Below, one piece after another: positions 1 to 64,000 of a stretch of DNA of 64,000 nt (position 1 is the stretch's first letter; each line of letters starts with the position of its first letter). The notes below the pieces were generated by a model. The model searched no databases and was not told the origin of the DNA. It saw nothing but the letters and a program-made list of their open reading frames with translations. The stretch covers positions 1 through 64,000 of the forward strand of contig CANIBZ010000007.1 in the NCBI GenBank assembly GCA_947466425.1, read 5' to 3'. This DNA comes from Flavobacteriales bacterium (GTDB lineage: Bacteria > Bacteroidota > Bacteroidia > Flavobacteriales_D > Sanyastnellaceae). Position numbers and translations under genes: made by a program.

Positions 1-76
1 GTGATCCCGAAGGGATTCGAACCCCTGGCCGTCTGCTTAGAAGGCAGATGCTCTATCCAACTGAGCTACGAGATCA
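1..76 (-). tRNA. tRNA-Arg (anticodon TCT)
   Basis: Reverse complement gives TGATCTC...GGGATCA acceptor stem, TAGCTCAGTTGGATAGAGC D-arm, anticodon loop CTTCTAA, T-arm GGTTCGAATCC. Confidence 0.95.
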
Positions 77-120
77 TTCATCTGTAAAAAAAGAAAGACA
101 ACCGAGTTGTCTTTTCTTTG

Positions 121-194
121 TCGGGGTGGCAGGATTCGAACCTACGACCTCCTGCTCCCAAAGCAGGCGCGATACCGGGCTACGCTACACCCCG
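121..194 (-). tRNA. tRNA-Pro (anticodon TGG)
   Basis: Reverse complement CGGGGTG...CACCCCGA acceptor stem, anticodon loop TTTGGGA, T-arm AGGTTCGAATCCT. Confidence 0.95.
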
Positions 195-276
195 AAATGC
201 TCTTTAGCACCCTAAGGGGGTGCAAATATACAGCTCTTTTTGAATTAACAAGACTTCTTACAAAATCTTTTTTATC

Positions 277-1104
277 CTACTGCGCGAAGATGCTACGTGC
301 ATCAACGTTCGCACTTATCGGATTAATAACCATTGCAGGAATTCCAGCCTCGTTGGTAATGATCTTTTGCTCTGCATCCGTTCCAAAGGCATGAATCAAA
401 CGCTCGCCTGCGAAATTCAAAATACAAATCAAATCAATCTCTGCATACTGAGCATATTTAATAATCTCCTTTACGAATCCTGAACTGCCCTCATCGGTAA
501 TCTTAGTCTTACAAGCAATTCCACGCTCATTGAAATACCCTTCAGCATAACTCATGTTACGCTTCATTTGGTTATTCAAAAACTCATCAGATTCCTTTGG
601 GCATATAATATGAACCTCGGCGTTGTATTTTTCAGCAATATCTCCAGCTATTTTTATTTTCTGTTTGGTCTCTTTATGCAAGTCAAACGGAACCAAAATA
701 CGCTTAATGGCAGCCGTGCGTGTTGTTTGCTCTTGAACAACGATAAACGGAGATTTTGATTCGCTAATAACTCGAAGTGCATGACTACCGGTAACGAATT
801 GAAATCCGCGTAAGCCATGGGTGCCCATAACAACAAGCTCAGCTTTCGTCTCTTCAGTAATCTTAGGTATCTCATCGAGTATGTTTCCGTGTCGTATCAA
901 TGCCTTCGCGGTTACACCACTCGCTAGCTTGGATTTCGCTATTTGTTGGTCAAGTTGAACAACGGCTTGCGTTTCGTCTGCACCTTCTTTCAAAATGTGC
1001 AAAATATGAACTTCAGAATTCAAAGTTTTCGAAATTTCACAGGCATAGTTCACCGCAACATCAGAGGTGCTTGAAAAATCGGAAGGGACAATAATTTTCG
1101 ACAT
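277..1104 (-). CDS. Universal stress protein, two UspA-like domains
   Basis: MSKIIVPSDFS... VVMGTHGLRG...GSHALRVISESKSPFIVV; typical UspA motifs. Confidence 0.9.
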   Translation of the reverse strand: MSKIIVPSDFSSTSDVAVNYACEISKTLNSEVHILHILKEGADETQAVVQLDQQIAKSKLASGVTAKALIRHGNILDEIPKITEETKAELVVMGTHGLRGFQFVTGSHALRVISESKSPFIVVQEQTTRTAAIKRILVPFDLHKETKQKIKIAGDIAEKYNAEVHIICPKESDEFLNNQMKRNMSYAEGYFNERGIACKTKITDEGSSGFVKEIIKYAQYAEIDLICILNFAGERLIHAFGTDAEQKIITNEAGIPAMVINPISANVDARSIFAQ

Positions 1105-1117
1105 AACAATTAATTTT

Positions 1118-1942
1118 TTAGTGCCACATGGGTATGAAATAAACAGAATCGTCTTGCTGATCAGGCGTAATCAACAGCACAGGAATTTGAGCTTCGTTGT
1201 AAATTAAATCTTCCTCCTCTGTGCGAGGGAACAATGTGTACAAATACTCGAACGAAAAATTTACCGCGCAGATTAAATCAGCATCTACTGTTGCCGCATA
1301 AGCCACAACCGATTTAGCAAATGGCTTTTGATCTTTTTCTATGTGCATGCTGAAAGGTATTTCAGCTGCGCTGAAAATCTCCTCAACTTTCGCAATCAAC
1401 TCCTCGTCGATTCCACTTGCTACTTGTTGAGCAATGAAATATACTTCTCCCGAAAACAATTTCGCCATCTCAGCAAAGAAGCTCGCTTCTTCCAATAATT
1501 GCTGACGGAAAGTAACTGGAATGACAATCTTTTTATATCCTTCCGAACGAATAGGTCTTTGCTGAACCACAATAAAAGGAGTGGTTGATTCAGAAACCAC
1601 TTTTAAAGCAAGACTTCCTGTTATACGCTGCATTCCGCGCATACCATGTGTTGGCATAAGCACCAAACCGCAGTGCTGAAGTTTAGCAATTTCATCTACA
1701 GTGGTGGAAAGATCACCCGCTTCAACAATGGTCTTTACAGAGCCTTCGAACGTCCCGCGAATGCGGTCGGCCCACTTGTTCAATTCATTCTGAGCGTGCG
1801 GAATATCGCTCTCATGCTTCACCAAGTGAAGCAACACGATTTCAGAGCTAGCAAGGCGCGCAATAAATTCTGCGTGAAGAATAGCGTTGTAACTATCTTC
1901 CCTTAAATCGAAGGGAATAAGTATGCGATTAATGTTTTTCAT
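1118..1942 (-). CDS. Universal stress protein (paralog of the previous gene)
   Basis: MKNINRILIPFDLRE...LVLMPTHGMRGMQRITGSLALKVVSESTTPFIVV. Confidence 0.9.
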   Translation of the reverse strand: MKNINRILIPFDLREDSYNAILHAEFIARLASSEIVLLHLVKHESDIPHAQNELNKWADRIRGTFEGSVKTIVEAGDLSTTVDEIAKLQHCGLVLMPTHGMRGMQRITGSLALKVVSESTTPFIVVQQRPIRSEGYKKIVIPVTFRQQLLEEASFFAEMAKLFSGEVYFIAQQVASGIDEELIAKVEEIFSAAEIPFSMHIEKDQKPFAKSVVAYAATVDADLICAVNFSFEYLYTLFPRTEEEDLIYNEAQIPVLLITPDQQDDSVYFIPMWH

Positions 1943-2023
1943 ATAAAGTGGTTCAAAAGTAATAAAGAATAAGCATCTTCGTTAGTGAATTGTTTCACGA
2001 AATTAGCATCAACAATTAGCGAC

Positions 2024-2626
2024 ATGACCGAGTTAAGCGCTTTCTATTTACAAAATCTTGAACCCGTGCTGCAGCGCCTAAAAGACGGACTGCATAAGCA
2101 TTACTATTACCACGATGTTCGTCACACACTGGATGTTATTGAACAGTCGCAGGCAATTGGTAAGTTGGAAGGTGTCACCGAGCGCGAGCTAGAGATATTA
2201 AAAATTGCCGCACTTTTTCACGATACCGGATTTTTAAAAGTACGTTCGGGACATGAACAGGCAAGCGTAGACTTTTTTCAATCCATCGGTGGACTTAGCG
2301 CACTAACGTATGAAGATTGCGATACGATTTCCGGATGCATTCGCGCAACACACATGCCGCAGACCCCTTTGAATCACTTGGAACGAATTCTGTGCGATGC
2401 CGATTTAGATTATTTGGGAAGAGAAGATTTCGGTTTAATTGGCGAAAATTTATTTCTCGAAATGTCGGCTTGTGGTGAAATGAGTGATCGCTTTACTTGG
2501 GACAATCTTCAAGTGAAATTTTTAGAAGCACATAAATTTCACACAACATCGAATCAAGTGCGAAGAGATGAAAAGAAAGCAGAGAATCTGAGCGAAGTGC
2601 GTTTGCGCGTTGCGCAAAAAAGTTAG
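2024..2626 (+). CDS. HD-domain phosphohydrolase family protein
   Basis: YYYHDVRHTLDV...AALFHDTGFL HD motif; the internal ATG at 2024 is the likely start within ORF 1985..2626. Confidence 0.75.
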   Translation: MTELSAFYLQNLEPVLQRLKDGLHKHYYYHDVRHTLDVIEQSQAIGKLEGVTERELEILKIAALFHDTGFLKVRSGHEQASVDFFQSIGGLSALTYEDCDTISGCIRATHMPQTPLNHLERILCDADLDYLGREDFGLIGENLFLEMSACGEMSDRFTWDNLQVKFLEAHKFHTTSNQVRRDEKKAENLSEVRLRVAQKS

Positions 2627-3642
2627 TTAGTTTTTTCGACCAGGAATAACTCCATTTCACCTTTTCCCTTCAACATCACATTTCCTTTCGATTCGTATTG
2701 AAATCCGTTTGCAATAAGCGATTTTGTTGCGTGCGTAACTGTCACCTTCATAGGTGTTCCGTTGCTTTCAACACGCGCAGCTATGTTAACACTGTCGCCA
2801 AGAATGTCGTAAATGAATCGCGATTTTCCAACAATACCCGCAATGACTTCACCGCTGTGAACGCCAATTCTGCAAGTCCACGCTTGCTTCGAAATTTCAT
2901 TTCTCTTTTCTAGATATTCAATGAATTCGTGTGCAATGGTAACCATTTCTTTCGCGTGGTCTAAACTGTCAGAACCTATGCCTGTTGTAGCCATATACGC
3001 ATCGCCAATGGTCTTAATGCGCATGCCGTTATTTCTCGAACAAATCTCATCGAACTCACTGAAGATTTCAGAAAGTTCTTCAATTAAGAATTCTGGAGTG
3101 AGGGTAGAAGTGATGGTGGTAAAGCCAACAAAATCGCAAAAGAGAATACTCACATTTTTATGAATCTCAGGTGTGTGCTTTCCTTTTAGTATAAGATCAG
3201 AAATGACCCTTTCTGGAAGTAAAATGCGTAAAAGCGATTCTGATTTTCTTCGCTCTGCTTGAAGTGCAATGTGCGTGCTTATGCGCGCCATTACAATATC
3301 TGGATTGAAGGGCTTAATAATAAAGTCGGCACCACCCACTTTGAAACCGCGTGTCTCATCGGCAACTTCATTCAGTGCGGTTAAAAAGATGACAGGGATT
3401 TTCTGAGTAAGCGGATTGCTCTTCAGTTTTTCACATGCGGTGAAACCGTCCATCTCGGGCATAACAATATCTAAGAGAATAAGATCGGGCTGCTGCTCTT
3501 GTTGCGCAATTTCTAATGCTTTTTCACCGCTCTTCGCAATCTTCACTCGGTAGTGATCTTTCAACAAGGCAGAGAGTACCTGAAGGTTTTCTACCGAATC
3601 ATCTACGGCTAAGATTAAAGGTTTTTGTTCTACGTTTTCCAC
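2623..3642 (-). CDS. Response regulator receiver fused to class III adenylate/guanylate cyclase
   Basis: REC domain (LILAVDDS...LILLDIVMPEMDG...KPF) followed by cyclase domain (VSILFCDFVGFTTITS...GDAYMATTG...RIGVHSGEVIAGIVG...YDILGDSVNIAARVES). Confidence 0.92.
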   Translation of the reverse strand: MENVEQKPLILAVDDSVENLQVLSALLKDHYRVKIAKSGEKALEIAQQEQQPDLILLDIVMPEMDGFTACEKLKSNPLTQKIPVIFLTALNEVADETRGFKVGGADFIIKPFNPDIVMARISTHIALQAERRKSESLLRILLPERVISDLILKGKHTPEIHKNVSILFCDFVGFTTITSTLTPEFLIEELSEIFSEFDEICSRNNGMRIKTIGDAYMATTGIGSDSLDHAKEMVTIAHEFIEYLEKRNEISKQAWTCRIGVHSGEVIAGIVGKSRFIYDILGDSVNIAARVESNGTPMKVTVTHATKSLIANGFQYESKGNVMLKGKGEMELFLVEKTN

Positions 3643-3659
3643 TTAAAAAGTTCGTTTGA

Positions 3660-6209
3660 TTATTTCTTCAAAATTTCTAAAGCTGCATCGAATTCAAATT
3701 CGTTCAGCGCTTTTTGTATGCCTGTTAATTTCGATTTCATTTCTTCACTTAACGTGAATTTTGCAATCATCTCTTCACACAGTTCGCCCGCTTGCATGTC
3801 GTTGTCTTCAATGGCTTTCGCTAGCGCAGCAAGTCGTTCGTTCAATTCATTATCTGAAACTTCTGTTGTAGCTGCCGCAATTTTAACGTTTGCTCGAAGG
3901 AATTTCTCAATGATTGGAAGTTGTTTTTCAAGCTTGGTGAAAACAGCAATGGTCTTTTGCAAATGCGTGCTATTGAGCGTTGGATTAGCTTCTTGCGAAA
4001 CGGTTTTCAATTCGCTTGAAACGGGGTGAGCCAATTCGTAAAGTTCTGTAATTCCTATGTTTCCAGCTACTCCAGCAATGGTGTGTAACAATGCAGCCAG
4101 TTCGGGAACATTCTTTTCCACTACAAGTTTTTGTGCCTTCGCAGTTACGCCGGTGTAATTGTCTACGAATGTTTTCAATAATTTGAAATACAAATCTTGT
4201 TTACCCGCTACTCGTTTCAATCCGTTCACCACATCTACGCCTTCAATTTGGAATGGAGCATCACCATCGGCTGTTGCGTTTTTCTCTGCAAAATCAGCTA
4301 CAGAATTTGCAGTGGCTTCGCCTTTGATGTATTTGATTAAGGCGTTGTAGAGAATGTGAGGATCAATAGGCTTTGTAATGTGATCGTTCATTCCGGCCGA
4401 TAAACTTTTTTCGCGTTCGCCTTTCATGGCGTGCGCCGTCATGGCAAGAATAGGCAACGATTTGAATCTATCATCTTGACGAATATTTCTTGTTGCGGTA
4501 AGTCCGTCCATCTCTGGCATCTGAATGTCCATGAGAACACAGTCGTACGTGTTCTCTTTCACTTTGTCCCAACCTTCTCTTCCGTTGCGCGCAAAGTCAG
4601 GTTCAATACCTACATCGCGCAAGAGCTCAATCGCAAGTTCAAGGTTAATGTCGTTGTCTTCAACCAACAATACCTTCGAATCTTTTAACGCAGCGCGGTA
4701 GTTTTCAATAACATCAATATCCTTCGATTTGTCGAGCACACGTTTTTCACCCAAGTGCAAAATGCTGTTGATGGTGTCGTATAAAATGGACGGGTTTATT
4801 GGCTTCAATAAATATCCGTCGATGAGTTTTTCTTTCGCAGCTTGACGAACAGTGTCTACGCCAAAAGCTGTAACCATTAGAACCGAAGGAACAGGATGAC
4901 CATCTTTTTTGCGAAGTTCTGCAACCAACTGTAATCCATCCATACCTGGCATGCGCCAATCGACTACCAAAAGGGAAATCGGTCTCTTTGCAGCGTTTTC
5001 TTTTTCAAAAATTTCAATGGCTTCTTTTGCATTGTCGGTCATCATAACTTCAAATCCGAATGAAGTGAGCATCTCTTCCAAAACAATTCGAGCACTGTCA
5101 GAATCATCTACCAGAAGCGCGCGCATTCCGTTAATGGAATCAACTTTGGTTATGCTGTTGGCTTCTTCATTTGACAAGGAGAAAAACGCATTGAATGAAA
5201 ATTCAGAACCAACACCATCCTCGCTTGTAACGGTTAATTCACCGTCCATCATCTCCACTATTTTCTTGCATATAGCAAGACCTAATCCGGTCCCTCCGAA
5301 TTTTCTTGTTGTAGATAAATCGGCTTGTTGAAACGGCTGGAAGAGTTTATTTACTTGCTCATCTGTCATTCCAATTCCGCTGTCTTTCACTGCGAAGCGA
5401 ATAATTATACCGTAAGGAAGTTTCGTTACCATTTTGGCAAACAAATGCACTTCTCCTTCTTCGGTGAACTTCGCGGCGTTGTCTGTTAGATTCAATAACA
5501 CTTGACGTAAGCGAACAGAGTCTCCGAGAATAACCGGAGGAATATTCGGGTCAATGTGCGTAACCAATTCAACATTGTTTTTCTTTTGAAGCTTAACGTT
5601 CACAGCATCTGCAACATCAGAAACCAGTTCTTCCAAATACAAATGCGTGCTTTCGAGAGTAAGCTTTCCAGCTTCAATTTTTGAAAAGTCAAGAATATCA
5701 TCAATGATGCGCAAAAGATTTTTCGCAGAGGTTTCTAACTTCTGAACATAGTCTGCTTGCTTTTCGGTGAGCTCGGTTTTCTTCAACAAATAATTCATAC
5801 CAATGATAGCGTTCATTGGGGTTCGAATTTCGTGAGACATGTTCGCTAAGAATTCGCTTTTAGATGCGTTTGCAGTATCTGCTATTTCGCGCAAAGAAAC
5901 CATTTGGTCGTAACGAACATTTAACTCGCTATTTGTTTTCCGAACATGATCCATTTGCTGTCCAGCGAAAGAGGCAACAACAGCAAGAACTATGGGTGCT
6001 ATATCTATAATCCACAGCATAGGTGTGCTGGCTTGACAAGCCAGTAATTCCGAACAATTGAATCCCATATTCTTAACGTAGCATTCTACGAATGTTCCAA
6101 TAATGGGAAACATTAAACCAAAAAGTCCTCCATACATCGCATACATTTTCTGCTCTGTGTTGAGGACTTTTCTAAGTGAAGAAATAGGTTGAATAGGTTT
6201 AGCTTCCAT
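3660..6209 (-). CDS. Hybrid histidine kinase: TM region, HisKA, HATPase, two REC, Hpt-like C-terminus
   Basis: FLANMSHEIRTPMNAIIG H-box, DSGIGM and GGTGLGLAI ATPase motifs, two receiver domains (LLVDDSDS; LLVEDNDIN...MDIQMPEMDG), Hpt-like LLHTIAGVAGNIG. Confidence 0.92.
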   Translation of the reverse strand: MEAKPIQPISSLRKVLNTEQKMYAMYGGLFGLMFPIIGTFVECYVKNMGFNCSELLACQASTPMLWIIDIAPIVLAVVASFAGQQMDHVRKTNSELNVRYDQMVSLREIADTANASKSEFLANMSHEIRTPMNAIIGMNYLLKKTELTEKQADYVQKLETSAKNLLRIIDDILDFSKIEAGKLTLESTHLYLEELVSDVADAVNVKLQKKNNVELVTHIDPNIPPVILGDSVRLRQVLLNLTDNAAKFTEEGEVHLFAKMVTKLPYGIIIRFAVKDSGIGMTDEQVNKLFQPFQQADLSTTRKFGGTGLGLAICKKIVEMMDGELTVTSEDGVGSEFSFNAFFSLSNEEANSITKVDSINGMRALLVDDSDSARIVLEEMLTSFGFEVMMTDNAKEAIEIFEKENAAKRPISLLVVDWRMPGMDGLQLVAELRKKDGHPVPSVLMVTAFGVDTVRQAAKEKLIDGYLLKPINPSILYDTINSILHLGEKRVLDKSKDIDVIENYRAALKDSKVLLVEDNDINLELAIELLRDVGIEPDFARNGREGWDKVKENTYDCVLMDIQMPEMDGLTATRNIRQDDRFKSLPILAMTAHAMKGEREKSLSAGMNDHITKPIDPHILYNALIKYIKGEATANSVADFAEKNATADGDAPFQIEGVDVVNGLKRVAGKQDLYFKLLKTFVDNYTGVTAKAQKLVVEKNVPELAALLHTIAGVAGNIGITELYELAHPVSSELKTVSQEANPTLNSTHLQKTIAVFTKLEKQLPIIEKFLRANVKIAAATTEVSDNELNERLAALAKAIEDNDMQAGELCEEMIAKFTLSEEMKSKLTGIQKALNEFEFDAALEILKK

Positions 6210-6248
6210 GGTGCACGAATTTACTTTAAAAATCGTGCACCACAGACC

Positions 6249-8870
6249 TTATGCTTCCTCTATTTTTTCACCTTCTATTTCTTTTCGGAAGACAAGTGTT
6301 CCTTCGAACATATCGAGCACTACGGGGGCAGTTTTATCTATAGTTCCGGCAAGTAAGTGTTTCGAAAGAATATTCAACACGTCTTTCTGTAACACACGCT
6401 TAACAGGGCGCGCGCCAAATTGCGGATCGTATCCTTTTTCGCTGAGCCATTCCAGTGCTTCAGGAGAAACCTTCAAGACAATGTCATTCTTGCGAAGACG
6501 TTGCGCTAAAATGTGCAATTGAATGGTTACAATCTCGCGCACTTCTTTTCGCAGTAACGGAGGGAACATGATCACTTCGTCTATGCGATTTAAGAATTCA
6601 GGTCGAAGTGACTTCTTCACCACTTCCATTACTTCTTCTTTCGTTTTTTCGAAGAGTGAAATCAAGTTGGTTTTATCGTCAACGTGATTGTAGTTTTCTT
6701 GAATAATGTGCGAACCAATGTTGCTGGTCATAATCACAATCGTATTCTTGAAATTCGCAACGCGACCTTTGTTGTCGGTTAACCTTCCGTCATCTAAAAC
6801 TTGAAGTAATATATTGAATACATCGGGATGTGCTTTTTCTATCTCGTCGAGCAACACAACAGAGTATGGTTTTCTTCGAACGGCTTCGGTCAATTGTCCG
6901 CCTTCATCGTATCCAACATAGCCCGGAGGCGCTCCTACCAAGCGAGACACACTGTGCTTCTCTTGAAACTCGCTCATGTCTATGCGTGTCATGGCGTTCT
7001 CATCATTGAACAAATATTCGCTCAATGCTTTCGCTAATTCAGTTTTTCCAACTCCCGTTGTTCCCAAGAAAATGAACGATCCAATCGGACGCTTCTCATC
7101 GCTCAACCCAGATCTGTTTCTGCGTACTGCATCGCTCACTGCGGCAATGGCTTCTTGTTGTCCAACGACGCGCTTGTGCAATTCCTCTTCCATGCGCAAT
7201 AATTTTTCGCGCTCGCTTTCCATCATGCGCGAAACAGGAATGCCTGTCCAAGCCGCAACCACATCCGCAATTTCTTCCGGATCAACTTCTTCTTTAACCA
7301 TCTTGGTGTTGGTTTGAAGTTTTTGAAGTTCTTCGCGATCGACTTCAATCGCTTGTTCTTTATCGCGAATTTTTCCATAACGAATTTCAGCAACCAACCC
7401 GAAGTTTCCTTCGCGCTCGGCTTGTTCTGCCTGAACCTTGAAATGTTCAATGTCTTTCTTCGCTTGCTGAATGCGCTCTACAACATCTTTCTCTGCTTTC
7501 CACTGTCCGTACAATCCGTTGCGCTCTTCTTGAAGATTTGCGATTTCTTCGCCAATTTCATTCAAACGCGTAACATTGTTTTCGCGCTTGATGGCTTCTC
7601 GTTCAATTTCAAGTTGAAGAATTTTGCGTTCGATTTCATCGAGCTCAACTGGTTTGGAATTTATTTCCATACGCAACCGCGAAGCGGCTTCGTCAATTAA
7701 ATCAATGGCCTTGTCTGGAAGGAAACGGTCACTGATGTAGCGGATTGAAAAATCCACTGCCGCAATAATGGCATCGTCTTTTATCTGCACCTTGTGATGC
7801 GATTCGTATTTTTCTTTCAATCCGCGAAGAATAGAAATCGCATCTTCTCGGCTTGGTTCGTTCACCATGACTTGCTGAAAGCGACGCTCAAGGGCCTTGT
7901 CTTTTTCAATGTACTTCTGATATTCATTGAGCGTAGTTGCGCCAATTGCTCGCAGTTCTCCGCGAGCTAAAGCAGGCTTCAAAATGTTCGCCGCATCCAT
8001 GGCACCTTCGCCACCGCCTGCGCCAACGAGCGTATGAATTTCATCGATGAAAAGAATCAATTGGCCATCGCTTTCTTGCACTTCCTTCACCACCGATTTC
8101 AATCGTTCTTCAAATTCGCCTTTGTATTTCGCACCGGCTACAAGCGCACTCATGTCTAGGCTATAGACGGTTTTGTCTATCAGGTTTTCAGGCACGTCTT
8201 TGTTAATGATTCGGTGCGCAATGCCTTCAGCAATGGCTGTTTTTCCAACGCCAGGTTCACCAATTAAAATCGGATTGTTTTTCGTTCTGCGTGAAAGAAT
8301 TTGAAGCACGCGACGAATTTCTTCATCGCGACCTATCACAGGATCGAGCTTTCCGTCTTGCGCGAGCTTGTTTAGATTCTTCGCGTATTTTTCCAATGAC
8401 TGAAACGTTTGTTCTTGTGTGGAAGACGTTGCACGTTGTCCTTTGCGCATGTCGAGCAGCAATGCCTTCAAGTCTTTGCTGTTTACCCCGCGGTCTTTCA
8501 GCAATTGAGCAGAAGCATCTTTCGTATCCATCATTCCCAATAGCAGATGCTCTACTGTAACGAAATCGTCTTTCATGCTTCGCGCTTCGGCGCTTGCACG
8601 CTGAAGCATGTCGGTTGCATTTCGACTTAAATTAATTTCACCACCGGTAACCTTCGGAAGTTTATTCAACTCAAGTTGAACTGAATTGCTAACGGCTTCA
8701 AGAGTGGTGTTGAATTTTTTCAATATAAATGGAAGAATGCGATCGTCTTCTTCGAGTATACCTTTCAAAAGATGTAATCCCTCTATGCTGCCATGACCCA
8801 TGCTCATTGCAATTTGCTGAGCACGTTGCACACTCTGTTGTGCTTTAAGTGTGAATTGTTCGAAGTTCAT
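6249..8870 (-). CDS. clpB: ATP-dependent chaperone ClpB
   Basis: 873 aa; [13 protein letters not shown] and [16 protein letters not shown] Walker A motifs; ClpB N-domain and middle coiled coil. Confidence 0.97.
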
Positions 8871-8926
8871 TTGTCTAAAATTAAATTATTTGTTGCGTTG
8901 CCTTCAATAGCCTCGCCGAGGAGCAA

Positions 8927-8947
8927 ATTCGGAAATATTTTCCGAAT
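8927..8947. promoter_or_regulatory. Perfect 9-bp inverted repeat upstream of clpB
   Basis: ATTCGGAAA-TAT-TTTCCGAAT, about 57 bp upstream of the clpB start codon. Confidence 0.45.
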
Positions 8948-9021
8948 GAATACTGATTGAAGTGTCTAAAAGACAGATTGCTCTTGAGTTTCACGACGAA
9001 AAGTCTTGATTTAAATCATTT

Positions 9022-9225
9022 AGATGCTTTGCAAGATGTTACACAAGATGTTACACAAGATGTTACACAAGATGTTACACAAGATGTTACACAAGATGTT
9101 ACACAAGATGTTACACAAGATGCTTCGCAAGATGCTTCACAAGATGCTTCGCAAGATGCTTTGCGAGATGCTTTGCGAGATGTTTCACAAGGTTCTGCGA
9201 AAGATTCTTCGAAAGGTCCTACGGA
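9022..9225 (+). repeat. 12-bp tandem array of mini-palindromes (AGA/AGG + TNN-NNN-NNA)
   Basis: 17 consecutive 12-mers: TGCTTTGCA, 7x TGTTACACA, TGCTTCGCA, TGCTTCACA, TGCTTCGCA, 2x TGCTTTGCG, TGTTTCACA, TTCTGCGAA, TTCTTCGAA, TCCTACGGA; decayed units continue to about 9261. Confidence 0.95.
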
Positions 9226-9279
9226 AGTTCTTGCGCAGCATCTTCGGGACGACCTTGCACAGCATCTTTATTTACAAGT

Positions 9280-9645
9280 TTATTTAAAAGTGGAAATCCC
9301 TGCTATTAATCCTATACAAGCAATATTCGTTACCAAAATATTGGTGACAGCCCACCCGAATTGCTGTTGTTGAAACAATTGAACCGTCTCAAAACTAAAG
9401 GTGCTGAAAGTGCTCAAACCGCCGCAGAGTCCTGTTGTTAGGAAGAAGAGCGTGCGCGGAGAGAGGTTCGATTTATTCGTTAAAGCGAAGGTGATTGCAA
9501 TAATAATGGCTGCTGAAATGTTGGCGAGTAGCGTTCCAATTGGAAGTGAAATATTTCCCATTTTAAATGGAATTCCAATGAGGTAGCGAAGAACAGATCC
9601 AATTCCTCCGCCAACAAAAATGAGTGCAAGCGTTATTCCGTTCAT
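9280..9645 (-). CDS. crcB: Fluoride efflux transporter CrcB/FluC
   Basis: GGGIGSVLRYLIG...GTLLANISAA...TTGLCGGLSTFSTFSFE. Confidence 0.93.
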   Translation of the reverse strand: MNGITLALIFVGGGIGSVLRYLIGIPFKMGNISLPIGTLLANISAAIIIAITFALTNKSNLSPRTLFFLTTGLCGGLSTFSTFSFETVQLFQQQQFGWAVTNILVTNIACIGLIAGISTFK

Positions 9646-10202
9646 CGTTTAATGAATGCGAATAGTTTGTAGAAGACATACCCGAACATTCCGCCCATGA
9701 TCCAACCCATGAGAATGTCGGTAGGGAAGTGAACACCCAAATAGATTCTCGAAAGAGAAGTAAGTATCGTTGCCAGTATCAAAATTGTTTTCAAGCGGTA
9801 ATGCCTTGGCAACGCAAGTAAAACGAAGAATGTAAGCGCAGCGAAATTACTAGCGTGAGAAGAATAAAATCCGAATTCACCTCCGCGGTAATCGTTGCCG
9901 TTACTGTCTTTCGCATAATGCAAAACGTCTTTAAGATTTTCGTCGTAGGACGGACGGTGTCTTTGCACCGTTGGTTTGAAAATGCGACTTGAAACGAGGT
10001 CACTCATTCCAATGGAAAGGGAAGCAAGGATGACTGCATAAATGCCGAATTTTTTTCCGTGAGTTGTTACGAATTGCCAGATGATATAAATGAAAAGAGG
10101 AATCCAAATGAGGGTTCCGCTTATCACAAGCATTGCTCTGTCTAATCCATAAATATAAAGTCCATTTATAGCTTTAAGCAAGGCAATGTCAAGTTCAATC
10201 AT
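9642..10202 (-). CDS. PAP2-family phosphatase
   Basis: Phosphatase motifs VQRHRPSY, FYSSHASN and SRIYLGVHFPTDILMGW. Confidence 0.9.
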   Translation of the reverse strand: MIELDIALLKAINGLYIYGLDRAMLVISGTLIWIPLFIYIIWQFVTTHGKKFGIYAVILASLSIGMSDLVSSRIFKPTVQRHRPSYDENLKDVLHYAKDSNGNDYRGGEFGFYSSHASNFAALTFFVLLALPRHYRLKTILILATILTSLSRIYLGVHFPTDILMGWIMGGMFGYVFYKLFAFIKR

Positions 10203-10207
10203 AGGTC

Positions 10208-11962
10208 TTAAGCGTAGAGCTTCGCTATTTCGTTTGCGTAATTGCTAAGAATATTTTTGCGTTTTAACTTCAGCGTAGGCGTAATTTCTCCGCTCTCAAC
10301 AGAGAAGGGTTTTGCAATCAAATGAATGCCTTTGATTTGCTCCCAGTTACCGAAACCTTTGTTCATCTCGGCAATGAACGATTTGATTTCCTTATTTAAT
10401 TTTTCATTTTGAATAACCTCTTCATTGGAGAGTGATGCCAATTCAGGGAAGTTTTGTTTCGCGTATGCGCAGTCAACTACGATGAGCGCTCCTGGGAATT
10501 TTTGTCCATCGCCAACGACCATGCATTGTTCAATGAAGTGTGATTCTTTCAAAGCATTTTCCAAGACTTGGGGAGCAACATATTTTCCTCCGCTTGTTTT
10601 GAAGAGTTCCTTTTTTCTATCTGTAATTTGAAGAAAACCGTCTTTAATAATTCCAATGTCTCCTGTGCTGAACCATCCGTTGTTTAAGACTTCTGCAGTG
10701 GTCTCAGGATTTTTGTAATAGCCCATCATGACTTGCGGACCTTTCACTAAGATTTCACCATCTGCTGCGAATTTGATTTCTGTTTTTGGAATAATCATCC
10801 CCACAGTTCCAGGGCGATACATATTCGGAGTGCGTAAGGTATTCACCGAAATAACCGGAGAAGTTTCCGTTAGTCCATAACCTTCTTTTACGGGAATTCC
10901 AGCTGCAGTGAAGAAACGAGCGAGTCTTGGTTGAAGCGCTGCTGAACCACATGCAATGGCTCCAATTTCTGTAAGTCCCAAGGCTGCTTTCACCTTACTG
11001 AACACAAGCTTTTGTGCAATCTTCAATTTGAATTCATACCAGCCTCCGTTCGCTCGCTCAGGTTCCCATTGAAGTGCGAGATTTACGGCCCATTGAAACA
11101 GGGCTTTTTTAATGCCGGTATTCGATTCCCCTTTCGCAATAATTCCGTCGAAGAATTTTTCTAGGAGTCGAGGAACAGCAGTGAAAATATGTGGCTGATT
11201 GGCAATTAAATCTTCTTTGATGTTGTCCATTCCTGTTAGCGTAATACTAACGCTATTGTCAATGTACAAATAATGCAACATGCGCTCATAGATGTGACAG
11301 ACGGGAAGGAAACTCACACAACGCGCTTTACCTTTTTCGAGATAAGGAAGACGGTCCACGCAGTTTTCAACGTTGGAAGCAATGTTCATGTGTGATAGCA
11401 TGACTCCTTTCGGAAGTCCTGTAGTTCCTGAAGTATAAATAATAGTCGCTAAGTCTTCTGTCTTGATTTTATCTTTTCTCGACTGAACCACTTTCGAAGA
11501 ATCTTCATTCAATGAAAACAATTCTTTCCAATGCTTGACGCCTTCAATTTTTTCAAAAGTGAAGACGTCCTTCAAAGAAGGAACTTGATCGCGTATGTTT
11601 TGAATTTTCTTTAAAAGATCTTGATTCGAGACGAAGCAAATGGTGGCTTCACTGTGATTCAAAATGTATTGAATATCATGCTCGGTCATGGTCGGATAAA
11701 TGGGAACATCGATCGCTCCAATTTGAAGTGCAGCGTGGTCGCAGATGTTCCATTCGGTGCGACTGGCATCGGTGATAAGCGCAATTTTCTGTCCGGGCTG
11801 AATTCCGTATTCAACAAGCCCGTTGCTCAGTTGATTTACAAAATCAATAAACTTTCGAGTGGAATAGGTTTCCCATTCTCCGTTGCATTTGCTGCGGAAC
11901 ATGACGTCAAGCGGAAGATGCTCCAGTTGGTCGTAGGCAAAATCGAATAATCTCTTGTACAT
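10208..11962 (-). CDS. AMP-dependent synthetase, long-chain fatty acid-CoA ligase family
   Basis: LATIIYTSGTTGLPKGVMLSH, GYGLTETSPV, NNGWFSTGDIG, DRKKELFKTSGGKYVAPQ. Confidence 0.94.
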   Translation of the reverse strand: MYKRLFDFAYDQLEHLPLDVMFRSKCNGEWETYSTRKFIDFVNQLSNGLVEYGIQPGQKIALITDASRTEWNICDHAALQIGAIDVPIYPTMTEHDIQYILNHSEATICFVSNQDLLKKIQNIRDQVPSLKDVFTFEKIEGVKHWKELFSLNEDSSKVVQSRKDKIKTEDLATIIYTSGTTGLPKGVMLSHMNIASNVENCVDRLPYLEKGKARCVSFLPVCHIYERMLHYLYIDNSVSITLTGMDNIKEDLIANQPHIFTAVPRLLEKFFDGIIAKGESNTGIKKALFQWAVNLALQWEPERANGGWYEFKLKIAQKLVFSKVKAALGLTEIGAIACGSAALQPRLARFFTAAGIPVKEGYGLTETSPVISVNTLRTPNMYRPGTVGMIIPKTEIKFAADGEILVKGPQVMMGYYKNPETTAEVLNNGWFSTGDIGIIKDGFLQITDRKKELFKTSGGKYVAPQVLENALKESHFIEQCMVVGDGQKFPGALIVVDCAYAKQNFPELASLSNEEVIQNEKLNKEIKSFIAEMNKGFGNWEQIKGIHLIAKPFSVESGEITPTLKLKRKNILSNYANEIAKLYA

Positions 11963-11974
11963 GAAACGAATATA

Positions 11975-12385
11975 CTAAACGAATTCCTTCGCTAGACGTT
12001 CTGACATGTAATCGAATAATTGTTGGAAGGGACCCTTCACCATCATTTCCATAAATGGATTTAGGGTTGCATCGCAATCTTGGTAGGCAGTGGTGGTTGT
12101 TCCGTTGCTTTTCAATTTTGCTTTCAACACAAATGGAAACGGACTTTTATCAGTTGTTTCAAAAGTAGTTTCAGCATCTTCAGCATTTAAAATCGCGCTC
12201 ACGCGTTTCAATTCGATGGTGTAAACATTTTGAATTTTGAACGAACACGAGTCTTCCGTGTTGCTCCAATTTGAAATTTTATCTAATGGCAGTAGACGTT
12301 GAATGTTTGCCATGTCTTGCAAATAGGCGTGGACATCCGAAATGGGGGCATTGACTTCAACAATTTTGCTAATGAACTTAGCCAT
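11975..12385 (-). CDS. SRPBCC-family protein
   Basis: MAKFISKIVEVNAPISDVHAYLQDMANIQRLLP...; polyketide cyclase/dehydrase-like fold pattern. Confidence 0.65.
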   Translation of the reverse strand: MAKFISKIVEVNAPISDVHAYLQDMANIQRLLPLDKISNWSNTEDSCSFKIQNVYTIELKRVSAILNAEDAETTFETTDKSPFPFVLKAKLKSNGTTTTAYQDCDATLNPFMEMMVKGPFQQLFDYMSERLAKEFV

Positions 12386-13046
12386 TGGACTGAGATTCAA
12401 GGTATGCAGCGCTCCAAGCAGTTGGACTTTCTCTCCATACTTTTAGTGTGCTTAATTGTTCTTCCGTGATGTATTCTTTTTTCAACGCTTGTTGAAGCAA
12501 GGCGTGATAGTCGGTAAGCGTGTGCAATGGAACATTAGCGTTTTTAAATGCTTCTTTCGCAATTTCGAAATCATAAGTGAAAATAGCCACCATACCCATA
12601 ACGTCTAAACCAGCTTCGCGCAACGCAGCCACTGCGCTTAGACTGCTATTCCCGGTTGAAATAAGATCTTCAATCACGACTACCTTTTGGTTAGGTTCAA
12701 CAACTCCTTCCACCTGATTTCCAAGACCGTGTTTTTTTGCTTCGCTGCGAACGTAAGCGTATGGAATTCCCATCTCTTGAGCCACGAGTGCACCTATGGC
12801 AATACCTCCTGTTGCAACACCAGCAATAATGTCTGGAGTTCCGAATTTTTCTTGAATGGCGTTCACAAACTGCTGACGAATGTGTGTTCTGCAAACAGGG
12901 AAGGAAAGGGTTTTTCGATTGTCGCAGTAAATAGGAGACTTCAGTCCGCTTGCCCAGGTGAATGGGGCTTGAGGTTTCAACTCAATTGCCTTAATTTGCA
13001 AAAGATAATCAGCTACTTGTAATCCCACTTCAATATTTGAATCCAT
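12378..13046 (-). CDS. pyrE: Orotate phosphoribosyltransferase
   Basis: SPIYCDNRKTLSFP, AGVATGGIAIGA, VVVIEDLISTGNSSL PRPP motif. Confidence 0.95.
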   Translation of the reverse strand: MDSNIEVGLQVADYLLQIKAIELKPQAPFTWASGLKSPIYCDNRKTLSFPVCRTHIRQQFVNAIQEKFGTPDIIAGVATGGIAIGALVAQEMGIPYAYVRSEAKKHGLGNQVEGVVEPNQKVVVIEDLISTGNSSLSAVAALREAGLDVMGMVAIFTYDFEIAKEAFKNANVPLHTLTDYHALLQQALKKEYITEEQLSTLKVWRESPTAWSAAYLESQSNG

Positions 13047-13527
13047 GACGCGAAAATACAACGTGTATCACCTCGAAAAACTATTAACTTTTTCACAAGA
13101 GGAGTTTGATGAATTTATAAAAAATCGAAAATTCATTCATGCAGCCGGTGGATTGGTGCAGAATACCAACGGTGATTTTTTGTTTATGGAACGAAATAAC
13201 ACCCTTGATCTTCCTAAAGGAAAATTAGAGAAAGGTGAATCTGATGAGGAAGGTGCATTGCGCGAGGTTGAAGAAGAAACAGGTGTATCTGGATTGGAAA
13301 TCATTCGTCCGTTGCTTGAAACATACCACACCTACACCATGAATGGGAAAGATGTTATAAAAAGAACGGCTTGGTTTCTAATGCAGGTTGAAGGAAGTCC
13401 GGAGCCTACACCTCAGGTGGAGGAAGGGATTTCTTGGGTGAAATGGATGAGTACGAAAGAAGTGTCTTCTTGTATTCAAGATGCCTATGCTTCGGTAATT
13501 GATGTTTGGAACATCGCCAATATTTAG
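13045..13527 (+). CDS. NUDIX hydrolase
   Basis: Nudix box GKLEKGESDEEGALREVEEETGV. Confidence 0.93.
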   Translation: MTRKYNVYHLEKLLTFSQEEFDEFIKNRKFIHAAGGLVQNTNGDFLFMERNNTLDLPKGKLEKGESDEEGALREVEEETGVSGLEIIRPLLETYHTYTMNGKDVIKRTAWFLMQVEGSPEPTPQVEEGISWVKWMSTKEVSSCIQDAYASVIDVWNIANI

Positions 13528-13573
13528 TGTTGCTTTTTCGTTGTAGTTCCTGAATGAAATCAATTTTTAAAAT

Positions 13574-14224
13574 ATGAAAGGAAGATTGTTGGTGTTAGTG
13601 TTTTTTTCGGTTATCTCCAGTTTAGTGGCTAGTGGCCAGAAATCTGATTTTTCTGGGGTTCCAATTGGAGGCCAAATTTGGATGTCATCAAATTTGGATG
13701 TAACCAAGTTTCGCAATGGCGATAAGATTCATCAAGCTCAGTCAGATGAAGAGTGGGAAGAAGCCGGATTCGATAAAAAACCCGCTTGGTGCTACTACAA
13801 TTCAGATAATGACACTGGCGGCACTGATATCGTAAAAAGAGGAATTATGTACAACTCGTTTGCAGTGAATGATAAAAGAGGCTTGGCCCCAGTGGGGTGG
13901 CACATTCCTACTGAAGGCGAGTGGAACAATTTGCAATTTGAAGTCGAGATTCAAGGACCAGGAATAGCATCGTTATTTTCAAATAATCTTTGGGCTGGTG
14001 CAAAAGGCGAATTCAACTCATTGGGAATGAATATAAGTCCAGACGGTTGGAGAGATGTTGGCTGTGGAGGTCTTGATCGTGACGTTACTTTTTGGGCGAG
14101 CAAGGGCGACGCCGAAGGAACACCTACGGTAAGTTTTTACCTGAATGAAGAATTACTAGGAAAAATGGACTACGGCTCCACCACTTGGATTATGGGGCAT
14201 TATGTCCGGTGTGTAAAGGATTAA
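13574..14224 (+). CDS. FISUMP-domain (Fib succ major) secreted protein
   Basis: IGGQIWMSSNLDVTKFRNGD...APVGWHIPTEGEWNNL; N-terminal signal-like segment. Confidence 0.85.
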   Translation: MKGRLLVLVFFSVISSLVASGQKSDFSGVPIGGQIWMSSNLDVTKFRNGDKIHQAQSDEEWEEAGFDKKPAWCYYNSDNDTGGTDIVKRGIMYNSFAVNDKRGLAPVGWHIPTEGEWNNLQFEVEIQGPGIASLFSNNLWAGAKGEFNSLGMNISPDGWRDVGCGGLDRDVTFWASKGDAEGTPTVSFYLNEELLGKMDYGSTTWIMGHYVRCVKD

Positions 14225-14233
14225 TAGAATTCG

Positions 14234-15265
14234 TTATAACGTCTTCCAACCCTGCGCACTTAATTTTACAGATCCTCCGCCAATGGTCATCAAAAGGTTT
14301 TCGCCGGCTTTTTCAGTGGCGTGTCCAATGATTGAAAGATTGGGATTTCCTTTTATTTTCTCGAAGTCGTTTTGCGAAACTGTAAACAACAATTCGTAAT
14401 CTTCTCCACCGTTTAAGGCGCAGGTGGTTGGATCAATGTTATGCTCTTTCGCAGCGTCGCGCGTTTCAGGAGCAATGGGTAATTTGTCTTCGTAGATAGC
14501 AAATGTGCATTCACTTTCTTCAGCTAAATGAAGAATTTCAGAGGATAATCCATCTGAAATATCAATCATGGCTGTAGGTTTTACTTCAAGTTTAGCTAGT
14601 AATTGCACAATGTCTAATCGTGCTTCTGGCTTCAATTGACGAGCTAAAATGTAATCGTAATTTTCTAAGCTCGGTTGAGCAGTTGGGGCGCTTTTGAAAA
14701 CTTCTTTTTCTCGCTCCAAAACTTGAAGTCCCATGTATGCTCCCCCTAAGTCTCCGGAAACAACCAACAAATCTCCTTCTTTCACGGTGCTTCTTAGGGC
14801 AATGTCCTCTTTGTTCGCGTAACCGATTGCAGTAATGGAAATGACACATCCTGTTGGAATTGTCGTAGTATCTCCGCCCACCATATCCACACCGTATGCA
14901 TCGCATGCAGCAAGTATTCCAGAGTAAAGTTCCTCTAATGCTTCAACAGAATATTTATTGCTTACCGCTAGACCAACAGTGAATTGCGTAGGTGTTGCAT
15001 TCATAGCACAGATATCAGACAGATTCACCACAACGCTTTTGTATCCGAGGTGCTTTAAAGGAGTATACATTAAATCGAAATGCACTCCTTCCACCAACAT
15101 GTCGGTTGTCATGACCAACTGTTTTCCTTCCATCGGCTGCATCACTGCTGCATCGTCTCCAGCATCGCGAATGGTTCCTTCGTTTTTCGGCAGGAAATAT
15201 TGAGTCAAATGTTTAATGAGCGTGAATTCTCCAAGAGCAGAAAGCTCAGTACGTTGTTGTTCCAT
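14234..15265 (-). CDS. thiL: Thiamine-monophosphate kinase
   Basis: GDDAAVM, TTDMLVEGVHFDL, VGGDTT, DISDGLSSEILHLAEES, NGGEDYELLFT; start placed at MEQQRTELS. Confidence 0.95.
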   Translation of the reverse strand: MEQQRTELSALGEFTLIKHLTQYFLPKNEGTIRDAGDDAAVMQPMEGKQLVMTTDMLVEGVHFDLMYTPLKHLGYKSVVVNLSDICAMNATPTQFTVGLAVSNKYSVEALEELYSGILAACDAYGVDMVGGDTTTIPTGCVISITAIGYANKEDIALRSTVKEGDLLVVSGDLGGAYMGLQVLEREKEVFKSAPTAQPSLENYDYILARQLKPEARLDIVQLLAKLEVKPTAMIDISDGLSSEILHLAEESECTFAIYEDKLPIAPETRDAAKEHNIDPTTCALNGGEDYELLFTVSQNDFEKIKGNPNLSIIGHATEKAGENLLMTIGGGSVKLSAQGWKTL

Positions 15266-15282
15266 GCGGCAAAGATAGTAGG

Positions 15283-17007
15283 TTAGGCACTCAATCGAAT
15301 ATCCAACACTTCCAACTGAATGGAACTTTGACCGTTCCAAACATTTTCATTCAACTGAAAAAGGAGGTCAATTTCCTTTCCTTCTAAAATAGGAAAAACC
15401 CAATCTTTCATCTTGAATGCAATGCCCTTCATTTCAGCAATATTTCCAGCTTGCTTCACATGAAGTTGCAGGTGATCGGCATGGGCACCCACGAGTTTCG
15501 TGAAGCGCGCGTTTTTGATGTTTTTCGAAAGGAAAACTGGACGCATGTTCTCTGGTCCGTGCGGTTCCAAGGGTTGAAGCGAATCGTAAAGTGAAGGGGA
15601 AATTTGATCGAATTGAATTTCCGTGTCGTACAGATGACATCTTTCAATTCGAATGTTGTTGGTGAATTCTCTCACAGCTTTGTCGAAAGCTTCGCGAAAG
15701 ACAAGAAAGTTTTCCGATTTTAATTTCAATCCAGCCGCCATGCTGTGTCCGCCAAACTGAATCAAATGTTCTGAACAAGCCGAGAGCATGTCATACACAT
15801 CAACGCCTTCAATGGAACGAACGCTTCCCGAAAGAACGCCGTCATCTTCGACAAGCACAATAGTGGGCTTGTAATAATTTTCAATAAGTCGCGATGCAAC
15901 AATTCCAACAACACCTTTGTGCCAGCCTTCTTTTTTCACAACGGTGGTGAAGCTGTCTTCATAAAACGAATCAGATTCAATTTTGTCGAGTGCCTCTTGC
16001 GTAATGTTGCGGTCGAGGCCTTTTCTTTCTTGATTATTCTTTTCAATTTCTGCAGCGACAGTCATTGCGTCTTCTTTATTGTTGGCGAGGAGAACTTCTA
16101 CGGCTCTTTTTCCAGAAAAAATTCTACCAGCAGCGTTTATACGCGGAGCAATAAGGAAAACGAGGTCAACGACTTTCAAAATCTTACCGCTGTGTTTTGC
16201 GTTCGTGAGAAGTTCGGCAATTCCAGGACGGAAATGCGTGTTTATTTCTTTCAATCCGAAATGAAGTAGGACGCGATTTTCAGAGGTGACGGGAACAATA
16301 TCTGCTCCGGTGGCGACTGCTACTAAATCAAGAAAGGAATAAGCAAAGTCGAGCGGTTCGTTGTGATGAATGAACCAAGCACACATGACTTTGAATCCGA
16401 CTGCACATCCGCACAGGCCTTTGTTCTCGTAGGTGCAATCTTTTCTTTTCGGATTAACCACAGCGAAAGCAGGAGGAAGAATTTCAGGAGTGTGGTGGTC
16501 GCAGACAATAACGTCTATTCCGTATTCATTGCATTTTTCAATACGAGGTCCGTCTTTAATTCCACAGTCGAGGGTTACAATGAGTGAGAAATTGTTTTCA
16601 TGGGCGAATTCTACTCCTGCATCTGAAAAACCATATCCTTCCTTATATCTATCTGGAATGTAAAAGTCACAATCGAATCCGACATGTTTGAGGAAACTGT
16701 AGAACACAGCCACGGCCGTTGTTCCGTCAACATCATAGTCGCCATAAACCAGAATTTTTTCATTTTTTTCTTTGGCTGAAACCAACCGAGTGATGGCCTT
16801 GTCCATGTCTGTCAATCCGAAGGGATCTAAAAGCTGATTTATTTCAGGATTAAGGAAGGTTTGAACTTGGTCAGCAGTCCTGACTTTTCGCGAAAGTAAA
16901 ATTTCAGCGAATGCTTCGCTAATATTAGATTTTACAGCCAATTCGGAAATCAATTCTTGAGGGAATTGCTCGCGTTTTTTCCAATTATTTTCTTTAGGAG
17001 TACTCAT
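15283..17007 (-). CDS. recJ: Single-stranded-DNA-specific exonuclease RecJ
   Basis: VYGDYDVDGTTAVAV, DHHTPEILPPA, GGHSMAAGL. Confidence 0.96.
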   Translation of the reverse strand: MSTPKENNWKKREQFPQELISELAVKSNISEAFAEILLSRKVRTADQVQTFLNPEINQLLDPFGLTDMDKAITRLVSAKEKNEKILVYGDYDVDGTTAVAVFYSFLKHVGFDCDFYIPDRYKEGYGFSDAGVEFAHENNFSLIVTLDCGIKDGPRIEKCNEYGIDVIVCDHHTPEILPPAFAVVNPKRKDCTYENKGLCGCAVGFKVMCAWFIHHNEPLDFAYSFLDLVAVATGADIVPVTSENRVLLHFGLKEINTHFRPGIAELLTNAKHSGKILKVVDLVFLIAPRINAAGRIFSGKRAVEVLLANNKEDAMTVAAEIEKNNQERKGLDRNITQEALDKIESDSFYEDSFTTVVKKEGWHKGVVGIVASRLIENYYKPTIVLVEDDGVLSGSVRSIEGVDVYDMLSACSEHLIQFGGHSMAAGLKLKSENFLVFREAFDKAVREFTNNIRIERCHLYDTEIQFDQISPSLYDSLQPLEPHGPENMRPVFLSKNIKNARFTKLVGAHADHLQLHVKQAGNIAEMKGIAFKMKDWVFPILEGKEIDLLFQLNENVWNGQSSIQLEVLDIRLSA

Positions 17008-17096
17008 TTGCTACAAAGTTAGTCGTATAAGACACGCAACCCTTTTTCATTTTATGCCGTCTTTTCGTATATTCGTACCCCAAACCTTTTAAAGAA

Positions 17097-18065
17097 ATGA
17101 ATAAATCCTTTCGTTCTGTTCTTTTACTAATGAGCATTTTTTCAATGTTCGTGCTGAATGGCTGTCTAAATGATGACAACAAAATTCCACCAAATTGTTA
17201 TGACGGAATTTTGAATAACTCTGAGCAATTGGTTGATTGTGGAGGTCCAAACTGCGAGCAGTGTGACCATTGTATCGATGGTATTTGGCAGCCGGAATAC
17301 GGTGAAACTTGTGTAGACTGTGGCGGCGAATGCGGACCATGTTCCCCTTGTGCGAACTGTATTCAAGACGGTGATGAGGCAGGTATTGACTGCGGTGGAA
17401 CGAACTGTGGCCCTTGTGCTGCATTGTGTGCCGATGGATTACTAAACGGAACGGAAACACAAGTTGACTGCGGTGGCGCTTATTGTGCTGCTTGTCCTAC
17501 TTGTACAGACGGAATAATGAACGGAACTGAAATTGGTATCGACTGCGGTGGAACCAATTGTCCTCCATGTTCTACCGATGGTAACTGCACTAATGGAATC
17601 ATTGATGGTGGATCTCAAGGAGAGTTTTGGACTGACTGTGGTGGTGTTGACTGTATGGCTTGCGATACAATCATAACATTCACAGCTAACGGTGTTAATC
17701 ACGTAGGAGTTGCTTCCTCATGCACCTTCAGTTATACAGGTGGGGTAGTTACTGTTACAGGTTCTACACTTCAAGGAGGAACAATAGCATTTACAATGGC
17801 TCAGCCAGTTGCAGGATGGGTTAGCGGTTCAGTTATTAATATGGCTACTTCAACAAACCCGGCTAGTGTTATGGCATTCACAAATGCTTCGGTTGCGCAC
17901 AGCACCGCATTCGGGACCTCAACAGCTACCGTTAACGTAGTTAAGTTCAGATCTACACCAGCACCAGGGGGTATTCGTTACACCTTCTCAGGGACGTTAA
18001 AGAACTCAGGTGGTACGTCAACGGTTAACATCACCAACGGATTGGTAATGGTGCCTTTGCAATAA
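17097..18065 (+). CDS. Secreted lipoprotein with Cys-rich DCGGxxCxxC repeats
   Basis: Signal peptide with lipobox-like FVLNGC; about six repeats of the type DGxxNGxExxxDCGGxxCxxC; no enzymatic domain recognised. Confidence 0.8.
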   Translation: MNKSFRSVLLLMSIFSMFVLNGCLNDDNKIPPNCYDGILNNSEQLVDCGGPNCEQCDHCIDGIWQPEYGETCVDCGGECGPCSPCANCIQDGDEAGIDCGGTNCGPCAALCADGLLNGTETQVDCGGAYCAACPTCTDGIMNGTEIGIDCGGTNCPPCSTDGNCTNGIIDGGSQGEFWTDCGGVDCMACDTIITFTANGVNHVGVASSCTFSYTGGVVTVTGSTLQGGTIAFTMAQPVAGWVSGSVINMATSTNPASVMAFTNASVAHSTAFGTSTATVNVVKFRSTPAPGGIRYTFSGTLKNSGGTSTVNITNGLVMVPLQ

Positions 18066-18090
18066 GAAAATAACTAAATAGAAATATTGA

Positions 18091-18116
18091 AAACCCTTCA
18101 CAAGAAGGGTTTTTTA
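18091..18116 (+). terminator. Rho-independent terminator
   Basis: AACCCTTC-ACAA-GAAGGGTT followed by TTTTT. Confidence 0.88.
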
Positions 18117-18174
18117 TTTCACCCTCAATTTCGTTTCTTTGCACCCAATTTAGCAATGAACTAAACATAACAAT

Positions 18175-19317
18175 ATGCATTTCGAATTATCAGAAGAACA
18201 ATTAGCCGTTCAGGCTGCTGCAAGAGATTTCGCGCAGAACGTTTTAAAACCAGGGGTTATAGATCGCGACGAGCATCAGCGTTTTCCAACGGAAGAAGTG
18301 AAGCAATTGGCAGAGCTTGGATTCATGGGTATGATGGTAGAACCACAATACGGCGGAAGTGGCATGGATACTTTGTCTTACGCGATTGCGATGGAAGAGA
18401 TTTCTAAAGTAGACGCATCGACTTCAGTTTGTATGAGCGTAAACAACTCGTTGGTTTGTTACGGTCTTCAAGCATACGGAAACGAAGAGCAGAAAGAAAA
18501 GTTCTTGAAACCATTGGCGAGTGGAGAAAAAATAGGAGCGTTCTGTCTTTCTGAACCAGAAGCTGGGTCAGATGCGACTTCACAAAGAACGACTGCCGTT
18601 GACATGGGTGATTACTATTTGTTGAACGGAACGAAGAACTGGATTACCAACGGAAGCACGGCTTCTACGTACTTGGTAATTGCACAAACGGATCCTGAAA
18701 AAGGACACAAAGGAATTAACGCACTTATCGTAGAGCGCGGCATGGAAGGGTTCATCGTTGGAGCGAAAGAAAACAAAATGGGCATACGTGCAAGCGACAC
18801 GCACACGTTGTTATTCAACGACGTGAAAGTTCCAAAGGCAAACCGTATTGGTGAAGACGGATTTGGATTCAAGTTCGCGATGAAGACGTTGAGTGGTGGA
18901 CGTATTGGTATTGCTGCGCAAGCTTTGGGTATTGCAGCAGGAGCATACGAATTGGCTTTGGCTTATTCAAAGGAGCGTAAGGCTTTCGGAAAGGAAATTT
19001 CACAACACCAAGCCATTGCTTTCAAATTGGCCGATATGGCTACTGAAATTGAAGCTGCACGTTTGTTAGTGTACAAAGCGGCTTGGATGAAAGATCAAGG
19101 CATGAACTACGACGAAGCAAGCGCTATGGCGAAGTTGTACGCATCTACTGTGGCTATGAAGCACACGGTTGAAGCGGTTCAAATTCACGGTGGATACGGA
19201 TTCGTGAAAGAGTATCACGTTGAACGTATGATGCGCGATGCGAAGATTACACAGATCTACGAAGGAACAAGCGAAGTGCAGAAAATTGTCATTTCAAGAA
19301 TTGCACTTTCAAAATAA
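18175..19317 (+). CDS. Acyl-CoA dehydrogenase
   Basis: FCLSEPEAGSDATSQRTTA, NGTKNWITNG, QIYEGTSEVQKIVISR. Confidence 0.96.
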   Translation: MHFELSEEQLAVQAAARDFAQNVLKPGVIDRDEHQRFPTEEVKQLAELGFMGMMVEPQYGGSGMDTLSYAIAMEEISKVDASTSVCMSVNNSLVCYGLQAYGNEEQKEKFLKPLASGEKIGAFCLSEPEAGSDATSQRTTAVDMGDYYLLNGTKNWITNGSTASTYLVIAQTDPEKGHKGINALIVERGMEGFIVGAKENKMGIRASDTHTLLFNDVKVPKANRIGEDGFGFKFAMKTLSGGRIGIAAQALGIAAGAYELALAYSKERKAFGKEISQHQAIAFKLADMATEIEAARLLVYKAAWMKDQGMNYDEASAMAKLYASTVAMKHTVEAVQIHGGYGFVKEYHVERMMRDAKITQIYEGTSEVQKIVISRIALSK

Positions 19318-19340
19318 ACGCATGTGAATTTCATTAACAT

Positions 19341-19366
19341 AGGGCTGTTGTAAGACAGCCCTTTTT
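19341..19366 (+). terminator. Rho-independent terminator
   Basis: AGGGCTGT-TGTAAG-ACAGCCCT followed by TTTT. Confidence 0.85.
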
Positions 19367-19409
19367 GTTGGAATTCACTCCCATTCGAATTCTATTTTCG
19401 TATGGAAGC

Positions 19410-21299
19410 ATGAACCCATTCAAATATACCATTCGCTTTGCGCTTGTCCTACTTATTCTCGCTGCGGGAATTGGTGGAGTCTATTATTTTTTGAATCGAA
19501 GTCATGCCGAATGGACAAGTCCATTGGCCTACATTCCTTCAAGCGCAACAGGTGTTCTTGAAGTTAAGAATGCTGAAGGTTTCGCTGATGCCAGGGATTG
19601 GTCTGTTGAATTTGGATTGCAAGGAGGAATTCGCAAAATGATTCTTGAAGTTTCCGAAGATCCTCAAGGATTGAAATTCGAAAGTCAGTCTGTTTGGATT
19701 GTAGAGAATGGTGCAGATGATTTGATCATTCTTCCTGTCGGATATGGTGAAGAAGGACAAGCGCTCACTGGAAAATGGAATGCGAAATTTCCTGATTTGA
19801 AATTTCTTTTCCAAGAACCCTTTGCTATATATGGAAGTGGAAACGTATCCCTTCCTGAAGAAGGAAATCAGCTTGATGATTCTCAATCATTCATGTGTGT
19901 GAAAGGAACCACTTCCTTCGATTCGAATTGCCATTATTATTTCAAAGTAGATCAGGATTGGACAGCCTTAGACGACATGCGTGGGAGTGAATCTTCGATG
20001 ATTGCCGGATTTCAATGCAAGCCGCTGAACATTCCAGCAAATCAGTCGAGCTTCACCTTTCAAAAAGTATTCACGAATGGAAGAACCAATACGAGTTATT
20101 GGTTCAAGGCCGTTCATGCTGGAAGTCCATTAGCGATGCTGACTTATCTCGACTCTCTTCGTCCGCAAGACGCACGCAATGCCTTCTTAAGTGTTCGGAT
20201 GGAGCAAGAAGCAGCGAAGAATGCTTCGTTGTTAGATTGGTTGAACAACAACGCCACCGGCGAATTGGCTATGGCTAATTTCGGAAGTGATACCCCTGGC
20301 GAAAGCGGAATGATTTACGCCTTGGGGTTGAAATCAGACAGTGTGAATGTGAGCATTTTGTTTTCAGATTCATTGGCTGTTGATCCGATTAGAGAAGCAA
20401 ATGCAGCGGAGTTATTTGCAATGGATAAAATTTATCCGAGCGAGGTGAAATACTATGGCGTGCGATTCAAGAATTTCTTCATGTTCGCGGAATCAAGAGA
20501 ACTCTTGTTGGCGCATCAGCAATATCTGTCAACAGCAGGAAGCATAGGCGTTCCTGCCTTGCCGAGTGGGGGAGTAATCACTGGGGCGGATACGCGTTAT
20601 TCAAGCACTCTTTCTCCTAAGTTCGATCACCATTGGCGAATTTGGCATTATGCGCCTGTAGGCGATCGAACCCAAGTGCGTTTGGTTGGTAAGGGAACCA
20701 TTGAGTTACAAACACAAGTTCAAGTAGCTGAGGATACTGTTTCTATTCCACCACAGCCAACGCCAATACCAGCCCCAGTTGTGGAATCTGGAAAAACCAA
20801 ATCGGTAACAAATCACATTACAGGCAAGACGGAGCAAGTCAAATATTCCGGTTCGAAAATCGAATGGGTAGCGAATGGAAAAACAACTTGGTCGGTAACT
20901 CTGTCGGCTGAAATCAGAGGCGTGGAGCAGATTGACGCGTTTAAAAATGGAAAGAAGCAGCTCTTGATTTTAACGAGCAACCGACTGGAAATGCTAGACA
21001 TCAATGGCAAGAATGTCGTGGGTTATCCTGTCGTTCTATCTTCCACAACCTGCACTGATTTATGTGTAGCTGATTATTCAAACTCACGTGATTACCGTAT
21101 ATTCTTTGGTTGTTCCAACGGCACCATTTACAATTACATGTCGAATGGAAAGCCTACATCTGGTTGGAATGCGGCGAGTATGAAGAACGATTTGCCTTCT
21201 TCCATTCAACACAAGAATGTAAACGGACAGGACGAAATTCAAGTGAAACGAGCAAGCGGAAAAACAACAATTTTGAAACGTAACGGCGCAGTGAAATAA
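19410..21299 (+). CDS. Membrane-anchored hypothetical protein with propeller-like C-terminus
   Basis: N-terminal TM helix, Pro-rich linker (PPQPTPIPAPV), C-terminal repeats of the LLILTSNRLEMLDINGK type. Confidence 0.6.
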   Translation: MNPFKYTIRFALVLLILAAGIGGVYYFLNRSHAEWTSPLAYIPSSATGVLEVKNAEGFADARDWSVEFGLQGGIRKMILEVSEDPQGLKFESQSVWIVENGADDLIILPVGYGEEGQALTGKWNAKFPDLKFLFQEPFAIYGSGNVSLPEEGNQLDDSQSFMCVKGTTSFDSNCHYYFKVDQDWTALDDMRGSESSMIAGFQCKPLNIPANQSSFTFQKVFTNGRTNTSYWFKAVHAGSPLAMLTYLDSLRPQDARNAFLSVRMEQEAAKNASLLDWLNNNATGELAMANFGSDTPGESGMIYALGLKSDSVNVSILFSDSLAVDPIREANAAELFAMDKIYPSEVKYYGVRFKNFFMFAESRELLLAHQQYLSTAGSIGVPALPSGGVITGADTRYSSTLSPKFDHHWRIWHYAPVGDRTQVRLVGKGTIELQTQVQVAEDTVSIPPQPTPIPAPVVESGKTKSVTNHITGKTEQVKYSGSKIEWVANGKTTWSVTLSAEIRGVEQIDAFKNGKKQLLILTSNRLEMLDINGKNVVGYPVVLSSTTCTDLCVADYSNSRDYRIFFGCSNGTIYNYMSNGKPTSGWNAASMKNDLPSSIQHKNVNGQDEIQVKRASGKTTILKRNGAVK

Positions 21300-22318
21300 T
21301 GAAAGCAATCTATTTAACGAAGTTCGGAAAGGCGCACGAGGCTTTTGAAATAAGAGAAGTTGCTGATCCGATTTTAGGTGAAGGTGAGGTGTGTGTGAAG
21401 GTGGAAGTTTCCGGATTGAATTTCGCAGATGTGTTGGGAAGAAAGGGGTTGTATCCCGCCCTGCCTGCGCCTCCTGTGGTTATGGGATACGATGTGGTCG
21501 GAACAGTTGAAGCTGTGGGTGAAGGAGTTTCTTCCAATTGGATAGGAAAACGCGTAGCGTGTTTAACGCGTTTCGGTGGTTATGCTGAAAAGGTTTGCAC
21601 CGCCGTTACAGGTATTGCAGAGCTTCCGGATTCTATTCCTTCCAACGAGGCCTGCGCGTTGGCAACGCAATACGTGACAGCTTTGTACATGAGCGATTTC
21701 CTTCAACAAACAAAAAAAGGAGAGCGTATACTTATTCATGCAGCTGCTGGTGGAGTAGGAACCGCGTTAATTCAATTGTTGAAGGAAAAAGGATGTGAGA
21801 TTTTCGCAACAGTGGGCAGCGATGAAAAAGTGAATGTCTTAGCCAAACAAGGCATTACCGCAGTGAATTACAATTCGCATGACTATGAAATTGAAATTCG
21901 AAAACATTTAGGAACTGCGAATCTAGATGCGACGTTCAACAGCATTGGAGGGAAGACGTTTAAGAAAGACATGCGCTTATTAGGGGCAGGAGGAAGATTG
22001 ATGTTGTTCGGATTTTCAGACCGAACGAGCAAATGGGGAGGGAAGTTGGCAACGCTTAAGTTGGTGTTCGATATGGGAAGACTCATTCCTTTGCTGCTCT
22101 TGGGAAAGAGCCAGTCTGTTCTTGGAGTGAATATGCTAAGAGTAGCAGATGAGCATCCGGAAATCATTGGAACCCTCTTGAGTCAATTGGTTCAGATGCA
22201 CACTTCAGGAAAAATTAAACCCATTATTGGTGGAGAATATTCGTTCGCTGAAATAGCCAAAGCACATCAATATTTAGAAAGTCGCCAAAGCTCAGGAAAA
22301 ATAATTTTGAAGTGGTGA
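21299..22318 (+). CDS. Zinc-type alcohol dehydrogenase/quinone oxidoreductase (MDR superfamily)
   Basis: VEVSGLNFADVLGRKGLYP...VVMGYDVVGTVEAVGEGV, IHAAAGGVGTALIQL. Confidence 0.92.
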   Translation: MKAIYLTKFGKAHEAFEIREVADPILGEGEVCVKVEVSGLNFADVLGRKGLYPALPAPPVVMGYDVVGTVEAVGEGVSSNWIGKRVACLTRFGGYAEKVCTAVTGIAELPDSIPSNEACALATQYVTALYMSDFLQQTKKGERILIHAAAGGVGTALIQLLKEKGCEIFATVGSDEKVNVLAKQGITAVNYNSHDYEIEIRKHLGTANLDATFNSIGGKTFKKDMRLLGAGGRLMLFGFSDRTSKWGGKLATLKLVFDMGRLIPLLLLGKSQSVLGVNMLRVADEHPEIIGTLLSQLVQMHTSGKIKPIIGGEYSFAEIAKAHQYLESRQSSGKIILKW

Positions 22319-22366
22319 ACATCCTAACACTCATTTTCTTATACATTCGCCAAGAATAACTTTTAT

Positions 22367-24304
22367 ATGTCAACGCAACACAAACTTTCCACCGCCGGAT
22401 TACTCGTTACACTAGGTATTATCTATGGTGACATAGGAACTTCTCCGCTTTATGTAATGAAGTCGATTGTAGGCGACAAGCCTATTAGCGAAATGCTTAT
22501 TTATGGAGGTATTTCTTGTGTTTTTTGGACGTTGACTATTCAGACCACTATTAAGTATATCTGGATGACTCTTCGCGCCGATAACAAAGGTGAAGGCGGA
22601 ATTTTTTCATTGTATAGTTTGGTGAAGAGAAGAGGGAAGTGGTTGTTTTGGCCCTCTATGATTGGAGCAGCGACGTTGTTGTGTGATGGAATTATTACAC
22701 CTCCAATTTCTGTTGCATCTGCTGTAGAAGGATTGAAAGTTTTTGATGAAGGAATTCCAGTGATGCCGATTGTATTGGCCATTATTACGGGCTTGTTTAT
22801 GATTCAGCGTTATGGAACAAAATTGGTGGGCGTTGCCTTTGGACCTATCATGCTCATTTGGTTCTCTATGTTGGCTGTATTGGGAACTTACAACGCCATG
22901 CTGCATCCGGAAATCTTCAATGCCTTGAATCCGAAATACGCCTATGATCTATTGGCGAATTATCCGAAAGGATTTTGGCTGTTAGGTGCAGTATTCCTTT
23001 GTACAACTGGTGCTGAGGCGCTGTATAGCGACCTTGGACATTGCGGTCGTCCGAACATTCGGGTGACTTGGATTTTTGTGAAGACAGCTTTGGTATTGAA
23101 TTACATGGGGCAAGGTGCTTGGCTTATGCAGCACACAAGTCTTGAAGGAAAGAATCCGTTTTTTGAACTTATGCCCGAGTGGTTCTTACTTCCTGGAATT
23201 ATAGTAGCAACACTAGCTGCTGTAATTGCTAGTCAGGCCTTAATCTCTGGTTCGTTTACACTCATTGGTGAGGCGATTAACTTGAACTTCTGGCCACGCG
23301 TTGCGATTAAATTTCCAACCGAGACAAAAGGTCAATTGTATATTCCTAGTGTGAACTGGTTGCTGTGGGCCGGTTGTATTGGTGTAATGCTTTACTTCAA
23401 GGAGTCTGCGCACATGGAAGCGGCATATGGATTATTCATTACTGTGGCCATGCTTATGACAACCTTGTTGTTGTCGTATTATTTGATTTACCACAGACAC
23501 TGGCCGTTCATACTTGTGGCCGGAATTGCTTCTCTGTTCTTTGCTGTGGAGCTATCTTTCTTCATTGCGAATTCAGTAAAACTGAAAGAAGCTTGGATGA
23601 TGCTGATTGTTTATGCTGGAATTCTAATGGTGATGTACGTAACCATTCGCTACCGTAAGTTCAGCAACGAACGAATTGGTTTTATTTCTTTAGATCCCTA
23701 CATAGATACGCTTAGAAAACTTTCAGTGGATACGAGTGTTCCAAAATATTCTACGCATTTGGTGTACATGACCAAGGCGAGTTTCCATGATCAGGTTGAA
23801 AAGTTGGTCATGGATTCTATTTTAGAAGGAACGCCGAAACGTGCCGATGTGTATTGGTTTCTGCACGTAGATCGCACGAACGAACCATATACCATGGAGT
23901 ATGAAGCGCAAGAGCTCGTAGACGATTTGGTTATTAAAGTGAATATTAAATTGGGCTTCCGTGTTCAGGCGAAGGTTCACAATTACTTCTGTTTTATTCT
24001 TCAAGATTTAGCCACCAAAAATCACTTCAACCGCATTCAAAAACCAGAGCCTTACGGTTCCTACAACGACAGTATCGACGTTCGATTCGTGGTGCTTCAG
24101 AAATATTTAAGTGTGGAAAATGAATTGGGAGTGAACGAGAATTTCATTTTCGAGGCGCATCAATTCCTGAAGAGTATTTCTCTTACAGATATCGATGCTT
24201 GGGGATTGGAAGAAAACAGAACTTCGGTTGAAAAAGTTTCAATGGTTGTGAAAGGAGGAGAGCGGTGTCATTTAAACATGCGCGCCCACAAGACACAATC
24301 TTAG
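22367..24304 (+). CDS. kup: KUP-family potassium uptake protein
   Basis: GIIYGDIGTSPLYVMKS, RADNKGEGGIFSLYSL, GAEALYSDLGHCGRPNIR. Confidence 0.95.
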   Translation: MSTQHKLSTAGLLVTLGIIYGDIGTSPLYVMKSIVGDKPISEMLIYGGISCVFWTLTIQTTIKYIWMTLRADNKGEGGIFSLYSLVKRRGKWLFWPSMIGAATLLCDGIITPPISVASAVEGLKVFDEGIPVMPIVLAIITGLFMIQRYGTKLVGVAFGPIMLIWFSMLAVLGTYNAMLHPEIFNALNPKYAYDLLANYPKGFWLLGAVFLCTTGAEALYSDLGHCGRPNIRVTWIFVKTALVLNYMGQGAWLMQHTSLEGKNPFFELMPEWFLLPGIIVATLAAVIASQALISGSFTLIGEAINLNFWPRVAIKFPTETKGQLYIPSVNWLLWAGCIGVMLYFKESAHMEAAYGLFITVAMLMTTLLLSYYLIYHRHWPFILVAGIASLFFAVELSFFIANSVKLKEAWMMLIVYAGILMVMYVTIRYRKFSNERIGFISLDPYIDTLRKLSVDTSVPKYSTHLVYMTKASFHDQVEKLVMDSILEGTPKRADVYWFLHVDRTNEPYTMEYEAQELVDDLVIKVNIKLGFRVQAKVHNYFCFILQDLATKNHFNRIQKPEPYGSYNDSIDVRFVVLQKYLSVENELGVNENFIFEAHQFLKSISLTDIDAWGLEENRTSVEKVSMVVKGGERCHLNMRAHKTQS

Positions 24305-24306
24305 AT

Positions 24307-26172
24307 TCACATCATCTCGGAAAGCTCTAACCAGCGCATGGTTCCGTTATCTATTTGGTCAGACAATGCGCCAAGTTCAAGAGCGGTTTTTTCCATCTGA
24401 ATGTGATCAGTGGCTTTTAAAAGCTCGGCTTCAAGCTGGGATTTTTTCTCTTCCCACAAAGGCAAGTTCTTTTCGAGAGTCTCGAACTCGTGTTTGTCTT
24501 TGAACGAAATTTTTCCAGATGGTTTTTTCTTTTCTTCTTTGATGGAAGGGGCTGGCTCTTCTTGCTTCTTTGCTTCGGCAAGGCTTTCTCGCTTGGCTGA
24601 AGCTTCGCTCAATACCGCGCGGAAATCGAGCGTGCTCCCTAACAAATCATGCACGTTTCCTTTTCCATCTAAAAGAAATAAATGATCGACCAATTTGTCT
24701 AAGAAATATCTATCGTGACTTACAATAACCAAGCAGCCCGGGAAGTTCAACAAATAGTCTTCTAATGCAGAAAGCGTGAAGACATCTAAGTCGTTCGTAG
24801 GCTCATCGAGAATCAAGAAATTCGGATTCTTCATTAAAACAAGTAGCAACTGCAAACGTTTGCGTTCGCCTCCGCTTAATTGATCAATGCGGTTGAAGTG
24901 CATGTGCTTCGGGAACAAGAATTTCTCGAGCATCTGTGAAGCACTTATGGTTTTGCCTTTTGCAAGTGGAATGTAATCTGCAACGTCGCGAATGCACTCT
25001 ATTAGTCGTTGTTCTGGAATTAAATTCGAAGCCGATTGCTCGTAAAATCCGAACACCACTGTTTCTCCGTTCACAATCTTTCCGCCATCGGGTTCCATGC
25101 GCTTGGTCATGAGGTTTAGGAATGTCGATTTCCCACAACCGTTTCTTCCAATGATACCAATGCGTTCATTCGATTTGAAGACATAGTCGAATCCGTCCAT
25201 GACTGTTGAATCGCCCATAGACTTCGTGGCCTTAATGAATTCAACCACCTTCGAACCCATGCGGGTAATGTTAATTTCAAGATCCAATTCTCCTTCTTCT
25301 GGCTTGCGTTTCAATTTGTCTTTCAACTCTTCGAACGAGTCCATGCGACTTTTGCTTTTTGTTCCGCGGGCACGTGGCATGCGGCGCGCCCATTCGGCTT
25401 CGCGACGGAAGGTGTTTAAATTTTTATCGCGTGAAGCCGATTCGAGTTGCTCGCGCTCTGCTTTCTTTTCAAGATAATAAGAGAAGTTTCCTTTGTATTT
25501 GTAGAGCTCTCCATTTTCCAACTCGAGAATTTCATTCGTAATGTTTTCCAAGAAATAACGATCGTGCGTTACCATGAACAAGGTCATGCGTGCCTTCGTT
25601 AAATATTCTTCCAACCACTCAATCATGTCTAGATCCAAGTGGTTTGTAGGCTCATCTAAAATTAAGAAGTCTGCCTCTTCCAACAACACACGCGCTAGTG
25701 CAATGCGTCGACGTTGCCCACCGCTCATGTTTCCCATGAGTTGGTTCAGATCAATAATGTTGAGTGCGCCAAGAATTTGTTTCGCCTTCGCGTCGTAGTC
25801 CCAAGCATCGGCATGCTCCATCATGTCATGCGCCTCTTGAAGACCTTCGCCGGTTTCAATTGCAACGTCGTAAGCGCGAATGGCTTTGGTCATGAGGTTG
25901 TCTGCCGCGAAGAGAAAATCAATAGCGGTACCATTTGCATCGAAGGCTTCGTCTTGAAGTAAGATGGCCCATTTAATTTCTTTGTTGAATGTTATCCTTC
26001 CCGCATCGGGTTCGTCTTTTCCTGCAAGCATGTGCAGCAGCGTTGACTTGCCGGTTCCGTTCTTCGCAACTAACGCAACTTTTTGTCCCTCTTCAATACC
26101 GAAAGAAAGGTCTGTAAATAATTCACGAATACCGAAGGCCTTCGACACATTTTCAACTGATAGTACATTCAT
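24307..26172 (-). CDS. ABC-F family ATPase (Uup-like)
   Basis: Two ABC cassettes with MSGGQRRRIALARVLLEEADFLILDEPTNHLD and LSGGERKRLQLLLVL; C-terminal coiled coil. Confidence 0.94.
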   Translation of the reverse strand: MNVLSVENVSKAFGIRELFTDLSFGIEEGQKVALVAKNGTGKSTLLHMLAGKDEPDAGRITFNKEIKWAILLQDEAFDANGTAIDFLFAADNLMTKAIRAYDVAIETGEGLQEAHDMMEHADAWDYDAKAKQILGALNIIDLNQLMGNMSGGQRRRIALARVLLEEADFLILDEPTNHLDLDMIEWLEEYLTKARMTLFMVTHDRYFLENITNEILELENGELYKYKGNFSYYLEKKAEREQLESASRDKNLNTFRREAEWARRMPRARGTKSKSRMDSFEELKDKLKRKPEEGELDLEINITRMGSKVVEFIKATKSMGDSTVMDGFDYVFKSNERIGIIGRNGCGKSTFLNLMTKRMEPDGGKIVNGETVVFGFYEQSASNLIPEQRLIECIRDVADYIPLAKGKTISASQMLEKFLFPKHMHFNRIDQLSGGERKRLQLLLVLMKNPNFLILDEPTNDLDVFTLSALEDYLLNFPGCLVIVSHDRYFLDKLVDHLFLLDGKGNVHDLLGSTLDFRAVLSEASAKRESLAEAKKQEEPAPSIKEEKKKPSGKISFKDKHEFETLEKNLPLWEEKKSQLEAELLKATDHIQMEKTALELGALSDQIDNGTMRWLELSEMM

Positions 26173-26243
26173 GCCGCGAAGTTCGTTGAATTTGTTCAAT
26201 TATACCACAACACATTCCCGCGCAATTGTGTTATTTTCGAAGA

Positions 26244-26690
26244 GTGAAATTTTTTACAGCCCCATTTTTAGACATTCCTGCTGGAAAGTTGTATCGCATT
26301 CTTGCCTTGCGATCCGATGTTTTTGTTGTTGAACAGAACTGCGCTTACCAGGATTTAGACGGAAAAGATGAACAGTCCATTTGGGTTTGGGCCGAAGATG
26401 AAAGCGGTACTGTGCACGCTACTGCGCGTTTACTTCCAGCCGGAATTTCATACAAGGAAATTAGCATTGGTCGCGTCTGTACGTCAATGGAATCGCGTCG
26501 CACAGGCCTTGGTAAATTGTTAATGGAAGAATGTTTGAATCAGTGTGAACAGATTTGGGGAAAGCAGAACATCACCATTTCAGCTCAACAATATTTATTG
26601 AAGTTTTACAATGAATTGGGTTTTGTGGAAGAAGGCGAAATGTATTTGGAAGACGATATTCCACATTTGAAAATGAAACGCAAAGCATGA
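26244..26690 (+). CDS. GNAT-family N-acetyltransferase (ElaA-like)
   Basis: RSDVFVVEQNCAYQDLDGKDEQSIW...IGRVCTSMESRRTGLGKLLMEE; GTG at 26244 is the likely start. Confidence 0.85.
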   Translation: MKFFTAPFLDIPAGKLYRILALRSDVFVVEQNCAYQDLDGKDEQSIWVWAEDESGTVHATARLLPAGISYKEISIGRVCTSMESRRTGLGKLLMEECLNQCEQIWGKQNITISAQQYLLKFYNELGFVEEGEMYLEDDIPHLKMKRKA

Positions 26691-27922
26691 GTATTTCAGT
26701 CACGAAATACAACATTCACGAGTGGTTTATGGCCATGGGTGTGTTTTGTATGAGTGTCTATTCGAAGGGCGTAACTATTTTTTTTGCCTTGGCTTTTTTA
26801 ACTATGGTCATTCAAGTTTTTTCGGGTGGAAGGAAAATCGAATGGTCTAGTTTCAATGTTTGGGCATTTATTTTATTTGGTATTTTTTCTGCATTTCTGC
26901 TCAGTGGTTTTTGGAATGAGTGGAATCAGAAAACGGCATTGGCAGAGATTGAGACTAAGATTTCATACGTAGCATTTCCACTTTTGTTTTTATTCACATC
27001 GAATTCTATTCTTCATTCATTGAGGAGATTTCAGTGGGCGCTAGTAAGCGGGTGTGTTTTCTTTGCGCTGATTTGTCATTTGCACGCAGTCTTTGGATTT
27101 TTCGAAACGGGGCTGTGGGAAGAGTTTGTATATGGAAGACTGGCTTGGACGTTTCATCCAACCTATTTAGGGTTTTTCTATTTGCTTTCCATGGTGTTTT
27201 TAGCTGGAGAGTTTCTCGATTCAACGAATAAAAAAAGTTCGGGTTTTTTATTGTTTGGAATTGTATTCTTTTCCTTAGAAACCGCATTCATGGCTTCTCG
27301 CGCTGGCTTCTTAGTACTGTTTTTGTTCTATGCAATTTTTGCTTTTCATGTCTTTCGAAATGGGAAAAACAAGAAAAGGGCTCTCGTTGTATTTTCATCT
27401 TCGATGCTTTCCTTCATCATTTTATTTTTAAGCTTTTCGCCCATTTCAGGAAGGGCGAAAGAGGCTGTGGAAAATTCAAAGTCAATCTCAGAAACGAAAA
27501 AAGAAGAGAAAGTAGCAAGCACGAGCGAGCGCATTGTGAGTTGGCAAACCGCATGGGAAATTGGTCGCGATTATCCGTTAGGAGTTGGGACCGGAAATTG
27601 GAAGTCGCATTTCAAGGAACGTTATCTCTTGAAGGGAGCAAACTTTGCCGCAGAGCATTCGCATCCTGCTCACAATGCTTATCTACAAATTTTAGTCGAA
27701 TGGGGGTGGCTGGGATTACTAACGTTATTGTCCTTGTTGGTTGCGGGATTTAGACGCGCTTGGCAGATGAATGACTTGTTTTTTTTAACTTTCATACTTG
27801 GGGTGTCGTTTCATTTCATTTTTGAAAGTATGTTAGAACTTCAGCAAGGCCTTGTTTTTATTGGTTTTTGGATGTTTTTCTTGATTCATAGAAAACCAAA
27901 TTCGATGGTCTCAGAGTCCTAA
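26687..27922 (+). CDS. O-antigen ligase family membrane protein
   Basis: Polytopic; YPLGVGTGNWKSHF...HSHPAHNAYLQILVEWGWLGLL Wzy_C/ligase motif. Confidence 0.88.
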   Translation: MSISVTKYNIHEWFMAMGVFCMSVYSKGVTIFFALAFLTMVIQVFSGGRKIEWSSFNVWAFILFGIFSAFLLSGFWNEWNQKTALAEIETKISYVAFPLLFLFTSNSILHSLRRFQWALVSGCVFFALICHLHAVFGFFETGLWEEFVYGRLAWTFHPTYLGFFYLLSMVFLAGEFLDSTNKKSSGFLLFGIVFFSLETAFMASRAGFLVLFLFYAIFAFHVFRNGKNKKRALVVFSSSMLSFIILFLSFSPISGRAKEAVENSKSISETKKEEKVASTSERIVSWQTAWEIGRDYPLGVGTGNWKSHFKERYLLKGANFAAEHSHPAHNAYLQILVEWGWLGLLTLLSLLVAGFRRAWQMNDLFFLTFILGVSFHFIFESMLELQQGLVFIGFWMFFLIHRKPNSMVSES

Positions 27923-27981
27923 AAAATGACTATTAGGACAAGTCCTTTATTTTTCTTAAATTCGTTGCGAAATTTATTAAG

Positions 27982-29298
27982 ATGGCAACAATAGAACTGA
28001 GGTTACCCAAGATGGGTGAAAGTGTCGCAGAAGCGTCTATTTTGAGTTGGTTAAAGAAGGAAGGCGATCGCGTTACTGCGGACGAGCCTTTGGTTGAAAT
28101 AGCAACGGATAAAGTGAATAGTGAAGTGCCATCTCCGGAAGATGGTATTTTGGTTTCTTGTCGTGTGAATGTGGGAGATACCGTTCAGGTTGGACATGTC
28201 ATTGCAATTATCGAAACAGGAGATGGAGCGAGTGCATCAGCGCCTGTTGCGGCTGCCGCACCTGCAATAATAGAAGTACCTGCAGCACCTGCAGCACCTG
28301 CAGCACCCGTGGCTGTTTCTTCAGGAACTGCTGTTGTTTCTTCTTCAGATAGATTTTACAGTCCGTTGGTGAAGAATATTTCCAAACAAGAAAATATTTC
28401 TCAAGCTGAGTTAGATAGTATTTCAGGAACAGGCCAAAATGGTCGTGTAACGAAAGAAGATTTGATGGGCTACATCGCTAGTAGAGGTAATAAAGTTGCC
28501 CCAATTCAAGCGACGTCAACGGCGTCAGCGCCAGTTTCCAAATCAGTTGAAGCTCCGCGTGTTAAAGGTCCTACCATTACGGTTGGTCCGAACGATGAGA
28601 TTATTGAAATGGATCGTATGCGAAAACTTATTGCCGATCACATGATCATGAGCACGCAAGTTTCACCTCACGTTACATCCTACGTAGAAGCGGATTTGAC
28701 GAATGTGGTTATGTGGAGAAACAAAGTGAAGAAGCAGTTCGAAGCGAATGCAAAAACGAAATTAACGTTTACTCCAATTTTTATTGAAGCTGTTGCGAAA
28801 GCTATTCGTGATTTCCCGGGAGTGAATGCAAGTGTAGATGGAAACAATATCATCATGCGTGGCGATATTAACATTGGAATGGCTGCTGCTTTGCCTTCAG
28901 GAAACTTAATTGTTCCAGTAATTAAAAATGCAGACCAGTTGAATTTAGTGGGTATCGCCAAAAAAGTAAATGACTTGGCAGAGCGTGCTCGCGCAAATAA
29001 ATTAACTCCAGATGAAATTCAGGGTGGAACATATACCTTGACCAACGTTGGTTCATTTGGAAATGTAATGGGTACGCCCATTATTAATCAGCCGCAAGTT
29101 GCTATATTAGCCGTAGGCGCAATTCGCAAGAAGCCAGCTGTTATAGAAACTCCGCAGGGAGATGCCATTGCCATTCGCCACATGATGTTTTTGTCACATT
29201 CATACGATCACCGAATAGTAGATGGCGCATTAGGAGGACGTTTTGTTCGCCGCGTTGCAGATTATTTGGAGGAATGGGATGTAAATCGTGAAATATAA
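27982..29298 (+). CDS. 2-oxo acid dehydrogenase E2 component (dihydrolipoamide acyltransferase)
   Basis: Lipoyl domain VEIATDKVNSEVPSPEDG, Ala-Pro linker, E3-binding domain, catalytic SHSYDHRIVDGALGGRF. Confidence 0.95.
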   Translation: MATIELRLPKMGESVAEASILSWLKKEGDRVTADEPLVEIATDKVNSEVPSPEDGILVSCRVNVGDTVQVGHVIAIIETGDGASASAPVAAAAPAIIEVPAAPAAPAAPVAVSSGTAVVSSSDRFYSPLVKNISKQENISQAELDSISGTGQNGRVTKEDLMGYIASRGNKVAPIQATSTASAPVSKSVEAPRVKGPTITVGPNDEIIEMDRMRKLIADHMIMSTQVSPHVTSYVEADLTNVVMWRNKVKKQFEANAKTKLTFTPIFIEAVAKAIRDFPGVNASVDGNNIIMRGDINIGMAAALPSGNLIVPVIKNADQLNLVGIAKKVNDLAERARANKLTPDEIQGGTYTLTNVGSFGNVMGTPIINQPQVAILAVGAIRKKPAVIETPQGDAIAIRHMMFLSHSYDHRIVDGALGGRFVRRVADYLEEWDVNREI

Positions 29299-29319
29299 TT
29301 TTTGAAAAAAAGTAAACCT

Positions 29320-31377
29320 ATGAAAACTCGTTTCTTTTCCCTTTTGATCGTCGTGTTGTCTGCTTTCAGCAGTGTGCACGCATCTTCGAATGTTGGTAAT
29401 CCAGAATTTAATGCAGCTTTTTCAGAAGCGAATAAATTGATGGAAGAAAATTTTTGGGATCAAGCTTCAAATGAGTGGAGAAAGGTTTTGGCTATGGATG
29501 CTGAAAATATCAATGTAAATTACAAATTAGGCTACTGCTTATTGCAGACAGAGACCAATAAGGTTGAAGCTTTGAAGTATTTGGAAAAAGCTACCTCGAA
29601 AAAATTGAATTCAGGCTATGACCCCTTCGATCCAAACGAGAAAGCCGCTCCGGTTGAGGCTCTGTTTTATTTAGCCATTGCGCAACACTTGAATATGAAG
29701 TTTAATGATTCTTCTGAAAGCTTAGAGCTCATGAAGAGTCAAATAAACAAAAACCACAAACTGGCTGCTCAAATTGACCGAGCATTACAAATTAACGAGT
29801 TTGCTAAACTTCTGGTTGCAAGTCCTAAGAAGTATACTATTACGAATGCAGGCGCAACAATTAACGGTGTTTTTGCTGATTTTGGTCCAGTACTTTCGTT
29901 TGATGAGAGCAGCATTTTCTTCACTAGCAGAAGACTTAGACCCGATTCAACCAATGCGAAAATTAAAGACTTTATAACTGACAAATACCGTGATGATATC
30001 TACGTTTCCTTTAAAGGAAGAGATGGGAAATGGGCCGTGCCGGAATTGTTGAATTTGAATTCGGATGATCATGACGCAACTATTTCTGTTTCTCCAGATG
30101 GAAACACGTTGTTCATTTACAAGGATAGTCTTGGCGATGGTCAAGTAATGTATTCGACTCTTTTGGGTGAAACATGGAATGCTCCGGTGAAATTATCTTC
30201 TAATATCAATTCGAAATACTGGGAAACACATTGTACTATTTCTGCTAATGGAAATGAATTGTATTTTGTGTCAGACCGTCCAAACGGTATTGGACAGCGA
30301 GATATTTATAGATGCGATAGAAATTCGAATGGATCTTGGGGATTGGCTCAAAATCTAGGGAGTGTTATCAATACAATTTACGAGGAGGACGCACCGTTTT
30401 TGAGTGCTGACGGGAAGTATTTATACTTCGCGTCGAAAGGACATTCAACGATGGGTGGATTCGATCTGTTTGTAAGCGAGCGTTTACCTGATGGAACGTG
30501 GGGAGCGCCAGAGAATATGGGTTACCCATTGAATACTGTGGACGATGATATATTCTTCCAACCGATGGCCGACGGAAAGCGCGCTTTTTATAGTTCAAGA
30601 AGAGATGGTGGATTGGGTGATTTAGATATTTATGAAGTCTTGATGCCAGTTAAAAAGGGAGAACAATTGGCAAGCTTGAAAGGTGTTTTCAAGCCGGCTA
30701 AGGGAAACAGCTTACCGAAGGAGGGGCTGAAAGTGGTAATAGTAAATACAAAGTCTAACGAAAAACAAGAGTCATTGGCCAAAAATGACAATGGCGAGTT
30801 TTTAGCTGTCCTTCAACCCTGTTCTACTTATTCAATTGACTATTTGAATGGTATTGAGAAGCTGAAGTATGAATCGTTAACAGTGCCTTGCGATGGCGAA
30901 AAGCACGACTACACAAGAGAGATACAGTTAATTGCTAAAAAGGACGATATCGTATTTAATAAAGAAGACCCAATTCAAACGAAGATCGACGCAGACAAGA
31001 CTTACGCCGAATACTCACACTATTTCCTTTACGGGAAAAGTGATTTCTCTGGAGAAGAGACTAAGTTTAAAGAGTTTATCGTGAACTGCCAAAAAGTTAT
31101 TGATCAAAAGGCTTTTGTAACAATAACTATTGAAGGAAGTGCTTCGAACGTTCCTACCGCTGGAAGCAAAACCAACGAAATGCTTTCGAACGAACGTTCG
31201 GTTAATGCTCAGAAGGGATTGACAAAGGCTCTTTTGAAGAATGGATACATTGAAAATGTTGACTTTAAATTTGAAAAGCCAATCAATGTAGTTCAGGGAA
31301 AGAAATTCGAAAACGATGCTTTGCAAAATAAATCGGAATACGAAAAGTATCAGTACATCAAAGTTAAGGTTCAATAA
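29320..31377 (+). CDS. TPR / PD40 propeller / OmpA-like envelope protein
   Basis: PD40 repeats (GNTLFIYKD, GNELYFVSDRPNGIGQRDIY, GKYLYFASKGHSTMGGFDLF) and OmpA-like C-terminus (NERSVNAQKGLTKALLKNG). Confidence 0.85.
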   Translation: MKTRFFSLLIVVLSAFSSVHASSNVGNPEFNAAFSEANKLMEENFWDQASNEWRKVLAMDAENINVNYKLGYCLLQTETNKVEALKYLEKATSKKLNSGYDPFDPNEKAAPVEALFYLAIAQHLNMKFNDSSESLELMKSQINKNHKLAAQIDRALQINEFAKLLVASPKKYTITNAGATINGVFADFGPVLSFDESSIFFTSRRLRPDSTNAKIKDFITDKYRDDIYVSFKGRDGKWAVPELLNLNSDDHDATISVSPDGNTLFIYKDSLGDGQVMYSTLLGETWNAPVKLSSNINSKYWETHCTISANGNELYFVSDRPNGIGQRDIYRCDRNSNGSWGLAQNLGSVINTIYEEDAPFLSADGKYLYFASKGHSTMGGFDLFVSERLPDGTWGAPENMGYPLNTVDDDIFFQPMADGKRAFYSSRRDGGLGDLDIYEVLMPVKKGEQLASLKGVFKPAKGNSLPKEGLKVVIVNTKSNEKQESLAKNDNGEFLAVLQPCSTYSIDYLNGIEKLKYESLTVPCDGEKHDYTREIQLIAKKDDIVFNKEDPIQTKIDADKTYAEYSHYFLYGKSDFSGEETKFKEFIVNCQKVIDQKAFVTITIEGSASNVPTAGSKTNEMLSNERSVNAQKGLTKALLKNGYIENVDFKFEKPINVVQGKKFENDALQNKSEYEKYQYIKVKVQ

Positions 31378-31385
31378 AATAATTC

Positions 31386-32177
31386 ATGCTTCACTTAAAG
31401 AGACCGTTGGTTTTTCTTGACCTGGAAACCACCGGGACCGACGTTGCGAAAGATCGCATCGTGGAAATAGCTTTTGTAAAAGTTATGCCAGATGGAGCAA
31501 CTGAAACGCTACCCGAGTTTAAAGACACAAGGTTCTTAATTAACCCTGGAATGCTTATTCCCATTGAATCTTCTTTGGTTCATGGAATTTATGATGCTGA
31601 CGTGAAGAATGCACCTTTGTTTTCAGATTGTGGGCCTATGTTGAATGACTTCATTGAAGGCTGCGATCTCGCAGGTTACAACAGCAATAAGTTTGATATT
31701 CCATTGCTTGCAGAAGAATTTCTTCGCGTGGGTATTCCATTCACTTTGGATGGAAGAAACACTGTTGATGTGCAAATCCTTTTCCACAAACTAGAACCAC
31801 GCAATTTGTCTGCTGCGTTTAAATACTATACCGGAGGAACGTTAGAAAACGCTCACGCTGCGCTAGTAGATACTCAGGCTACTTACGAAGTGTTCAAGGG
31901 AATGTATGAAAAGTACAAGGATGACGAGCGAGCTCTTCCAACGACCATTGAAGAAATAGAAACCATGAGCAGCTATGGAAAAAGAGCGGACCTCATTGGT
32001 AATCTTCAATACAACGAAGAAGGCGATATGGTATTTGGATTCGGAAAACACAAAGGAGTGAAAGTGGCAGACGTTCTGACGCGTGAGCCGGGGTATTTCG
32101 GTTGGATGATGAATGCAGACTTCCCTTTATACACGAAGGAAGTCCTTCGTAAGTTTCGAAACAACATGATGGCATAA
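31386..32177 (+). CDS. DnaQ-like 3'-5' exonuclease
   Basis: FLDLETTGTDVAKDRIVEIA, LAGYNSNKFDIPLLAEE, NAHAALVDTQATYEVF. Confidence 0.92.
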   Translation: MLHLKRPLVFLDLETTGTDVAKDRIVEIAFVKVMPDGATETLPEFKDTRFLINPGMLIPIESSLVHGIYDADVKNAPLFSDCGPMLNDFIEGCDLAGYNSNKFDIPLLAEEFLRVGIPFTLDGRNTVDVQILFHKLEPRNLSAAFKYYTGGTLENAHAALVDTQATYEVFKGMYEKYKDDERALPTTIEEIETMSSYGKRADLIGNLQYNEEGDMVFGFGKHKGVKVADVLTREPGYFGWMMNADFPLYTKEVLRKFRNNMMA

Positions 32178-32181
32178 AGCT

Positions 32182-33267
32182 ATGCGAGTTGCAGTCCTCG
32201 TCTCGAATGATCTAGCATACGATCAACGAGTAAGCAAGATTTGCGATTCCCTTCAACATAAAAAATGGGACGTTCAGCTTGTCGGTGTTTTAAAGACCGA
32301 GAGCACTTCTATTCAACGCACATATTCTACAAATCGATTGCGCGTCTTTTTTAGCAAAGGACCTTTGTTTTATTTCATGTTGAATGTGCGCATGTTCTTC
32401 TATTTGCTCTTTCACAAAACCGATGTCATTTGGGCGAATGATTTAGACGTGTTGTGGCCGGCGGTTTTGATGAAGAAGCTTCGAGGCACAAAAGTCATTT
32501 ACGATTCGCACGAGTATTTTACAGAGGCGGAAGGGTTAACCGGAAGAGAGCGAATTAAAGCTATCTGGACGCGCATTGAAGAACGATGCATTCCGCATGT
32601 ATATCTTTTTATTACGGTGAATGAAAGCATTGCTTCCATCTATCGAAAGAAATACAACCGCGAAGTTTTAGTACAACGCAACATGCCCATTTTGGTGGAA
32701 GATGAAAGTGAACGGGAGGAGTTGTTTGAAACGAAAACCGTCGTTCTTCAAGGTGCATATATTGATCCAGATAGAGGCGGAATGGAATTGGTTGAAGCGT
32801 TTCAATATTTGGAAGGAATTCAATTGTTGATTGTTGGTGCAGGAAGAGATTTGGAAAACATCAAGAAGCGTATAGTTGAACTTCGGTTGGAAGAAAAAGT
32901 AAAAGTTCTTCCACGTATGTCTTACTTCGAACTGAAAAAATTAACGCAGCGTGTGCACTTGGGAGTGTCTTTAGACAAGCCGTTACACATGAACTACACG
33001 CTTTCCCTTCCAAATAAATTGTTCGATTACATTCATGCGGGAGTGCCAGTGCTGGTAAGCAATTTGGTTGAACCCGCGCGCATTGTGAATGAATTTAAAG
33101 TAGGTGAGGTAATTGAAGAAGTAACGCCGAAAGCTATAGCAGAAGGGATTCAGAAAGTGCTGAATTCCGCTTCATATAATGAGTATAGAACCGCCACTAA
33201 AAAAGCAAAGTCGGCGTTGCATTGGCAAGCCGACTTCGATAAACTAGATTTCTCTAAAATTTCTTAG
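32182..33267 (+). CDS. Glycosyltransferase (GT4-like)
   Basis: VIWANDLDVLWPA, VIYDSHEYFTEAEG, QGAYIDPDRGGMELVEAF, LPNKLFDYIHAGVPVLVSNLVEP. Confidence 0.87.
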   Translation: MRVAVLVSNDLAYDQRVSKICDSLQHKKWDVQLVGVLKTESTSIQRTYSTNRLRVFFSKGPLFYFMLNVRMFFYLLFHKTDVIWANDLDVLWPAVLMKKLRGTKVIYDSHEYFTEAEGLTGRERIKAIWTRIEERCIPHVYLFITVNESIASIYRKKYNREVLVQRNMPILVEDESEREELFETKTVVLQGAYIDPDRGGMELVEAFQYLEGIQLLIVGAGRDLENIKKRIVELRLEEKVKVLPRMSYFELKKLTQRVHLGVSLDKPLHMNYTLSLPNKLFDYIHAGVPVLVSNLVEPARIVNEFKVGEVIEEVTPKAIAEGIQKVLNSASYNEYRTATKKAKSALHWQADFDKLDFSKIS

Positions 33268-33860
33268 AACAAAAATCCGACAGCAACTCCTGTGCGGACA
33301 AAGTATCCAACGTAAGGACGGAAGGCTTCGTTAGGTGCTTCAACAAAAGGTTCGCTGGTTGACACACGCGTGTCTCCGCTATTCCAGATGGTTCCGAAGT
33401 TTACGTCGATACTAATTTTATCTTGGAAAATTCTTTGGTAACCGAATGACATTCCAACTCCGCCTGTGTTAATGTTGCGTTTGTTGTAATCGTAGATTGT
33501 CATGTATGTAATGGGGTCGTATCCCACATAAATTTGTTCAAGCGCTTCCATATACTGGTAACGCGCAAACATAGAAAGGTAGATACCTTCAGGTGCATTG
33601 TACTTGCCCATGTAATAACGGAATTCAGGGGTAATGGCAACGCGTGTAATGTAGCTGCTTGCGAAGCCATCGCTTTGATCTTGATATAAACCACCAATAA
33701 CAAAGCTTGATCTTTCTTTCGTTTGATGCTCGAAAGAGACATTCGCGGTGCGCATGATTGGAGAAGAAATATCCAACTTCAGGATGTTCTTTTTTTGTGC
33801 TGAAACCACGCTTGAGGTCAATATCAACACGATTACGAATAACTTGCTTATAAACTGCAT
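33264..33860 (-). CDS. Outer-membrane beta-barrel protein, probable
   Basis: Signal peptide MQFISKLFVIVLILTSSVVSAQ then alternating aromatic/polar strands; start placed at 33860. Confidence 0.7.
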   Translation of the reverse strand: MQFISKLFVIVLILTSSVVSAQKKNILKLDISSPIMRTANVSFEHQTKERSSFVIGGLYQDQSDGFASSYITRVAITPEFRYYMGKYNAPEGIYLSMFARYQYMEALEQIYVGYDPITYMTIYDYNKRNINTGGVGMSFGYQRIFQDKISIDVNFGTIWNSGDTRVSTSEPFVEAPNEAFRPYVGYFVRTGVAVGFLF

Positions 33861-33921
33861 ATATTTTTCTTTTTGTATGAATAAATTTAGTGCAATTTCG
33901 CTAAGTCGAAAAGAAAAAACT

Positions 33922-34149
33922 ATGACAAAAATTTTTAACATCATTTATCTCGGTTTAGCACCAATTTTATTTGGGTTAAGTTGGTTTATTTCTCATGAAT
34001 TGTTCAATCACTTCATGAAGAACAAGGGTACGTTGGAAAATCCAGCGAAAGACAATTCATTGGTCTTCGCTTGCGGTTTTTCCTTCTTGTACCTGTTGGT
34101 GTTTTTTATCATACGTGACCTCTACCCGAAAAAAAATAACAAGTCGTAA
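33922..34149 (+). CDS. Small two-TM membrane protein
   Basis: MTKIFNIIYLGLAPILFGLSWFISHELF...; two hydrophobic segments. Confidence 0.65.
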   Translation: MTKIFNIIYLGLAPILFGLSWFISHELFNHFMKNKGTLENPAKDNSLVFACGFSFLYLLVFFIIRDLYPKKNNKS

Positions 34150-34203
34150 ATACATTACAAGATCACACAACAAATTTGTCAAACAATTAAAAATTAAAGA
34201 AAC

Positions 34204-35208
34204 ATGTCTGAAGTAAATAAAGAAAAATTGAAGGCCCTTCAATTGACCATGGATAAGTTAGAAAAGACTTACGGTAAGGGCGCTGTAATGAAATTAGGCG
34301 ATAGCGCAGTGGAAGCCATGGAAGTGATTCCAAGCGGATCGTTGGGTCTGGATCTAGCGTTAGGCATAGGCGGATTTCCGAAAGGAAGAATCGTAGAGAT
34401 CTACGGTCCGGAATCTTCGGGTAAAACAACCTTAGCCATTCACGCGATTGCAGAGTGTCAGAAGATGGGCGGCATTGCTGCTATCATAGATGCGGAACAC
34501 GCGTTCGATAAGTTCTACGCTGAAGCGTTGGGTGTTGATACAGAGAATCTTTTGATCTCTCAGCCAGATAATGGTGAGCAAGGTTTAGAGATTGCTGATA
34601 ACCTCATTCGCTCAGGCGCCATTGACTTAATTGTCATTGACTCTGTGGCTGCATTGACTCCTCGTTCTGAGATTGAAGGAGAAATGGGCGATTCAAACGT
34701 AGGTGTTCAAGCACGTTTAATGTCGAAGGCTTTACGTAAGCTTACAGGCACCATTAGCAAGACCGGATGTTGCTGCATCTTCATTAACCAATTGCGTGAA
34801 AAGATTGGTGTCATGTTCGGTAACCCTGAGACAACAACAGGTGGTAACGCACTGAAGTTCTATGCTTCCATTCGTTTAGATATTCGTCGCTCTACTCAAT
34901 TGAAAGACGGAGAGAATGTAATTGGAAATCACACCAAAGTGAAAGTGGTAAAAAACAAAGTTGCTCCACCGTTCAGAACGGCAGAGTTCGACATTATTTA
35001 TGGTCAAGGAATTAGCCGCGTAGGTGAGTTAATTGACATGGGTGTTGATTTGACTATTGTGAAAAAGGCAGGTTCTTGGTTCTCTTACGGTGAAACCAAA
35101 TTGGGACAAGGACGTGATGCGGTGAAACAATTGCTAGACGACAATCCAGAATTAATGGCAGAAATCGAAGGCAAAGTGAAAGCAGCTCTTGCAGCTAAAA
35201 AGGCGTAA
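34204..35208 (+). CDS. recA: Recombinase A
   Basis: [44 protein letters not shown]. Confidence 0.98.
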
Positions 35209-35230
35209 GCTTATTTCACAGACAAACAAA

Positions 35231-35258
35231 AAGAGGAACCATCGGTTCCTCTTTTTTA
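35231..35258 (+). terminator. Rho-independent terminator after recA
   Basis: AAGAGGAACC-ATC-GGTTCCTCTT followed by TTTT. Confidence 0.9.
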
Positions 35259-35275
35259 TTTCCAACAAAATGGAA

Positions 35276-36391
35276 TTACTTAATGTATCTCCAGTCTTGA
35301 TTGTTTTTAATCGTTTTCAACGAATGGTAGATCAAATGAATGACTGCCTCAACATCGTCTTTGGCAACCATCTCAACTGTCGTGTGCATATAGCGCAATG
35401 GAAGTGAGATAAGTGCACTCGCAACACCTGCATTGCTGTATGCGAAGGCATCGGTGTCTGTTCCTGTTGCTCTGTAAACAGCTGCACGTTGAATGTCGAT
35501 TTTATTCTTGTCGGCCGTGTTAATGATGTGCTTCAATAAGTTGTTTTGAACGGCTGGTCCGTAACTAACTACGGGGCCTTTGCCGCACGCTAAATCTCCG
35601 CTCATGATCTTGCTCATCATAGGAGTTTGTGTGTCGTGACAAACGTCTGTAACGATGGCAACATCCGGATTAATGCGATGTGCAATCATTTCAGCACCAC
35701 GCAATCCAATTTCTTCTTGAACAGAATTGGTGAAGTACACACCGAATGGAAGTTTGACTTTGTTCTCTTTCAACATACGTGCTACTTCGGCAATCATGAA
35801 TCCACCAATGCGGTTGTCTAACGCGCGACCTAAGTAGTAGCGGTCATTCAATACCATGAACTCATCTTCGAAGGTGGCTACGCATCCCACGTGAATGCCC
35901 AGTCCTTCCACTTCGTCTTTTGTTCTAGCGCCCACATCCAAGAAAATATTTTTCATGGAAGGAGCTTCCTCTTTCTCTTGACGAACATGAATCGCCGGCC
36001 ATCCGAATACGCCTTTCACCAAACCTTTCGCCGTTTGAATATTCACACGCATAGATGGTGCAATCATGTGATCGCTTCCACCGTTGCGACGCAGGTATAT
36101 AAATCCGTCTGGAGTAATGTAATGCACGAACCACGCGATTTCATCGGCGTGTGCTTCAACCACAACTTTGTAAGGGGCATCTGGATTAATTACACCCACC
36201 ACGGTTCCGTAAGTGTCTACGATGTGTGTGTCTATGTATGGACGAATGTAGTCTAACCACATTTGCTGTCCGGGTGTTTCGAATCCGGTTGGAGCAATGT
36301 TGTTAATGTACTTCTCAAGGAACTCGTGACTATTTGCGTTCAGGATGCTCTTCGATTTTTTTGTAGCGGGTGCTTTCGTTTTCTTTGCCAT
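35276..36391 (-). CDS. M42-family metallopeptidase
   Basis: VEAHADEIAWFVHYI, LGRALDNRIGGFMIAE, FTNSVQEEIGLRGAEM. Confidence 0.93.
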   Translation of the reverse strand: MAKKTKAPATKKSKSILNANSHEFLEKYINNIAPTGFETPGQQMWLDYIRPYIDTHIVDTYGTVVGVINPDAPYKVVVEAHADEIAWFVHYITPDGFIYLRRNGGSDHMIAPSMRVNIQTAKGLVKGVFGWPAIHVRQEKEEAPSMKNIFLDVGARTKDEVEGLGIHVGCVATFEDEFMVLNDRYYLGRALDNRIGGFMIAEVARMLKENKVKLPFGVYFTNSVQEEIGLRGAEMIAHRINPDVAIVTDVCHDTQTPMMSKIMSGDLACGKGPVVSYGPAVQNNLLKHIINTADKNKIDIQRAAVYRATGTDTDAFAYSNAGVASALISLPLRYMHTTVEMVAKDDVEAVIHLIYHSLKTIKNNQDWRYIK

Positions 36392-36432
36392 AGCAATTAT
36401 TTGTTAATCAAAAGTAGAGAGATAAAAATCCA

Positions 36433-37122
36433 GTGGAACCCTACCAAGAAAATAGTTTGAACAATACCGCGGTGAACAAATCGCGCACGCGTGAATTGAA
36501 GCAAACGGCAGACGGCTCGTTCACGTTGTTTATTCCGGAAGTGGAAGAGACTTATCACAGCACGCACGGCGCGGTGCAAGAATCTATGCATGTCTTTATT
36601 GAAAGCGGATTGAAGGCGTGCGACAAAGAAGAGATTCGCATTTTGGAAGTGGGCTTGGGAACGGGATTGAATGCTATGTTAACCCTTCAACATGCAACAA
36701 AAAAGATTCACTATTGCGCGCTCGAGCCTTATCCGTTGTCGAAGGAAATCTTGGAAGAATTATCGGCGAGTCGAACGGATCAATTCGAAATGAAATTTCA
36801 TACTTCTAATGTTGGCGAATGGATTTCACTACAAGAAAATTTTTCATTTGTTCGAGTGGAAGTGGGGTTGGAAGAATTTTCTTCCGAAGAGAAATTCGAT
36901 GTCATTTATTACGATGCCTTTGGACCTCGCGTAGAGCCTGGCTTGTGGACGCTAGCGCGTATGCAACAGTGTTTCGACTTGTTGAATGAAGGCGGCATCT
37001 TCGTCACCTATTGCGCGAAAGGCGAAGTACGTCGCAATCTTCAAGCGGCGGGGTTTGTGGTGGAAAGGTTGGCGGGGCCGCCGGGCAAGCGCGAAATGCT
37101 TAGAGGGGTGAAACCCCTCTAG
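36433..37122 (+). CDS. mnmD: tRNA (5-methylaminomethyl-2-thiouridine)(34)-methyltransferase MnmD
   Basis: LEVGLGTGLNAMLTL, YYDAFGPRVEPGLWTLARM, GGIFVTYCAKGEVRRNLQAAGF, GPPGKREMLRG. Confidence 0.9.
   Translation: MEPYQENSLNNTAVNKSRTRELKQTADGSFTLFIPEVEETYHSTHGAVQESMHVFIESGLKACDKEEIRILEVGLGTGLNAMLTLQHATKKIHYCALEPYPLSKEILEELSASRTDQFEMKFHTSNVGEWISLQENFSFVRVEVGLEEFSSEEKFDVIYYDAFGPRVEPGLWTLARMQQCFDLLNEGGIFVTYCAKGEVRRNLQAAGFVVERLAGPPGKREMLRGVKPL
37101..37121. repeat. Perfect 9-bp-stem hairpin spanning the mnmD stop codon
   Basis: TAGAGGGGT-GAA-ACCCCTCTA; the terminal TA plus the following G forms the TAG stop. Confidence 0.95.
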
Positions 37123-37173
37123 AATGTCTTTCAGACGAATGCCTACGGCGAATGCTTCGCGAATGTCTGCGAC
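37122..37173 (+). repeat. GAAT-spaced mini-palindrome array, locus B1
   Basis: gaat GTCTTTCAGAC gaat GCCTACGGC gaat GCTTCGC gaat GTCTGCGAC. Confidence 0.95.
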
Positions 37174-37207
37174 GATTATGAAGAATTAAGAGAAGTTAAG
37201 TTTAATC

Positions 37208-37229
37208 GGGTCGAAATATCTTTCGACCC
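37208..37229. repeat. 9-bp-stem hairpin GGGTCGAAA-TATC-TTTCGACCC
   Basis: Perfect inverted repeat; variant copies at 42470 and 44284. Confidence 0.95.
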
Positions 37230-37328
37230 TAAGGTGTGATAATTCAATCTCGTTGAAAGGAAATAAATCAAGAATCTTGAAAAAAACGGCAAGGAAGTTT
37301 TGATTTTATTTGTTGAAAATTCCTCAAC

Positions 37329-39884
37329 ATGAAAAGACTTTTACTATTCAGTTTGCTAGTTATTATTTTTCAAACTACGAACGCCCAACGCCTAATTCCT
37401 TATGTGGCGAATAACCAAGAATACATATTAAACGATTCGTTTGATGATTTCTCTTGTTTTGATCTGGAAGTATTCCAAGACTCCATGTACTTAGCTGTGA
37501 GATCATCGGAGAGTATGAACCGTAAGAGTATTGCAGTCTATAAGAATAATGTTCTTTATGAGGCAAATATTGTTGACAATGGTTATCATTTTAACGCCTA
37601 TGATTTGCTCGCTGTTGGTGATCAACTTTTCGCTGTTGGGAATATAGTAGATCCAGGATTTCAGGCTGCTCATCCAACAGTCGGAGTGCTTACCAACGGG
37701 TCTTGGAATTATTACAGTTTTAATAACTTCCAATTTATCAAGTTTCAATACGCGAGGTTTTTCAATCAAAAATTATATCTTTTTGGAAGGAATGGCGACC
37801 CTGTGTTGGAATTTTCAAATGGTGAATTCACTGATACGGGAATTGATGGTGTCTCAGATGCACAAGTTTTTGGTGATAAATTATATTTCATTAAATATTT
37901 CGACCCCGGATTGTTTTCTTTGGATGTGAATGGTAATGTTGTTCAAGTTGACCTGCCTTGTGGTTTATTGAATGGTTTTAGTCTCTTGAATGGTAGCATA
38001 TATGTTTCTGGAAGGTGCGATGATTTTTTATATCGCTTAGACAACAACGGAACATGGGTGCCAGATGACCTTTCTTTAGATTGGAGTAAGTTCGACACGA
38101 AAAAATTAGTTGAGGTATTTAGAACCGCTTCTGGCTACGTAGGGAACTTCTCGAGTTATCATAGAGAGAACTCGAATTATTTCGCCACTATTGAGTCTTA
38201 TGCTTTACAAGATCAAGTATGTCTTTTTGGAAGAGTGCAAAATGTAGTACAATTTGAAAACAAGGATTGGTCGGCATGTATTCCAAACGCGGATGGTCCC
38301 TCAGGAGGACTAAGTGTTGTAGAGAAAGGATTGAAAGGTCAAGCAATTCAAAATGAGAATTTGTACAAGTTTAATACGCCCTCCTTTGGTTTTTTTGACG
38401 AACAATCAAACTCTATTAACTCAGATAAATTTGAACCGGGACTTTTTTACAAAAATAAATTGCTAACATCATCATCCGTTGTTGAAGTATTCGGAGTTAA
38501 AAGTGATATGACGGTTACCGGATACGGTGGACAGACTGCTTCAGGTTTGAATAGCTCTTATGCAGGGCCAGTAGCAAGTGAATACGGGAACGATTACCTG
38601 AAAAAATACCATCGGATTTGGCAAGTGTCTCAAGCGGAAATTGATTACCACAATAACCATTGGTATGAGGCGAATTATTCAGCACCGCCCGATCTGTTGG
38701 AATGGCCGGGGAATGGAGATGCCCTGAATGGAGAACCGCAAGTGTTAGCTCCTTTTCACGATGTAAACGGAAACAATATTTATGAACCTCAGTTTGGAGA
38801 CGCGCCTGAAATAAAAGGAGATGAGGCTTCTTTTTACATAGTTTCAGATGGAAGAGAAATTACCAGTGAATATCAGCCGATTGAAACAGCTCGGAATAAA
38901 TCGAATGTTGAAATAGGTGTAATGAATTATTTGTTCAAGAATTCAAATAACGAAGCGTTAGCTCATACTTTATTTACAGATTACAGACTTATTCTGCGAG
39001 ATACAGAACCGTTACAGAATACTTTATTCGGATTTATTGAGGAGTACGTCTTAGGCAATCCTCTCGATAATTATGTTGGTTCTGATGTTCAAAGAAATAT
39101 GGTTTTTGGTTACAATGGAGATGATTTCGACGAATCTTCTGCCGCCTATCCCGGATATGGTTATGAGGTTCCGGCTTGTGGTTTGGTTGGATTGAATGCG
39201 CCAATAAACGCAGCAATGTATTTTATGACAATACCAGGAACTGCAGAATCTCCAATTACTAATTATGACCACTATAATTACATGAGTGGCTTAGACATGG
39301 ATAGCATTTTTGCAATAAACATTTTTACGCAGGAACTTACAACGTTTATGTATTCAGGTGAAGTCGGGGTGAGCGATGTATGGAATGAGGCTAATAACCA
39401 AAATTACCCCTATGATCGTCGAATGGTTGCATCTTTCCAAGTAGGTGAGCTTTTGCCAAATGAGCCGGTATGTCTCTCGTTTGCAAGGGTTGTGGGCTCA
39501 GACACTTTGACTGGCGGCAGCCAATCTTTGAACGCAGTTTACAAAATGAAACAGTATTCAGACGAAGTGCAGCAGTATTACGACCAATACCTTCAAACCA
39601 CCGATTGCAATCAGTTAGTAGGCATTGAAGAAGTGAATGAAGAGTTGTTTGGTGTTCACGTGTTTCCGAATCCGGCTAAAGAAAAGATTACCATTCAAAC
39701 TACACGAAGTTCCATTTCTAAAATTGAATTATTCAATATTGTTGGAAGTCTCGTTCACAGTGAAACATGTTTGAAAACTGCCAATACGAGTGTGGACATT
39801 AGCGCTTATACCCCAGGTCTTTATTCCGTTCGAATTTATTTGAAAGACGGAACAACTGAGGTGAGAAAAATTATTGTGGAATAA
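37329..39884 (+). CDS. Secreted protein with T9SS type A sorting domain (paralog 1)
   Basis: Signal peptide MKRLLLFSLLVIIFQTTNAQ; C-terminal VFPNPAKEKITIQTT...GLYSVRIYLKDGTTEVRKIIVE. Confidence 0.9.
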   Translation: MKRLLLFSLLVIIFQTTNAQRLIPYVANNQEYILNDSFDDFSCFDLEVFQDSMYLAVRSSESMNRKSIAVYKNNVLYEANIVDNGYHFNAYDLLAVGDQLFAVGNIVDPGFQAAHPTVGVLTNGSWNYYSFNNFQFIKFQYARFFNQKLYLFGRNGDPVLEFSNGEFTDTGIDGVSDAQVFGDKLYFIKYFDPGLFSLDVNGNVVQVDLPCGLLNGFSLLNGSIYVSGRCDDFLYRLDNNGTWVPDDLSLDWSKFDTKKLVEVFRTASGYVGNFSSYHRENSNYFATIESYALQDQVCLFGRVQNVVQFENKDWSACIPNADGPSGGLSVVEKGLKGQAIQNENLYKFNTPSFGFFDEQSNSINSDKFEPGLFYKNKLLTSSSVVEVFGVKSDMTVTGYGGQTASGLNSSYAGPVASEYGNDYLKKYHRIWQVSQAEIDYHNNHWYEANYSAPPDLLEWPGNGDALNGEPQVLAPFHDVNGNNIYEPQFGDAPEIKGDEASFYIVSDGREITSEYQPIETARNKSNVEIGVMNYLFKNSNNEALAHTLFTDYRLILRDTEPLQNTLFGFIEEYVLGNPLDNYVGSDVQRNMVFGYNGDDFDESSAAYPGYGYEVPACGLVGLNAPINAAMYFMTIPGTAESPITNYDHYNYMSGLDMDSIFAINIFTQELTTFMYSGEVGVSDVWNEANNQNYPYDRRMVASFQVGELLPNEPVCLSFARVVGSDTLTGGSQSLNAVYKMKQYSDEVQQYYDQYLQTTDCNQLVGIEEVNEELFGVHVFPNPAKEKITIQTTRSSISKIELFNIVGSLVHSETCLKTANTSVDISAYTPGLYSVRIYLKDGTTEVRKIIVE

Positions 39885-39903
39885 GTTTCAATACAAAAAG
39901 ACT

Positions 39904-42462
39904 ATGAGAAAAATTTTACTTTTTATCCTTGCTTGTATTGCATGTGAGTTAACACACGCCCAACGCCTCGTGCCCTTTGTAGCAAATAACCAGCAACACA
40001 TCTTGAACGATTCGTATGATAGTTTCCTCTGTGACGACGGAGAAGCATTTCATGATTCTCTTTTTCTCTCAGTTAATTACGGTGACACGCTTAATCGCCC
40101 TGCATTGAAAGTGTTGAAAGGTGACACCCTCTCCGATGTGCCCTTGGATTGGGATACGAAATTTGGTAGAGTTTACGACTTGTTCAGCACCTCAGAAATG
40201 CTCTGTGCTGTGGGGACCAAGAAAGATTCAATCACAAATATTTCATACGCAAATCTGGCAATATTAGAGAATGGGGTTTGGAGTGAATACAGCTATCCCG
40301 ACTATACAAGATTCAGCTTCGGAACCGTATTTAGTAACAAAGTATTTTTGTTCTCAAACTTTACAAGTAAAGTGTGCTTTTTTGAAAATGGAAGTTTTTA
40401 TCCAACCTATTTAGATTCTGTGATAGATGCGCAGGTTTACGATGATAAAATGTTTTACATCAAAGAGGGCTTTTCAGGAATGTATTATATCGATACTCTT
40501 GGCGTTACGCACTCGGAAGAAATAGCCTGCGATTCTTTGATGCGTTTCAGTATGATAGACGGACAGCTATTTGTTTCCGGAAAATGCAGTGAATTTTTGT
40601 TTAGAAGAACTGAAAGCGGAGAGTGGGTGTTTGATGATTTAGGTATGGATTTTAGTGTGTTCAACACTACGAAATTGGGAAATGTTTTTCGAACTCAAAG
40701 AGGCTACTTGGTCAGTCTTACGGCACATGTCCGATCTCAAGGATTTGACTTTATGGGAGGCGATTCTTTTGACCTTGCAAAAAAAACCGAATTAAGCAAA
40801 TACGTTGTTAATGTAATAAATTTCGAAGGAAGGGAGTTTGCAATATGCAGGGGAAGAGCTATTTCTGACGATGGCGCTTGGGGCGGGATTTGCACAGTGC
40901 AAAATGGCTGGAGGCATCAGTTCATCTCAAATGAATTAGTTTCTGAGAGGTCTTATCCTGCTTTCGGCTCATATATGTACGAAAGTGCATACGGCAATAT
41001 AGAGTCTAGACCAATTGGCCTGAACTACAAGAATAAAAGGATTGTATATGCATGTGATCAGCTTTTATATGGAATGAAAGGCGATGTTGTCTCTGGTGTT
41101 GGTGGATTATTCGAATCAGGTTTGAATGGGGCTTACTCTGGGCCATTTGCCAATGCGTATTCGAACAATTTCGCACAAAAATACAATCGCACATGGAAAG
41201 TAAAACAATCCGAAATCGAATACCACAATCAACATTGGTACGAAGCGAATTATTCGGCTCCAATTGATATTTTGGAATGGCCAGGAAATGGTTCTGTGAT
41301 CAATGGCGAGCCACAAATAATTGCGCCGTTTCACGATGTGAATGGAAACAATATCTACGAGCCACAATTTGGAGATGCGCCAGAAATCAAAGGAGACGAG
41401 GCAGCATTTTATATTGTTTCAGATGGAAGAGAAGTTTCACCAACTTATCTAGATTCTAATTTCGGAAATACAGTTTCGAATCTCGAAATGTCAGTCATGA
41501 CGTATCTTTTTCAAAACTCTACCAATGCGGCTTTAAGTAATTCAGTCTTCACGGATTATCGCATAGTCAATCGTGACGAAACTCCTTTGAACGAATTTTA
41601 TTTCGGAATGCATACAGATTTTGATGTTGGAACGTCTTATGATGATTTCATTGGATGTGATAGCACGAGAAATTTAGTTTTCGGATACAATGCAGATGAT
41701 TTTGATGAGCCGTCGAGCTCGTCCTATGGATACGCCAATGAAGTTCCGGCTTGTGGTTATCGATTATTAAATAGGTCGGTAACATCGAGTGTTTATTGTT
41801 ATAATAGTTCAAACCCGGTTTATGGAGGGCCTAATTCTAACGAGCAAGCGTATCGAGTTTTGCAAGGAAAGCGGATTGATGGTTCTTCAATTTTGAATCC
41901 AATAACTCAGCAGCAAACCTCTTTCATGTACAGCGGTGAGGTGGGAGTGCCTGGTGTTTGGAACGAAGAGAATGTTGGAAATACTGGTGGCGATCGACGC
42001 CTGATAGTTTCTGCTTTTGTTGGTGATCTTCAACCCAACGTTCCGCTGTGTATTTCCGTTGCACGTATTGTAGGCTCTGATACATTGTCAGCTGGCAGCC
42101 CTTCAGTAAATGCGGTTTACAAGATGAAGCAATATTCAGATGAAGTGCAGCAGTATTACGACCAATACCTTCAGACGACCGATTGCAATCAGTTGGTTGG
42201 AGTGGAAGAGGAAAGTGAAGATGCTTATGGAGTGAACGTATACCCCAATCCATCGAGTGATCGAGTAGCAGTACAAACAACACGAAGCTCTATCTGTAAG
42301 GTTGAGTTATTTAATCCAATTGGAAGTCTTATTTACAGCGAATCTGGTCTCGAAGTGGGCGCAGTAATTATCGAAATAAATGCTCTCGCTACGGGTTTGT
42401 ATTCTGTTCGCGTGTACTTAAAAGACGGAACAATTGAAGTGAGAAAAATTATTGTTGAATAA
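39904..42462 (+). CDS. Secreted protein with T9SS type A sorting domain (paralog 2, tandem duplicate)
   Basis: Shares RLxPxVANNQxxILNDSxD, PFHDVNGNNIYEPQFGDAPEIKGDEA and YKMKQYSDEVQQYYDQYLQTTDCNQLVG with the preceding gene. Confidence 0.9.
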   Translation: MRKILLFILACIACELTHAQRLVPFVANNQQHILNDSYDSFLCDDGEAFHDSLFLSVNYGDTLNRPALKVLKGDTLSDVPLDWDTKFGRVYDLFSTSEMLCAVGTKKDSITNISYANLAILENGVWSEYSYPDYTRFSFGTVFSNKVFLFSNFTSKVCFFENGSFYPTYLDSVIDAQVYDDKMFYIKEGFSGMYYIDTLGVTHSEEIACDSLMRFSMIDGQLFVSGKCSEFLFRRTESGEWVFDDLGMDFSVFNTTKLGNVFRTQRGYLVSLTAHVRSQGFDFMGGDSFDLAKKTELSKYVVNVINFEGREFAICRGRAISDDGAWGGICTVQNGWRHQFISNELVSERSYPAFGSYMYESAYGNIESRPIGLNYKNKRIVYACDQLLYGMKGDVVSGVGGLFESGLNGAYSGPFANAYSNNFAQKYNRTWKVKQSEIEYHNQHWYEANYSAPIDILEWPGNGSVINGEPQIIAPFHDVNGNNIYEPQFGDAPEIKGDEAAFYIVSDGREVSPTYLDSNFGNTVSNLEMSVMTYLFQNSTNAALSNSVFTDYRIVNRDETPLNEFYFGMHTDFDVGTSYDDFIGCDSTRNLVFGYNADDFDEPSSSSYGYANEVPACGYRLLNRSVTSSVYCYNSSNPVYGGPNSNEQAYRVLQGKRIDGSSILNPITQQQTSFMYSGEVGVPGVWNEENVGNTGGDRRLIVSAFVGDLQPNVPLCISVARIVGSDTLSAGSPSVNAVYKMKQYSDEVQQYYDQYLQTTDCNQLVGVEEESEDAYGVNVYPNPSSDRVAVQTTRSSICKVELFNPIGSLIYSESGLEVGAVIIEINALATGLYSVRVYLKDGTIEVRKIIVE

Positions 42463-42509
42463 GTCTCGTCGGGTCGAAAGATTTTTAGAATCGAGGTAAG
42501 AGAGGGGAA

Positions 42510-42580
42510 GAATGTCTATGACGAATGCCCTTTGGGGGAATGTTCTTTGAACGGATGCTTCTCGAAAGATTTTCAAACGG
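42510..42580 (+). repeat. GAAT-spaced mini-palindrome array, locus B2
   Basis: gaat GTCTATGAC gaat GCCCTTTGGGg gaat GTTCTTTGAAC ggat GCTTCTCG..., decaying downstream. Confidence 0.88.
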
Positions 42581-42720
42581 AATTAGGATTGAAATTATTC
42601 AGTGTATTAATTTTTATTAATTGGTAATTCGCCAACGAATTAGTTATATTTATTTAAGCGTTGCGATTTAGTTTGTGTAATGAAGCTATGCATAGCGTTA
42701 GAGACAAATCAAAATATAAC

Positions 42721-43215
42721 ATGAAGAAAATAGCATTTCTATTGGCATTAACCATGTTTTCATGCGGGTTTGGCGAAGATCAAAAATCGGATGCGCAAAA
42801 TGAAGACACATTAAGTCGCGATTGTTCGCTTAGTATTAATGTACATGGCATGCCAACCGAGCCCCGATTTACCGCCTTGTTCAATTTTCAAAATGAAAAT
42901 CCTGACACGCTGTTTGTCCAAAAATGGTCAACAATTGATGGTAAGGATTCAAGCGTCTTAAAGCGTATTCACCTTGATGCGAATGAACAAGACTCTGCCT
43001 TTATTTTCTTTCAAGGGATCAAATCAAACTTTCAATTAAAAAGTTCAACGAACGTAGTGGATGGAATGAGTGTCACGGTATCAATATATGGAGGTGGAAG
43101 TGCAGTAAGCTATTCATACTCTGGGCTATCAAGCGCTTGGGACGCTGATCCTAACGTAGCACGACTAATCAACTTCATTAACAGAAAACTTCCGAAGGAT
43201 TTTCAGATCTATTGA
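42721..43215 (+). CDS. Hypothetical lipoprotein
   Basis: MKKIAFLLALTMFSCGFGEDQKSDAQNED; lipobox-like TMFSCG. Confidence 0.65.
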   Translation: MKKIAFLLALTMFSCGFGEDQKSDAQNEDTLSRDCSLSINVHGMPTEPRFTALFNFQNENPDTLFVQKWSTIDGKDSSVLKRIHLDANEQDSAFIFFQGIKSNFQLKSSTNVVDGMSVTVSIYGGGSAVSYSYSGLSSAWDADPNVARLINFINRKLPKDFQIY

Positions 43216-43260
43216 AATAAGAACTCCTAAAGAAATTTTCAATTATGGAAACGAAGAATA
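43210..43260 (+). pseudogene. C-terminal remnant of a PIN-domain toxin
   Basis: Frame reads SIEIRTPKEIFNYGNEE*, parallel to QLEIRSPREFEKYEDD* of the larger fragment at 46974..47126; overlaps the start of the next small ORF as there. Confidence 0.65.
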
Positions 43261-43400
43261 AAGATGCCAACAAAACATTTGATGCAATTAAAGTTATGCG
43301 TCAAATTCGAGATAAATTAAGTCTCGAAATTATGAATATGACTTTTGAAGAAGAGCGTGCCTATATAGATAAGCTGCTTTCAGAAGGAAATAACAAATAA
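43245..43400 (+). CDS. Small orphan ORF, homolog of 47113..47265 (putative TA partner)
   Basis: METKNKDANKTFDAIKVMRQIRDKLSLEIMNMTFEEERAYIDKLLSEGNNK; shares FDAxKxMRxxRDKLSxExxxMTxEE with 47113..47265. Confidence 0.7.
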   Translation: METKNKDANKTFDAIKVMRQIRDKLSLEIMNMTFEEERAYIDKLLSEGNNK

Positions 43401-43432
43401 AACAGACAGTGCCTATTGTCGCTAGAATTTTG

Positions 43433-43487
43433 GCCGCAGGCATTCGTTACAACGTAACATTCGCTGCAGGCATTCGTCTAAGACATT
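43433..43487 (-). repeat. GAAT-spaced mini-palindrome array, locus B3 (reverse orientation)
   Basis: Plus strand: GCCGCAGGC attc GTTACAACGTAAC attc GCTGCAGGC attc GTCTAAGAC att. Confidence 0.93.
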
Positions 43488-43495
43488 AGGGGTAT

Positions 43496-43574
43496 GGAAG
43501 AATTGTTTTGAACAATTAGTTTCTCAGCTTTCCTTTTAATTATCTTTAGTTAACCGCAACAGGCTTTCGCATAT
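43496..43574 (+). repeat. 79-bp dispersed repeat, copy 1
   Basis: ggaagAATTGTTTTGAACAATTag...ttaaccgcaacaggctttcgcatat; about 72/79 identical to 45421..45499 by hand alignment. Confidence 0.9.
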
Positions 43575-43719
43575 AGTCCGCAAGTGGATTGTTATGCGCA
43601 GGTCCGCAGCGAATGATATCTTTGAATAGACAGTTTTTATGAGGTTGGAGAGATCTCCCTAAGCTGAAATTTGAGATTCAAATGTTTATTCCTAAATTTG
43701 GTTAATTCAATATATCACT

Positions 43720-43950
43720 ATGACGACTACAGCAATTAAGAAACAAGTTGATAATTATCTGCCACTTCTATCAGCCAGACAGCAGTCTCTAGTGTTAGAA
43801 ATGATTAAAAGTTTTTTGGATGTTGACAGCGACACCAAACGAATAACTCGTAAACAATACAACAAGGAATTAGATGAGGCAGTAGCACGTGTTGAGAATG
43901 GAAATTTTGTTTCTCATAAAGACGCTGTTAAGGAATTATCTAAATGGTAA
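43720..43950 (+). CDS. Type II antitoxin-like protein
   Basis: 76 aa; MTTTAIKKQVDNYLPLLSARQQSLVLEMIKSFL...DEAVARVENGNFVSHKDAVKELSKW; overlaps a ParE/RelE-like frame (ATGGTAA). Confidence 0.8.
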   Translation: MTTTAIKKQVDNYLPLLSARQQSLVLEMIKSFLDVDSDTKRITRKQYNKELDEAVARVENGNFVSHKDAVKELSKW

Positions 43951-44259
43951 AATCATCCTCATTTAAACTAATATGGGACGGTGAAGCCCTCGATCAGCTC
44001 AAAGAAATTCTTGAGTATTTAGATGAGCAAAGTGAACATAGCACCGAAAATTGTCAAAAAAGCAATCTTTGAAAGATTATTGGTTGTACAAAGAAATCCA
44101 CTTACATCGGAAGTCGATAAACTGAAAGACCCGATGAATGTAGACTTTCGTGCATTTGTGGTTTTTAGTTACAGAGTGACATATCAAATTGAAAATGTCA
44201 AGAAAGAAATCAGGGTTTTAAGAGTCCGACATACAAGTAGAGAACCTTTAGGTTACTGA
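43944..44259 (+). pseudogene. Frameshifted RelE/ParE-family toxin
   Basis: MVKSSSFKLIWDGEALDQLKEILEYLDEQS in one frame, continued in the +1 frame as APKIVKKAIFERLLVVQRNPLTSEVDKLKDPMNVDFRAFVVFSYRVTYQIENVKKEIRVLRVRHTSREPLGY*. Confidence 0.82.
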
Positions 44260-44283
44260 TCGGGGCTATCGTTACAAGTAATC

Positions 44284-44305
44284 GGGTCGAAATATCTTTT
44301 GACTC
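44284..44305. repeat. Variant copy of the GGGTCGAAA hairpin
   Basis: GGGTCGAAA-TATC-TTTTGACTC; differs from the 37208 copy at two positions, both giving G-T wobble pairs. Confidence 0.88.
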
Positions 44306-44321
44306 TGGGTAAGAGAGGGGA

Positions 44322-44375
44322 AAATGTCTTTCAGACGAATGCCCTTCGGGCGAATGCTTCGCTAATGTCTGCGAC
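44322..44375 (+). repeat. GAAT-spaced mini-palindrome array, locus B4
   Basis: aaat GTCTTTCAGAC gaat GCCCTTCGGGC gaat GCTTCGC taat GTCTGCGAC. Confidence 0.95.
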
Positions 44376-44378
44376 TAC

Positions 44379-45248
44379 CTAATCATGTAGATGTGAGAGT
44401 ATTTGAGACACGAGTCCATCCATTTTAGAAAATGCAAACCATCGTTTTCCTAAATCCTTCAATGACGCGCCAAGATGATAGAGTTCTTTATCATCGAGAA
44501 TGATAAATCGGTCGTGAGAATTTTTAAGAATTCGAATTTCAATAGGTTTGTATTGGGCATTGTGTTTTTTCAAATCGAGTTCCAATTGTTCAGTAATCCT
44601 TTCAGTATAAATGGTACAGGAAACTCTTCTGTTTCTTTTTGAAAGCTGCAGCAGCGTGGTTTCATCTATGTAGTTATCGATAAGAATAAGGGATCTCTTG
44701 GCTTTTGCAATCAATTCGCTTGAAAAGATGTACGCATCGAAGATTTGATTTTGGAAGAAAATACCCGACTGAGGAAACTTATTTTCAGATATGAAATTAA
44801 AAATTTCGTTGAATTTGTTTTCTTGATTAATAAGTCTCGTTTCAATTTCACTAACTCGTCTTTGCAATGATGGTGAATGTTTCGTGCTGGCACGTGAATC
44901 GATAAACGTTTGGATAATTTCAATGTTGATATTTAACGCTATTTCACTATTTAAAACACCTGATAACATTGCCACTCCATACTCTGTGAAGACATACGGT
45001 AGTTTTCTTAATCCCATTTTTTCAGAATTGGATGTCACAATTTGTGACTTCCAATTATCGAATTCCTCAGAGGTTAGCTGAAACATAAATTGTTCAGGAA
45101 ATCTATTGGCGTTGCGCTTTACAGTTTGATTTAGAACTCTCGTTTGAACGTTATACAACCGAGCCAAGTCTCTGTCAAACATAACTTGCTTTCTACGAAT
45201 GATGAATATTCGCGATTCAATTTCCGACTTAATAAGCTTTTGTTCCAT
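44379..45248 (-). CDS. ORF6N-domain protein with PLD-like C-terminal region
   Basis: MFDRDLARLYNVQTRVLNQTVKRNANRFPEQFMFQLTSEEF...LPYVFTEYGVAMLSGVL; C-terminal HDRFIILDDKELYHLGASLKDLGKRWFAF. Confidence 0.88.
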   Translation of the reverse strand: MEQKLIKSEIESRIFIIRRKQVMFDRDLARLYNVQTRVLNQTVKRNANRFPEQFMFQLTSEEFDNWKSQIVTSNSEKMGLRKLPYVFTEYGVAMLSGVLNSEIALNINIEIIQTFIDSRASTKHSPSLQRRVSEIETRLINQENKFNEIFNFISENKFPQSGIFFQNQIFDAYIFSSELIAKAKRSLILIDNYIDETTLLQLSKRNRRVSCTIYTERITEQLELDLKKHNAQYKPIEIRILKNSHDRFIILDDKELYHLGASLKDLGKRWFAFSKMDGLVSQILSHLHD

Positions 45249-45324
45249 AAGACAAACATATTTCTAGGATTTGGAAAACGCACTAATCTTTATATGCAGT
45301 TTATATGCTGTTTATTCTGGGGAA

Positions 45325-45378
45325 GAATGTCTTTCAGACGAATGCCCTTCGGGCGAATGCTTCGCGAATGTCTGCGAC
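45325..45378 (+). repeat. GAAT-spaced mini-palindrome array, locus B5
   Basis: gaat GTCTTTCAGAC gaat GCCCTTCGGGC gaat GCTTCGC gaat GTCTGCGAC. Confidence 0.95.
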
Positions 45379-45420
45379 GATAATGAGGAGTTAAGAAAAG
45401 GGAAGAGAGGTTAAGAGAGG

Positions 45421-45499
45421 GGAAGAATTGTTTTGAACAATTAATTTCTCAGCTTTTCTTTTAATTACTTTTATTTAACCGCAACAGACTTTCACATAT
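45421..45499 (+). repeat. 79-bp dispersed repeat, copy 2
   Basis: Matches 43496..43574; begins with hairpin AATTGTT-TTG-AACAATT. Confidence 0.9.
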
Positions 45500-45560
45500 C
45501 TCGCTTTGTTGGCATGCATTGGGTGGGTTTTTAGCGTTAGCGACCAGATAAAACAATAGA

Positions 45561-46565
45561 ATGAAACAGACAGTAAAAGAGAAACAAATCATTAAGGAAA
45601 TTAATCAGCTACTTCCAAGTGTGACGATTAATTCTGCAAGAAAAGGTAATGTTAATGAGGTTAATCAATCTCATTTTTTCATTCCAACTGACAATAAATA
45701 TTTAGAACAAAGTGAATATTTTTATAAAGGTCGTTTGCGCTTCATTCATTTTACAAACTTGATTGCTATTCAGTCTATAATCACAGGTCGTAGCCTTCGA
45801 CTTTACAACCTTCGTAACCTAAATGATCCAAGAGAATATTCTTTTGCTGGGGACTTGATCACTACAGATGCTGACAGGCGAAAGGATGCAAAAGATAATT
45901 TTTACTTGTTATCAATGTGTGAAAAATCTTTATTGACGAGCAAAGACACAAAAGAGATTGAATTTAACATGTGGCGGCTTTATGGAAATAATGGAGAGGG
46001 GGTAGCCATTGAATTAAGTTTTGACGAAAGTCAGCCTGTGAATTGGAATGATTATTTTCTCTCCAAAGTTCTTTATGGTGCTTCATCAATGACAAATCTT
46101 AAAGGGTTAAACAAACTTCAATCACAACTTGAAAATTCAAAGCCGCAAGTATCTGTTGACTTAGGTCAAATAGTTTGCTTTCATAAATCTCGGCTATTTA
46201 AACTTGAACAAGAAGCACGGTTACTCTTTGATCATAGGAAAATTAAGGCAGTTGGACCGACGACTTATTCATTTAAAAATGAGGTTACATCACCAATTAT
46301 TCGAACGGACATTTCCAAGTATTCAAATAGGACGCATACAATAAAGTATTTAGAACTTCCAATTTATCACTCAAAGTTTAAATCTATTTCGGACGAAGCA
46401 AAAATCCCCATCCCGAAAATTGAAAAAATTATTTTAGGTTATCAATTTAAAGACAACTTTGAACCCGTTGCAAATCATTTAAAAGACTTGTGCAATAGGC
46501 AACTTGGCTATGTGCCTAAAATTGAGAAATCACGACTAACAAAATGGTATCACGATTCTCAATAA
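45561..46565 (+). CDS. DUF2971-like protein
   Basis: LRFIHFTNLIAIQSIITGRSLRLYNLRNLNDPREYSF...LLSMCEKSLLTSKD...MWRLYGNNGEGVAIELSF. Confidence 0.75.
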   Translation: MKQTVKEKQIIKEINQLLPSVTINSARKGNVNEVNQSHFFIPTDNKYLEQSEYFYKGRLRFIHFTNLIAIQSIITGRSLRLYNLRNLNDPREYSFAGDLITTDADRRKDAKDNFYLLSMCEKSLLTSKDTKEIEFNMWRLYGNNGEGVAIELSFDESQPVNWNDYFLSKVLYGASSMTNLKGLNKLQSQLENSKPQVSVDLGQIVCFHKSRLFKLEQEARLLFDHRKIKAVGPTTYSFKNEVTSPIIRTDISKYSNRTHTIKYLELPIYHSKFKSISDEAKIPIPKIEKIILGYQFKDNFEPVANHLKDLCNRQLGYVPKIEKSRLTKWYHDSQ

Positions 46566-46620
46566 AGTTTAATACAAATTCAGATGGCCAACATTTTGGA
46601 CTGACAAATGGAATATTGTC

Positions 46621-46683
46621 CTAAGAGCGTCCAACCACCTCCAACCCAACCACCAAAGGCATTTTATTTCCGAAATTTTTCCC
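46621..46683 (-). pseudogene. Duplicated 3' end of the adjacent methyltransferase gene
   Basis: Reverse strand KNFGNKMPLVVGLEVVGRS*, versus KHFGNKMPLVFALEVVGQR* at the 3' end of 47262..48062; near-identical DNA over about 45 bp. Confidence 0.82.
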
Positions 46684-46725
46684 GCAAAAAGGTAAGAGAA
46701 GTTAAGAAAAGGTAAGATAGGGGAA

Positions 46726-46768
46726 GAATGTCTTTCAGACGAATGCCCTTTGAACGAATGTCTACGAC
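46726..46768 (+). repeat. GAAT-spaced mini-palindrome array, locus B6 (+ arm)
   Basis: gaat GTCTTTCAGAC gaat GCCCTTTGAAC gaat GTCTACGAC. Confidence 0.92.
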
Positions 46769-46791
46769 TTTTCTTTCTTTTTTCTATAATC

Positions 46792-46843
46792 GTCCAAGAC
46801 ATTCGCGAAGCATTCCTCGAAGAGATTCGCCTAACAGGCATTC
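46792..46843 (-). repeat. GAAT-spaced mini-palindrome array, locus B6 (- arm, inverted)
   Basis: GTCCAAGAC attc GCGAAGC attc CTCGAAGAG attc GCCTAACAGGC attc. Confidence 0.93.
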
Positions 46844-46912
46844 AGGACCTATTTCCGGCTATTCGTTCCAAGCTTTTCGCTTCGCTCAAAGGCTTTCCAC
46901 TGCTATCCGGGG
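46844..46912 (-). repeat. Dispersed structured intergenic repeat resembling one I recall from Bacteroidota genomes
   Basis: Minus strand CCCCGGATAGCAGTGGAAAGCCTTTGAGCGAAGCGAAAAGCTTGGAACGAATAGCCGGAAATAGGTCCT. Confidence 0.6.
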
Positions 46913-46973
46913 TATTTTTAGATTCTGCTATAATTTACCGACTCACTGAACAACTAAAATTGTATTTTTAAAA

Positions 46974-47126
46974 ATGATAATAGCAGACTTTTTAGTTAGC
47001 TGGAACTTTAAACACATAGTGAACATTGAAAGAATAAGGGGTTACAATTCTATCAACATCAAAAATGGTTACAAGCAATTAGAAATACGTTCACCAAGAG
47101 AATTTGAAAAATATGAAGACGACTGA
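46974..47126 (+). pseudogene. Truncated PIN-domain (VapC-like) toxin, C-terminal fragment
   Basis: MIIADFLVSWNFKHIVNIERIRGYNSINIKNGYKQLEIRSPREFEKYEDD*: SWNFKHIVN...KNGYKxLEIRSPRE is typical of PIN-toxin C-termini; the N-terminal half is missing. Confidence 0.78.
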
Positions 47127-47265
47127 AAAATCTTTTGACGCTGTAAAATTTATGCGTGAACAGCGTGACAAATTGAGCGAGGAGTTATCTAAGATGACAA
47201 AAGAAGAAATTTTAGAATACTTCAAGAAACGCAAGACACGGGCGACAATTAAGCCCTGTGCTTAA
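47113..47265 (+). CDS. Small ORF overlapping the PIN-toxin remnant (putative TA partner)
   Basis: MKTTEKSFDAVKFMREQRDKLSEELSKMTKEEILEYFKKRKTRATIKPCA; paralog of 43245..43400. Confidence 0.72.
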   Translation: MKTTEKSFDAVKFMREQRDKLSEELSKMTKEEILEYFKKRKTRATIKPCA

Positions 47266-48062
47266 CGCTGCCCAACCACCTCCAACGCAAACACCAACGG
47301 CATTTTATTTCCGAAGTGCTTGACGCGGAATTTGCCAGGTTCGAATTCTTCGGCGTGCTTGAAACAGGCGTATGGAGAAAAATCGAATTCTTGAAATTGA
47401 GTTAGCTGAAGGCCTTGTCCTAGAAGCGATGTAAGGACTTCGCTGGTGGAGTGGTTCCAATAAGCGCAAGTGATTTCAATGTCGGAAGTGGGGTCGGCGT
47501 AAGTGCCGGTGCTGGTTTCAATATCGGGTCCAGCATTGAAGTAATTGTATCCCAACGTTTGAAAGTCGTTGTCGAACATCCACATGACCGGATGAAATTC
47601 AACGAAAATAAATTTGCCCGAAGGCTTCAAGAAATGAGAAACAACTTCCGCCCAAAGATGTAAATCGGGCAGCCATCCAATGGTTCCGTAACTGGTGAAC
47701 ACGATGTCGAATTTTTTGTCGAGATGATCCTTCAAATCATACACATTGCAACAAACAAACTCGGCGTTCAAATTCATTTGCGCGTTTAGCTCTCTCGCTT
47801 TTTCAATGGCCGTGTCTGAAAGATCCACTCCCGTTACTTCAGCACCCATTCGCGATAGCGAGAGCGAGTCTTGTCCGAAGTGACACTGCAAATGCAAAAT
47901 AGATTTACCGCGGATGTCGCCCAACAAATTCAATTCAATTTCATTCAACGAAGTTTTTCCATTCAGAAATTCTTCCAAAAAATAAAAATCAGATTTCATG
48001 TGAACAGCAACACGCTTGTTCCATGAGGTTCTATTCATTTCAAACAATTCGCTCTGTTTCAT
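47262..48062 (-). CDS. Class I SAM-dependent methyltransferase
   Basis: ILHLQCHFGQDSLSLSRMGAEVTGVDLSDTAIEKARELN; FDIVFTSYGTIGWLPDL. Confidence 0.92.
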   Translation of the reverse strand: MKQSELFEMNRTSWNKRVAVHMKSDFYFLEEFLNGKTSLNEIELNLLGDIRGKSILHLQCHFGQDSLSLSRMGAEVTGVDLSDTAIEKARELNAQMNLNAEFVCCNVYDLKDHLDKKFDIVFTSYGTIGWLPDLHLWAEVVSHFLKPSGKFIFVEFHPVMWMFDNDFQTLGYNYFNAGPDIETSTGTYADPTSDIEITCAYWNHSTSEVLTSLLGQGLQLTQFQEFDFSPYACFKHAEEFEPGKFRVKHFGNKMPLVFALEVVGQR

Positions 48063-48634
48063 TATCCTATTCGTTTAACAACACTTGCACTTATTTTTTC
48101 ATAGAACTGATGCGGATGTTGCGTGCGCCAATTCACTTCGTTCAAATTTCCACCCGAAACAAAATATTGATCAATGTAAGCCTTTGAAAAATCTTCCAAT
48201 ACGTGATCTCTGAAATTCACCAAGGCAATCCATCCATCGTCATCGTTCACATCTTCAAACCACTCTTCGTAATAACAATCGTCGCTCGTATGGAAGTTCA
48301 AAACATTTTCACCAATGAAAATGAATTTCGTTATTCCTGAATGAATCAAATGATCGGCGAATTCTCTCTTCAAAAACATGATGTCGTTGTACAACAAGTC
48401 GTTCCATTCGCCAATCAATTCAACAATCGCATAACCCTCGCCGTAATGGGCGAAGAGCAATTTCACAAATAGCGTTTGACTGCCAATGTTGTCCCACTGC
48501 GGATGAATATAGAAATCGTAAATCTTGTTGCTGAATTCGAATTCAGAATACTCCTGGTTGTAAAACGGAGAAAGCTCATCTTCCTCAGCGCAATACAATC
48601 CCCTCCAATTATAATAGGGCTCTAACGTGTGCAT
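48062..48634 (-). CDS. Conserved hypothetical protein
   Basis: 190-aa ORF abutting murQ and the methyltransferase on the same strand; domain not identified. Confidence 0.65.
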   Translation of the reverse strand: MHTLEPYYNWRGLYCAEEDELSPFYNQEYSEFEFSNKIYDFYIHPQWDNIGSQTLFVKLLFAHYGEGYAIVELIGEWNDLLYNDIMFLKREFADHLIHSGITKFIFIGENVLNFHTSDDCYYEEWFEDVNDDDGWIALVNFRDHVLEDFSKAYIDQYFVSGGNLNEVNWRTQHPHQFYEKISASVVKRIG

Positions 48635-48635
48635 G

Positions 48636-49439
48636 TTATTTTTTCAACGAGTCAACGGCTAATCTAACGCTTCCTTCTTTCAACAAAAGTGCTTTCGCTT
48701 CCTGTGCATTCAATCCTGTTTCTTCCATCACCATGCGCGTGCCTCGATCGACCAATTTGTAGTTGGAAAGCTGCATGTCTACCATCTTGTTTCCCTTCAC
48801 ATGTCCGAGTTGAATGAAGGTGCAGGTGGTAAGCATGTTCAACACTAACTTCTGCGCGGTTCCACTTTTTAATCTTGTACTTCCTGTTACGAACTCAGGT
48901 CCCACAACCACTTCAACAGGGAATTTCGAAACAGCTGCAACAGCCGATCCCGCGTTGCAAACCACACATCCGGTTGAAATGCCTTCTTCGTTGCATTTCT
49001 TCAAAGCTCCAATGACATAGGGTGTTCTTCCCGACGCAGCAATTCCAACCACCACATCATTTTGAGTTATGTTGAAGGTCCGAAGGTCTTTCCAGCCTTG
49101 CTCTTCATCGTCTTCAGCGAATTCAACAGCTTTGCGAATGGCGCCGTCGCCTCCGGCAATAATTCCGATCACTCTTCCGAAGTCTACTCCGAAAGTTGGC
49201 GGACATTCAGATGCGTCAACAATACCAAGCCTTCCGCTGGTGCCTGCGCCCATGTAAAACAGTCTTCCGCCTTGTTTCATTTTCGAAACAATTTCAGCAA
49301 TCAAATTTTCAATTTGTGGAAGCGAAGCCGCCACGGCCTCAGGCACAGAGCGGTCTTCCGTATTCATGCCCTGAAGCAATTCCGAAATGGATTTACGTTC
49401 GAGTTCGTTGTGATGGCTTGCAGATTCGGTTGTTGACAT
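48636..49439 (-). CDS. murQ: N-acetylmuramic acid 6-phosphate etherase
   Basis: GGRLFYMGAGTSGRLGIVDASECPPTFG, GIAASGRTPYVIGAL, STRLKSGTAQKLVLNMLTT. Confidence 0.94.
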   Translation of the reverse strand: MSTTESASHHNELERKSISELLQGMNTEDRSVPEAVAASLPQIENLIAEIVSKMKQGGRLFYMGAGTSGRLGIVDASECPPTFGVDFGRVIGIIAGGDGAIRKAVEFAEDDEEQGWKDLRTFNITQNDVVVGIAASGRTPYVIGALKKCNEEGISTGCVVCNAGSAVAAVSKFPVEVVVGPEFVTGSTRLKSGTAQKLVLNMLTTCTFIQLGHVKGNKMVDMQLSNYKLVDRGTRMVMEETGLNAQEAKALLLKEGSVRLAVDSLKK

Positions 49440-49550
49440 GATAATTGTTTTTCAACACGAAGGTAAGAAAGGTGTTCACAACCCGTTTCATTTAGAATTA
49501 AATCTTAATGAGTGATTGTTTATTTTCGAAAGAGTAAAATGCAAATTTAT

Positions 49551-51170
49551 ATGAAGAAAATTCTTGGATTAATGTTGGTGCTTTTCACTTCGGTGACGGC
49601 CTTCACACAAACAGACTCTACTATTACTGGCGATGTAGATGTGGCTGCAAATGCAACGAAAATGCTAACTGCGGAGCACGAATATGTAACAGGAAATATG
49701 CGTGGGGCCCTTACGATTTTTCGCGAAGTGTTAGCGAATGATCCAAGGAACTACAAGGCCCAATTGGGTGAAGCGGAATGTTACTACAACTTGAAAAAAT
49801 ATTCGGACGCATTCAAATCATTGGATAAAGCAACGAAAATTAAAGCTGGTGAAGAAAGGAAGGAGTTGATCTTGTTTTATGCCAAGTGTTATCACAGAAC
49901 AGGAGAGTTGGACAAGGCCATTGAAAAATACAACGCCTATTTGAAATTGGAAAAACCCAAATCTTATGAAGCGGAAGAGGCAACTAAGTACATACGTGAA
50001 TGCGAGTTCGCAAAACGTAAAATGGAAAAGCCCGCAGATGTTACCATGACTAATTTAGGAGGTGCCATTAATTCACGCTTGGAAGAATACGCTCCGAGTA
50101 TTACGGCAGATGGAAAGATGATTGTTTTCACGTCACGTCGCGACAACACCACTTCTCCGCCAGAGCGCATGGGAAAGAACATTGACGAGAAAGGAGATTA
50201 TAAGTTTTATGAAGATATCTATTTCAGTGTTATTGATTCTGTAACCGGTGAATGGAGTGATTGCGAGCAGTTACCAGGTTATGTGAATACAAATTATCAC
50301 GATGCGGTGTTGAGCATTGTTCCTGATGGATCTATGATCTATGTTTATAAGAACGATGGAGATAATGCTGGAGATATTTTCTATTCGAAAAAAGGAGAAA
50401 CGAAGTGGCGCGAAGCCGAGCGCTTGCCGAAGAGCATTAACTCGACGTATTTTGAAAGTAGCGTTTCTCAAACAGCCGATGGTTCTAGGTTGTACTTCAT
50501 CAGTGAACGTCAGACAGGTCTCGGACGTGGTGATATTTACTATTCTGAAAAGTCAGGTTCTGGTTGGGGAAAACCAACGAATATGGGTCCGGTAATTAAT
50601 ACGCCTTACGATGAGAAATTTGTATTTATTCATCCGAATGGAAAGACCTTGTTCTTCGCATCTGAAGGACATCTAGGCATGGGCAGTTACGACATCTTTA
50701 AAACGGAACTCGTAAATGGCGTTTGGTCGAAGCCAGTGAATTTGGGGTATCCGATTAATACCGTAAACGAAGAGTCTACTTTTTCCCTTACTGCTGACAA
50801 CAAAAACATGTATATCGCTGCAGAGTATAAAGATTCATATGGCGATAGAGATATTTATAAATTGGATATTTCACGTTACGCATTAATGAGCGAGGGTTAT
50901 GAAAAAAGTGTTTACGCTCAATTAATTGCCATTGTTGAGGACGCTAACGGAAAACCATTTAAAGGTGTTAAGATTAAAGTGGAAGATTTGGATTCCGGTG
51001 AAATTCAAAATGGAGAAACGGATAAAGCTGGTTATTGCCGCGTGAATGTTCAAGGTGGAAAAAGCTACAAGGTAACAGCAGAGAAAGATGAGAAGAAATT
51101 TTCGGAAGAAGTGAAGATTGAAATGAAGAACAGCGGTGAAACCATTCGTAAATGGGAGATTAAACTCTAA
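49551..51170 (+). CDS. TPR / PD40 propeller envelope protein
   Basis: TPR region then PD40 repeats (GKMIVFTSRRD, GSRLYFISERQTGLGRGDIYYSE, GKTLFFASEGHLGMGSYDIF) and a carboxypeptidase-regulatory-like end. Confidence 0.85.
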   Translation: MKKILGLMLVLFTSVTAFTQTDSTITGDVDVAANATKMLTAEHEYVTGNMRGALTIFREVLANDPRNYKAQLGEAECYYNLKKYSDAFKSLDKATKIKAGEERKELILFYAKCYHRTGELDKAIEKYNAYLKLEKPKSYEAEEATKYIRECEFAKRKMEKPADVTMTNLGGAINSRLEEYAPSITADGKMIVFTSRRDNTTSPPERMGKNIDEKGDYKFYEDIYFSVIDSVTGEWSDCEQLPGYVNTNYHDAVLSIVPDGSMIYVYKNDGDNAGDIFYSKKGETKWREAERLPKSINSTYFESSVSQTADGSRLYFISERQTGLGRGDIYYSEKSGSGWGKPTNMGPVINTPYDEKFVFIHPNGKTLFFASEGHLGMGSYDIFKTELVNGVWSKPVNLGYPINTVNEESTFSLTADNKNMYIAAEYKDSYGDRDIYKLDISRYALMSEGYEKSVYAQLIAIVEDANGKPFKGVKIKVEDLDSGEIQNGETDKAGYCRVNVQGGKSYKVTAEKDEKKFSEEVKIEMKNSGETIRKWEIKL

Positions 51171-53083
51171 TTGCCTATTTGTTTGAACTGTGAAGTGAAG
51201 GATTTCAAATCCTTCCACCACGAATAATCTTTTGCGTAGATGGCGTTCATTTGTTGGACGCCATCTTCGTTTAGAACAACAGCGTTTTTATTCGGAGTCA
51301 AAATTCCAGATTTTATTTTTGGAAGTTGACTTGCAAATTCAGCACTTACTTTTCCGTATCCCACCCACGATCTTTTTCCAACAAAAACCTTTAACGCATT
51401 GCTGAAAGCCGATGCTGGTTTTGAAGTGAAAAGAACAGAAGGAAAAAGAAGTAGCGTGAAGAAAGAACTAATGAAATCGAATGCGCGTTTTTGGCGTTTG
51501 TTCAGTGTGTTCGAAATGGAGTTCACAGTAACGAAGAAGCCTTCTGTAGCGCTTTGTATATGCTGACTTCCAATGATGAATAAGCTTTCGGGCGGTGCAA
51601 TTTTGAATTCAAGTTGAAGGGAAGAAAGCGTACCCATTTCCGAAATAATTTCACTGCTGCTTAAGTCTTTCGCACAGAAAATAATTTCCTGAATTTTGTG
51701 AATGCGAACATATTCGAAAAGCGAAAGACTGCGCGATTTTTCTGAATTCATTTGCTCGAAAGAAGCAATGGGATAATCTATCTGATGTAAAAAAGTTTGA
51801 ACGCGTGTACCTTCTTCTTCCGAACCGATGAGCAAAATTCTCTTTTTCGGATTGCCTTGCCAATTCCACTTTCCTGAAATGATTTTGCTGAACAACGCGT
51901 GTATAAGGGGAAGTGAAACAATAGCAAACAATGCGCTCAAAAGAATTACGATTCGCGAAAAGCGAATGGTTTCTGGAAGAAGTGAATAAATGAGCAGTGT
52001 AATAATTGAAACCAAAAGAACCGGCTTTAGCGTGCGCTGCGGAAAGACGGGCTTGTCATAAGCGCCATTCAACCAATTTCCAATTAAAGTAAATGCTGTG
52101 ATAACACTAGCCGTGATTAGCATGAGTGAACCGTCGAAATTTTTCGATTGCCATTGCGAATAGTGATCGGCGAAGGTGTAGATTCCCATGCTGAGAACTG
52201 CTGCATCTGCAAGGGGCAGAAGGCTTGCTGTAACAACGCGTGATACGATGGAAACCGAAGCGCGCATCCACACGGCCATCTGAATAAAGAACGAAAACCA
52301 TTTTGCATGCGACGCAGAAAAGTGTTTGCGAGCGAAGATGATCATAGCATTGTAGAACACATAGACGTAATTCAAACTACCTTTCTTCGTACTCTCTCCT
52401 TTGTAGTGAATAATGCTGGTTTCAGGAAAATAATAATTCTTCCATCCGCCTTGAATAATGCGCCAACTCAAATCAATATCTTCTCCGTACATAAAGAATG
52501 CTTCGTCTAACAAGCCCACTTGATCCAAAGCTTTCTTCCGCATGAACATAAATGCTCCAGCTAGAATTTCAATCTCGCATGTTTCATCGTAGCTGAGATG
52601 TCCTAAATAATACCGATTGAATTTTTTGCTTTTTGGAAATATTTTCGAGATTCCAAAAATCTTATAAAAACTTGTTTCAGGAGTAGGAAGTCCGCGTTTC
52701 GATTCAGGAAGTAAAATTCCTTTTCCGTCTACCATGGGAACGCCTAGTCCGCCTGCTTCCGGATGTGCATCCATGAAGTGAAGCACTTTCGAAAAAGTGT
52801 CTTCCTTCACAACGGTATCAGGATTCAACAAAAGAATATATTCTCCTTTGGCAATGCGCATACCTTGGTTGTTGGCTTTGGAAAAACCTGTGTTGTCTTT
52901 GTTGGCAATGAGATTCACCCAAGGGAATTTCTCTTCCACCATTTCATTCGAACCGTCAACGCTGTTGTTGTCCACAACAATCACTTCAACATCTATTCCG
53001 CGCATAGCAGCGTAAACAGAAGCGAGGCATTGTTCAAGGAAATACTTGACGTTGTAGTTTACTATGATGACGGTTAAACGCAT
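51167..53083 (-). CDS. GT2 glycosyltransferase fused to a polyprenyl glycosylphosphotransferase-like membrane/nucleotide-binding region
   Basis: N-terminal TVIIVNYNVKYFLEQCL...GEYILLLNPDTVV; C-terminal multi-TM, KRILLIGSEEEGTRVQTFL, KRQKRAFDFISSFFTLLLF. Confidence 0.82.
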   Translation of the reverse strand: MRLTVIIVNYNVKYFLEQCLASVYAAMRGIDVEVIVVDNNSVDGSNEMVEEKFPWVNLIANKDNTGFSKANNQGMRIAKGEYILLLNPDTVVKEDTFSKVLHFMDAHPEAGGLGVPMVDGKGILLPESKRGLPTPETSFYKIFGISKIFPKSKKFNRYYLGHLSYDETCEIEILAGAFMFMRKKALDQVGLLDEAFFMYGEDIDLSWRIIQGGWKNYYFPETSIIHYKGESTKKGSLNYVYVFYNAMIIFARKHFSASHAKWFSFFIQMAVWMRASVSIVSRVVTASLLPLADAAVLSMGIYTFADHYSQWQSKNFDGSLMLITASVITAFTLIGNWLNGAYDKPVFPQRTLKPVLLVSIITLLIYSLLPETIRFSRIVILLSALFAIVSLPLIHALFSKIISGKWNWQGNPKKRILLIGSEEEGTRVQTFLHQIDYPIASFEQMNSEKSRSLSLFEYVRIHKIQEIIFCAKDLSSSEIISEMGTLSSLQLEFKIAPPESLFIIGSQHIQSATEGFFVTVNSISNTLNKRQKRAFDFISSFFTLLLFPSVLFTSKPASAFSNALKVFVGKRSWVGYGKVSAEFASQLPKIKSGILTPNKNAVVLNEDGVQQMNAIYAKDYSWWKDLKSFTSQFKQIGN

Positions 53084-53154
53084 GGGACGGCAATTTACTA
53101 TCTTTTAACGAATTCTTCAGTCATTTCGTGCAGGGAATGAATACATTTAACCCC

Positions 53155-54480
53155 ATGAAATACATTTTAGGATTGGCCTTGGTTTTAGTGAGCTTTCTCC
53201 AGGTTTTCGCTCAGGATACGTTGAAACCGAAAGAGCTTCCATTTAAAATTTCTGAAATTAAGAAGTTAGATGCAGAAGAATTGCTGGATAAGAAGGAAGG
53301 AACCTTTGTAACCGGAGTGCCTGATTTTAGTGTGGATCCGTTGAATGGATTCGGCTACGGAATAGAAGGGTCGCTTATTTTCAATGGAAAAAAATCTAAT
53401 CCGTTTTTTGAATACACTCCCTATGACAAGAAAATTGACATGGTTCTTTTCAACACTTCGCGTCAGCAACGCGAATTTATTTTAACCTATGACCAACCCT
53501 ATGTCTTTCATTCGAAGTGGCGTCTGCGCGGCGAAGTTGGCTATGAAAAGAATCCGAATTTATTGTACTTCGGTTTGGATAAAAGTTCCCTTCAAACGCT
53601 CTCACAACTTTCAGCTGCCGATGGAATTCCTTCCAACAATACTAGCGACAATTACACCGATTACGAAAATGCTTTGGGAGCAAATGCGAATTTTAATACC
53701 TACACGAAAGAAGAATACATCTTTAATGTGAGCGGAGAATATGCCTTGCTAGATTCTCGAATGCGCATTCTCGCGGGATTTGAAATTGCGAAGTTGAACA
53801 TTACCACGAATGAGGCATCACGAATTCGATTAGATGCATTGAACAATCAGATGCTTGGCGTTGGGAAGTCGCTGGTTACATTTCTTCAAGTTGGAATTGT
53901 TTATGACACGCGCGACTTCGAACCTGATCCGAACCGAGGCGTTTTCGCTGAGGTCACCGATGAATATGGAAGTCATGTGTTGGGTTCAGATTACAACATG
54001 AATAAACTTTTTGGACAAGTGAAATTCTACAAACGTCTTTTTCCAAATACATTCAAAAAAGTTGTTTGGGCGAACAGAGCAGGTGCTGGGTATACGTTTG
54101 GAAGTTCACCCTTTTTTGAATATCAAGATGAATGGAGTTCAGAAGGAAGCATTGAAGGATTGGGAGGCGCGAATACTTTGCGCGGATACAAACAAAGTAG
54201 ATTTTTAGACAGAGGAATGTATTTCGTGAATTCGGAATTGCGTGTGCGTTTGTTTGAACGCATGATAGCCAAACAAAATGTTGGATTCGGATTGGTTCCC
54301 TTCATAGATGCAGGAAGCGTATTCAATACTGTTAATGATCTAACTGCGAAAGGGAGTCTTCGTTATTCTTACGGAATGGGTGCAAGAATTATTTGGAATC
54401 AGAGTACCATCTTGCGTTTCGATTTAGCGCATTCGAAAGAAGATCAGCAGTTCTTCTTTACGTTTGATCACGCGTTTTAA
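53155..54480 (+). CDS. BamA/TamA-family outer-membrane protein
   Basis: VGIVYDTRDFEPDPNRGVFAEV, GLGGANTLRGYKQSRFLDRGMYFVNSELR, terminal aromatic FTFDHAF. Confidence 0.85.
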   Translation: MKYILGLALVLVSFLQVFAQDTLKPKELPFKISEIKKLDAEELLDKKEGTFVTGVPDFSVDPLNGFGYGIEGSLIFNGKKSNPFFEYTPYDKKIDMVLFNTSRQQREFILTYDQPYVFHSKWRLRGEVGYEKNPNLLYFGLDKSSLQTLSQLSAADGIPSNNTSDNYTDYENALGANANFNTYTKEEYIFNVSGEYALLDSRMRILAGFEIAKLNITTNEASRIRLDALNNQMLGVGKSLVTFLQVGIVYDTRDFEPDPNRGVFAEVTDEYGSHVLGSDYNMNKLFGQVKFYKRLFPNTFKKVVWANRAGAGYTFGSSPFFEYQDEWSSEGSIEGLGGANTLRGYKQSRFLDRGMYFVNSELRVRLFERMIAKQNVGFGLVPFIDAGSVFNTVNDLTAKGSLRYSYGMGARIIWNQSTILRFDLAHSKEDQQFFFTFDHAF

Positions 54481-55091
54481 TGATTGGCTTTTCCGTATGG
54501 AACGCGTTGTTGCAAACTTCTTCCCAATGTAATTTCATCGGTGTATTCCAACTCTGCACCAACCGCAATACCTCGTGCAATCGAAGTGATTTCGATCGGA
54601 AGGGCTTGTAGTTTTTTCGAAATATAAAACGCTGTTGTTTCTCCTTCCATGGTTGCATTAAACGCGAAGATGATTTCAGTCACGTGATCACGCTCGCACC
54701 GTTCAATGAGGCTTTGAACGGTTAAGTCGGAAGGGCCAATGCCGTCCATCGGAGAGATAAGTCCGCATAGCACATGATACAATCCATGAAACTGCGATGT
54801 GCCTTCCACCGCCATCACATCGCGAATATCTGCTACCACGCAAACCGTTTGCTTGTCTCTTCTGTCGTTGGAACAAATTCCGCAGAGTTTATCGTCTGAA
54901 AGGTTGTGACAATTCGAACAAAATTGCACGTGTTGTTTCATGAGTTGAAAGGAAGAAGAGAAGCGTTCCACTTCATCGTTCGAACGGCGCAGAAGATCTA
55001 AGACCAAACGAAGCGCAGTCTTGCGGCCAATGCCTGGCAACGAAGACATTTGGTCAACGGCAGTTTCTATCCATTTCGAACTTGAACTCAT
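54477..55091 (-). CDS. recR: Recombination protein RecR
   Basis: LPGIGRKTALRLVLDLL, CSNCHNLSDDKLCGIC, GLYHVLCGLISPMDGIGP. Confidence 0.96.
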   Translation of the reverse strand: MSSSSKWIETAVDQMSSLPGIGRKTALRLVLDLLRRSNDEVERFSSSFQLMKQHVQFCSNCHNLSDDKLCGICSNDRRDKQTVCVVADIRDVMAVEGTSQFHGLYHVLCGLISPMDGIGPSDLTVQSLIERCERDHVTEIIFAFNATMEGETTAFYISKKLQALPIEITSIARGIAVGAELEYTDEITLGRSLQQRVPYGKANH

Positions 55092-55181
55092 GGCAGCGAA
55101 ATTACATGCTGTTGTTCGAAACCTTTTCAATAAACAAAAAGACTTTTCAAAAAAATGAATTAATTGCAAAGAAAAACGCGC

Positions 55182-56660
55182 ATGTCTCCTCTTGTAATTG
55201 CATTAGTTCTTATTGTGTATTTCATTGCTCTTTTCGCGGTGGCTGTTGTGACATCTAAAAAAGCCGACAACGCTTCGTTTTTCAAGGCGAACAAAAGTGC
55301 GTCTTGGGTGTTGGTTGCTTTCGGAATGATAGGCACCTCGCTTTCAGGTGTGACCTTTGTTTCAGTGCCAGGAACCGTGAGTATTGTGGGTATGCAGTAC
55401 TTCATGATGGCACTCGGATTTTTTGCAGGATACTTTGTCGTGGCGTATGTGCTCTTGCCGCTCTATTACAAATTGAATTTAACTTCCATCTACTCGTATT
55501 TGGAACAACGCTTTGGTTCTCCGGCTTATGAGCTCGGCGCCTTGTTTTTTATTCTTTCACGAACGGTAGGCGCCTCGCTTCGCCTGTTCTTGGTGGTAAA
55601 CGTCATTCAGTTTTTAATTATGGATGCCCTCGGAATTCCATTCGCGGTGACTGCTGGAATTACGTTGCTTATGATTTTAGCATACACCTACAACGGCGGT
55701 GTGAAGACCATTGTGTGGACAGACACCCTTCAAACATTTTTTATGTTGTCGGCCTTGGTGGGATGTGTCATTTATATTTTGAATCAGCTCGGTGGTTGGG
55801 ATGCCGCGTGGCAAGCCATTTCTAGCACGAAGGCCACGAGCGGATTGGATTTGGCTTATGTGTTTAACGGCGATGTTCTGCACAAGAAATTTTTCTTGAA
55901 ACAGTTTTTGGGAGGCGCATTCATTACGATTGCCATGACCGGATTGGATCAGGAAATGATGCAGAAGAACATCAGTGTTTCGAATTTGAAAGACTCTCAG
56001 CGCAACATGATTTCGTTCAGTGCAGTTATGGTGATTGTGGTTGGAATGTTCTTGTTTTTAGGTGCGTTGCTCTTCGTTTACATGCAGCAGTTTCAGTTGG
56101 AAACAGCGTATACGGGTGATGCCATTTTCCCAACGATGGTTATGCAGCACATGCCACCGATTATGGGATTGTTGTTCATTGTAGGGTTGGTGAGTGCGCT
56201 GTTTCCCTCGGCCGACGGGGCTATTACGGCATTGACGTCTTCGTTTTGCATTGACTTGCTTCGCTTTTCGAAAATGGAAAAGACAGAAGAAGAAAAGGCG
56301 AAAATTCGCAAACGCGTGCATTTGGCGTTTACGGTTTTGTTCTTTTTCATCGTCTTGTATTTCCGATGGTTGAATGAAAAGACGATTGTAGATCTGCTCA
56401 TGGATTTAGCCGGATACACCTACGGCCCGTTGTTGGGCTTGTTTGCCTTCGGCATACTTACGCAACGCGTATTGATAGGCAGCAAATGGAATGTGGTAGT
56501 GATTTGTTTGCTATCTCCTGTGATGACTTATTTGCTTGCCATCAATAGTAAGGTTTGGTTCTTCGGCTACGAAATGGGAGCGGAGAATCTAATTGTGAAT
56601 GGTACTATAACGTTCGCCTTACTTTACTTGCGAAGCAGTTCGCGTCAAAATCTTGCGTAG
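55182..56660 (+). CDS. Sodium:solute symporter
   Basis: Polytopic SSS family; ASWVLVAFGMIGTSLSGVTFVSVPG; FPSADGAITALTSSFCID. Confidence 0.93.
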   Translation: MSPLVIALVLIVYFIALFAVAVVTSKKADNASFFKANKSASWVLVAFGMIGTSLSGVTFVSVPGTVSIVGMQYFMMALGFFAGYFVVAYVLLPLYYKLNLTSIYSYLEQRFGSPAYELGALFFILSRTVGASLRLFLVVNVIQFLIMDALGIPFAVTAGITLLMILAYTYNGGVKTIVWTDTLQTFFMLSALVGCVIYILNQLGGWDAAWQAISSTKATSGLDLAYVFNGDVLHKKFFLKQFLGGAFITIAMTGLDQEMMQKNISVSNLKDSQRNMISFSAVMVIVVGMFLFLGALLFVYMQQFQLETAYTGDAIFPTMVMQHMPPIMGLLFIVGLVSALFPSADGAITALTSSFCIDLLRFSKMEKTEEEKAKIRKRVHLAFTVLFFFIVLYFRWLNEKTIVDLLMDLAGYTYGPLLGLFAFGILTQRVLIGSKWNVVVICLLSPVMTYLLAINSKVWFFGYEMGAENLIVNGTITFALLYLRSSSRQNLA

Positions 56661-56690
56661 CATCTTTCGTAGAATCTTCGACTTCGTCGA
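56651..56690 (-). repeat. Mini-palindrome array with AGA (TCT) spacers, overlapping the symporter stop codon
   Basis: Plus strand tct TGCGTAGCA tct TTCGTAGAA tct TCGAC-TTC-GTCGA; same unit type as the 9022 array on the opposite strand. Confidence 0.9.
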
Positions 56691-57179
56691 TCAGATGCAT
56701 TTGAAATAATCAAATGGCTCTTTGCAATCTTCGCATTTGTAAAGCGATTTGCAAGCTGTGCTGCCGAATTGTGAAACCATGGCCGTATGCGAAGATTTGC
56801 AACGCGGGCAGCGCACATCGCGCAGTTTTCCCATGAGAAGGTTTTTATCTGCGCTGCCCTTTTGAGGAGGCGCAATGCCATATTCTTCCAACTTAACACG
56901 TGCTTCATCAGTCATCCAATCTGTAGTCCACGCCGGAGAAAGAATCGTCTTCACATCGAAATCTTCAATGTGCATTTCCACCAACATTTCGCGAACGTCT
57001 TGCTCTATGGCATGCATGGCAGGACAACCCGAATAGGTGGGTGTAATCAAAACAATAACTTTGTTGTCTTCAAGCTGAACATCGCGCACAATGCCCATTT
57101 CAACCACATTCAAGACGGGAATTTCAGGGTCTTCAACTTCTTTCAGGAATTCCCAAATTTCTTGAATCGTGTAATTCAT
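56691..57179 (-). CDS. paaD: 1,2-phenylacetyl-CoA epoxidase subunit PaaD
   Basis: VKDPEIPV-type motif (EDPEIPVLNVVEMGIVRDV), TPTYSGCPAMHAIEQDV, Cys-rich end CPRCKSSHTAMVSQFGSTACKSLYKCEDCKEPFDYFKC. Confidence 0.93.
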   Translation of the reverse strand: MNYTIQEIWEFLKEVEDPEIPVLNVVEMGIVRDVQLEDNKVIVLITPTYSGCPAMHAIEQDVREMLVEMHIEDFDVKTILSPAWTTDWMTDEARVKLEEYGIAPPQKGSADKNLLMGKLRDVRCPRCKSSHTAMVSQFGSTACKSLYKCEDCKEPFDYFKCI

Positions 57180-57180
57180 C

Positions 57181-57930
57181 TTACCACTTTGAATTCGGAT
57201 ACGCGCGTTGCACGAATTGCAATTCACTTAACAAATGTCCCAAATGCTCCGTGTGTTTTCCTTCGCGTCCGCCTTTGTGCATCCATCCTGAAACAGGCAT
57301 TTGCAACGTGGCTTCATTCAAAGTCGCTTGAACATTTTCCATCCAGGTTTGATGAAGACTTTCAACGTTCGGACAAATGCCCGTTGCAGAAATATCGGTA
57401 TCGTTTGTATTTGGAATAAACCATTCACCGGTGTAACTCCAAATATCGTTCACGGCTTTTTGAATGCGGGCATGACTCTCTTCCGTTCCGTCTCCCATGC
57501 GCAAAACCCAGTCACGACCGTGTTGCAAGTGGTAACGAACTTCTTTCACAGACTTCAATGCGAATTCTTGAAGGAAGGTGTTGTTAGATTTTGAAAGTTC
57601 AATCAGATATAAATTGTACCATTCCGAATACAAATACTGACGGGCAATGGTAAAGGCGTAGTCTCCGTTTGGAAGTTCCAACGCCAAGAAATTTTTGTAA
57701 TCCCAAGCATCGCGAAGGAATGCCCAATCGTCTTCCGTCTTCGCATCGCCGCTGGTTTCAGCTACATGCTTGAATAGGAGAGTGGCTTGACCAATATAGT
57801 CTAGCGCCATATTGCTTAACGCAATGTCTTCTTCCAACACAGGTCCGTGACCGCACCATTCCGCTAGGCGTTGTCCGAGTATAAGATTGTTGTCTGCCAA
57901 ATGCAGCGCTAATGCTTCTTCTTTCTTCAT
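57181..57930 (-). CDS. paaC: 1,2-phenylacetyl-CoA epoxidase subunit PaaC
   Basis: LADNNLILGQRLAEWCGHGPVLEEDIALSNMALDYIGQA, GGREGKHTEHLGHLLSELQFVQRAYP. Confidence 0.95.
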   Translation of the reverse strand: MKKEEALALHLADNNLILGQRLAEWCGHGPVLEEDIALSNMALDYIGQATLLFKHVAETSGDAKTEDDWAFLRDAWDYKNFLALELPNGDYAFTIARQYLYSEWYNLYLIELSKSNNTFLQEFALKSVKEVRYHLQHGRDWVLRMGDGTEESHARIQKAVNDIWSYTGEWFIPNTNDTDISATGICPNVESLHQTWMENVQATLNEATLQMPVSGWMHKGGREGKHTEHLGHLLSELQFVQRAYPNSKW

Positions 57931-57932
57931 GA

Positions 57933-58220
57933 TTACATGTGTCCGATTTCGTCTGGAATGTCGTAAAATGTTGGATGACGATAAACCTTGTCGTTCGCAG
58001 GATCGAATAGTGCGTCTTTGTCTGCCGGAGCAGAAGCAGTGATGGCAGTGCTTGGAACCACCCAGATGCTCACGCCTTCCATGCGACGGGTATATACATC
58101 GCGTGCATTTTCAATAGCCATTTTAGCATCGGTAGCATGCAAACTTCCAACGTGTTTATGCGACAATCCGCTTTTGCTGCGAATGAATATTTCCCAGAGG
58201 GGCCAGTTCGATGTGCTCAT
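57933..58220 (-). CDS. paaB: 1,2-phenylacetyl-CoA epoxidase subunit PaaB
   Basis: WPLWEIFIRSKSGLSHKHVGSLHATDAKMAIENARDVYTRRMEGVSIWVV. Confidence 0.95.
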   Translation of the reverse strand: MSTSNWPLWEIFIRSKSGLSHKHVGSLHATDAKMAIENARDVYTRRMEGVSIWVVPSTAITASAPADKDALFDPANDKVYRHPTFYDIPDEIGHM

Positions 58221-58320
58221 AATTTCTAATTCTTGCAACGAATTTAATCCGATTCGCGTGTACAAAAATCAGTTTCCACAATAATTCTATATTTGTGAGG
58301 AAAATCATTACCCCAATCGT

Positions 58321-58615
58321 ATGTCGAATCTTTCTGTAGCCGAGTTCCAACAAGGCGAAACCTGCGCCATGTCGCTCATTTGTTGCAGTGGGAATGCGGT
58401 GAGCAATGTTCGTGCTGTAGCGGAAGAGGATTCGGAACTGCTTGTCGCAATTGCTGAAGCAGAAGTCAGAGAAGGAGGGAAGTGAATTGAAAACAACCCA
58501 CCAAGAATTAGCGAATCAATTGAATTCTTCGCGCGAAGTTATCTCCCGCTTGCTGAAGCAAATGGAGCGGAAAGGAAAAATTCAAATGGGAAGAAACAAG
58601 ATTACTCTTTTATAA
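58321..58615 (+). pseudogene. Decayed Crp/Fnr-family regulator
   Basis: Part of the cNMP-binding domain (FQQGETCAMSLICCSGNAVSNVRAVAEEDSELL, stop at 58485), then in another frame a Crp-type HTH (THQELANQLNSSREVISRLLKQMERKGKIQMGRNKITLL*). Confidence 0.8.
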
Positions 58616-59753
58616 TTCGCTGCGTTACGATTCCGTCTTTGCTGGTTATTTTAATGAAGTACATTCCTGCTGGAAGGCTCGATAAATCGAGTGTTTTCTT
58701 GTTGTTAAGGAAGGAATCTTTCAAAACGGTTTGTCCGGAAATACTCATTACAGTTAACTCTTTTCTTCCACCTAAATCTGCATTGATTTGAATGAAACCG
58801 TTCGTTGGATTCGGGAAGATTTCTATTTGCTTCATCCATTCATTCACACCAACGGTGCAAGGTCCATCTGTGAAGTTCACTATACCGTGATAATAAATGG
58901 CTTCGCACGGATTGTTGTACGTCACGCTGTCGCATCCGCATACGGGCGCGTAGATAGCAGCACAATCCAGAACGTTATTAATCAGGGATGAATCAACGCA
59001 TGTCCCCGATGCTCCACAATTGATTAAACAATCTTCAAGCGTGCTGTAAAAGGAAGGAGAATAATCGATGTTGCCTGCAATGTAGCCACATCCGCTGTAA
59101 CCTGAGCAAGAAGTGCCGTTCGAAGCGAAGCCTAGAAACATCTGACAAAGTCCGAAGTCTATTCCACTGACATTGCTGCAAAGTGGCGCTGGTTCAATGC
59201 ATGGACCATCTGTGTATGTTAATACTCCGCCGTAATTTACGGCTTCACAAGCATTGACATAGGTTATGTTGTTACATCCGCAAACAGGTAAAAAAAGTGT
59301 CGGACAAATCGCATTTAAATCAATAAGAGTAGAGTCTATGCAATCTATAAAAACGGTCGTGTCCTGAACGCAGGATGCATTGCATGCATAAGATGATGTA
59401 TAGAATCCAAGCGAGTAATCAATTCCGTCTGAACCAATATATCCGCAACCACTAAGGGAAACGCATCCGCTATCGGTCATGGCAATTCCAAGCGCCATAT
59501 CGCATAAGCCGAAATCAACGCCAATTGGAATAGGAAGGCAAGTCAGTCCTGTGCATTCCCCGTCGGTCCATGAAGTCACCCCTCCATAATTCGTTGCTTC
59601 GCAGGTGTTGCTGTAGGTATTACCGTCACATCCGCATACAGGGGCCCAAATGGCAGGACAAATGGCGTTTAGATTTATTAAACTTGGATCTATACACTGG
59701 GCAGATCCGAGCAAGGAAGAAATAGAAAAAAGAAGTGCGAAAATGTATTTCAT
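58602..59753 (-). CDS. Secreted T9SS-sorted protein with alternating Kazal-like and Kunitz-like Cys modules
   Basis: Three CPAIWAPVCGCDGNTYSNTCEATNYGGVTSWTDGEC-type modules; two modules ending CGYI..IDYS..FYS..xCxxxC; C-terminal IFPNPTNGFIQI...GMYFIKITSKDGIVTQRIIKE. Confidence 0.83.
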   Translation of the reverse strand: MKYIFALLFSISSLLGSAQCIDPSLINLNAICPAIWAPVCGCDGNTYSNTCEATNYGGVTSWTDGECTGLTCLPIPIGVDFGLCDMALGIAMTDSGCVSLSGCGYIGSDGIDYSLGFYTSSYACNASCVQDTTVFIDCIDSTLIDLNAICPTLFLPVCGCNNITYVNACEAVNYGGVLTYTDGPCIEPAPLCSNVSGIDFGLCQMFLGFASNGTSCSGYSGCGYIAGNIDYSPSFYSTLEDCLINCGASGTCVDSSLINNVLDCAAIYAPVCGCDSVTYNNPCEAIYYHGIVNFTDGPCTVGVNEWMKQIEIFPNPTNGFIQINADLGGRKELTVMSISGQTVLKDSFLNNKKTLDLSSLPAGMYFIKITSKDGIVTQRIIKE

Positions 59754-59788
59754 GCTACAGAGATAAACTGTTGGGGCAAAAGGTTGTT

Positions 59789-59821
59789 TGGGTTAAAAAA
59801 TAAAAGCCCTTTCGGGCTTTT
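59789..59821 (-). terminator. Rho-independent terminator
   Basis: AAAAGCCC-TTTC-GGGCTTTT; the minus-strand 3' flank is T-rich (TTTTATTTTTTAA). Confidence 0.82.
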
Positions 59822-59826
59822 AAATA

Positions 59827-60174
59827 TCAGTCTTCTTCTTCATCAGATTCATTTGAATCTTCTGCATCGTCTGAAGTGTCATTGTCATCATCGTCTTCAT
59901 CATCTGAAGAGTCGTCATCAGATTTGAAGCCGTCAAGATCGTTTAAATTCAAACCGTCATCGTGCCCTTCTTCTTCTTGAACTTTCATATTCTTGTCAAT
60001 CTTGAAAAGGTAGATGGTGTCTTCGGTCCGAATCTCAAGCGCTTTAATAAAAGCACCTTTTGGTGTAGTGAAAGATACCAGATGTTCATTTTCAAAACCA
60101 TTCGGATAAGCAGCTTGAATTAAAGCTGCGTGTTCATCTGTGATGTTGTTGTAATCTTTAATAACGCGTTTCAT
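59827..60174 (-). CDS. Small protein with highly acidic Asp/Glu/Ser C-terminal tail
   Basis: 115 aa ending in SDDDSSDDEDDDDNDTSDDAEDSNESDEEED. Confidence 0.75.
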   Translation of the reverse strand: MKRVIKDYNNITDEHAALIQAAYPNGFENEHLVSFTTPKGAFIKALEIRTEDTIYLFKIDKNMKVQEEEGHDDGLNLNDLDGFKSDDDSSDDEDDDDNDTSDDAEDSNESDEEED

Positions 60175-60191
60175 AATTCAAAAAAAAACTC

Positions 60192-61169
60192 TTAGTGATT
60201 TAATATCCATGCAAAAATAAGAGGAGCAACAATGGTTGCGTCACTTTCAATAATAAATTTAGGAGTGTTAATGTCTAGTTTACCCCAAGTAATTTTTTCG
60301 TTTGGAACCGCTCCGCTGTAGGAACCGTAACTGGTTGTGCTGTCTGAAATTTGACAGAAGTAACCCCAGAATGGAATGTCGTGCATTTCCATATCTTGGT
60401 ATAACATAGGCACCACGCAAATAGGGAAGTCACCCGCAATACCTCCACCAATTTGGAAGAATCCAACGCCTTTTCCACCTGAATTTTTTGTGTACCAATC
60501 GGCCAACCACATCATGTATTCAATTCCGCTCTTCATCGTGGTCGGTTGAATTTCCCTTTTGATGCAATAGCTCGCGAAAATGTTTCCCATGGTGCTATCT
60601 TCCCATCCTGGACAAATGATTGGAAGGTTGCGCTCTGCGGCAGCAATCATCCAAGAGTTCTTCGGATCAATTTGGTAGTACTGCTCCAATACTCCGCTCA
60701 ATATCATTTTATACATGAACTCATGCGGGAAATAACGCTCGCCTTTTGCTTGCGCATCTGCCCAAAGTGCATGAATGTGTTTTTGCAATCTTCTGAATGC
60801 CTCTTCTTCCGGAATGCAAGTATCAGTAACACGATTCAATCCGCGCTCCAACAATCCCCATTCTTCTTGCGGAGTTAAATCTCTATAGTTGGGCACGCGC
60901 TCGTAATGATCGTGAGCAACAAGGTTCATAAGATCTTCCTCGAGGTTCGCACCTGTGCACGAGATGATATCCACTTTCCCCGCGCGAATCATTTCGGCCA
61001 ATGAAATTCCTAACTCTGCCGTAGACATAGCTCCAGCAAGCGTGATCATCATTTTGCCACCTTCTGTTAAGTGTGCTTCGTAACCTTTGGCTGCGTCAAC
61101 CAAAGCCGCAGAGTTGAAGTGCAAATAATTGCTCTCCATGAACTCACGCATTGTAGAATATTTTCCCAT
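60192..61169 (-). CDS. Deoxyhypusine synthase-family protein
   Basis: MMITLAGAMSTAELGISLAEMIRAGKVDIISCTGANLEEDL; QIGGGIAGDFPICVVPML; DIPFWGYFCQISDSTTSYGSYSGAVPNEKITWGKL. Confidence 0.92.
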   Translation of the reverse strand: MGKYSTMREFMESNYLHFNSAALVDAAKGYEAHLTEGGKMMITLAGAMSTAELGISLAEMIRAGKVDIISCTGANLEEDLMNLVAHDHYERVPNYRDLTPQEEWGLLERGLNRVTDTCIPEEEAFRRLQKHIHALWADAQAKGERYFPHEFMYKMILSGVLEQYYQIDPKNSWMIAAAERNLPIICPGWEDSTMGNIFASYCIKREIQPTTMKSGIEYMMWLADWYTKNSGGKGVGFFQIGGGIAGDFPICVVPMLYQDMEMHDIPFWGYFCQISDSTTSYGSYSGAVPNEKITWGKLDINTPKFIIESDATIVAPLIFAWILNH

Positions 61170-61260
61170 AGTGTTTGCGAAATTCGAACATCAATTCGAA
61201 TTTTCAATAAAAAAGTTTATGATTTTTTTTAGGCTTGAAATGTTGATAGAAATAAGCGAA

Positions 61261-62124
61261 TTATGAGATGGCCTTTTCCGTGCGTTCATTCACCAATTTC
61301 ACAATGTGACGAATGGTGCGACGTTTAATGATTCGCTCCAAATCTTTATCAGTTCCTTCGTTGACTAAATATTGAAATTTAAATTTCACGAGTTCACTGG
61401 TTACGGAAAAGACTTTTAAATTGTAAGATCCTGGCTTTATGTTCGATTGGAATTCGTTCATGCCTTCAACAATCTCGCTTTCGAGCGCCACAACGTCATT
61501 AATTGCGAGAATATCAATTTCGAAATCGAGACTGGTTTTCTTAATTTCTCTCCGTGTATAGTTTACAATATCTGAACTGAAAACAACACTGTTCGGAATG
61601 TAAATCAAATCATCGTCTTCGTTAATGATGTGAACACTTGAAAGAGTGATGTCTTGAATCTTTCCTTTGTGCAGACCAATCGAAACGTCATCGCCAATGT
61701 TCACCACCCGCGCAAAGGTCATATACATACCATTGATGAAATTCGAAATGTAATCTTTGGCAATTAAGACAATTGCGGCTGCTAAGAGGGACAAGGTTGT
61801 TAATGCTTTTTCCAAGGAAATGTTTAAAACAGCCAAAAGCAAAAGCCCCGCGTAAAGTGCGTAGAGCACTGTTTTGATGTGTCCTATTCCATAGAGAAAA
61901 TTATCTCGTTTTCCAGCCAATTCAGAGCGATAAAAAAGTACCACGATCTGATGAATGATATCAGTTATTAAAACCGTAATTACAATTCGGAAGACAGACT
62001 CTGCCATGTAGGCGACATAAGAAAACTGCTTCACGAAATCGAGAATGCCATTCTTATAGGTAAACGCCGATATTATTAATATCAGAACAACAATAAGATG
62101 AATGCCGGAGTTTCTTTTAATCAT
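61261..62124 (-). CDS. Small-conductance mechanosensitive channel (MscS family)
   Basis: DYISNFINGMYMTFARVVNIGDDVSIGLHKGKIQDITLSSVHIINEDDDLIYIPNSVVFSSDIVNYTR. Confidence 0.9.
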   Translation of the reverse strand: MIKRNSGIHLIVVLILIISAFTYKNGILDFVKQFSYVAYMAESVFRIVITVLITDIIHQIVVLFYRSELAGKRDNFLYGIGHIKTVLYALYAGLLLLAVLNISLEKALTTLSLLAAAIVLIAKDYISNFINGMYMTFARVVNIGDDVSIGLHKGKIQDITLSSVHIINEDDDLIYIPNSVVFSSDIVNYTRREIKKTSLDFEIDILAINDVVALESEIVEGMNEFQSNIKPGSYNLKVFSVTSELVKFKFQYLVNEGTDKDLERIIKRRTIRHIVKLVNERTEKAIS

Positions 62125-63517
62125 TGTAATATCCTAAAATTTCTAAGATGTCTTTTGGTTTTTGCTCGGGAGCGAATTCTTTGTACTTGATCTTCCCCTT
62201 TGCATCTCTATCTATTAAGATATGCCTTGGCTGAGGAACAAGGCAGTGGTGAATTCCGCCAAAACCACCGAGGGTGTCTTGATAAGCGCCTGTGTTGAAA
62301 AAGCCGATGTACTGATCTTGATCAGGATAAAATCTCGGCAAGTAGATAGCATTCGTGTGCTGCTCAGAATTGTAATAGTCGTCTGAATCGCACGTCAATC
62401 CGCCCAAGAATACGCGCTCATATACTTCGTCCCAATTGTTGAGCGGAAGCATGATGAATTTTTTATTTATGGCCCAAGTATCCGGTAAGGTGGTCATGAA
62501 CGAAGAGTCAATCATGTTCCACTTCTCACGATCGTTCTGCTCCTTTTGATAAAGAATTTTATAGATGGCTCCGCCACTTTCTCCAACGGTGAATGATCCG
62601 AATTCAGTGAAGATATTTGGAACTGGAACACCTGCATCTTCGCAAGCTGCTTTGATCTGTCTTAAGATTTCAGTCACCATGTACTGATAGTCGAAGCTGA
62701 ATGCAATGGAAGTTTTAATGGGGAATCCGCCGCCGATGTTTAAGCTGTCGAGCGTTGGACAAATCTCGCGCAATTCGCAATACACTTTCAAACACTTCAC
62801 CAACTCATTCCAATAATAAGCGGTGTCTTTAATTCCGCTGTTGATGAAGAAGTGAAGCATCTTCAATTTCAAATTCGGATCATCGTGAATCACTTTCTTG
62901 TAGAACTTCGTGATGTTCTTGTAACCAATTCCTAAACGCGATGTGTAAAATTCGAACTTCGGTTCTTCTTCACTCGCAATACGAATCCCAATGTTTAAAG
63001 GCGATGTAGCTCTTTCTTTAAACACATTCAATTCATAGGCATTGTCAATAACTGGAATAATATTCTCGAAGCCGTTTTCCTTCAAATCTAAAATGCGCTG
63101 CACGTATTCTTCCTTCTTGAAGCCGTTGCACACTATTGTTTGCTCTTTCGTGATTTTCTTCAGCGTATACAAACGCTTAATCAAATCAATGTCGTAAGCC
63201 GAAGACGTTTCCAAATGAACTTTGTTCTTCAACACTTCTTCCAACACATATCTGAAATGCGAACTCTTCGTGCAATAACAATAGTGGTATTCGCCTTCGT
63301 ATCCGACTTCTTGCTTTCCTTTATCGAACCATTCTTTCGCGCGGTTGATATTCTCTGTAATCTTCGGGAGGTAAGTGAACTTCAACGGTGAACCAAACTT
63401 CTTCACCAAATCCATCATTGGAATTCCATGGAAAACCAATTCGTCATTTTCCATTTGAAACTCTTCCTGAGGCCATTCAAAGGTCTGGTCAATTAAATCT
63501 TTGTACTTCGTGTTCAT
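62117..63517 (-). CDS. speA: Biosynthetic arginine decarboxylase (PLP-dependent)
   Basis: FGSPLKFTYLPKI, YHYCYCTKSSHFRYVLEEVLK, LDSLNIGGGFPIKTS, GGLTCDSDDYYN. Confidence 0.85.
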   Translation of the reverse strand: MNTKYKDLIDQTFEWPQEEFQMENDELVFHGIPMMDLVKKFGSPLKFTYLPKITENINRAKEWFDKGKQEVGYEGEYHYCYCTKSSHFRYVLEEVLKNKVHLETSSAYDIDLIKRLYTLKKITKEQTIVCNGFKKEEYVQRILDLKENGFENIIPVIDNAYELNVFKERATSPLNIGIRIASEEEPKFEFYTSRLGIGYKNITKFYKKVIHDDPNLKLKMLHFFINSGIKDTAYYWNELVKCLKVYCELREICPTLDSLNIGGGFPIKTSIAFSFDYQYMVTEILRQIKAACEDAGVPVPNIFTEFGSFTVGESGGAIYKILYQKEQNDREKWNMIDSSFMTTLPDTWAINKKFIMLPLNNWDEVYERVFLGGLTCDSDDYYNSEQHTNAIYLPRFYPDQDQYIGFFNTGAYQDTLGGFGGIHHCLVPQPRHILIDRDAKGKIKYKEFAPEQKPKDILEILGYYND

Positions 63518-63579
63518 TAGTCGATACCGCGCTTAATATTTTTGCAATTTTAGTGTGTAAATGCTTACGCAAAGCCATT

Positions 63580-64000
63580 TTACAGCCATTTCTTTCGAAT
63601 AGAGAAAATAAACATTCCAACGCCCACAATTCCCATGAGTCCGAGTGCGTAGAAATACCCGTTGTGCCATTCCAATTCAGGCATGTTTTTGAAGTTCATT
63701 CCGTACACACCAGCAATGAATGTTAAGGGAACGAATATGCTGCTAATAACAGTGAGCGTGCGCATGGTGTCGTTGGTTTTTTGTCCCAATTGACTGTGGT
63801 AAAGTGAAAGAAGGTTGATGAGCGTTTCACGATACATGGCAATGTTTTCAGACTCTAAAACAATGTGGTCGTATAAATCGCGGTAGTACTTTTTATTGTC
63901 ATTCGACATGTCGCTTTGCATTCGGCCAATGGCTTCCTTTAAAGGGTCAATACTTCGTTTGAAATTCATAACACGTTTTTTCATTCTAACAATGTGGTTC
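63580..64000 (-). CDS. corA: CorA-family magnesium/cobalt transporter (partial, extends beyond window)
   Basis: TVISSIFVPLTFIAGVYGMNFKNMPEL GMN signature; frame stays open to the window edge. Confidence 0.93.
   Translation of the reverse strand, partial: NHIVRMKKRVMNFKRSIDPLKEAIGRMQSDMSNDNKKYYRDLYDHIVLESENIAMYRETLINLLSLYHSQLGQKTNDTMRTLTVISSIFVPLTFIAGVYGMNFKNMPELEWHNGYFYALGLMGIVGVGMFIFSIRKKWL

Follow-up and report, generated by a model that had tools for sequence, protein, structure and literature searches.

Tagged mini-hairpin arrays dispersed through the genomes of a single genus of Flavobacteriales

The array between crcB and clpB and other arrays of the window

The window analysed here is a stretch of 64,000 nucleotides of contig CANIBZ010000007.1, from a genome of the family Sanyastnellaceae (Flavobacteriales; GCA_947466425.1). 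Between two reverse-strand ORFs, identified in the original prediction as crcB and clpB, it carries a tandem array of short palindromic units, which has a TRF score of about 200 (Table 1). As predicted, the array contains 17 in-register 12-mers with an AGA or AGG spacer, seven of which are identical (TGT-TAC-ACA). It had been taken to extend to position 9261; units of the same type do run as far as 9225, but beyond this point the orientation is reversed. The near-universal self-complementarity claimed for the units is borne out, with 14 of the 17 forward units forming a perfect 3-bp hairpin of three Watson-Crick pairs, and the incompletely paired ones, TGCTTCACA (one unit) and TGCTTTGCG (two units), being those already named as exceptions. 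Folding of the array against shuffled versions gives a z of about -4, and positions 8700-9700 have no Rfam match up to E=1. A protein product of the DVTQ frame had been put forward as the finding that could overturn this picture; ORF 8957-9373 is, however, not conserved in congeners at the clpB-crcB gap. The DVTQ frame is translated elsewhere, where arrays sit within other genes.

The window contains a second class of arrays with GAAT as the tag, several of which lie inside one ~10-kb stretch, as well as a further short array of the AGA class, at a slot where the congener G005 also carries an array. Separately, positions 38541-38840 and 41116-41415, and likewise 39414-39673 and 41992-42251, are related by a diverged duplication (72-73%, 2.6-kb spacing) that probably represents paralogous genes.

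Table 1. Genes and hairpin arrays located in the window
Feature	Position	Strand	Description
clpB-like gene	6249..8870	-	ORF; identity from the original prediction; start ~150 bp from array
Forward array	9022..9225	+	17 units of AGA/AGG plus 9-nt mini-hairpin; stems TGC, TGT, TTC, TCC; loops TAC, TTC, TTT, TGC
Reverse-orientation units	9232..9264	-	3 units: TGC-GCA-GCA, TCG-GGA-CGA, TGC-ACA-GCA; spacers TCT/CCT
crcB-like gene	9280..9645	-	ORF; identity from the original prediction; 3' end ~13 bp from array
GAAT-tag array	37101..37173	+	TAGAGGGGT(gaa)ACCCCTCTA, GTCT(ttc)AGAC, GCC(tac)GGC, GC(ttc)GC, GTC(tgc)GAC
GAAT-class array	42514..42551	+	Degenerate copy
GAAT-class array	44326..44375	+	
GAAT-class array	45329..45378	+	
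GAAT-class array	46730..46768	+	Partly degenerate
Short AGA-class array	56654..56690	-	TCT on + strand; TGC(gta)GCA, TTC(gta)GAA, TCGAC(ttc)GTCGA

A common grammar of tags, stems and loops

The arrays are built by one rule, in which a class-specific tag (AGA, ATGA, TCAA, GAAT or GAGG) is followed by a perfect hairpin of 3-6 bp and the whole is repeated. Tags are 3-5 nt and stems mostly 3-6 bp long. The spacer classes, written for both strands, are AGA/TCT, ATGA/TCAT, TCAA/TTGA, GAAT/ATTC and GAGG/CCTC, together with a few minor ones, and the class largely sets the first base of the hairpin, which is T, C, T, G and G for the five tags in the order given above. The number of distinct stems is 21-34 in every one of the four large classes, and more than 100 stem types occur overall. 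Loops of 3 nt reading TNC on one strand and GNA on the other account for 485 of 636 (76%), as against 16% for hairpins outside arrays, and a C immediately precedes the loop in 551 of 706 (78%). One strand of the array units hence bears the C(GNA)G motif of extraordinarily stable DNA mini-hairpins, such as d(GCGAAGC) and CGCGAAGCG (PMC10527192, PMC5430850). Two further loci were noted. Positions 10347-11343 of L179 (contig C1 of G005) hold a further class with 4-nt loops, in which AAC(4 nt)GTT units alternate with GTTGG/GTTAG spacers in an open frame, while a 48-bp tandem repeat at 8580-8880 of L186 (contig C1 of G000, the genome of the window) consists of the hairpins TAC(ttc)GTA, AAC(ttc)GTT and AAAACC(ttc)GGTTTT with spacers ATTGG/ATTCC.

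Pairing was assessed on 12-mers picked by AG[AG] spacer periodicity only, and since the units were chosen by the spacer alone, their full pairing is not an artefact of selection. All three pairs are formed in 461 of 551 such units, against 93 (sd 8, maximum 125) in 2000 shuffles of the 3' arms; some of these loci overlap, and weight is therefore placed on the distinct units (n=143), 75 of which are fully paired against 11 in shuffles. The second pair takes all four Watson-Crick forms, and the other two pairs take two to three of them. The proposal that palindromic units are kept through complementary changes is thus strongly supported, the units of the relatives being palindromic too; non-palindromic units in relatives, named with the prediction as an observation that would overturn it, were not what the comparison showed. 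Larger-scale order is also apparent: where half-arrays of one class stand next to each other in opposed orientation, the tag precedes its reverse complement in 42 of 45 cases (two-sided p ~1e-9). The tested arrays of the TCAA and ATGA classes fold with z of -7 to -11 under DNA parameters and -4 to -10 under RNA parameters relative to shuffles, and one GAAT array folds unremarkably; with standard DNA parameters, the folding energies show no preference for the GNA strand. The anatomy of the arrays is solid.

Restriction to one genus and replacement at conserved slots

BLAST searches with the array region found 43 places, on both strands, in its own genome (G000, a 2.59-Mb MAG) and 14-35 matches in each of seven of the eight congeners, and none in 32 genomes outside the genus. 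In a pattern scan, two hairpin units between AGAT spacers occurred 7-80 times in eight of the nine genomes of the genus and did not exceed the background in 105 genomes from the rest of the family; the TCAA-class pattern is likewise confined to the genus. A structure-first scan was also run, which required at least three perfect hairpins (loops of 2-4, stems of 3 or more) with an identical 3-5 nt spacer between them, an earlier permissive unit detector having been discarded for its high shuffled control. It returned 50 arrays in 0.41 Mb (408 kb) of G000, from stretches partly picked for holding arrays, and 92 in 1.2 Mb of G005, where 660 kb of the C1 contig was unselected; both counts were taken at a score for which shuffled sequence yielded 0, and they refer to draft MAGs read in part. 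In 844 kb of other bacteria the same scan gave 16 arrays against 7 in shuffled sequence; two of the 16 sit on L158, a contig from a congener, and most of the rest lack diverse stems, being identical repeats or A+T-rich chains. An AGA-pattern scan of GTDB contigs yielded mainly chance or coding repeats, and the array-bearing contigs L047, L077 and L158 align to genomes of the genus, as does L136. L158 (CAMCUG010000070.1) is filed under a MAG named Chryseobacterium gleum, has AGA arrays and aligns at 82-85% to this genus; its naming or binning is probably wrong. A viral origin was considered and rejected: IMG/VR gave three TCAA-pattern matches, each of them single and without arrays. Rather than being a lone VNTR, the array of the window belongs to a family of tagged mini-hairpin arrays that extends across the genome and is restricted to this genus of lake bacteria.

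Nearly all array positions are shared between G000 and G005, while the number and kind of units differ. In the clpB-crcB gap, the flanks of which are 79-91% identical across congeners, G000 has 17+3 units, G005 has three reversed units similar to those of G000, G004 has a different composite array and G001 has none. Even the tag class may be exchanged: one slot is occupied by TCAA in G005, by AGA and then TCAT in G000 and by TCAT in G004, and another by ATGA in G005 as against AGG/AGA in G000, G001 and G003, with flanks at both slots mostly 87-95% identical. As the slots are shared while units and tag class differ, the content has been replaced in place, and these comparisons show that the fold of the units is retained while their number, their stems and sometimes their tag class are replaced; from species to species the sequences turn over fast. 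At this species level of comparison (flanks 79-95% identical), copy number varies and pairing is constrained. Identical unit types turn up again over dozens of arrays, and near-identical dispersed copies of whole arrays were not seen. The history originally envisaged for the window array, in which an identical core arose by recent expansion between older flanks that had accumulated compensatory changes, needs amendment in this light. Recent expansion of the core is plausible, and complementary pairing is indeed kept, but compensatory decay in place is insufficient, because unit types recur over dozens of arrays, the orthologous gap differs in congeners and the tag class can be swapped at a slot; content is replaced, not only point-mutated.

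With genes called by a simple ORF rule, intergenic arrays are modestly enriched between convergent genes (24/75 against 67/394 gaps, p=0.004) and depleted between divergent ones. Arrays of the AGA class also lie in frame inside genes, among them those for a family-2 glycosyltransferase, phosphoglucomutase, a Ppx/GppA phosphatase, a cyclase, a DUF4846 protein and lipoproteins. These in-gene arrays are open in one frame, GAT-xyT-NCy'-x'AA, which gives D-x-x-Q/K tetrapeptides.

Possible origins of the arrays

The in-frame arrays raise the question of whether the periodicity is that of a repeat protein made of DVTQ/DASQ tetrapeptides, with the palindromes as a by-product. Open arrays in one frame within several genes would be expected of such a protein, but the arrays are mostly intergenic, many of the non-AGA classes have a unit length not divisible by three, units with in-frame stops exist (TACTTCGTA), the frame at the clpB-crcB gap is not conserved, and base pairing alone accounts for the covariation of amino acids 2 and 4. 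This makes such a protein highly improbable as the source of the periodicity, and a protein-level explanation is rejected for most arrays. A structural function under selection at the ends of genes (as terminator, mRNA 3'-end stabiliser or insulator), for which any class would serve so that selection keeps the slot while the content drifts, is the main alternative that fits the conservation of slots across species despite class swapping. The excess between convergent genes, the deficit between divergent genes and the folding of the tested TCAA and ATGA arrays, far better than that of shuffles, speak for it. We nevertheless regard it as distinctly unlikely, given AGA arrays that sit mid-gene and in frame, many arrays away from 3' ends, the lack of the T run typical of intrinsic terminators, a C(GNA)G loop rule that belongs to DNA and not RNA stability, and the empty clpB-crcB slot of G001.

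Mobility of the REP/REPIN type is likewise an unlikely account, if a somewhat less strained one. On this view an HUH (Y1) enzyme, or another that recognises hairpins, would cut at the tag or use it as its target, inserting and moving units as single-stranded DNA, and the inverted half-arrays would be BIME-like. The tag at the foot of the hairpin and the inverted pairs do recall REP and BIME (PMC3733652, PMC3116915), the arrays are dispersed and of several tag classes, and an array lies within ~300 bp of four of the genus's six Y1 transposase genes. However, Y1_Tnp is missing in five of the nine genus genomes, including G003 (96% complete, 54 array matches), and is present in array-free members of the family, which leaves the Y1 transposase unsupported as an obligatory mobiliser; furthermore, near-identical dispersed arrays were not seen, and at the one Y1 insertion examined the gene has on either side a long conserved palindrome of its own (TGCCCCCAGTGAAGCTGGGGG) that does not resemble the arrays. 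This palindrome marks a separate REPIN/IS200-like element around the Y1 gene, for which an empty orthologous site is found in L136, another MAG, and it also occurs without a Y1 gene. The loci concerned are L230 8349-9133, L136 3225-3277 and L263 about 10130-10165.

There is in our estimate close to an even chance that the arrays are maintained and diversified by structure-dependent mutation at the DNA level, that is, by slippage and template switching at hairpins, with the single-stranded DNA hairpin as the presumptive conserved entity. Such mutation is favoured by the covariation of the arms in all three pairs, the array counts against none in shuffled DNA, the prevalence of TNC/GNA loops, the order of the half-arrays and the replacement of content at shared slots. 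An engine of this kind is judged the most likely because template switching is known to create and repair perfect hairpin stems (PMC8794818) and because it would yield both the covariation and the order of the half-arrays. Hairpins would extrude on single-stranded DNA, chiefly on the GNA strand; the polymerase could then slip by whole units, changing copy number, or the nascent strand could fold back and copy itself, so that perfect arms are re-made in one event and appear as compensatory changes. Fold-back on a larger scale would convert a half-array with tag X into one in which X precedes its reverse complement, the order that a fold-back of the strand copied opposite the GNA hairpins should produce, and exchange between arrays would carry unit types and tag classes from slot to slot. 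Within genes, selection would spare only the frame-preserving 12-bp AGA units, which read as hydrophilic D-x-x-Q/K repeats. Counting against this mutational model, quasipalindrome template switching would have to act on very short stems of 3 bp, and the stem lexicon shared by the arrays requires a postulated exchange process. In E. coli, hairpins are removed by the nuclease SbcD, which was not detected in the genus, in the near-outgroup G007 or in most of the array-free family. Its absence may be seen as a permissive background, but its loss is rejected as the cause, and mutation alone leaves the genus restriction unexplained because SbcD is also missing in these array-free relatives. The conservation of slots and the modest convergent-gene excess could reflect function. 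We also consider, more tentatively, a self-perpetuating DNA-structure element without a sequence identity of its own, propagated by a genus-peculiar hairpin-dependent replication or processing activity; what would be inherited is the grammar, namely the tag with its C(GNA)G mini-hairpin, the inverted half-arrays and the fixed slots.

Several known systems share individual traits with the arrays. REP, BIME and REPIN sequences are also short hairpins scattered mainly over intergenic DNA; each has a short tag at its foot, they often form inverted pairs, and for REPINs compensatory stem changes have been reported. Their tags, however, are GTAG or CGTC, their units measure 20-40 nt against 7-20 nt in the arrays, where tandem runs reach 20, and their stems are conserved within a family, whereas stems are free within an array class; the arrays, moreover, appear to have no obligatory RAYT and also occur in frame within genes. 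Organellar repetitive hairpin elements, such as the sponge RHE and the double-hairpin elements of Allomyces, resemble them in consisting of adjacent hairpins that are dispersed in spacers, sometimes in genes, and lineage-restricted. In sponge RHE the stems are conserved and the loops variable (PMC2800124), while the arrays, which are bacterial and fall into defined tag classes, have variable stems and predominantly TNC/GNA loops. The Rickettsia palindromic elements and the Wolbachia coding palindromes also bring in-frame palindromic DNA into housekeeping genes, but as single multi-codon insertions rather than as mostly intergenic, tandem 12-bp units of variable copy number. PARCEL elements, too, are tandem repeats with palindromic coding DNA, yet they constitute a 75-nt/25-aa DUF285-type repeat spread over distant taxa, in contrast to the mostly non-coding 12-bp (four-residue) units of one genus, and no DUF285-type Pfam match was found in nine array-host proteins. 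Template-switch hairpins formed in quasipalindrome correction share the making or repair of perfect arms in one mutation; they are known as isolated events, and genome-wide tagged tandem arrays of them have not been reported.

No description of such arrays was found in the literature, and the findings point to a DNA-structure-driven process that, as far as our literature search could find, has not been described before in bacteria. Hundreds of short DNA hairpins here retain perfect pairing in a natural setting while their sequences change, which makes directly testable the long-standing question of whether compensatory changes originate by selection or by one-step templated mutation. The arrays also offer an example from bacteria of non-coding hairpin repeats that enter conserved enzymes in frame, and serve as a marker specific to the genus.
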